From positions 1 to 32,904 of the forward strand of contig JAENZX010000037.1 in assembly GCA_016841045.1 (NCBI GenBank): DNA of 32,904 bases. The letters are read 5' to 3'. Source of the DNA: Thermincola carboxydiphila (GTDB lineage: Bacteria > Bacillota > Thermincolia > Thermincolales > UBA2595). Position numbers and translations under genes: made by a program. Shown here piece by piece: positions 1-32,904 of the stretch (positions within the stretch are counted from its first letter, which is position 1; each line of letters begins with the position of its first letter). The notes under the pieces are model-generated. The model was given only the letters and a program-made list of their open reading frames with translations, did not search any database and was not told the DNA's origin.

Positions 1-125
1 TAAGGTACGTTGAGGATGACGACAAAGCGGCTGACGCAGCTAGACGAAGCTTTTCCCCGCAAGGGGGAGGCCGCAGTTCTAAGCGCTAAAGCGCTAAGAA
101 CTTGCGCACTCAACAGATTAACCTT
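1..125. other. Spacer upstream of 5S rRNA with two hairpins
   Basis: No convincing coding region is seen. Two strong potential hairpins lie here: a GC-rich one around 55-70 (CCCC, GCAA tetraloop, GGGG) and one at 75-102 (AGTTCT-A-AGCGC, loop TAAA, GCGCT-A-AGAACT). By position this is probably the rRNA operon spacer before 5S, and the hairpins may be processing stems. I do not recognise a 23S 3' end in it. Confidence 0.45.
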
Positions 126-220
<95 letters not shown>

Positions 221-241
<21 letters not shown>

Positions 242-383
242 TTTATATCAAAAACACCTGGTGAAAACCAGGTGTTTTTGCTGCTTTCAGTACGACCTAC
301 ATACTTGAGTTTCCCTTCGGTCCAAGTGCCTGAGGCGCTGAGATAGTTGGCTGACCTCTTTGTTTGAAAGGACACCATTAGTT
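221..383 (+). repeat. Tandem repeat unit A: 5S tail, terminator and inverted 5S fragment
   Basis: The unit starts in the last ~20 nt of the true 5S (GAAGAGTAGGTCGTTGCCGG), includes the terminator, then an inverted 5S-like fragment at 292-343 (the complement of 5S helix IV and the 3' strand, with CCTTCGGTCCAAGT and GGCGCTGAGA), and ends with a shared stretch TTGGCTGACCTCT. Unit B at 440-606 repeats it with a 219-bp period. It looks like a duplicated and decaying rRNA operon end. Confidence 0.7.
249..281 (+). terminator. Rho-independent terminator of the rRNA operon
   Basis: An inverted repeat (ACACCTGG, loop TGAAAA, CCAGGTGT) is flanked by A5 and T5 runs immediately after 5S. It is symmetrical and could work in both directions. 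Confidence 0.85.
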
Positions 384-439
384 AAAGGGTATCCTGCTTG
401 AATTATCGGCTTAGCCGCTTAGAGATACCTGGACAGGTA

Positions 440-606
440 GAAGAGTAGGTCGTTGCCGGATTTATATCAAAACCACTTGGTGAAAACCAAGTGGTTTTGT
501 TTTACCTGAAATTAACGACCTACATACTTAAGTTCCCTTCGGTCCAAGTGCCTGAGGCGCTGAGACTGATTGGCTGACCTCTCTGTACGAAGGCACACCA
601 TCAGTT
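440..606 (+). repeat. Tandem repeat unit B: degraded second 5S tail copy
   Basis: This is the second copy of unit A: the last 5S bases and ATTTATATCAAAA spacer, a terminator hairpin with a different stem sequence, and an inverted 5S fragment at 515-565. No 5S 5' half precedes it, so it is not a second functional 5S gene. No other gene is visible between 281 and 713. Confidence 0.7.
469..499 (+). terminator. Second terminator hairpin in repeat unit B
   Basis: A stem AAAACCACTTGG, loop TGAAAA, CCAAGTGGTTTT. The stem differs from the first terminator (ACACCTGG) yet is still fully paired, so both arms have changed together. It may be a back-up terminator for the rRNA operon. Confidence 0.75.
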
Positions 607-633
607 GGTCCTAGTAATAAGTTCAAATATACT
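605..633 (+). promoter_or_regulatory. Possible sigma-A promoter for the acetyltransferase-racemase-arginase operon
   Basis: TTGGTC (605-610), a 17-bp spacer, then TATACT (628-633), about 80 bp upstream of the first start codon. The -35 box is imperfect, so this is an inference from position and pattern only. Confidence 0.45.
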
Positions 634-713
634 TATAAAACTTTGCATGATGACTCAAAATAAAGAAAACTGTTATCTGACCAAAGCTCTAATAAAGAAA
701 GGTGTAAGATAAA

Positions 714-1190
714 ATGACACTACTATATACTGAAAAGTTAAGTGTTGAGTCAATAGATTCTTTTTCTGAAGATGTTATACAAAGAATCGTTGAAATAGAG
801 AAAAGAGCCTTTGGGGAAGGCGGGCTTCATAATGAATGGTTACTGGTTCCCTTTATTCGTTACGGGAGAGTTTTTATCGCTAGAATTGATGATGAAATTG
901 TGGGATGTGCGCAGTTTATAAGAAAATGGAACAGCTCTGAAACAGCTTACTTTTATGGGATCTCAATGTTACCGGAATACAGAGGCGGTGGATTGGGGAC
1001 GGTATTTTTAAGGGAGATTCTGTCCCTAATAAAAATTGACGGTATTCAAAGAGTAATTTTAAGTGTAAGCCCTCAAAATAAAACTGCTATATACATTTAC
1101 AGGAATAAGATTGGTTTCGTTGAAAAATCCTTTGCTCCTAACGAATATGGCTGCGGTGAAGATCGTTTAATAATGGAGTTAAAATTATGA
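714..1190 (+). CDS. GNAT-family N-acetyltransferase
   Basis: A 158-residue protein with a GNAT acetyl-CoA fold. The core shows the motif-A-like segment LPEYRGGGLGTVFLREIL (V/I-x-x-x-x-R-G-x-G-x-G/A type, here RGGGLG) around residues 90-107, and a typical C-terminal NKTAIYIYRNKIGFVE strand-helix where many GNATs end. The ATG follows AAAGGTG with about 8 bp spacing. The last codons overlap the downstream racemase by 4 bp (ATGA), so translation is probably coupled. The substrate cannot be read from the sequence. Sitting with an amino-acid racemase and arginase, it may acetylate an amino acid or polyamine-like amine, but this is inference. Confidence 0.8.
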   Translation: MTLLYTEKLSVESIDSFSEDVIQRIVEIEKRAFGEGGLHNEWLLVPFIRYGRVFIARIDDEIVGCAQFIRKWNSSETAYFYGISMLPEYRGGGLGTVFLREILSLIKIDGIQRVILSVSPQNKTAIYIYRNKIGFVEKSFAPNEYGCGEDRLIMELKL

Positions 1191-2272
1191 AATTAAATCC
1201 CCGAATCTTAATAGATCTTGAAAAAATCACCACTAATACCCGAAAAATAATCAACCTTTGCGCAAAACAAGGGATTGGTGTTATAGGGGTAACAAAGGCC
1301 GTATGTGGTGATCCTAATGTGGCTCTTGCAATGTTAAAGGGAGGAGTACAGGGGCTTGCAGATGCACGAATCGAAAATATAAAGCGAATACGTAAAGCAG
1401 GAATAAATGAGCTTGTTATTCTACTGCGAAGTCCTATGCTTTCAGAGATTGAAGATGTTGTAGCCTATACAAACATCAGCCTTAATTCAGAACCAGAGGT
1501 TCTAAACAAGATATCTCAGTGTGCTAAAAATAACGGGATAGTCCATAGGGTTATCTTGATGATTGATGTGGGGGAAATTAGAGAGGGTATTTTGCCTGCT
1601 AATATTTTTAAGATAGGCCATCACATCAAAGACTTAAAAGGTATTAAAGTAATCGGAGTAGGAACAAATTTGGCTTGTTATAGTGGTGTAAAACCCACAA
1701 TAGAAAACATGAAGCTGCTACTTTCAACCGGGGGCGAGTTGGAAAAAATTCTGGGATACAGGTTATCTGTTTATTCCGGGGGCAACAGCAGCGGACTAGA
1801 ACCTTTACAGGGTGGGAGCATCCCTGCAGGTATAAATCAATTCAGAATTGGTGAGAGTATTCTGTTAGGACGTTACCTTTATAGTGATAAACAAATAGCC
1901 GGATGTAGCTCTGACACTTTTATTCTAACTGCTGAAATAATTGAATTAAAAGAAAAACCTTCTATTCCGTTTGGAGAGTTAGGGCCTAATACTTTTGGTG
2001 AAAATATCAACCATAAACAATTAAAGCTTCATCACCGAGCAATCGCAGCCATTGGTAGACAGGATGTACCTCCAGAAACGATTTATCCAGTCAATGATTT
2101 ATCGAAACTGAATATTAAAGTTATAGGGGCGACAAGTGATCATACTGTTATCGATTTAGGTACTGATTCAAAGGCTCTTAAGGTCGGTAGTCAGCTGCGT
2201 TTTAATCTCAACTATCAGGGATTATTGGCAGCTATGACTTCTCCCTATGTTCATAAAAAATATGTTAACTAA
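1187..2272 (+). CDS. orr: Alanine racemase N-terminal-domain PLP enzyme, ornithine racemase-like
   Basis: A 361-residue fold-III PLP enzyme. The N-terminal strand ends in GVIGVTKAVCGD, placing the probable PLP-binding lysine at K37. Later motifs are typical of this barrel: VYSGGNSSGLEP (phosphate-binding Gly/Ser region) and FRIGESILLGRY. It resembles the ornithine racemase (Orr)/YhfX-type branch rather than Alr, and the neighbouring arginase, which makes ornithine, supports that. Predicted reaction: L-ornithine to D-ornithine. It overlaps the GNAT gene by 4 bp and ends 11 bp before arginase. The PLP-enzyme assignment is firm; the ornithine specificity is moderate and rests partly on context. 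Confidence 0.72.
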   Translation: MKLNPRILIDLEKITTNTRKIINLCAKQGIGVIGVTKAVCGDPNVALAMLKGGVQGLADARIENIKRIRKAGINELVILLRSPMLSEIEDVVAYTNISLNSEPEVLNKISQCAKNNGIVHRVILMIDVGEIREGILPANIFKIGHHIKDLKGIKVIGVGTNLACYSGVKPTIENMKLLLSTGGELEKILGYRLSVYSGGNSSGLEPLQGGSIPAGINQFRIGESILLGRYLYSDKQIAGCSSDTFILTAEIIELKEKPSIPFGELGPNTFGENINHKQLKLHHRAIAAIGRQDVPPETIYPVNDLSKLNIKVIGATSDHTVIDLGTDSKALKVGSQLRFNLNYQGLLAAMTSPYVHKKYVN

Positions 2273-2283
2273 AGGTGATATAA

Positions 2284-3183
2284 ATGATGATAGAGATTAT
2301 TGGAGTACCAATGGATTTAGGGGCCAACAGAAGAGGAACTGATATGGGTCCAAGTGCAGTTCGTTATGCCGGACTAAGCAAAGCTTTGCTGGAAATGGGC
2401 CTTGATGTTATCGATAGAGGAAATATATCAGTTCCAGTGCCTGAGAGTGTTAAGGTTGCTAATCCGGAATTTATGTTCATGGATGAGATAATTAACGTTT
2501 CTGAGCACTTGGGAATAGCAGTTGCTGAAGTACTTAATAATGAGAGTTTTCCTCTTGTACTTGGAGGCGACCATAGTATTGCTTTAGGGACTACTCTGGG
2601 TGTTAGTAAAGTCATTCAGGATATTGGACTGATTTGGTTTGATGCCCATGGCGATTTCAATACCTGTGAAACAAGTGAAACGGGAAATATTCACGGCATG
2701 TCTCTTGCGGCCTTGACGGGGCATGGTGAGTCAAGGTTAGTTAACCTTGGGGGAATCAGCCCTAAAGTCAGAGAAGAAAAAGTTGTTTTAATTGGTATTA
2801 GGGACTTGGATAAAGAAGAAAAAGTTCGATTAAGAAATTCAAAAGTAACAGTGTACAGCATGAAAAAAATTGATGAAATGGGAATAGGTGAAGTAGTTAA
2901 GGAGGCTTTGTTAATTGCTGGGCGTGGAGGTAATGGTATTCATGTAAGTTTTGATTTAGACGTAGTTGATCCTTCGGTTGCCTCAGGTGTCGGTACACCG
3001 GTAACAGGAGGGCTAGGCTATAGAGAAGCTCACCTTGCCTTAGAACTGATAGCCGAAACCAAATTGTTAAGAGCCTTGGAAATATGTGAAGTCAATCCAA
3101 TTGTAGATTATGGCGGAAATCGAACAGCTCGTCTAGCTGTGGAGCTGGTAACATCAGCATTGGGAAAACGTATTTACCAGTAA
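2284..3183 (+). CDS. rocF: Arginase
   Basis: A 299-residue ureohydrolase that hydrolyses arginine to ornithine and urea. All three manganese-binding motifs are present: GGDHS (94-98), DAHGD (120-124) and DLDVVDP (224-230). The segment SGVGTPVTGG and NIHGM after DAHGD favour arginase over agmatinase. The family is normally about 300 residues, so it is full length. It starts ATGATG; either Met could be first, after AAAGGTGAT. It is the last gene of the three-gene operon. The product ornithine would feed the upstream racemase. No clear terminator follows before the tRNA-Asn promoter. Confidence 0.93.
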   Translation: MMIEIIGVPMDLGANRRGTDMGPSAVRYAGLSKALLEMGLDVIDRGNISVPVPESVKVANPEFMFMDEIINVSEHLGIAVAEVLNNESFPLVLGGDHSIALGTTLGVSKVIQDIGLIWFDAHGDFNTCETSETGNIHGMSLAALTGHGESRLVNLGGISPKVREEKVVLIGIRDLDKEEKVRLRNSKVTVYSMKKIDEMGIGEVVKEALLIAGRGGNGIHVSFDLDVVDPSVASGVGTPVTGGLGYREAHLALELIAETKLLRALEICEVNPIVDYGGNRTARLAVELVTSALGKRIYQ

Positions 3184-3231
3184 AAAAACAGAATCATGCA
3201 AATTAAGGTTGTAAACCCACTTATTTACCTC

Positions 3232-3260
3232 TTGCAAACGAGATGAATTTATGATATTAT
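3232..3260 (+). promoter_or_regulatory. Probable sigma-A promoter of tRNA-Asn
   Basis: TTGCAA (3232-3237), a 17-bp spacer and TATTAT (3255-3260), overlapping a second TATAAT at 3258-3263. It ends about 20 bp before the tRNA. Confidence 0.65.
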
Positions 3261-3279
3261 AATCACTGTTGAAAAGCGT

Positions 3280-3354
3280 TCCTCGGTAGCTCAATGGTGG
3301 AGCACCCGGCTGTTAACCGGTAGGTTGCAGGTTCGAGTCCTGCCCGGGGAGCCA
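3280..3354 (+). tRNA. tRNA-Asn (GTT)
   Basis: A 75-nt cloverleaf with encoded CCA. The acceptor arm TCCTCGG pairs with CCGGGGA, the T-arm contains GGTTCGAGTCC, and the anticodon loop CTGTTAA gives GTT. Confidence 0.95.
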
Positions 3355-3365
3355 TATTTATGACT

Positions 3366-3400
3366 TAAAACAGGTTGGCAAACCTGTTTTTTATTTTTTT
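3366..3400 (+). terminator. Terminator after tRNA-Asn
   Basis: AAAACAGGTT, loop GGCA, AACCTGTTTT, followed by a long T/A-rich tail (TTATTTTTTT). Confidence 0.85.
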
Positions 3401-3435
3401 ATATTAAAAGCTAGTCCTGACCAAAGATTATTAAT

Positions 3436-3480
3436 GAACCCTTTAAGCATGTAAGTTTGCTTAAAGGGTTCTCTTTTTTT
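3436..3480. terminator. Hairpin between tRNA-Asn and the convergent radical SAM gene
   Basis: GAACCCTTTAAGC and GCTTAAAGGGTTC form a 13-bp stem, followed on the plus strand by CTCTTTTTTT. It lies just past the stop codon of the minus-strand gene, so it may serve both directions, though the minus-strand T tract is poor. Confidence 0.7.
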
Positions 3481-3491
3481 AATTATTAATT

Positions 3492-5273
3492 TTATAATGA
3501 CCCCTTATCGGCGATGTTTTGCTTCATTCTTTTAAACAATAGACTCCATTCCTTAAAAAACAGCCCCGCCAAAACTTTAAAAAGCGAATAAGCATTTGAA
3601 AATCTATCTTTAATCGGCCATTTGAGTTCATCTTTTCCACAGATGGTAGCCTTGTTAACAGTATCAACTTTTGCACGCATTTGTCGAAGCTTTACCGTAC
3701 GCTCTGATTGAGGTAATTTCATAATTACATCTATTTCATGAATTATCGTGCGGGCCATTCTTATACGGAAGTCAATATCTGAGTACAGCTTGTTATCAAT
3801 TAGATTGTAGTCCTTCTTCAGCTTATTTAGACGAAGGGCAGCTTCATAAGTTGACTCTACTATTTCGTCCCTGCTCATAGAGTCGGTCTCATAACTGAGA
3901 ATATACTTCCAACTAGGCATTATAAGTGCCTGACGGTGATCTTCCAAAGTGTGGTAGAATTTCTTATAGCCGAATTTATCAGGATTCTCAAAGGCAGGGC
4001 AACCAGGGTCAAGGAATGGAGCAAGCGGGGCGATAAAAAAGCATAGCCGCTTTTCACCAGGGAATCTATCGAGAAGTTTTTGGCAATAGTTGACGGCGGA
4101 TACGGCATCATTGTAAGTTTGTTTTGGAATACCGGTCATGAAAAAAATATCTATTTTACGGCAGTGATGATTAAGGGCAGCTTCTATAGTTCTTTCGATT
4201 TTTTCATTGCTGACGGGGAACTTTCCATTAAATTTTCTAATGTGTTCAATATGTGACTCAAGAGTGATTTCCACACTGTATTTGGGAACAGCATCAGCCA
4301 ATTTTGCAAAAAAATCGTCATCCGCAGGGAAAAATAGTTCAAAAACTAATTCATTATCAACCTTCTCCTGTTTTAACAGAGATAGGAACTCTTCGGTAAA
4401 ATCACGCCCTGCCATACGAAAGTCGTTGAGTATAAAGATTGGGGCTCTGCCGATTTTGCGCAGGAATCGTATGTCTTCAATAAGCACTTTTGGCGAGCGA
4501 AAGGCCGGCTTATCTCTATTACAAATTTTTTTGTAAGCCGACTGAGAACCTCCACATATAGCACAGTTCTGCGTACAGCCTCTTGAAGTAAGTAAAGCTG
4601 TAACAGGATATTTTAACCATTCAAGATATGGGACTGTATTGTGTAGATTGGCGTATTTAAATACAGATCTGACAACATATTTATAGCTGGGGATAGATGC
4701 ATAATCCATATTGTCAGGAACGTGAGTTAAAGAGTTAACCACTATGGTGCCGTCAGGTTTTTTCCAGGTAAGATTGGGGATGTCTCTGACAGGCAGGCCA
4801 TTTTTTACAGCAGATAAAAGCTGTTTTACGATTTCCTCGGTAGAGTCGCCACGTACAACAAAATCAACGCTCGGGTAACTGATGAGTTCTTCATGAAAGT
4901 AAGAGGCCGATAAACCTCCGAAGACCACCGGGGTATACGGATGGTATTTCTTACATATTTTCGATACTTCAATACTTCCATGGGCATGAGGCAACCAGTG
5001 AAGGTCTATTGCAAACATTGTGGGGTTTATCCGTGAAATGACCTTTTCTACATCGTAGGCGGGATCTCTGAGCATCTGGTAAGCTAAATTTATTATCTGG
5101 ACGTTGAAACCACTCTGCTCCAGAATATCTGCGATACTGGTAATTCCAACCGGGTACATTTCAAATGTGGCAGAAGATGGAACTACGTCACTGATGGGTC
5201 CGAACATAGTCGTGTCTTTTCTAAAATCATAAACGCTTGGTGCATGCAAAAAGACAAGATCTTTTCTAAACAT
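3492..5273 (-). CDS. B12-binding-domain/radical SAM protein, paralog 1
   Basis: A 593-residue protein. The N-terminal ~190 residues look like the cobalamin-binding-type Rossmann domain common in this superfamily. The radical SAM 4Fe-4S motif CxxxCxxC is C233, C237, C240 (GCTQNCAICGG). After the SAM barrel comes a C-terminal helical region rich in charged residues (about 470-570). The architecture and the opening (DLVFLHAPSVYDFRKD) suggest the archaeal/bacterial Ta0216-type B12/radical SAM family (TIGR04190-like, from memory). Its reaction is unknown. The ATG follows GGCGGGG. The gene is a tandem paralog of its upstream neighbour: most aligned positions are identical through all domains. A terminator separates the two genes, so it may have its own promoter. 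Confidence 0.8.
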   Translation of the reverse strand: MFRKDLVFLHAPSVYDFRKDTTMFGPISDVVPSSATFEMYPVGITSIADILEQSGFNVQIINLAYQMLRDPAYDVEKVISRINPTMFAIDLHWLPHAHGSIEVSKICKKYHPYTPVVFGGLSASYFHEELISYPSVDFVVRGDSTEEIVKQLLSAVKNGLPVRDIPNLTWKKPDGTIVVNSLTHVPDNMDYASIPSYKYVVRSVFKYANLHNTVPYLEWLKYPVTALLTSRGCTQNCAICGGSQSAYKKICNRDKPAFRSPKVLIEDIRFLRKIGRAPIFILNDFRMAGRDFTEEFLSLLKQEKVDNELVFELFFPADDDFFAKLADAVPKYSVEITLESHIEHIRKFNGKFPVSNEKIERTIEAALNHHCRKIDIFFMTGIPKQTYNDAVSAVNYCQKLLDRFPGEKRLCFFIAPLAPFLDPGCPAFENPDKFGYKKFYHTLEDHRQALIMPSWKYILSYETDSMSRDEIVESTYEAALRLNKLKKDYNLIDNKLYSDIDFRIRMARTIIHEIDVIMKLPQSERTVKLRQMRAKVDTVNKATICGKDELKWPIKDRFSNAYSLFKVLAGLFFKEWSLLFKRMKQNIADKGSL

Positions 5274-5499
5274 AAATTTCCCCGCCTTCTATTGTGGTGA
5301 CGAATTCACGCTTACCAATATTTTCATTTGCAAGTACATTCTATCACAAACGCAAACCCTCAGTAAATCAAAAATAAATCACAATATATTCGAAATATGT
5401 CAAAAAAACAGTCGAATAGAGCCGTTGAATGTGAAACATTTCATTAAGGTGAGATGGGGTAAGTATGACCTGCAAATCAATTCTTGAACAAATAAAAAA

Positions 5500-5523
5500 G
5501 TAAGGCAAGATAACTTGCCTTAC
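5500..5523 (-). terminator. Terminator between the two radical SAM genes
   Basis: TAAGGCAAG, loop ATAA, CTTGCCTTA. Read on the minus strand it is followed by CTTTTTTA. Its first bases include the TAA stop of the upstream paralog. The rest of 5274-5499 shows no gene; a weak minus-strand promoter-like pair (TTTACT, 18 bp, TAGAAT) lies near 5340-5370. Confidence 0.75.
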
Positions 5524-7316
5524 TTCAACGAACGCATTTTTTGACGTGTAATCTTTAACCGCCTATACAGGAGTTTAATTTCTGTCGCGAACAGCTTCGC
5601 GAAGACAGACGATAGGGAAAAGATGCTGCCAAACCTTTCACTAATAGGCCATTTTAATTCATCTTTGCCGCAAATGGTATGTCTGTTAATCTGTTCTACT
5701 TTTACCTTAAGTTCCTTAAGTTCTTTTTGTTTTACAGTTTCATCCTGAATTTCAAGTATGCGGTCAATTTCATCTATAACTTGTTGTGCGCTTTTTATTC
5801 TGTATTCAATGTCTTTATATAGCTGCTCATCGATAAGGTTAAACTCATATTTAAGAGTGTTGAGCTTAAGGGCAGCATCATAGGTTGAACGAACTATTTC
5901 ATCTCTGGTCATACTGTCAGTTTCAAAACTGAGAATGTGTTTCCAGCTTGGCTGTGTTAAAGCACGGCGGTGATCCTCGAGAGTATGGCAAAACTTTTTA
6001 TAGCCATACTTTTCCGGAAACTCAAATGCTAGGCAGCCTGGATCAAGAAAAGGAGCAAGTGGGGCTATAAACAGTGCTAACCTTTTGTCACCATCAAACT
6101 TTTCAAGTAGATGACGGCAGTAATTAATACTGTCAACTGCCTGTTCATAAGTTTGTTTAGGGATACCGGTCATAAAGAAGATATCTATCTTTCTACAGCC
6201 GTATTTGAACGCTGACGCAATTGTGTTTTCAACCTGCTCATTAGTACACGCAAATTTGCCGTTCATACGGCGGATTGATTCGACATGGGTTTCAAGAGTC
6301 ATCTCAAGACTAAACTTAGGAACGGCATCCGCGATTTTGGCAAAATATGCATCATCTGCTTCCCAGAACAATTCAATTATAAGCTCGTTTTTAATGTTTT
6401 CCTTCTTTAAGAGTCTAAAAAATTCGTCGACGTAATCCTGACCTGCCTGGCGAATGTCATGCAGTACGAAAATAGGGGCACGCCCCAGCTTCTGAATAAG
6501 CCTGATATCTTCTACTAATGATTGAGGTGACCTGTAAGCAGGTTCATCTCTGTTGCAAACCTTCTTATATGCAAACTTAGAACCACCACAAATTGAACAG
6601 TTCTGAGTACATCCACGGGCCGTTAGTAATGCAGTAATGGGATATTTCAGCCAGTCAAGATACGGCATAGTGTTTTTTAAATTTGCGTATTTAAAGACTG
6701 ATCTAACAACATAGCTGTAACAGGGAACAGAAACATGGTCAATGTTTTCAGGCACATGGGTAAGCGGGTTTACAACGGGTGTTCCATCAGCTTTCTTCCA
6801 CGTAAGGTTAGGGATATCATGAAAGGGCAAATTATACTTAATAGCCCCCATCAATTGTAACATGGGCTCTTCGGTACTATCGCCCCTAACAACAAAATCT
6901 ACAAAAGGATAGGAAATCAGCTCTTCATGATAATAAGAAGATGATAGACCACCGAAAATTACAGGGATATCAGGGTGGTATTTTTTGCATATTTTAGCTA
7001 ATTCAATGCTTCCGTGAGCATGCGGCAGCCAATGGAGATCTATACCAAAGGCGGTTGGGTGCATTGATGCAATGACCTTTTCAGGGTCGTAATCTTTGTC
7101 TTTAAGCATTCTATAAGCAACATTAATAATCTGAACGTTAAAACCGTTTTGCTCCAGAGCTTCGGCAATACTTGTGATTCCTACGGGATACATTTCAAAG
7201 GTTGGTGAAGACGGGACCACATCACTAATGGGGCCGAACATTATTGTATCTTTTCGGAAATCGTAGACGCTGGGAGCGTGAAGGAATACTAAATCCTTTT
7301 TAAATACCTGCAGCAT
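5520..7316 (-). CDS. B12-binding-domain/radical SAM protein, paralog 2
   Basis: A 598-residue homolog of the downstream gene with the same order: cobalamin-binding-like N-terminal domain, radical SAM cluster motif C236, C240, C243 (GCTQNCSICGG), SAM barrel, and a charged helical C-terminus ending in a basic tail. The ATG follows AGGGAG with 5 bp spacing. It is transcribed away from ctsR, and its upstream region contains GGTCAAA heptads that could bind CtsR. The substrate is not known. The near-complete similarity of the two paralogs points to a local duplication followed by divergence, mainly in the C-terminal third. The family name (TIGR04190-like) is from memory and moderately sure. Confidence 0.8.
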   Translation of the reverse strand: MLQVFKKDLVFLHAPSVYDFRKDTIMFGPISDVVPSSPTFEMYPVGITSIAEALEQNGFNVQIINVAYRMLKDKDYDPEKVIASMHPTAFGIDLHWLPHAHGSIELAKICKKYHPDIPVIFGGLSSSYYHEELISYPFVDFVVRGDSTEEPMLQLMGAIKYNLPFHDIPNLTWKKADGTPVVNPLTHVPENIDHVSVPCYSYVVRSVFKYANLKNTMPYLDWLKYPITALLTARGCTQNCSICGGSKFAYKKVCNRDEPAYRSPQSLVEDIRLIQKLGRAPIFVLHDIRQAGQDYVDEFFRLLKKENIKNELIIELFWEADDAYFAKIADAVPKFSLEMTLETHVESIRRMNGKFACTNEQVENTIASAFKYGCRKIDIFFMTGIPKQTYEQAVDSINYCRHLLEKFDGDKRLALFIAPLAPFLDPGCLAFEFPEKYGYKKFCHTLEDHRRALTQPSWKHILSFETDSMTRDEIVRSTYDAALKLNTLKYEFNLIDEQLYKDIEYRIKSAQQVIDEIDRILEIQDETVKQKELKELKVKVEQINRHTICGKDELKWPISERFGSIFSLSSVFAKLFATEIKLLYRRLKITRQKMRSLK

Positions 7317-7435
7317 AAAACTCCCTCTTTTCCGTTAACAATATTTATGCCAGAATTCTCAAAAATGTTTTAAAATTCTCGGGCAAAGCGCATGCATGTA
7401 CATTTTACCACAGAAGCACTCTGTTTAGAAGTGAT

Positions 7436-7463
7436 ATTTTATACCAATAACGACAAAGGTCAA
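7436..7463 (-). promoter_or_regulatory. Possible radical SAM promoter overlapping a CtsR-type heptad
   Basis: On the minus strand, TTGACC (complement of 7458-7463), 16 bp, then TAAAAT (7436-7441). The -35 box is part of the heptad TTTGACC, the complement of GGTCAAA, so a CtsR-like repressor bound there would block the promoter. Confidence 0.45.
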
Positions 7464-7505
7464 ATAATGTTTAAAGGTCAAATTTAACCGAGAAATTATT
7501 TGACC
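7458..7505. promoter_or_regulatory. Cluster of three CtsR-type heptads
   Basis: GGTCAAA at 7458-7464 and 7476-7482, and the inverted TTTGACC at 7499-7505. The half-site sequence is the CtsR consensus heptad, but the spacing (11 bp and inverted) is not the canonical 3 bp. The rest of 7317-7634 is AT-rich and shows no gene. Confidence 0.5.
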
Positions 7506-7634
7506 AATAATAATTAATGTCACATAAACAATATAAATAAACACATAAACTGTGAAATTATACAATAAAACAATTTATTCTAATGTAACGGGCAAATACA
7601 ACTGTATATAAACATAAATGGTTAAAATAGGCAT

Positions 7635-7663
7635 TTGATTAGCGGGATAAAAAGGCTTATAAA
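7635..7663 (+). promoter_or_regulatory. Sigma-A promoter of the ctsR operon
   Basis: TTGATT (7635-7640), a 17-bp spacer and TATAAA (7658-7663). The predicted start point near 7670 abuts the CtsR operator. Confidence 0.75.
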
Positions 7664-7672
7664 TAAAATAAA

Positions 7673-7689
7673 GGTCAAATAAGGTCAAA
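7673..7689 (+). promoter_or_regulatory. Canonical CtsR operator
   Basis: Two direct heptads GGTCAAA separated by TAA, exactly the CtsR box (heptad-3 bp-heptad) known from Gram-positive clp operons. It covers the predicted transcription start, which fits autorepression of ctsR and heat induction of the operon. Confidence 0.92.
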
Positions 7690-7749
7690 CAACAACTAAT
7701 CGATCTTAAATTGTTTTTTATGAGGATAATTGGAACAGGAGTGTTTGTA

Positions 7750-8214
7750 ATGCCTAGCATTGTTGACATTATTGAGGAATATATTAAAGCCAGGCTAAAT
7801 CAAAGTGATGGAGGAATACTCTTATTTCGCCGGGGAGAATTGGCGGAAAGGTTCAGGTGTGTACCGTCACAAATTAATTACGTTTTAAGCACCAGGTTCA
7901 GCTTCAAGAGAGGTTACATTGTGGAAACCCGCCGAGGAGGAGGGGGATTTGTACGGATAATCAGGGTACCACTTCAAGAGGCTGAGGACTTACTACATAT
8001 AATCTATGACAAGGTACAGGACCAAATTAGTCTTTCTGACTCTATTAGTATTGTAAGACATCTTTATGATGAAAAATTAATTTCACGGCGTGAGGCGCAT
8101 CTTATGGAAATTGTTTTAGAAGCAGCAGTACCTGACAATAGTTTAGAATCGTGCAGAAAGAGGGCTGTATTACTCAAATCGATGTTAATGGTAGTGCTTA
8201 GACATCAAAAATAG
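7750..8214 (+). CDS. ctsR: Transcriptional repressor CtsR
   Basis: A 154-residue class III heat-shock repressor. The N-terminal part (SIVDIIEEYIKARL, then a winged helix-turn-helix with RFRCVPSQINYVLSTRF) binds DNA. The glycine-rich wing RRGGGGFVRI (about residues 60-69) is the heat-sensing element of the family, and its Arg is the residue targeted by McsB in Bacillus. The C-terminal domain dimerises. I chose the ATG at 7750 because AGGAG lies 8 bp upstream and the protein then begins MPSIVDI, like other CtsR; an upstream in-frame ATG at 7711 lacks this. The gene sits directly downstream of its own operator and leads the clp operon. Confidence 0.95.
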   Translation: MPSIVDIIEEYIKARLNQSDGGILLFRRGELAERFRCVPSQINYVLSTRFSFKRGYIVETRRGGGGFVRIIRVPLQEAEDLLHIIYDKVQDQISLSDSISIVRHLYDEKLISRREAHLMEIVLEAAVPDNSLESCRKRAVLLKSMLMVVLRHQK

Positions 8215-8252
8215 TTTTATATCCGCCGGGAGCATTAACGGAGGTGAGAGCG

Positions 8253-9248
8253 ATGGGTGTGGCTTACCAGGACTATTATCAGACCTTAGGAATTGATAGG
8301 AAAGCAAATGAAAAGGAAATAAAGGCGGCTTATCGAAAGTTAGCCCGAAAATGGCATCCTGACCTGCATTCAGGAAAAGAGAAACAGGCCGCGGAGGAAG
8401 AATTCAAGAAAATTAATGAAGCATATGAGGTTTTAAGTGATCCTGAAAAAAGGGCCAAGTACGATCAGTTAGGTAGTAACTGGCGTAATGGCGAGGATTT
8501 TGGAACACCACCTGACATGGAGGGGTTTCGTTTTTATTCAAATAGTGAAGCAGGAATGGGAGATTTTAGTGAATTTTTTGAGACTTTATTTGGTGGAGCG
8601 GGTTTTGGGCGTGCAAAGGGCACAGCTAACAGGACCGGTCCTATCAAAGGTCAGAATATAGAAACTGAACTTCAGATTAGTCTTGAAGAGGCTTACCACG
8701 GAGCAGAAAAATCTTTACAGTTTACCACTAGGGATTTGTGTCCCGTATGTGGGGGCAGCGGCCATAATAGGAATTCTTTTTGTGGCAGATGCAATGGTAT
8801 AGGCGAAGTGCAGGCCATTAAATCACTGTCGGTAAAAATTCCTGCCGGTGTTCATGAGGGCAGTCGTATTAGGCTAAAGGGTCAAGGAGCTGAAAGTGGC
8901 TATGGAGGCCCAAAGGGAGACCTTTACATGATTATCCGACTTAAGCCGCATCCGGTTTTTGCGGTGAATAAAGCTGACCTTGAAAATGAGCTTGTCTTGC
9001 GGCCTGAACAGGCTGTGCTTGGAGACCAGGTACAGGTAAAAACGCTGGACGGAACCGTAACAATGAAGGTACCACCAGGAATTCACACAGGCAAACGATT
9101 AAGACTAAAAGGAAAAGGTTTATCCTATAAAGGAACCCGGGGTGACCAGTATGTGCGGATTAGCATAGATATCCCCGGAAACATTACGGAAGAGGAAGAA
9201 CGTCTTTACAGGGAGCTTGCTGTTTTAAGCAGAGGGGTTAAGGTTTAG
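8253..9248 (+). CDS. DnaJ/CbpA-like co-chaperone with a half-size zinc region
   Basis: A 331-residue J-protein. The J domain is at residues 6-70 with HPD at 35-37. A Gly/Phe-rich linker follows (about 75-130), then the first client-binding beta domain is interrupted by only two CxxCxGxG repeats (C163-C166 and C177-C180) instead of the four of DnaJ, and the second C-terminal beta domain completes the protein. It should stimulate an Hsp70 (DnaK) ATPase and hand clients on. Being next to clpB suggests work in DnaK/ClpB disaggregation. The ATG at 8253 follows a perfect GGAGGTGA with 5 bp spacing; a GTG nine bases earlier lies inside that Shine-Dalgarno site and is less likely. No dnaK or grpE is present in the window. 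Confidence 0.9.
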   Translation: MGVAYQDYYQTLGIDRKANEKEIKAAYRKLARKWHPDLHSGKEKQAAEEEFKKINEAYEVLSDPEKRAKYDQLGSNWRNGEDFGTPPDMEGFRFYSNSEAGMGDFSEFFETLFGGAGFGRAKGTANRTGPIKGQNIETELQISLEEAYHGAEKSLQFTTRDLCPVCGGSGHNRNSFCGRCNGIGEVQAIKSLSVKIPAGVHEGSRIRLKGQGAESGYGGPKGDLYMIIRLKPHPVFAVNKADLENELVLRPEQAVLGDQVQVKTLDGTVTMKVPPGIHTGKRLRLKGKGLSYKGTRGDQYVRISIDIPGNITEEEERLYRELAVLSRGVKV

Positions 9249-9287
9249 CGAGTTGATAATTAATTTTAATAAAGGAGGTGAAACCGG

Positions 9288-9311
9288 ATGACTAAGGCGT
9301 CCGGAAGATGA
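9288..9311 (+). CDS. Putative 7-codon leader ORF before clpB
   Basis: ATG with a near-perfect ribosome binding site (AAAGGAGGTG, 6-7 bp spacing) encodes MTKASGR and stops at TGA 9309-9311, immediately before the clpB ATG at 9312. The only other candidate site for clpB itself is the weak GGAAG. A CCGGA/TCCGG pairing spans the leader. This may be a coupling or regulatory leader peptide; it is inferred from sequence only. Confidence 0.4.
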   Translation: MTKASGR

Positions 9312-11906
9312 ATGGATATTAACAGGTACACACAAAAATCTAGAGAGGCACTGGCTGATGCCCAACAGATAGCTGCAGAGAGGCATCATCAGGAAGTAAC
9401 AGCAAAACACCTTCTTGCAGCTTTGTTAAGCCAGGAAGGAGGGATGGCTTCCCGGTTCATAGAACATGCGGGAGTTCAGACAATCCATCTTTCGGGAAAG
9501 GTTGAGGAATTGTTAAGGAAAATTCCGGTTGTCACCGGCTATGAAGGGTCACTCCACCTCGGGGGCGGCTTAGCCAGGGTGCTTGCTAAGGCTGAGCACG
9601 AGGCGAGAGATATGAAAGATGAATACATTAGCATTGAGCACTTGCTGCTTGGTCTTTTGGATGAGTCAGAGCCTGAGACTAAGGAAGTGTTAAGGCAGGT
9701 AGGATTGTCCCGTGAGGTGTTGTTGAATTCTTTAAGGGCGATAAGAGGTAATCAGAGAGTCACTGGTGAAAATCCTGAAGAAACATACGAGGCTTTGGAA
9801 CGTTATGGTCGCGATCTCACAAAACTGGCCCGCGACGGGAAGCTTGATCCGGTTATTGGGCGGGATGAAGAGATCCGGCGGGTAATTGAAATTTTATCCC
9901 GGAGAACCAAAAACAATCCTGTGCTGATAGGGGAACCTGGCGTTGGCAAGACTGCTATCGTGGAGGGCTTGGCCAGAAGGATAGTGGCCGGTGATGTACC
10001 TGAAGGGTTAAAGGAGAAAAGGCTGATTGGATTGGATATGGGTTCCCTTGTTGCCGGCGCCAAGTACAGGGGTGAGTTTGAAGAGAGGCTTAAAGCTGTG
10101 CTCAAAGAAGTTCAGGAGTCTAACGGGAGAATTATTCTTTTTATTGATGAGCTTCATACTGTTGTTGGAGCAGGGGCTGCTGAAGGAGCTATGGACGCCG
10201 GTAATTTATTAAAGCCGATGCTTGCTCGTGGTGAACTGCGGACTATTGGTGCTACTACTCTTGACGAATACCGTAAACACGTTGAAAAAGATGCAGCTCT
10301 GGAGAGACGATTTCAGCCGGTTGTAGTTAACCCTCCTTCTGTAGAAGATGCAATCTCTATATTGCGGGGCTTAAAAGAACGATATGAGGTTCACCATGGC
10401 GTTCGCATTCAGGACAGGGCAATTGTTGCTGCAGCAACACTATCTGACCGCTATATTTCTGACCGGTTTCTTCCCGATAAAGCCATTGATCTAATGGATG
10501 AGGCCGCTGCACGGCTTAGGACTGAAATTGACAGCATGCCGACAGAGCTTGATGAAATTACACGTCGAATTATGCAGCTTGAAATTGAGGAGGCAGCCTT
10601 AAGTAAAGAGAAGGATCAGGTTTCTGAAGCGCGTCTTGATAAAATAAAAGGCCAACTGGCTGATTTGCGCCACGAAGCAGATGTCATGAAAGCTCGATGG
10701 CAGGTAGAAAAAGAAGTTATTTCCAAAATACGCCAGTTAAAAAAAGATATAGAGGAAACGCGTCAGGAAATGGAACGGGCTGAACGGGAATATGATCTAA
10801 ATCGGCTGGCGGAGCTTAAATACAGCCGTCTTGATAACTTGGAGCGCCGACTGAAGGAAGAGGAAGAAACTCTGGCCGGAAAACAACAGCAGGGTATGCT
10901 TTTAAAAGAGGAAGTTGATGAGGAAGATATTGCTCGGGTTGTGAGCCGATGGACCGGTGTCCCGGTCAGCAAACTTATGGAGGGCGAAAAAGAAAAACTT
11001 ATTCACTTGGATGATGAGCTGCACAAACAGGTTATTGGACAGGATGAAGCGGTCAGGGCAGTGTCGGATGCTGTTCTTCGTGCTCGGGCCGGAATTAAGG
11101 ATCCTAACAGACCCATAGGTAGTTTTATCTTTCTTGGCCCGACTGGGGTAGGAAAAACTGAACTTGCTAGAGCCTTGGCAAAGTCACTTTTCGATGATGA
11201 AAGAAATATCATTCGTCTTGATATGTCAGAATACATGGAGAAGCATACTGTTGCAAGGCTTATCGGAGCCCCGCCAGGATATATTGGGTATGAAGAAGGT
11301 GGGCAGTTGACTGAAGCTGTTAGAAGAAAACCGTATTCAGTAATTTTGCTTGATGAAATTGAAAAAGCACATCATGATGTATTTAATGTACTGCTTCAAT
11401 TATTGGATGACGGGCGTCTTACTGATGGACAGGGTCGTACGGTTAATTTCCAAAATACAGTTGTTATTATGACATCTAATATCGGAAGTCAGGAAATACT
11501 GATAAATCAGGAGAAGGATGGGGATTTTCATAAGATGAGGGAAAGTGTTCTGGAGATCCTTCGTCGTCACTTCCGGCCCGAGTTCCTGAATAGAGTAGAT
11601 GAAATAGTCGTTTTTCATGCACTTAGTCAGGAGCAGATGAAAAAAATCGCAGGGCTGTTCCTTGCAAAACTGGGTGAACGTATAAATGCCGGAACTGGTA
11701 TTAAACTAGAATGGGAAGAAGACGCTCTTGAGTATCTTGCTATTAAAGGTTACGAGCCTTCATATGGGGCACGGCCTTTAAAACGTTTGATTCAGCAGGA
11801 GGTTGAGACTCCTTTGAGTCGTTTAATCGTCAAAGGAGAAATTTCAATAAAGGATACCGTATTTTTAGTGAAAGGTAATAACGGACTTATATTTAATCGG
11901 CAGTAG
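9312..11906 (+). CDS. clpB: ATP-dependent disaggregase ClpB
   Basis: An 864-residue two-ring AAA+ unfoldase. The N domain (1-145) is of the Clp_N type. NBD1 has Walker A GEPGVGKT (207-214) and Walker [10 protein letters not shown] long coiled-coil middle domain (about 410-540, rich in Glu, Arg and Leu heptads) distinguishes it from ClpC, which has a short one. NBD2 has Walker A GPTGVGKT (609-616) and Walker [12 protein letters not shown]. The length is normal for ClpB (850-870). It dissolves aggregates with DnaK/DnaJ and does not feed ClpP. It lies between the J-protein and mcsA, so co-expression of disaggregation and degradation machinery is likely. Its start is adjacent to the stop of a short leader ORF. 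Confidence 0.95.
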
Positions 11907-11967
11907 CTAACGTTAAGTAAATTGAACAGATGACATAAAAAAGGGAATGCTTAAAAAGGCGTAATCG

Positions 11968-11996
11968 TTAAACTTTCTTTAATTATTGCGTAGTAT
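11968..11996 (+). promoter_or_regulatory. Possible internal promoter before mcsA
   Basis: TTAAAC (11968-11973), a 17-bp spacer and TAGTAT (11991-11996), in the 156-bp gap between clpB and mcsA. No CtsR heptad is seen here, so this could give basal mcsA-mcsB-clpC expression. Confidence 0.4.
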
Positions 11997-12062
11997 TAAA
12001 GTGGGAACTTTAGCTGAAGGGAGGGAGTTACTGGTGCGTTTGTTTCGCCCCAGTAAGATAAT

Positions 12063-12572
12063 ATGCTTTGTGATAAATGTCAAAAACGTCCGGCGGCTGT
12101 TCATATGACGAAAATTATTAATGGGAACAAGACAGAGACCAATCTGTGTGAGGTATGTGCACAGGAAGAAAATAGCATTGGAATGGGTCCTAATTGGATG
12201 CTGCAAAATATTGTTGCAGAATTGTTTAACCAGTCCATATCAGGGAGCCCGCAAGTACAGGTCACAAGGTCCAAACCTATTCAATGCGAACAATGCGGAT
12301 TTACAGATGTTAATTTTTCACAGGTGGGAAAATTGGGATGTCCAAAATGTTATGAAGTGTTTGAACAAAAGCTTGATCCAGTACTGAGGCGGGTTCATGG
12401 ATTTCCTACCCATACAGGAAAGATTCCGCAGCGTACAGGTGGTAGTATTGGCCTCAGAAGACAAATAGAGGAACTAAGACAGGAGCTCCAGAAGGCGGTA
12501 ACTCGGGAAGAGTATGAAAAAGCAGCTGAAATCCGGGATAAGATTCGCGGATTGGAAAATCAGTTGGGTTAG
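12063..12572 (+). CDS. mcsA: McsA, zinc-binding activator of McsB
   Basis: A 169-residue protein. Four CxxC pairs are visible: CDKC near residue 3, CEVC near 29, CEQC near 77 and CPKC near 94, consistent with zinc binding. The C-terminal UVR motif (about 135-169, REEYEKAAEIRDKIRGLE) interacts with Clp or McsB partners. McsA activates the arginine kinase McsB and helps inactivate CtsR. The start MLCDKC matches the family, but there is no good Shine-Dalgarno directly upstream; a GGGAGGG 30 bp earlier serves an out-of-frame GTG (12034) whose ORF runs across the start, so coupling is possible. mcsB begins 11 bp after the stop. Confidence 0.93.
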   Translation: MLCDKCQKRPAAVHMTKIINGNKTETNLCEVCAQEENSIGMGPNWMLQNIVAELFNQSISGSPQVQVTRSKPIQCEQCGFTDVNFSQVGKLGCPKCYEVFEQKLDPVLRRVHGFPTHTGKIPQRTGGSIGLRRQIEELRQELQKAVTREEYEKAAEIRDKIRGLENQLG

Positions 12573-12583
12573 GGGGAGACCAC

Positions 12584-13657
12584 ATGTCCATTAAAGATAC
12601 GGTTAATGATGCCCGTAGTAAATGGATGGAAGGAACGGGAGCGGATAACGATGTGGTTATCAGTTCTCGTATAAGGCTGGCGAGGAACTTAAAGGGAATA
12701 CCTTTTCCGCATTTTATGTCAGATGCGGATGCCGCTAATGTCATACATGCTGTAAGAATTGCAGCGGAGAACACAGAATTAGTTAAGCAGGTTGGGGCTG
12801 TGGAGTTCACCGATTTAGCAGAATTATCTTCTACTGAGAGGCAAATACTAGTAGAGAAGCATCTGATAAGTCCACATCATGCTGAAAATATAAAATCTCG
12901 TGCTGTTATTTTGGCTCCTGATGAATCAGTTAGTATCATGATAAATGAAGAAGACCATCTTAGAATCCAGTGTCTGCAGCCTGGACTTGAGCTCGAGGAA
13001 ACTTGGAAGCAGGCTGACAAAATCGATGATTTATTGGAACTGACGTTGGACTATAGTTTCAGCGAAAAAAGAGGCTACCTGACGGCCTGCCCTACTAATG
13101 TAGGCACTGGGCTGAGGGCTTCTGTAATGCTGCACCTTCCGGGTCTGGTTGTGAGTAAACAAATTGGGCAGATAGTTGGAGCTATTTCGCAACTGGGGCT
13201 AGCGGTCAGAGGGTACTACGGTGAGGGAACAGAAGCCTATGGAAATCTTTTTCAGATTTCCAACCAGGTGACTCTGGGGCAGATAGAATCAGAAATAGTA
13301 GAAAACCTTCTCTCTGTAACCAACCAGATTGTAAACCAGGAGAGGTCGTCAAGAGAAATAATTTTCCGGGATAATCGTCAGCTTCTGGAAGATCGTATTT
13401 ACCGGGCGATCGGTACAATGAGGTATGCAAGAATGATTACTTCTCAGGAAGCACTTAAGAATATTTCTGACATGAGGCTGGGGATTGAACTGGGACTATT
13501 AAAGGGTTTAACTTTCGAAAAAATAAACGAACTAATCATACTAACCCGTCCTGCCTTTCTGATAAAAAAAGCGGGTCAGGAAATGGAGGCAGGGGAGCGG
13601 GATGTCCTAAGGGCAAACATTATAAGGGAAAAGCTTTCAGAAATAAAATTTGACTAA
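12584..13657 (+). CDS. mcsB: Protein arginine kinase McsB
   Basis: A 357-residue member of the phosphagen kinase fold. It carries the nucleotide-binding pattern VVISSRIRLARN (about 24-35), the loop MINEEDHLR (about 124-132) and the catalytic-cysteine segment TACPTNVGTGLRASV (about 167-181). The C-terminal half includes the arginine-phosphate receptor region. McsB phosphorylates arginines on damaged proteins, marking them for ClpC-ClpP, and inactivates CtsR during stress. The ATG follows GGGGGAGA. It sits in the standard order mcsA-mcsB-clpC with small gaps (11 and 16 bp), so the three are co-translated from one mRNA. Confidence 0.95.
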   Translation: MSIKDTVNDARSKWMEGTGADNDVVISSRIRLARNLKGIPFPHFMSDADAANVIHAVRIAAENTELVKQVGAVEFTDLAELSSTERQILVEKHLISPHHAENIKSRAVILAPDESVSIMINEEDHLRIQCLQPGLELEETWKQADKIDDLLELTLDYSFSEKRGYLTACPTNVGTGLRASVMLHLPGLVVSKQIGQIVGAISQLGLAVRGYYGEGTEAYGNLFQISNQVTLGQIESEIVENLLSVTNQIVNQERSSREIIFRDNRQLLEDRIYRAIGTMRYARMITSQEALKNISDMRLGIELGLLKGLTFEKINELIILTRPAFLIKKAGQEMEAGERDVLRANIIREKLSEIKFD

Positions 13658-13673
13658 ATAAGAGGTGAATACT

Positions 13674-16097
13674 ATGTTCGGAAGATTTACTGAGCGTGCA
13701 CAAAAGGTATTGATGCTGGCCCAGGAAGAAGCACGAAGACTTAACTACCCATACGTCGGAACAGAACAACTGCTGCTTGGATTAATTCGTGAAGGGGATG
13801 GGATTGCTGCAAAAGTTTTACAGGGAATGAATGTTAAACTGGAAACAGTGCGTCAGGAAGTAGAAAAAGTAATTGGTAACGGTGGAGCTATGGTCTCGGG
13901 CGAAATTGGTTTTACTCCACGTTCTAAAAAAGTGTTGGAGCTTTCTTTTGAAGAGGCTCGCGGTCTTGGACATAACTACATCGGTACAGAACATATTCTC
14001 CTGGGTCTAATTAGAGAAGGAGAAGGTGTTGCAGCAGCTGTGTTGCAAAACCTTGGGGGTGACTTAAAAGAAGTTCGTCGTCAAATTATTGCCATGCTTA
14101 AAGGCGGATCACCTCAGGGAGGGCAGGCTAAAGCTGCTCAACAATCAAAGACGCCAAATCTTGATGAGTTTGGCAGGGATTTAACAGTTCTTGCTAGGGA
14201 AGGCAAGCTTGATCCGGTGGTTGGAAGAGATAAAGAAATTGAACGAGTTATCCAGGTATTGAGCAGACGAACTAAAAACAACCCGGTACTAATTGGGGAA
14301 CCTGGTGTTGGAAAGACAGCCATTGCAGAGGGATTGGGCCAAAGAATCGTTAATGGGAATGTGCCGGAGACGCTGTTGGATAAACGTGTCGTCACTCTGG
14401 ACCTTGCGTCTGTTGTAGCAGGGACCAAGTTTCGGGGAGAATTTGAAGAACGCCTTAAGAAAGTGATGGATGAAATCCGGGAAGCAGGAAATATTATCAT
14501 GTTTATTGATGAACTTCATACTCTTATTGGTGCTGGCGCTGCGGAAGGGGCTATTGATGCAGCAAATATTTTGAAACCGGCTTTGGCCAGAGGGGAACTT
14601 CAATGTATAGGGGCGACTACCCTTGACGAATATAGAAAGCACATTGAACGAGATCCTGCTTTGGAGAGAAGGTTTCAACCAATTACGGTAGAGGAGCCTG
14701 CTGTTGAGGATGCGCTGGCAATTCTTCGTGGATTGCGGGACAGGTATGAGGCTCATCATAGAGTTAAGATTTCTGACGAGGCTATTAATGCGGCTGTCAG
14801 GCTGTCAGACCGCTATATTACAGATAGGTTTCTTCCAGACAAAGCTATTGACCTGATAGATGAGGCTGCTTCACGTGTTAGGCTGCAGTCTTACGTCGCT
14901 CCACCTGATATCAAGGAAAAAGAAGCACAACTTGATAAACTGCGTCAGGAAAAGGAATCGGCAATATCGGCCCAGGAATTTGAAAAAGCTGCAAAGCTTA
15001 GGGATTCTGAGCAGCAGCTAAAGGAAGAATTGGGACTCGTAAAAAAAGACTGGGATCAGAAAAAAGGGCTGCAGAAAAAGACTGTTACTGAGGAAGATAT
15101 TGCTCATATTGTTTCCAGTTGGACAGGGGTTCCGGTTAAGAAACTAGCTGAGGAAGAAAGCCAACGGCTTCTTAAAATGGAAGAAATACTGCATAAGCGA
15201 GTCATAGGACAGGATGAAGCGGTTGTTGCCGTCTCCCGGGCTGTGCGCAGAGCAAGGGCAGGGCTTAAAAATCCAAAGCGTCCGATAGGATCTTTTATAT
15301 TTCTGGGTCCTACCGGTGTTGGAAAGACTGAGTTAGCGAGGGCTTTGGCGGAGGTATTGTTTGGTGATGAGGACGCATTAATTAGAATAGACATGTCCGA
15401 ATATATGGAAAAACATGCTGTCTCAAGGCTTGTTGGATCACCTCCTGGATATGTTGGTTACGATGAGGGAGGTCAGTTGACTGAGGCCGTTAGGAGAAAG
15501 CCTTATTCAGTGGTGCTTCTGGATGAAATAGAAAAAGCCCACCCGGAAGTATTTAATATTCTTCTTCAGGTGTTAGAGGACGGAAGACTTACAGATAATA
15601 AAGGTAGAACAGTAGATTTCCGGAATACCGTTATTATCATGACTTCTAATGTGGGGGCAAGCCTGCTTAAGAAGGAGACTTCCATGGGATTTAGAACCGG
15701 TGGTCAGGATAAGACGTATGATGATATGAAAACTAAGGTTACCGGTGAGTTGCGCAGGACTTTCAGGCCTGAATTCCTCAACCGGGTAGATGAAATTATA
15801 GTATTCCATGCGTTAACTGAAGAACACATCAAGAATATCGTCGACCTGATGATTCAGGAAGTTGCTGAACGGCTCGAGGAAACTGATATTAAGATTGAAG
15901 TAACTGAGGAGGCCAAAAAAGTACTTGCTAAAGAAGGCTTTGATCAGATGTATGGCGCCCGCCCACTGCGGAGAGCAATCCAGAAACAAGTAGAAGACCG
16001 TCTATCGGAAGCTCTCCTTTCCGGGGCTTTTAATACTGGTGACAGGATTCTCGTAGGAGCTAGAGACGAAGAAATAGTTGTCGAAAAAGTAAAGTAG
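13674..16097 (+). CDS. clpC: ATP-dependent Clp protease ATPase subunit ClpC
   Basis: An 807-residue AAA+ unfoldase partner of ClpP. The N domain has two Clp_N repeats (about 1-145). NBD1 has Walker A GEPGVGKT at 208-215. A short middle domain with a UVR-like segment follows ([17 protein letters not shown], about 440), then NBD2 with Walker A GPTGVGKT at 545-552. The start at 13674 gives [12 protein letters not shown], the family N-terminus, with AGAGGTGA upstream at 5 bp spacing; a GTG at 13665 lies within that ribosome binding site. Last gene of the CtsR operon, followed by a strong terminator. It degrades arginine-phosphorylated proteins delivered by McsB/McsA. Confidence 0.96.
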
Positions 16098-16105
16098 TGT
16101 AGTGG

Positions 16106-16138
16106 TGAAAACCAGGGGCAATCAACCCCTGGTTTTAC
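16106..16138. terminator. Bidirectional terminator after clpC
   Basis: AAAACCAGGGG, a 7-nt loop, CCCCTGGTTTT: an 11-bp perfect stem with A and T flanks. It lies between clpC and the convergent CAP-domain gene and can stop transcription from both sides. Confidence 0.88.
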
Positions 16139-16176
16139 GATGCAGCCAATTTTGCATAGTCAACCTCGGCCAGATG

Positions 16177-16695
16177 TCAAATTAATTCACCAAATTCTTG
16201 GGTCCAGTAATGCTTGAAAGTTCCTTGGGAGGAGTAGAAATACCCTACGCCTGTATGTGTGTATTCGGGTTTTAGAATATTGTATCTATGGCCTGGGGAT
16301 TTCATCCATTCCTTGAAAGTCATTTCAGGGTTGGGGAAACCGGAAGCGATGTTTTCTCCAGACCACCTACAGGAGACCCCGAAGGATTTTATCATTTCCT
16401 TAGGTGTGCCATGCGTGGGGGACTCATGGGAGAAATAATTATTAACACACATATCTCTTGACTTTTCTCTTGCAGCTCTGGTTAGATTATGGTTTATCTC
16501 AAGAGGTAAAATTCCCGCTTTTTTACGTGCGGCATTAACCATTTTAACGATTCTCAATTCAGAGTATTTTTGCTTCAGACAACCTGGTTTAAAGCACTTT
16601 GAATATATGACTACAGCATCTGAAATTTGCAAATCAGGGCAACATGTACATTTTTTCATAAGTCTGGCCGGTTGGATTCTAGTGTTATAAAACAT
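16177..16695 (-). CDS. CAP/SCP-domain protein (YkwD-like), cysteine-rich N-terminus
   Basis: A 172-residue protein if it starts at the ATG 16695, which has AGGTGGA 6 bp upstream. The open frame continues to a TTG at 16830, but those 45 extra residues look non-coding and lack a ribosome binding site. The CAP domain spans about 45-172 with the expected landmarks: VNAARKKAGILPLEIN, NYFSHESPTHGTP, GENIASGF and SPGHRYNIL. His and Glu of the CAP cavity are present. Unlike most YkwD-type proteins it has no signal peptide; instead the N-terminus has CTCC and later CFKPGC, a possible metal site. A related role in spore coat or wall assembly is only a guess. Convergent with clpC. Confidence 0.75.
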   Translation of the reverse strand: MFYNTRIQPARLMKKCTCCPDLQISDAVVIYSKCFKPGCLKQKYSELRIVKMVNAARKKAGILPLEINHNLTRAAREKSRDMCVNNYFSHESPTHGTPKEMIKSFGVSCRWSGENIASGFPNPEMTFKEWMKSPGHRYNILKPEYTHTGVGYFYSSQGTFKHYWTQEFGELI

Positions 16696-16815
16696 CAGGG
16701 TCCACCTGATATCTGGCGCTGGTTTTGGGTCGTCAAGGGGAGACCCTGAGCATTGAGCCATACTACTGTTTCTAGCATTTTTTTGGCTCCTTTCATCATA
16801 AGTTCCTGTTGACAT

Positions 16816-16845
16816 AATATATTCTGTCAAAGCTTAAAATGTTAA
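16816..16845 (-). promoter_or_regulatory. Weak promoter candidate for the CAP gene
   Basis: On the minus strand TTAACA (16840-16845), an 18-bp spacer and TATATT (16816-16821). A transcript from here would start near 16809, which favours the downstream ATG at 16695 over the TTG at 16830. Confidence 0.35.
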
Positions 16846-16911
16846 GGATAATGGTTATTCTCGAAGCCAATGCTTGTTTTTCCAATACTTGATTTCTAAT
16901 ACTTGATTTTC

Positions 16912-16940
16912 TTGTTTAGCACTTTTTTTCATGATATAAT
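16912..16940 (+). promoter_or_regulatory. Sigma-A promoter of radA-disA
   Basis: TTGTTT (16912-16917), a 17-bp spacer and TATAAT (16935-16940), with TG one base before the -10 box (extended -10). A 14-bp direct repeat (AATACTTGATTT) lies just upstream at about 16884-16910. Confidence 0.75.
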
Positions 16941-16977
16941 TAAATGTTAGTAAATCTTATTTATGTAGAGGTAAAAA

Positions 16978-18348
16978 GTGGTAAGGGCAAAAAATAAATT
17001 AAGGTTTGTTTGTAGGGAATGCGGTCATCAAGAATTCAAGTGGCATGGGCGCTGCCCAGGATGCGGCACGTGGAATTCAATGATTGAAGAACTTAACACA
17101 GATAGAGGGAAACGGAGTACGGCTTTTTCTGAATCCAGGCCTGTTCCCATCACAACAGTGACAGATGTTTCCGAACAACGGATATTAACAGGCTGTGGGG
17201 AACTGGACAGAGTGCTGGGGGGCGGAATCGTTCCAGGGTCGTTAATTCTTATCGGAGGAGACCCGGGTATAGGAAAATCTACCCTTGCTCTTCAGGCGGC
17301 CTCTGCTATTGCTGACAGACAACTACTTTCGTTATATGTGACCGGTGAGGAATCGGCACAGCAAACAAGGATGCGTGCGTTAAGACTTGGTGTGATGACA
17401 GAAAGTCTATATGTTTTAACTGAAACGTCTCTGGAGCATATTAAGAATTATGCGGAGAAACTTTCTCCGAAACTAATAGTGATAGATTCGATTCAGACTG
17501 TTTATACCGAAACTATTCCATCGGCCCCCGGAAGTGTGGCCCAGGTCAGGGAATGTACAGCTTATCTCTTGCAAATGGCCAAGGCAAATAATATACCTGT
17601 ACTGATTGTAGGTCATGTTACGAAAGAAGGATTTCTTGCAGGTCCAAGAGTTTTGGAACATATGGTAGATACAGTTCTCTATTTTGAGGGCGAACGACAT
17701 CATACCTTTAGGATACTTAGGGCAGTGAAGAACAGGTTTGGTTCAACCAATGAGATTGGAGTATTTGAAATGGGGGGGCAGGGTCTTCAGGAAGTGTCTA
17801 ATCCTTCAGAAATCTTTTTGGCTGAAAGGCCTACCGGGGTCTCCGGTTCTGTAGTTGTTGCCGGGATGGAAGGCAGCCGCCCAATGCTTGTCGAAATACA
17901 GGCTCTGGTCAGCTCAAGTAATTTTGGAAATCCCCGTCGGATGACCAGTGGAATTGACATTAACAGGGTAAACCTGATAGCTGCTGTGTTGGAAAAGAGA
18001 GTCGGACTGCATATAGGAAACCAGGATGCATATGTCAATGTTGCTGGCGGTGTGAGGCTTACAGAACCCGCAGTTGACTTGGGTATTGCTGTAGCCCTTG
18101 CTTCAAGTTTCCGTGATATTCCCGTTATCCAGTCAGCTGTAATTTTAGGTGAAATTGGCTTGACCGGCGAGGTCCGGGGTATCAGTCAGGTGGCAAAAAG
18201 AATACACGAAGGGGTCAAACTCGGATTTGGAACATTCATTATTCCAATGGCAAATTTGAGCCAGTGTAAGGATAACGGCAATTGTAAAATTATTGGTGTA
18301 GAAACTGTGGTTGAAGCTTTTGAATTGGCATTGGGGGTAAGTGCATGA
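16978..18348 (+). CDS. radA: DNA repair protein RadA (Sms)
   Basis: A 456-residue RecA-like ATPase involved in recombination and branch migration. The N-terminal zinc finger has CRECG and CPGCG (residues about 12-29). Walker A is GGDPGIGKS (93-101). The RadA-specific KNRFG motif is near residue 251, and the C-terminal third is the Lon-protease-like domain without proteolytic activity. The length matches the family (about 455). The start is GTG with AGAGGT upstream. The stop overlaps the disA start by 4 bp (ATGA), so the two are translationally coupled. In Bacillus RadA also regulates DisA, which fits this pairing. Confidence 0.95.
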   Translation: MVRAKNKLRFVCRECGHQEFKWHGRCPGCGTWNSMIEELNTDRGKRSTAFSESRPVPITTVTDVSEQRILTGCGELDRVLGGGIVPGSLILIGGDPGIGKSTLALQAASAIADRQLLSLYVTGEESAQQTRMRALRLGVMTESLYVLTETSLEHIKNYAEKLSPKLIVIDSIQTVYTETIPSAPGSVAQVRECTAYLLQMAKANNIPVLIVGHVTKEGFLAGPRVLEHMVDTVLYFEGERHHTFRILRAVKNRFGSTNEIGVFEMGGQGLQEVSNPSEIFLAERPTGVSGSVVVAGMEGSRPMLVEIQALVSSSNFGNPRRMTSGIDINRVNLIAAVLEKRVGLHIGNQDAYVNVAGGVRLTEPAVDLGIAVALASSFRDIPVIQSAVILGEIGLTGEVRGISQVAKRIHEGVKLGFGTFIIPMANLSQCKDNGNCKIIGVETVVEAFELALGVSA

Positions 18349-19418
18349 AAGACGAGCAATTAATGGATAGTGAACTGCGAAAGGCCATAAAAATACTGGC
18401 CCCCGGCACTGTTTTGCGTGAGGGTCTGGAAAACATACTAAGTGCCCGAACCGGCGCACTAATAGTTGTGGATGACACTCCCCAGGTGATGGATATAACG
18501 GTCGGTGGCTTCGAAATAAATGCCGACCTTACCCCGGCTAACATCTATGAATTAGCGAAGATGGATGGGGCAATCATTCTTAACAGTGATGCGAAAAAAG
18601 TTTTATATGCTAATACACAGCTAATTCCTGACCCTAATACAACATCTTCGGAGACCGGTATTAGACACCGGACTGCAGAACGTGTCGCCCGTCAGAGCGG
18701 TGCACTGGTAATTTCAATTTCCCAGCGTAGAAATATGATAACAATTTACCAGGGGAACTCCAAATATGTACTTCGCGATATTGGGGTAATTTTAACCAAG
18801 GCCAACCAGGCCGTACAAACCCTAGAAAAATATAAGGTTGTTCTTGATAAAGCAATGGCAACACTGAGTACTGTGGAGTTTCAGGATTTTGTTACTCTTC
18901 ATGATGTAGCCAAGGCTATTCAGAGGACAGAAATGGTAGTCAGGATAGTTAGAGAAGTAGAAACTTATATAGATGAGCTCGGAACAGAAGGCAGATTAGT
19001 CAGCATGCAGCTTGATGAGGTAGTGGCTAATGTAGAAGATGACGGTTTGCTCATTGTTGAAGATTACTTGAAAGAAGACAAGGCCCCTGAAGAAGTGCTT
19101 CATACAATTGGCAGCTGGAATGCTGAAGATTTACTGGACTTATCCCTTATATGCAGAGCTCTGGGGTATACTGGGAGTTCCAGTATCCTTGATCAATCAG
19201 TGTCCCCTCGGGGCTATAGGATCTTATGCAAAATCCCGCGCCTCCCTTGGCCTGTAATTAAGAATTTAGTAGAAACCTTTGGTTCGCTGCAAAGAATACT
19301 GAACGCATCAATAGAAGAACTGGACGAGGTTGAGGGTATTGGTGAAGTAAGAGCAAAAGCTATTAAAGAAGGGCTCAAGAGGTATAGGGATCAGATACTG
19401 CTGGACAGACACTGGTAA
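18345..19418 (+). CDS. disA: DNA integrity scanning protein DisA, diadenylate cyclase
   Basis: A 357-residue protein. The DAC domain (about 1-145) carries the catalytic DGA (74-76) and RHR (107-109) motifs and makes c-di-AMP from two ATP. A helical spine follows (about 150-290), and the C-terminal helix-hairpin-helix DNA-binding domain contains LDEVEGIGEVRAKAIKEGL (about 325-343). It scans DNA for branched structures and lowers c-di-AMP when it meets them, linking DNA damage to sporulation. Start overlaps radA. Followed by a palindromic repeat that doubles as a terminator. Confidence 0.96.
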   Translation: MKDEQLMDSELRKAIKILAPGTVLREGLENILSARTGALIVVDDTPQVMDITVGGFEINADLTPANIYELAKMDGAIILNSDAKKVLYANTQLIPDPNTTSSETGIRHRTAERVARQSGALVISISQRRNMITIYQGNSKYVLRDIGVILTKANQAVQTLEKYKVVLDKAMATLSTVEFQDFVTLHDVAKAIQRTEMVVRIVREVETYIDELGTEGRLVSMQLDEVVANVEDDGLLIVEDYLKEDKAPEEVLHTIGSWNAEDLLDLSLICRALGYTGSSSILDQSVSPRGYRILCKIPRLPWPVIKNLVETFGSLQRILNASIEELDEVEGIGEVRAKAIKEGLKRYRDQILLDRHW

Positions 19419-19426
19419 AAAGTAAG

Positions 19427-19538
19427 GCTGTTGAAAAGTTTCGTCAAAAACTGCGCCGGAATCCTCGACGTACGCACAAAAGTACGCCTGCGGTTACGGC
19501 GCAGTTTTTTTCCTTGTTATACTCGCTTTTGAACAACC
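19427..19538. repeat. Palindromic intergenic repeat copy 1, also disA terminator
   Basis: Outer arms GGCTGTTGAAAAG and CTTTTGAACAACC (imperfect) enclose a strong stem AAAAACTGCGCCG / CGGCGCAGTTTTT (19446-19458, 19497-19509) with a T7 run. Its central block AATCCTCGACGTACGC ... GTACGCCTGCGGTT is shared with two other copies in this window, while the arms are not. The remaining sequence up to 19674 holds no gene; a further AAGAAGGCATA/TATGCCTTCTT hairpin with T6 lies at 19600-19632. Confidence 0.75.
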
Positions 19539-19674
19539 ATACCTGCAGGCCTGAGATGTTCTCTAAAAATTTTTTCTCGAACAACTTTCAAAAAAAGAAA
19601 GAAGGCATAGTATAATATGCCTTCTTTTTTAATATAATTTTTAGGTGCTAATTTTATGCCGGGCGGCATATATA

Positions 19675-20070
19675 TTATGTAAAGTTAAAAAAACGGAGGG
19701 TTGATAGTTTTTTGTGTTCCTTGATAAATACGTCGTAAAGGTTAAGATCTAATTGGTTACATAGGGCTGCCAGATAAAAAAGGTTTCTGCCCACCTCAGC
19801 TTCAATGATTTCTTTGCAACTTGGACATAGCTCTCCGCTGATGTGAGAGTCAACCAAATCTTTTAATTCAGAAATAGTGATATCTTCAGGAATAGCTTTT
19901 CTTTCCGCGTTTATCTTAACACATCCGCAGCTTGTAACGGCCTTGGTAACAGCACGGTTGATACGGGCAGAAGCTTCCTGTAGCTTGCTTAAAACGTCGA
20001 GGATGCTCTGGTGTCTTATCAGTAGTTCGGAGACCTTATTCTGGAACTCATCGCATAATAAATCTTTCAC
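19675..20070 (-). CDS. Small conserved-looking protein with MazG-like C-terminus, function unknown
   Basis: A 131-residue acidic protein, starting GTG after a GGGGGGAAG ribosome binding site. It has Cys motifs SCGCVK (about 47-52) and CPSC (about 82-85) and two helical segments. The C-terminal EVGRNLFYLAALCNQLDLN resembles the E-x-x-D helix and following helix of MazG-type nucleotide pyrophosphohydrolases, but the catalytic Asp is replaced (GRN), so activity is doubtful. It has an excellent promoter and is divergent from carD. I recall similar small proteins beside disA/carD in Peptococcaceae, but the family name is uncertain and no function is claimed. Confidence 0.7.
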   Translation of the reverse strand: MKDLLCDEFQNKVSELLIRHQSILDVLSKLQEASARINRAVTKAVTSCGCVKINAERKAIPEDITISELKDLVDSHISGELCPSCKEIIEAEVGRNLFYLAALCNQLDLNLYDVFIKEHKKLSTLRFFNFT

Positions 20071-20117
20071 TTGCTTCCCCCCAGTGGCTTGTTTTAAAAT
20101 TAGTTCCCTTTGGCTTC

Positions 20118-20147
20118 ATTATACTTTCGGGGAACTTATCCTGTCAA
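20118..20147 (-). promoter_or_regulatory. Strong sigma-A promoter of the 131-residue protein gene
   Basis: On the minus strand TTGACA (20142-20147), 18 bp, TATAAT (20118-20123): both boxes are perfect consensus. About 50 bp from the start codon. Confidence 0.85.
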
Positions 20148-20172
20148 TGTGGTAAGATATTAAAAATTATCA

Positions 20173-20202
20173 TTGACATTATGGAAAAGGATATGATAAA
20201 AT
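20173..20202 (+). promoter_or_regulatory. Possible upstream carD promoter
   Basis: TTGACA (20173-20178), 18 bp, TAAAAT (20197-20202). It lies 40 bp before a second, better promoter. Confidence 0.5.
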
Positions 20203-20212
20203 AATTTATTTT

Positions 20213-20242
20213 TTGACATTTGGCATTCCTTTGTGCTATACT
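20213..20242 (+). promoter_or_regulatory. Main carD promoter
   Basis: TTGACA (20213-20218), 18 bp, TATACT (20237-20242), with TG in the extended -10 position. Confidence 0.8.
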
Positions 20243-20273
20243 AATATAGAAATGCCTAGTGAGGAGGTTAATC

Positions 20274-20750
20274 ATGTTTAATATAGGAGATAAAGTGGTT
20301 TACCCCATGCACGGCGCAGGTGTAATTGAGGCCATAGAAGAACAGGAAGTTCTGGGTGAAATTAGAAAATATTATATAATGCGGATGCCAATTGGGGATA
20401 TGAAGGTAATGATACCTACAAATAATATTAAGGGAATTGGTCTTCGTCAGGTTATTGATGAGGATGGAGTACAAAAAGTCTTAGGTATTCTCAATGACCG
20501 TACCACTACAAATACTCAGAACTGGAATCAGCGCTACCGTAACAACCTTGAAAAGATTAAAAGTGGGAATATCTATGAGGTTGCAGAAGTAGTAAGGAAC
20601 CTAATGATTAGGGAAAATGAAAAAGGGCTTTCTACGGGTGAACGTAAGATGCTGGAGAATGCAAGACAAATCCTGATCAGTGAACTGGTTTTGGCTCGCG
20701 GAACTGAAGAAAAGAAAATAGAGTCTATGTTGGAAGCTGTGTTCGCATAA
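20274..20750 (+). CDS. carD: CarD-family transcriptional regulator
   Basis: A 158-residue protein. The N-terminal RNA-polymerase-interacting domain (about 1-60) starts MFNIGDKVVYPMHGAGVI, the typical CarD/TRCF-RID opening. The C-terminal helical domain (about 65-158), with RYRNNLEKIKSG and LSTGERKMLENAR, binds promoter DNA. It stabilises open complexes, often at rRNA promoters. The ATG at 20274 is chosen because GAGGAGGT lies 5 bp upstream; an in-frame GTG at 20259 would include the ribosome binding site. Monocistronic: own promoter and own terminator. Confidence 0.94.
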   Translation: MFNIGDKVVYPMHGAGVIEAIEEQEVLGEIRKYYIMRMPIGDMKVMIPTNNIKGIGLRQVIDEDGVQKVLGILNDRTTTNTQNWNQRYRNNLEKIKSGNIYEVAEVVRNLMIRENEKGLSTGERKMLENARQILISELVLARGTEEKKIESMLEAVFA

Positions 20751-20777
20751 ACGTCAGGAAACTGGCGTTTTTTTTTA
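20751..20777 (+). terminator. Terminator of carD
   Basis: ACGTCA, loop GGAAAC, TGGCGT followed directly by a run of nine T. Confidence 0.85.
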
Positions 20778-20808
20778 ATAGCATAAAATTAGGGCTAAGT
20801 GCATGCGC

Positions 20809-20917
20809 GGGAAAATGGCATCTGGCGTTGTTGCGCGGGCCGACGCAATCCTCGACGTATGTTTAATACGCCTCCGGTTGCGCCTCCCCGTGCGCCTAGC
20901 CAGAACGGCATTTTCCC
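20809..20917. repeat. Palindromic intergenic repeat copy 2
   Basis: Arms begin GGGAAAATGGCATCTGGCG and end with the near-complement CCAGAACGGCATTTTCCC. The centre AATCCTCGACGTATG-TTTA-ATACGCCTCCGGTTGCG holds the core hairpin CGTAT/ATACG. It is closely related to copy 3. The 337-bp carD-yacL gap contains nothing else apart from a terminator and a promoter. Confidence 0.8.
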
Positions 20918-21009
20918 ACCCCTGGGTCGGGACTAAAGTGCGAAGAGTCTATTATATATGCAGGTATGGGGTCTAAAAATAATGCTGACAGGCGTATTTT
21001 TTTTGTGTA

Positions 21010-21039
21010 TTGCTAGTATCGCGGTTGTTGGCGTATAAT
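21010..21039 (+). promoter_or_regulatory. Promoter of the yacL operon
   Basis: TTGCTA (21010-21015), 18 bp, TATAAT (21034-21039), about 50 bp before the start codon. Confidence 0.65.
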
Positions 21040-21087
21040 GGAAACAAAAGCTTCATAAGCTATTACCTAAGAAGGAGGTGACATTGA

Positions 21088-22227
21088 GTGGTTCGCAGGA
21101 TTCTACGTATTTTGTTTGTGTTATTGTTTTTTGCCGCCGGAAGCGGGTTGGGTTATTACTATTTGCCGGAAAATACTGCTATTGCCGGGGTGGTACTTAA
21201 TTCGCCGGTAACTCGCTACAGTGCAATTGGACTTGTGGCTGTATTTAGTGGTTTTATAGGTGTTATTTTGGCGCCAAGTATAGTGGAGAAGCTTATCTGG
21301 GTGACATCATGGCTTGAGCAGAAGCTAAACAGGATGTCTATTCAGGAAATAATCGGAGGCGCCACCGGTTTAATACTTGGACTTATAATAGCTACTTTAT
21401 TAGGTAGTGCTATATCATGGATGGGTGTGGTAGGTGGAGTACTCCAGAGTGTTATTACAATCATGTTAGGCTATCTGGGTCTTAGTGTAGGCACCAAAAG
21501 AAAAGAGGAACTTCTTAGTTTTATTCCCCGTTTCGGTAAAGATAAACCTACAAAGACTGAAGCAAAGCAGTCACAATTATATAAAATTCTGGATACTAGT
21601 GTTATCATCGATGGTCGCGTTGCAGATATCTGTAAAAGTGGATTTATTGAGGGGACACTTATTATTCCCGGTTTCGTATTAGAAGAACTGCGTCATATTG
21701 CGGATTCCTCAGACTTGCTTAAAAGAAACAGAGGTCGTCGTGGTTTGGATATCCTTAATAAAATCAGGAAAGAACTTGATGTGATGGTTCAGATTAGTGA
21801 ACAAGATTTTGAAGATATAGCTGAAGTAGACAGCAAACTAGTCAAGCTTGCCCAGGTTTTAAATGGAGTTGTTTTGACTAATGATTATAACCTGAATAAG
21901 GTAGCAGAACTGCAGGGGGTGAAAGTTCTTAATATTAACGAACTGGCAAATGCCGTCAAACCGGTGGTTCTACCAGGAGAAGAAATGACTGTACAGGTAA
22001 TGAAGGATGGAAAAGAGGCAGGCCAAGGTGTTGCATATCTTGATGATGGGACGATGATAGTGGTTGATGGGGGCAGAAAATTTATGGGTCTTACCATAAG
22101 TGTTGTTGTCACCAGTGTGCTCCAGACTGCCGCAGGCAGAATGATTTTTGCCAAGCCAAAGCTGGGGGAGAAGAGAACATCGGAGCAAGAGGCGTCATCC
22201 TTTGACGAGGTGAATGCCATTGGATAA
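21088..22227 (+). CDS. yacL: Membrane PIN/TRAM-domain protein (YacL)
   Basis: A 379-residue protein. Four predicted transmembrane helices occupy residues 1-125 (hydrophobic runs near 5-25, 40-62, 88-108 and 112-132). The PIN nuclease-like domain (about 165-290) opens with the acidic motif LDTSVIIDGR and ends near VLTNDYNLN, where conserved Asp residues bind metal. A C-terminal TRAM domain (about 295-355) would bind RNA. The start is GTG with AAGGAGGTGA 8 bp upstream. Its role is not well established in the family; membrane-attached RNA cleavage is an inference. The 3' end overlaps ispD by 14 bp. Confidence 0.92.
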   Translation: MVRRILRILFVLLFFAAGSGLGYYYLPENTAIAGVVLNSPVTRYSAIGLVAVFSGFIGVILAPSIVEKLIWVTSWLEQKLNRMSIQEIIGGATGLILGLIIATLLGSAISWMGVVGGVLQSVITIMLGYLGLSVGTKRKEELLSFIPRFGKDKPTKTEAKQSQLYKILDTSVIIDGRVADICKSGFIEGTLIIPGFVLEELRHIADSSDLLKRNRGRRGLDILNKIRKELDVMVQISEQDFEDIAEVDSKLVKLAQVLNGVVLTNDYNLNKVAELQGVKVLNINELANAVKPVVLPGEEMTVQVMKDGKEAGQGVAYLDDGTMIVVDGGRKFMGLTISVVVTSVLQTAAGRMIFAKPKLGEKRTSEQEASSFDEVNAIG

Positions 22228-22918
22228 GTTTGCAGCAGTAATCCCTGCCGCTGGTCAGGGTAAGAGGATGATGGGTGACAGAAACAAACAATTTATGCTT
22301 CTTAAGGATATTCCTATTATAGTACATACGTTAAAAGTTTTTCAGGAATTGCCTTTAGTTACAGAGATAATCATAGTATGCGGTGCTGGAGAGGCCGAGT
22401 ATTATCACAGTGAAATTCTGCCCGCTTACAGAATTACTAAGCCTGTTTCTGTTGTTACAGGAGGCCGGGAACGACAGGATTCTGTGTACAGGGGACTTGA
22501 AGCGGTTTCCGATAATGTCCGGCATGTTCTGATTCATGATGGTGCCAGGCCTTTTGTTTCACCGGAACTTATTTACGCCCTTGCGGAAGAGGTTAAGCTG
22601 TCCGCTGCCGTGGTACCAGGTATTCCGGTAAAAGATACAATTAAGAGAACAGATTCCGGCGGTTTTATAACTGATACTCCGCCAAGGGACGGTTTATGGC
22701 AGGTCCAGACTCCCCAGACTTTTGACTTGCAATTAATAAGGAAGGCTTACCGTGAAGCCGTGAAGGCAGGCTTCTACGGAACTGACGACTCATCTCTGGT
22801 AGAGCGGCTCGGGATTGCCGTAAAACTAATTCCCGGGTCTTATGAAAATATCAAAATTACCACACCCGAAGACCTTATTATAGCTGAGGTATTATTGAAG
22901 AGGAGGGCGTGTAGTTGA
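22214..22918 (+). CDS. ispD: 2-C-methyl-D-erythritol 4-phosphate cytidylyltransferase
   Basis: A 234-residue enzyme of the MEP isoprenoid pathway, converting MEP and CTP to CDP-ME. The nucleotide-binding signature PAAGQGKRM with NKQF is at residues 10-28, and later HDGARPFVS (about 107-115) and the C-terminal [10 protein letters not shown] helix are characteristic. Start ATG with GACGAGGTGA just upstream, inside the yacL 3' end. It overlaps ispF by 4 bp, matching the common ispD-ispF pairing. Confidence 0.95.
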
Positions 22919-23394
22919 GATTTGGCATAGGTTACGATGTCCACCGTCTGGTAAGCGGTCGTGCTCTTATCTTGGGAGGAGTAAAGGTGCCCTTTGATTT
23001 AGGGCTTGATGGTCACTCCGATGCTGACGTTCTGGTACATGCAATAATGGATGGGCTTCTTGGTGCGGCAGGTCTGGGTGATATAGGTAAACATTTCCCG
23101 GACACTGACCAGCAGTATAAAGGAATTAGCAGTCTCAAGCTGTTAGAACATGTTCGTGTACTGTTAAAGCAAAACAACTTCAAAGTAAATAATATTGACA
23201 CTGTTATAGTTGCTCAAAGGCCGAAACTAGCGCCTTTTATAAAAGAGATGCGGGACAATATCTCTAAAATACTTAATATCCCCTGCGAAAGGGTTAATAT
23301 TAAAGCTACAACTACTGAAGGCCTCGGTTTTACCGGGACGGGGGATGGAATTGCGGCTTATGCCGTGACCAGTCTTGCAGAACTTGATTCTTAA
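22915..23394 (+). CDS. ispF: 2-C-methyl-D-erythritol 2,4-cyclodiphosphate synthase
   Basis: A 159-residue homotrimeric enzyme of the MEP pathway, forming MEcPP from CDP-MEP. The metal-binding D8-V-H10 of GYDVHRL is intact, as is the flexible-loop region [11 protein letters not shown] with its His near 42. The C-terminal [15 protein letters not shown] is the family signature. The start codon is TTG (overlapping the ispD stop), with AGGAGGG upstream. Followed by a terminator. Confidence 0.95.
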
Positions 23395-23444
23395 GGTGAA
23401 GAAAAATAATAAACCGGAAACGTAACTATGTAGATGTAATTAAG

Positions 23445-23475
23445 CCCCTTCCAAGTCGGAGGGGGTATTTTCTTG
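23445..23475 (+). terminator. Terminator after ispF
   Basis: CCCCTTCC, loop AAGTC, GGAGGGGG (8 bp with one G-U) followed by TATTTTCTT. The remaining 23476-23666 contains a small TGTCTT/AAGACA hairpin at 23574-23588 and no gene I can support. Confidence 0.75.
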
Positions 23476-23666
23476 TAAGGAACATGCATGATTGGAACAT
23501 GGTTAAAGCGTTGACTGATTAACGGATGCTGGTTGTTTTTGGGGCGCATAAAAAGGATGGTTTTGAGGAAATATTGTCTTTAGAAGACAGAATTATTTGA
23601 GCGGGGTCTGCCCTGCTTTATTTGTTTCAGGATAAAATATGACTAAAAACTAAAGGGGGCTTTGCA

Positions 23667-24554
23667 ATGAAGGGAACCGGTCGCTTTATTCGCATTTTCG
23701 CAGTAATATTTATTACAATATTTTTTATTGGATCTGCTGCAGCAGAATATTCCAGGGTTGTTACATTTGGGGCCGACCTGAGCGGGGCTCAACGCACTAT
23801 GCTGGCAGCTGAGTTCGGGGTTAATCTTGCACAGGCCGATGTCCCAGTAGTGGAGATTACCAATGCTGAAGAAAGAAGGTATTTGGAAGGCTTGGTAGCT
23901 GATAATCTTATAGGAAATAGGGCCATATCTTCTGCTTTGGTTGAAATGCTGCCGGAAGGTCAGGGAATCAACGTGGAAACAAGGAATATTACATGGGTTA
24001 CGACAGATATGTATGAAAACGCATTGGTTACTGCCGGTATATCAGATGCGCGAATTATAGTTGCAGCCCCCTTTCCGGTGTCTGGTACTGCTGCTCTAAC
24101 GGGAATCTTTAAGGCGGTTGAGCATGCTACCGGCAGATCTCTTGGAAACACGTCCAAGAAAATTGCCAACGAGGAACTTGTGCGGACCGGGCAGTTGGGG
24201 CAGGAGATTGGCAAGGAAAAAGCTACCCGGCTGATACTGCTGGTTAAAGAAAGGATAGTCAGAGAACGTCCTGAGACACGCGTTGAAATAAGACAGATTA
24301 TAGTAAATGTTGCCGGTGACCTGAATATTAACTTGACAGAACGCCAAATAGAAGATATTACAACTCTTATGCAGAGAGTAAGCAGCTTGAAATTGAACAT
24401 TGGCGATATTTCACGGCAAATTACCGGATTGAGAACCGAGGTCGAGAAAAATATAAAAAACAGTGCCGAGGTCAAAGGTTGGGTCACGCGTTTGCTTGAT
24501 TTAATCAACCAGTTAATACAGCAGATAAGGGCCTTGTTCCTACAGGAGCAATAA
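23667..24554 (+). CDS. DUF1002-family secreted protein (YpuA-like)
   Basis: A 295-residue protein. A signal peptide is clear: positive start, hydrophobic run FAVIFITIFFIGSA, and an AAA-E cleavage region around residue 25. The mature part fits the DUF1002 pattern, with NVETRNITWVTTDMYENALVTAGI and APFPVSGTAALTGIFKA in the middle and a coiled-coil-like C-terminus (about 215-295). Members are common in spore formers; the function is unknown. It has its own ribosome binding site (AAAGGGGGC) and terminator, so it is a separate unit inserted between ispF and gltX. Confidence 0.85.
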   Translation: MKGTGRFIRIFAVIFITIFFIGSAAAEYSRVVTFGADLSGAQRTMLAAEFGVNLAQADVPVVEITNAEERRYLEGLVADNLIGNRAISSALVEMLPEGQGINVETRNITWVTTDMYENALVTAGISDARIIVAAPFPVSGTAALTGIFKAVEHATGRSLGNTSKKIANEELVRTGQLGQEIGKEKATRLILLVKERIVRERPETRVEIRQIIVNVAGDLNINLTERQIEDITTLMQRVSSLKLNIGDISRQITGLRTEVEKNIKNSAEVKGWVTRLLDLINQLIQQIRALFLQEQ

Positions 24555-24607
24555 AGAGGGTTTGGGAACTTGTTTGTTTGAAGTGTCAATGATAAAATAC
24601 AAAGGAC

Positions 24608-24653
24608 AGAGCCTTTATTGGTTTGTGTTTTTACGACCGGTAAAGGCTTTTTA
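24608..24653 (+). terminator. Terminator of the DUF1002 gene
   Basis: GCCTTTATTGGT and ACCGGTAAAGGC form a 12-bp stem with two G-U pairs, followed by TTTTT. Confidence 0.85.
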
Positions 24654-24665
24654 AAAGCAACCAAG

Positions 24666-24695
24666 TTGCTTCTGATGTCATAGCAATGATATAAT
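24666..24695 (+). promoter_or_regulatory. Promoter of the gltX-cysE-cysS operon
   Basis: TTGCTT (24666-24671), 18 bp, TATAAT (24690-24695), with TG in the extended -10 position. The 45-nt leader is too short for a T-box, and none is seen. Confidence 0.75.
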
Positions 24696-24740
24696 ATAGA
24701 GATGGTATTTTTGTGCTATTTAACATGAGGAGGTTTCTTG

Positions 24741-26198
24741 ATGGATAATTCAGTGAGAGTCAGGTTTGCTCCCAGCCCAACCGGCCCTCTGCACATAGGC
24801 GGAGCCAGGTCTGCTCTGTTTAACTGGCTGTTGGCTCGAAGATACGGGGGCAGCATGATTGTCAGGATAGAAGATACAGATCTTGAAAGATCCAGCCGCG
24901 AATCTGAAGAAAACATCCTTAACGCTTTAAACTGGCTCGGTATTGACTGGGATGAAGGTATTCAAAAAGGCGGTGAACATGGCCCTTATCGCCAGACAGA
25001 ACGACTTGATACATATCGTGAGGCTGCACAAAGGCTTATAGAACAGGGACATGCTTATCACTGCTATTGTACCGAGGAAGAAGTGGAAGCAGAAAGGCAA
25101 GCCTGTATGGAACGGGGTGAATTACCCAGGTATCTAGGCAAATGTCGTGATCTTTCTGAGGAAGAAAGGCTTAAGCTTGAATCTGAGGGACGTAAAAAAG
25201 TTGTCCGCTTTAAAGTGCCGGAAAACGAAAATGTAATTGTCCAAGATTTGGTTAGAGGCAACGTTGTATTCGAAAGCAACGGCATAGGAGATTTCGTCAT
25301 TGTTAAATCAGATGGGATTCCCACTTATAATTTTGCAGTTGTCATGGATGACGCTCTCATGGGAATAACTCATGTAGTACGCGGAGAAGAGCACCTCTCC
25401 AACACTCCGCGGCAGTTGGTCCTATATAAAGCCTTAAATTTGAAGACGCCGACTTTTGCCCATGTTTCTTTGATTTTGGGTAAAGACCGCAGTAAGATGA
25501 GTAAGCGTCATGGTTCTACCTCTATTGAGGCGTATCAAAACCAGGGATACCTGCCAGAAGCCCTTGTAAACTTCCTCGTGCTGCTGGGGTGGTCACCGGA
25601 AGGGGAACAGGAGATTTTTACTCTGCAAGAACTGGTACAGCAGTTTTCGCTTGACAGGGTTGCCAAGAATCCAGCTGTATTTGATGTTGACAAGCTCAAC
25701 TGGATTAACGGTCATTATATCAGACAAAGCCCACCCGAGCGAATAACGGATTTGGCCATTCCCTTTTTGAGGGAAGCTGGATATATTACTGGTGAAATTG
25801 ACCAACAAACTTTTGAATGGCTGAAGCTTATTGTCATATCGGTTCAGGAAAAGCTGGCATTTGTTGCTCAGATAACTGACCATGTTCGGCTTTACTTTGA
25901 TGACCATGTTACTATGGAAAGTGAAGAAGCGGCAATGGTGCTTAAAGATGACGATATACCGGGAGTAATGGCTGAGTTTCGCCGTAAAGTCAGTGAAGCA
26001 GAAGAACTAACTCCGGAAGGAACCAAGGCGATTCTAAAGAGCCTGACTAAGGAGCTGAAACTGCCTGGGAAAAAAGTTTATATGCCTATTAGGGTAGCTC
26101 TTACAGGTCAGACTCATGGACCCGAATTATTTTACATAATTCCTGTTCTTGGAAGGGATAGGATATTAGTCAGATTAGCACAAACAGTAGGAGTTTAA
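24741..26198 (+). CDS. gltX: Glutamyl-tRNA synthetase
   Basis: A 485-residue class I synthetase. The HIGH-type motif HIGG is at 18-21 after FAPSPTGPL, and KMSKR at 252-256. A zinc-type Cys cluster (YHCYC near 110 and a later CRDLS) lies in the connective insertion. The C-terminal helical anticodon-binding region ends near 480. It charges tRNA-Glu and may be non-discriminating toward tRNA-Gln; this cannot be told from the sequence alone. The ATG at 24741 is chosen because AGGAGG sits 7 bp upstream; a TTG directly before it is a possible alternative. First gene of an operon with cysE and cysS, as in Bacillus. Confidence 0.96.
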
Positions 26199-26233
26199 TG
26201 TGCTGAGTTGGCTTTTTAGGGGGAGTTCAAAAC

Positions 26234-26899
26234 GTGTTGAACAGATTTCGTAAAGACATCAAGGTTATCTTTGAGCGTGACCCTGCTGCCAGAAGTTTTC
26301 TGGAAGTATTGCTGTGTTATCCCGGGCTTCATGCCCTATTGTTTCACAGGATATCCCATTATCTTTACAAAAAAGGACTTATTCTTCTTCCACGGCTAAT
26401 ATCACAATTATCCAGGTTTTTGACAGGCATAGAAATACATCCGGGAGCCGTTATAGGAGAGGGTGTATTCATTGACCATGGTACCGGGGTAGTCATTGGC
26501 GAAACCGCGGAAGTGGGTAATAATGTTACAATCTATCAGGGAGTCACTCTTGGCGGAACTGGTAAACAAAAAGGTAAAAGACATCCTACTGTGCAAAATA
26601 ATGTTGTTATAAGTTCTGGAGCTAAAGTGTTGGGTAACATCACTGTAGGCGATAATGTAAAAATTGGCGCAGGTTCCGTGGTGCTCAAAGATGTCCCATC
26701 CAATACTACTGTAATTGGTATTCCCGGTAAAATAGTCATTCGTAACGGGATCAATGTTGCGGATATGGAAGTGGAATCGTTAATTGACCTGCATCATGGC
26801 GATTTGCCGGATCCCGTGGCTGAGATGATTCTCTGCATCCAGAGAAAGCTGGGCCGTGTAGAGCAGAGAATAGATGACATGGAGGAGGGTAAAAATTGA
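26234..26899 (+). CDS. cysE: Serine O-acetyltransferase
   Basis: A 221-residue enzyme of cysteine synthesis, making O-acetylserine from serine and acetyl-CoA. The N-terminal helical domain (1-65) is followed by left-handed hexapeptide repeats, including [20 protein letters not shown] with the catalytic His-Asp region and the GVTLGGTGK loop. The family C-terminal stretch [15 protein letters not shown] is present. The start is GTG after GGGGGAG. It overlaps cysS by 4 bp, so cysteine supply and tRNA-Cys charging are expressed together. Confidence 0.95.
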
Positions 26900-28359
26900 C
26901 CCTGAAAGTATATAATACTCTTAATAACCGAAAGGAAGAATTTATTCCACGTACGGCAGGCAAAGTAGACATGTATGTTTGTGGCCCTACCACATATAAT
27001 CTGATACATCTTGGGAATGCTAGGCCGTTAATAGTATTTGATACTGTTAGGCGTTATCTTGAATATACCGGTTACGAGGTTAATTACGTACAAAATTTTA
27101 CAGATATTGATGACAAGATTATAAACCGCGCCAAAGAAGAAGGCATGGACCCCTTGGCTTTGGCAGATAAGTATATAAAAGAGTATTATAAAGATGCCGG
27201 GGCTCTTGGGGTTCGGCCTGCAACGGTTCACCCAAAGGTAAGTGAACACTTATCAGAAATTATAGATATGATTCAGCAGATAATTGATAATGGTTACGCA
27301 TACGAAGTTGATGGTGATGTATATTTTGGGGTCAGCAAATTTACCGGTTATGGCAAGCTTTCAGGTAGGAAACTTGAGGATATGCAGGCGGGTGCCAGGA
27401 TCGACGTGGATGAGCGTAAACAGCATCCCATGGATTTTGCTCTGTGGAAGGCTGCTAAACCAGGGGAGCCGGCATGGGATAGTCCTTGGGGAAAAGGAAG
27501 GCCTGGATGGCATATTGAATGTTCGGCAATGGCCAACAAGTACCTCGGTATTGGATTCGATATTCATGGAGGTGGTTTTGACTTAATATTTCCTCATCAT
27601 GAAAACGAGATTGCTCAGGCCGAAGCATGTACAGGCTGCGGACCTTTCGCCAGATATTGGATGCACAATGGCTTTATTACAGTAAACGAAGAAAAAATGT
27701 CAAAATCCCTTGGTAACTTTTTCACCTTGAGAGAAATATTGGCCAAATATGACCCGGAAGTAGTAAGGTTTTATATGCTTTCTACTCATTATCGGAGTCC
27801 GCTGGATTTTGATGACACCAAGCTGGAAATGAATAAAAAAAGTCTGACCAGGCTGCATAATGCTCTTGATAATATTAAAGCCCTTATAAACGGTGTTTCT
27901 TACGGTGACTCTGATATATCTTTAGAAAAAGAAATAAAGTCATTACTGGATATTCTGGGCAAAACTGAAAGAGAATTCGGTGAAGCCATGGATGATGATT
28001 TTAACACCTCGCTTGCTGTGGCATGTCTTTTTGACCTGGCCCGTGAAGCAAACGCTTTTGGCAAGGCTCTGGATGTCCATGCAGGCAAGGTTCTTCCTGT
28101 CACAGTAAAAGAAACCCTTGAGAAGGTCAAAGAAAAATTCCTTCAGCTTGGATTGGTTTTAGGCCTATTTCAACAGGAGGGGGCTGTTCCTGAAGAATCA
28201 GGTATCATAGAAAAACTGATGAATGTCTTAGTGGAAGTGCGTCAGGAAGCCCGTGCAAGGAAGGATTGGGACACTGCAGATGCAATCAGAAATAAACTGG
28301 GTCAAATTGGAATTGTTCTAGAAGACACTCCCCAGGGGGTACGTTGGAAACAAAAGTAG
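26896..28359 (+). CDS. cysS: Cysteinyl-tRNA synthetase
   Basis: A 487-residue class I synthetase. The zinc-binding C29 lies in [10 protein letters not shown], the HIGH-type motif is HLGN (38-41) and KMSKS is at 267-271. The DALR-type anticodon-binding helices occupy the last 150 residues, with [12 protein letters not shown] near the end. The start is TTG with GGAGGAGGG upstream and overlaps the cysE stop. mrnC begins 18 bp after its stop, so the operon continues. Confidence 0.96.
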
Positions 28360-28377
28360 TTACGGAGGCTCCTGTTT

Positions 28378-28809
28378 ATGGAGGATACAATTATGGGTAA
28401 CCCGGCTGCTATGCCGGCCCTTGTTTTGGCATATTTAGGCGATGCGGTATATGAACTTCATGTCAGACGTTATCTGATTTCGCGGGGTATTACAAAAGTA
28501 GACTCCCTTCATAGAAAGGCGGTTAAATTTGTTAATGCTTCCACACAGGCCAGAGTTCTTCATTCAATTAGCGAAACGCTTTCCGAAACAGAAATGTCAG
28601 TTGTTAAACGAGGGCGAAACGCCAAGTCTGGTTCTGTACCCAAAAACACATCGGTTTCGGATTACCGTCATGGTACAGCATTTGAATGCCTCATAGGATA
28701 TTTGTCTTTATCAGGCAGGGATGACCGGATAGCCGAAATTTTTAAAATCGCTCTTGATATTGTAATGTTGACGGAAGAGGGAGATACTAATGAAGGTAAA
28801 ACTTATTAA
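28378..28809 (+). CDS. mrnC: Mini-ribonuclease III (MrnC)
   Basis: A 143-residue RNase III catalytic domain without the double-stranded RNA-binding domain. It matures 23S rRNA. The signature [11 protein letters not shown] gives the catalytic acidic pair D22 and E26. The second conserved acidic site is [14 protein letters not shown] (about 97-110). Preceded by GGAGG. The usual gene after it in Bacillus is rlmB; here thyX is inserted and overlaps the mrnC end by 20 bp. Confidence 0.93.
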
Positions 28810-29464
28810 TCATACCCCTGATCCCGACAGGACTGTTGCTTCTGCTGCCAGGCTTTGTTATTCAGCAGTAGGGGTATCGGAAATCATCGAGGATTTTTCA
28901 CAGGATGAAATTGAGAAGTTCCTCAACATGCTGGTAGAATTGGGGCATAATTCTCCTACGGAGCACGTCTCTTTTACCTTTGCCGTTGAAGGGGTCAGCA
29001 GAGCGATGACTCATCAGTTGGTAAGGCACAGAATAGCTTCGTATTCTCAGCAGTCACAGAGATATGTTAAAATGGAAGATTTTGAATACATAATTCCTCC
29101 ATCCATATCTAAGAACTCTGGGGCTCTTTCTGTCTACAAGAAGGTAATGAACGAGATTGAGAATGCCTATGAGCAGTTGGCTGCAATAGTACACCGGGAG
29201 GATGCAAGATATGTTCTGCCTAATGCTTGTGAAACCAAAATAGTCCTGACATTTAATTGTAGGTCGCTGTATAACTTTTTTGAGCATCGTTGTTGTGAAA
29301 GGGCTCAGTGGGAGATACGCAGGTTGGCTAATTTAATGCTAGCCGAAGTTAAGAAAGTGGCCCCGGTTCTTTTTGCTAAAGCGGGTGCTCCCTGTTTATC
29401 CAAGGGTTTGTGCCCAGAAGGGCGCATGTCCTGCGGACGGATTAATAAGTTGAAGACAACTTAG
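28790..29464 (+). CDS. thyX: Flavin-dependent thymidylate synthase ThyX
   Basis: A 224-residue FAD enzyme that makes dTMP from dUMP with methylenetetrahydrofolate and NADPH. The ThyX motif RHRxxSxxxxSxR is complete: R79, H80, R81, S84, S89, R91 ([13 protein letters not shown]). Later [23 protein letters not shown] matches the substrate-binding end of the family. The ATG lies inside mrnC and has GGGAGA 5 bp upstream. A gene between two 23S rRNA modifiers, it is functionally out of place but common in Clostridia. Confidence 0.96.
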
Positions 29465-29501
29465 CTGCCTGATGAAAGATAGGCATATCGGAGTGATAAA
29501 C

Positions 29502-30248
29502 ATGTCGGATTATATAATTGGCCGGAACCCAATCCTGGAAGCACTAAAACATGGTACTCAAATACACAAAATTTTAGTTGCCAAAGGGACGGGCAAAGGA
29601 TCTGTTGTAGAGATCCTTGCCAGGGCAAAAGAAAATAAAATTCCGGTTCAGGAGATAGAGAAGTCGCAGCTGGACAGTATTGTTGACGGTGCAAACCACC
29701 AGGGTGTTGCCGCACTGGTGCCGGCGAGGGAATATGTAGAATTTGAAGATATATTACAAATAGCGCGGGAAAAAGGAGAAGACCCTTTTATCCTGATTCT
29801 TGACGAAATAGAAGACCCTCATAACCTTGGGGCGATAATGAGAACTGCTGATGCAGTGGGGGCGCACGGAATAATAATTCCCAAGCGGCGTGCTGTTGGC
29901 TTAACTGCTACTGTGGCAAAAGCTTCTGCGGGTGCGATAGAATATGTACCGGTGGCGCGTGTCTCAAATATTGCTCAGGTAATTGACAAACTAAAAAACG
30001 AAGGCTGTTGGGTTGTGGCCGCGGATATGGATGGAGAGTTTCTTTGGAATAACACCGGCCTTACTGGATCGCTGGCTTGCGTAATAGGCAGTGAAGGAAA
30101 AGGTGTCGGTCGTTTGATTAAAGAAAAGTGCGATTTTCTGGTCAAAATACCAATGAAGGGAAGAATATCTTCTCTTAATGCTTCGGTGGCAGCGGCAGTA
30201 CTATGTTATGAAATACTCAGACAAAAGGAAAATAAATTAAATGGCTGA
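29502..30248 (+). CDS. rlmB: 23S rRNA 2'-O-ribose methyltransferase RlmB (SpoU family)
   Basis: A 248-residue SPOUT methyltransferase. The N-terminal substrate-binding domain starts IIGRNPILEAL. The trefoil-knot catalytic domain (about 95-248) has NLGAIMRTADAVGAHG (motif 1), IGSEGKGV (motif 2) and SLNASVAAAVLCYE (motif 3). The ATG at 29502 has GGAGTGA at the right distance and gives the usual N-terminus; an in-frame ATG at 29472 would add 10 residues and has no good ribosome binding site. It overlaps rae1 by 8 bp. In this family of genes the target is G2251-type in 23S; the exact site here is inferred. Confidence 0.93.
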   Translation: MSDYIIGRNPILEALKHGTQIHKILVAKGTGKGSVVEILARAKENKIPVQEIEKSQLDSIVDGANHQGVAALVPAREYVEFEDILQIAREKGEDPFILILDEIEDPHNLGAIMRTADAVGAHGIIIPKRRAVGLTATVAKASAGAIEYVPVARVSNIAQVIDKLKNEGCWVVAADMDGEFLWNNTGLTGSLACVIGSEGKGVGRLIKEKCDFLVKIPMKGRISSLNASVAAAVLCYEILRQKENKLNG

Positions 30249-30750
30249 GTATCTTATCGTGGATGGATATAACATCATACATGCCTGGCATTCACTGAAA
30301 ACCACAATGGGCCATGATTTAGAACACGCGAGAATTAAGCTAATAGATATAATGGCTAACTATCAGGCCTTTAAAGGTGTGAAGGTCATTATTGTCTTTG
30401 ATGCTCATATGGTAAAAGGAAATACAGGTTCAAAGGATAAAATTTCAGGAGTAGAAGTTATTTACACTGCTGAAGGTGAAACGGCAGATTCAATCATTGA
30501 GAAAATTGCAGGTGAATTTAAAGAATCCGACAGGGTGACGGTAGCCACCTCGGATTGGGAACAGCAGAGAATAGTTTTCGGCAGGGGCGCAGCCCGGTTG
30601 TCGGCTAAGGAACTGGAAGCTGAAGTAAAAGTAAGTCAGCAGGAAGTACAAAACCGTATCGAAAATACTTATCAGAATGACCGCAAGTTAACAGGTCAGC
30701 TAAATGATTATGTAAAAGAAATTCTTGAGAAAATGCGCCGTGAAAAGTAA
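30241..30750 (+). CDS. rae1: NYN-domain ribosome-associated endonuclease (Rae1/YacP)
   Basis: A 169-residue NYN (PIN-like) nuclease. The first catalytic Asp is in LIVDGYNIIHAW (D8), and further acidic sites occur in IVFDAH (about 58-63), ADSIIEKI and TSDWEQQ (about 102-108). The YacP signature GAARLSAKELEAEV follows. Rae1 of Bacillus cuts mRNA inside the ribosome A site. Start overlaps the rlmB stop. There is no good ribosome binding site, so coupling to rlmB is likely. Its last codons form the left arm of a terminator. Confidence 0.92.
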   Translation: MAEYLIVDGYNIIHAWHSLKTTMGHDLEHARIKLIDIMANYQAFKGVKVIIVFDAHMVKGNTGSKDKISGVEVIYTAEGETADSIIEKIAGEFKESDRVTVATSDWEQQRIVFGRGAARLSAKELEAEVKVSQQEVQNRIENTYQNDRKLTGQLNDYVKEILEKMRREK

Positions 30751-30789
30751 TGTTGATTGCTTACATGCCTTGATTTTCAGCGCATTTTT
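30730..30789 (+). terminator. Terminator overlapping the rae1 stop
   Basis: AAAATGCGC-TGAAAA pairs with TTTTCA-GCGCATTTT (15 bp with a 2-nt bulge), ending in TTTTTA. A small inner GTAA/TTAC stem lies in the loop. Confidence 0.6.
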
Positions 30790-30800
30790 ACGATGCCTCC

Positions 30801-30829
30801 TTGACGGGACATCCTGCTTTATGTATAAT
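30801..30829 (+). promoter_or_regulatory. Sigma-A promoter of sigH
   Basis: TTGACG (30801-30806), 17 bp, TATAAT (30824-30829). It leaves a leader of about 170 nt before sigH, in which I see no conserved motif. Confidence 0.8.
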
Positions 30830-31003
30830 AAGTAATGTAAAAAAGCAGTTATGCTTTATAAGTTTTCGTATGAAAGTGTTCTGGCTTAGCTCGAACATTT
30901 TGTTTTGTAAAGCTTCTGTTTGTAGAATTAAATATACAGAGAGAAAATACAGAGAGATAAAGATACTGGTATCGTCATTTAATGTAGAGCGGAGGCGTTG
31001 CTT

Positions 31004-31648
31004 GTGAGTCTTAGTGCACAAAGAGAGGTCCTGGACACCTATAATGTGATGTTAGACGAGGATATCGTGGAATTTGCCAAAGACGGTGACGACAGTGCCC
31101 TGGAGTACCTTATCAATAAATATAAAAACTTTGTGCGTGCTAAAGCTCGTTCTTATTTTTTGATAGGTGCCGATAGAGAAGATATTATCCAGGAAGGCAT
31201 GATTGGCCTGTATAAGGCTATCCGTGATTTTAGGTCGGACAAGCTTTCTTCATTCAGAGCTTTTGCCGAACTTTGTATTACGCGTCAAATCATTACCGCC
31301 ATCAAGACAGCTACCCGCCAGAAACATATTCCGTTAAATTCGTATGTTTCTTTAAATAAACCTATTTATGACGAAGATTCAGACAGAACTCTGCTTGATG
31401 TTATTTCAGGTTCTAAAATTACAGATCCTGAGGAACTTATTATCAGCAGAGAAGAGTTTGATGATATTGAAGAAAAGATGGGACAAATCCTTAGTTCTCT
31501 GGAATGGAAGGTTCTTATGTCCTATCTTGAGGGCAAATCTTATCAGGAAATTGCTGTTGATTTGAAAAGACATGTTAAATCAATCGACAATGCCTTGCAA
31601 AGGGTTAAGAGGAAGCTTGAAAGATATTTGGAGAAAAGAGAAAATTAA
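31004..31648 (+). CDS. sigH: RNA polymerase sigma-H factor, sporulation initiation
   Basis: A 214-residue sigma-70-family factor. Region 2 carries RAKARSYFLIGADREDIIQ and GMIGLYKAIRDF, with FRAFAELCITRQIITAIK in region 2.3-2.4. Region 4 ends with EWKVLMSYLEGKSYQEIA and HVKSIDNALQRVKRKLE. These blocks match Bacillus SigH very closely. It directs early sporulation and stationary-phase genes. I chose the GTG at 31004 because GGAGG sits 8 bp upstream; a TTG at 30998 is too close to that site. Located at the end of the ctsR-to-sigH block and before tRNAs and tuf, as in related Clostridia. Confidence 0.95.
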   Translation: MSLSAQREVLDTYNVMLDEDIVEFAKDGDDSALEYLINKYKNFVRAKARSYFLIGADREDIIQEGMIGLYKAIRDFRSDKLSSFRAFAELCITRQIITAIKTATRQKHIPLNSYVSLNKPIYDEDSDRTLLDVISGSKITDPEELIISREEFDDIEEKMGQILSSLEWKVLMSYLEGKSYQEIAVDLKRHVKSIDNALQRVKRKLERYLEKREN

Positions 31649-31684
31649 CTGGCAGTAAGTGCCGGTCATACCATAAAAAAGTAG

Positions 31685-31713
31685 TTGACCGGAATCCTGA
31701 AAAGATGTATAAT
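31685..31713 (+). promoter_or_regulatory. Promoter of the tRNA array
   Basis: TTGACC (31685-31690), 17 bp, TATAAT (31708-31713), ending 14 bp before the first tRNA. Confidence 0.85.
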
Positions 31714-31727
31714 TGTCTTTGTCAGTC

Positions 31728-31803
31728 GCCGACGTAGCTCAATTGGCAGAGCAGCTGACTTGTAATCAGCAGGTTGCGGGTTCGAGTCCCATCGTCGGCT
31801 CCA
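31728..31803 (+). tRNA. tRNA-Thr (TGT)
   Basis: Acceptor GCCGACG pairs with CGTCGGC; the anticodon loop CTTGTAA gives TGT; CCA is encoded. 76 nt. Confidence 0.95.
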
Positions 31804-31811
31804 ATTTTCAT

Positions 31812-31896
<85 letters not shown>

Positions 31897-31959
31897 TCTT
31901 AATTTAACAACGAATATTTTTTAGCTTAGCAGTGCAAGATAAAAGAGTCAGATTTTCGT

Positions 31960-32035
<76 letters not shown>

Positions 32036-32107
32036 AACTAACAAATAACAGTCCATGTTGGCGGTTGTTCCGCTGACTTTTTAAATGGAACTGTAATTAA
32101 TAATCGT

Positions 32108-32183
32108 GCTGCTATAGCTCAGTAGGTAGAGCGTATCCTTGGTAAGGATAAGGTCACCGGTTCAATCCCGGTTAGCAGCTCCA
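32108..32183 (+). tRNA. tRNA-Thr (GGT)
   Basis: Acceptor GCTGCTA pairs with TAGCAGC; the anticodon loop TTGGTAA gives GGT; CCA is encoded. A second threonine isoacceptor in the same array. Confidence 0.95.
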
Positions 32184-32184
32184 T

Positions 32185-32261
32185 GGCGGCGTAGCTCAGT
32201 TGGCTAGAGCATGCGGTTCATACCCGCAGTGTCCGGGGTTCAAATCCCTGCGCCGCCACCA
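32185..32261 (+). tRNA. Elongator tRNA-Met (CAT)
   Basis: Acceptor GGCGGCG pairs fully with CGCCGCC, unlike the initiator. The anticodon loop TTCATAC gives CAT. It lies one base after the preceding tRNA. An Ile2 (lysidine) tRNA also has CAT, but the body resembles elongator tRNA-Met. Confidence 0.88.
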
Positions 32262-32273
32262 TTTGAGATGATA

Positions 32274-32302
32274 GAACACACCGAAACAGGTGTGTTTTTT
32301 GT
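32274..32302 (+). terminator. Terminator of the tRNA array
   Basis: AACACACC, loop GAAACA, GGTGTGTT followed by TTTT. Confidence 0.85.
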
Positions 32303-32335
32303 TGTTGTATGAACTTTTGGGTAAAGTGCATGTAG

Positions 32336-32447
32336 GGGAAAATGCCAACCTGGCGTCGTTGCGCGGGCCGACGCAATCCTCGACGTACGCACTCAGTACG
32401 CCTCCGGTTGCGTCGGCCCGTGCGCCTAGCCAGAACGGCATTTTCCC
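32336..32447. repeat. Palindromic intergenic repeat copy 3
   Basis: Arms of about 38 nt: it opens GGGAAAATGCC and CCTGGCGTCGTTGCGCGG and closes with the near-complement. The core is AATCCTCGACGTACGC, loop, GTACGCCTCCGGTT, closed by CGACGC/GCGTCG. It is the most intact copy in the window. Confidence 0.82.
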
Positions 32448-32524
32448 ACCTTCGGGTTCGAAGAGTTTCAAATAAGCCAAGTGCTGTAACATATTTTTAA
32501 TGCATGATATTTAAGTAATTGGAC

Positions 32525-32580
32525 CGCGGGTGAGCATTACATCTGTCGTTGTTGCTCGGCTCATGCAATCCTCGATGTCG
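32525..32580 (+). repeat. Truncated palindromic repeat copy 4
   Basis: Left half only: CGCGGG, then CATCTGTCGTTGTTGC and GCAATCCTCGATGT align with the left arm and core of copy 2. The right arm is missing and many bases have changed, so it looks like a decaying remnant. No gene is seen from 32303 to 32852 outside these repeats. Confidence 0.6.
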
Positions 32581-32776
32581 GGGGGATCAGTTATGGTTAC
32601 GTGGTTAAAGAATGCAGTGTCCCGGTAACAAAATAGAGGTGTACAGTTTTTAAGTCTTATTTGAAGGAATTTTTATATCTTTGTAGAAATACAATCAATG
32701 TTTTAGATGGAAATTAAATTACATAAAGACAGTAAAATTTGGTAATACTTATCCTGTTCAAGTAAGCGGGAAATTG

Positions 32777-32804
32777 TTGACCCAAATTGTAGATGCTGTA
32801 ATGT
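32777..32804 (+). promoter_or_regulatory. Possible tuf promoter
   Basis: TTGACC (32777-32782), 16 bp, TAATGT (32799-32804) with TG in the extended -10 position; about 50 bp before tuf. Confidence 0.45.
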
Positions 32805-32852
32805 TTTTAGCTGGGTGAGTATTCTCAAAGAGATTTAAGGAGGTTAGATAAA

Positions 32853-32904
32853 ATGGCAAAGGCTAAATTCGAACGTAACAAACCCCACGTAAACGTAGGA
32901 ACCA
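32853..32904 (+). CDS. tuf: Elongation factor Tu, 5' end only
   Basis: The first 17 codons read MAKAKFERNKPHVNVGT, the standard start of EF-Tu leading into the GTP-binding G1 region. AAGGAGGT lies 8 bp upstream. The gene runs off the window. Its position after sigH and the tRNA array matches related Clostridia, where it is followed by rpmG, secE and nusG. Confidence 0.95.
   Translation, partial: MAKAKFERNKPHVNVGT

Follow-up and report, generated by a model that had tools for sequence, protein, structure and literature searches.

A conserved, probable CtsR-type operator array between ctsR and a divergent radical SAM gene pair in the Thermincola family, weakened in Thermincola carboxydiphila

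Known CtsR dimers bind direct heptads that lie within the core promoter (PMC12634643). In the 4.16-Mb genome of Thermincola carboxydiphila, three exact copies of the heptad GGTCAAA lie within 48 bp of the intergenic DNA that separates ctsR from a divergently transcribed pair of radical SAM genes (rSAM1 and rSAM2), which raises the question of whether these enzymes have come under the control of CtsR. A preliminary description of the window (the whole stretch of 32,904 nucleotides from contig JAENZX010000037.1) had reported two direct copies and one inverted copy of the heptad upstream of the rSAM pair, a spacing that departs from the canonical one, and a separate canonical CtsR box serving ctsR, and all three observations were borne out by the present analysis. 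The positions of these elements are collected in Table 1.

Table 1. Positions of genes, heptads, and predicted promoter elements around the rSAM1//ctsR intergenic region of the window.
Feature	Positions	Strand	Remarks
rSAM2, tandem paralogue of rSAM1	3492..5273	-	TIGR04190; 68% identical to rSAM1
rSAM1, B12-binding radical SAM protein	5520..7316	-	TIGR04190
P2, invariant extended -10, TGTGGTAAAATGTA	7399..7412	-	Hexamer TAAAAT 7407..7402; identical in 7/7 genomes
P2, weak -35, TTCTAA	7425..7430	-	17 bp from P2 -10
P1, -10, TAAAAT	7436..7441	-	Genome-specific candidate promoter; relatives show GAAGAAAAAT or similar here
P1, -35, TTGACC within half-site 3	7463..7458	-	16 bp to TAAAAT 7441..7436
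Half-site 3, GGTCAAA, closest to rSAM pair	7458..7464	+	GACC core shared by all seven family genomes; the conserved -10 is 54-57 bp away
Half-site 2 (decayed), TGTTTAA	7468..7474	+	GGTCTAA or GGTCCAA in six relatives, box with half-site 3 there
Half-site 1, GGTCAAA	7476..7482	+	18 bp from half-site 3; xxTGACC in 6/7, TTTTACC in G001
Inverted half-site, GGTCAAA	7499..7505	-	Reads TTGGTCA throughout the seven family genomes; half-site 1 is 28-29 bp away
Canonical CtsR box of ctsR operon, GGTCAAATAAGGTCAAA	7673..7689	+	Sole perfect RGTCAAANNNRGTCAAA match in 4.16-Mb genome
ctsR	7750..8214	+	Pfam CtsR E=4.5e-31 plus CtsR_C; PDB 3h0d E=5.3e-36

Both radical SAM proteins score far above the curated TIGR04190 (B12_SAM_Ta0216) cut-off of 500 bits (746 and 768 bits), and their architecture combines a B12-binding domain with a radical SAM domain whose CxxxCxxC cysteines (C235, C239, and C242) are invariant. 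The AlphaFold model of rSAM1 (pLDDT 84) folds like the cobalamin-dependent radical SAM enzymes, its nearest matches being TsrM (E = 4.9e-16, TM 0.54), MgmA, TokK, AprD4, and OxsB, whereas sequence identity to these enzymes is 11–15%, and their substrates are not transferable. A role resembling that of the hopanoid methylases was set aside, as it derives from distant profile similarity only. An Rfam search of the window returned 5S rRNA and tRNAs only, with no riboswitch in the rSAM leader. On the other side of the intergenic region, the CtsR protein contains both the HTH and the C-terminal dimerisation domains, and its DNA-binding part is nearly invariant among nine orthologues, in which most of the HTH and the RRGGGG wing are unchanged. 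The plus-strand genes that follow ctsR are, as we read their open reading frames, presumably dnaJ, clpB, mcsA, mcsB, clpC, radA, and disA.

The clustering of the heptads is not readily produced by chance; when the 330-bp stretch (ctsR box excluded) was subjected to 20,000 dinucleotide shuffles, three heptads within 50 bp never arose and two arose in 11. The canonical arrangement of two direct A/GGTCAAA heptads with a 3-bp spacer, giving a period of 10 bp, is not present in this array of the window. Instead, 18 bp separate the starts of its direct heptads, and the partner at 10 bp is TGTTTAA, with three mismatches, so that the box is broken. This odd spacing arises because half-site 2, which carries two core substitutions, has decayed and left half-sites 1 and 3, and through the same loss the array is weaker in the window than in its relatives.

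The divergent rSAM // ctsR order is kept in nine genomes, namely the window genome, G001–G004, G007, G008, G009, and G025. The window genome together with G001–G004, G007, and G008 makes up its family, which includes Thermincola and is a small sample of seven genomes in five genera; G009, with the same gene order, is more distant, and G025 belongs to another family. Among the TIGR04190 loci examined, tandem pairs beside ctsR are seen in the window's family and in G009 only, and G025 has one such gene next to ctsR, whereas the other loci lie away from ctsR. Downstream of ctsR, G002 has dnaK between ctsR and dnaJ (L048:7025–8863), which is missing from the window (8215–8243); in G001 and G003, a gap of similar size occupies this place, and clpB directly follows ctsR in G004, G007, and G008.

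Conservation of the heptads in relatives with the same neighbourhood, which had been proposed as a check, is seen throughout the family, in which all seven genomes share one layout. Read towards rSAM1, this consists of TTGGTCA, 28–29 bp, half-site 1, 8 bp, half-site 2 (TTAGACC or TTGGACC in six relatives, TTAAACA in the window), 10 bp, and half-site 3 (xxTGACC), followed by a block, GGAAGAAAAATTCTCTTCTAA, and by TGTGGTAAAATGTA at 54–57 bp. In the six relatives, half-site 2 together with half-site 3 makes up a box of CtsR type, AGGTCARNNNAGGTCYAA, with the 10-bp period and one or two mismatches to GGTCAAANNNGGTCAAA where scored. In the relatives, the GGAAGAAAAATTCTCTTCTAA block is a further conserved element of the interval from array to rSAM -10; in the window (7425–7446, minus strand), it is altered to GGTATAAAATATCACTTCTAA. 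Despite the common gene order, the array is absent from G009 and G025, and it was not found outside the Thermincola family. The 86-bp segment from the array to the promoter is 70–97% identical between family genomes, whereas the fourfold-degenerate sites of rSAM1 are 26–40% identical between genera, which is near random, and over both rSAM1 and ctsR the range is about 15–45%, i.e., saturated. Conservation of the segment at such divergence therefore indicates strong purifying selection.

The distance from the rSAM-side box to the ctsR box is 227–231 bp in the six relatives, which represent four genera, and 215 bp in the window, while the sequence between the boxes shows an alignment identity of 47–64% and the length of the rSAM leader ranges between 78 and 117 nt. 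This inter-box stretch (7506–7672 in the window; L044–L049) is near neutral in its divergence, yet its length is kept in six genomes. In a comparison of G004 with G007 (L045 and L047), the rSAM leaders are 99% identical, the inter-box spacers 57%, and the rSAM1 fourfold sites 78%; the leader may be constrained or may have been exchanged, and the spacer diverges fast.

The likeness of the rSAM-side box to genuine CtsR sites was assessed with a position-specific scoring matrix (PSSM) built from the ctsR-side boxes only, the site of the tested genome being left out. In each of the seven family genomes, the top-scoring site was the rSAM-side box, with scores of 16.0–23.6 bits in the six relatives, reached by 0–1 of 1000 shuffles, and of 12.9 bits in the window, where the scored position includes the decayed half-site 2 and 4 of 1000 shuffles reached the same score. 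Whole genomes were searched with the pattern AGGTCARNNNAGGTCNRA. In five of the six relatives, it matched the ctsR box and the rSAM box only, in G001 these two and one odd extra place, and in the window genome the ctsR box alone; in G009, it lies upstream of two genes (L121 and L129) that we take, from their protein sequences judged by eye, to be dnaK and an hsp20 gene. Across the phylum sample, the pattern was found in 92 of 299 genomes, mostly once, and three further places that were read belong to hsp20, ctsR, and dnaK. Among genomes that contain a box, 6 of the 7 from the family carry two less than 400 bp apart, against 2 of the other 85 (Fisher p ~3e-7, which is only a guide, because related genomes are not independent). 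As AGGTCARNNNAGGTCNRA was derived from these sites, its matches are not an independent discovery, and the leave-one-out PSSM and the rSAM loci without ctsR are the fairer tests. The latter (n = 51), which include loci from Carboxydocella, Mesobacillus, Neobacillus, archaea, KSB1, and others, have no box in the 400 bp upstream, even with two mismatches allowed. Allowing one mismatch in AGGTCARNNNAGGTCNRA added matches at about the control level, and in the window genome, one-mismatch matches were as common as those of a reversed-pattern control, and other sites there were rejected.

The promoter of the rSAM pair had been drawn at TTGACC-16-TAAAAT, with the -35 box inside a heptad. This sequence (P1) is indeed present on the minus strand, and it is top-scoring in the window genome alone; the relatives have no good counterpart, and P1 was thus rejected as the ancestral rSAM promoter. 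In all six relatives, the best-scoring promoter is TTCTAA, or a similar word, 17 bp from TAAAAT with a TG motif, and its -10 is the TGTGGTAAAATGTA element. By its conservation, this promoter (P2), which sits 34 bp downstream of P1 in the window, is predicted to be the ancestral one, and P1 may be an added promoter under the direct cover of CtsR in the window genome. Half-site 3 overlaps the -35 of P1, and the -10 of P2 lies 54–57 bp away from it (54 bp in the window). The possibility that the array serves a distal promoter in the ctsR direction was also rejected, since no conserved -10 or -35 is seen that way in the alignment, as judged by eye.

Taken together, the heptads at 7458–7505 are probably, though far from certainly, a conserved CtsR operator array of the divergent rSAM1–rSAM2 promoter that has partly decayed in the window genome. 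Binding of CtsR to the array in the family is likely on these sequence grounds, and regulation of the rSAM pair in the family is somewhat more probable than its absence; in the window genome, the case for such control is weaker than in the family, but it is still likely. The suggestion that the rSAM genes are under CtsR or heat-shock control thus gains from an array conserved in 7 of 7 family genomes, six of which have a CtsR-type box, and loses with the promoter as drawn, with the weaker array here, and with its absence from G009 and G025. In unstressed cells, CtsR from the neighbouring gene would bind both the array and its own operator and would lower the expression of both divergent units; by analogy, it should repress rSAM1–rSAM2. 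Heat, or another cause of CtsR inactivation, would release both units, so that the rSAM pair would be co-induced with the Clp system. In the window genome, half-site 2 has decayed and a -10 has arisen 16 bp from half-site 3, and the targets of CtsR would be two perfect heptads that stand apart, its effect coming in part from occupation of the P1 -35. Simple occlusion cannot explain control of P2, because 54–57 bp separate it from the array, whereas the known operators of CtsR are situated inside the core promoter. P2 might instead be controlled by contact with the ctsR operator, by disturbance of the contacts that RNA polymerase makes upstream, or through activation. The constant 227–231 bp, in diverged sequence and beside a leader of variable length, hints at operator–operator contact, and the 215 bp of the window argues against a strict inter-box distance rule. 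It is thus only a tentative proposal, and one that we hold more doubtful than the operator itself, that two operators about 229 bp apart jointly regulate the Clp operon and the rSAM pair in the Thermincola family, either from upstream or via operator contact.

The same spacing could mean that the array is an auxiliary operator of ctsR, with CtsR dimers on both boxes, about 229 bp apart, cooperating, for example by looping, to tighten autorepression, and with any effect on the rSAM genes a by-product or absent. The retention of 227–231 bp in six genomes of four genera, despite 47–64% identity and a leader of 78–117 nt, speaks for this arrangement; however, the window has a distance of 215 bp while keeping that to the rSAM -10 (54 bp), conservation extends over the whole segment up to that -10, and elsewhere in the phylum boxes seldom come in pairs (2 of 85 box-containing genomes). 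CtsR is not known to loop DNA, and we regard an auxiliary role as rather unlikely. A different regulator of the rSAM pair might instead read the TGACC repeats, as an 8 + 10 bp spacing combined with a remote inverted half-site departs from the usual design of CtsR operators and the array and the -10 have an extra conserved block, GGAAGAAAAATTCTCTTCTAA, between them. The box nevertheless agrees with those on the ctsR side in the same genomes, adjoins ctsR, and never occurs at the examined rSAM loci away from ctsR, which makes such a regulator more unlikely again.

For the window genome in particular, the heptads could be non-functional remnants of an ancestral CtsR site that lost half-site 2, the rSAM genes now being expressed from P2 without CtsR. 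The two core substitutions in half-site 2 and the shifted box-to-box spacing would fit such a loss, but half-sites 1 and 3 and the inverted half-site are perfect heptads, better than those of most relatives, which is unexpected under decay, and we consider this outcome improbable. Chance similarity in AT-rich intergenic DNA, to which the double nature of TTGACC as a -35-like word might lend itself, is scarcely credible against 0 of 20,000 shuffles and an aligned conservation at saturated divergence. On comparative sequence evidence, the motif match is best described as a conserved and specific operator array of CtsR type that belongs to a single bacterial family and is weakened in the window genome.

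The array shares several features with the class III regulon of Bacillus subtilis (the ctsR operon, clpP, and clpE), including the A/GGTCAAA heptad, a CtsR with a conserved HTH and RRGGGG wing, a canonical box at ctsR, and multiple operators, as at clpE, where five CtsR binding sites accompany two sigma-A promoters (PMC12634643). In contrast to that regulon, the target here is a cobalamin-dependent radical SAM pair and not a Clp or chaperone gene, the array sits upstream of, and not inside, the conserved promoter, and the half-sites are spaced by 8 + 10 bp with an additional inverted one, the 10-bp pair being broken in the window. In clostridia, the CtsR regulon of C. acetobutylicum covers the ctsR operon, hsp18, sms-disA, and the hrcA operon, with no radical SAM target described (PMC3828012). 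Boxes before the ctsR operon are common to these regulons and the present locus, and hsp20 and dnaK boxes occur in other genomes examined here, whereas the strict pattern in the Thermincola family finds essentially only the ctsR/rSAM divergon. A study of C. thermocellum lists a radical SAM gene whose level falls under heat stress and draws no tie to CtsR, and the consulted passages of a second paper mentioning both subjects give no gene of this kind among the targets of CtsR.

The enzymes of TIGR04190 seem to have gone unstudied, and no paper in the literature searched carries the names TIGR04190 or Ta0216. A conserved heat-shock operator over its genes would provide a first functional clue, linking these enzymes to protein or envelope stress. 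If the assignment is true, the CtsR regulon would extend beyond chaperones and proteases, and CtsR sites could stand ahead of a promoter while keeping a constant distance to another operator. The radical SAM enzymes of the Thermincola family are, judging from the conserved array, probably wired into the heat-shock circuit, and an enzyme outside protein quality control would thereby be tied to CtsR in a conserved way.
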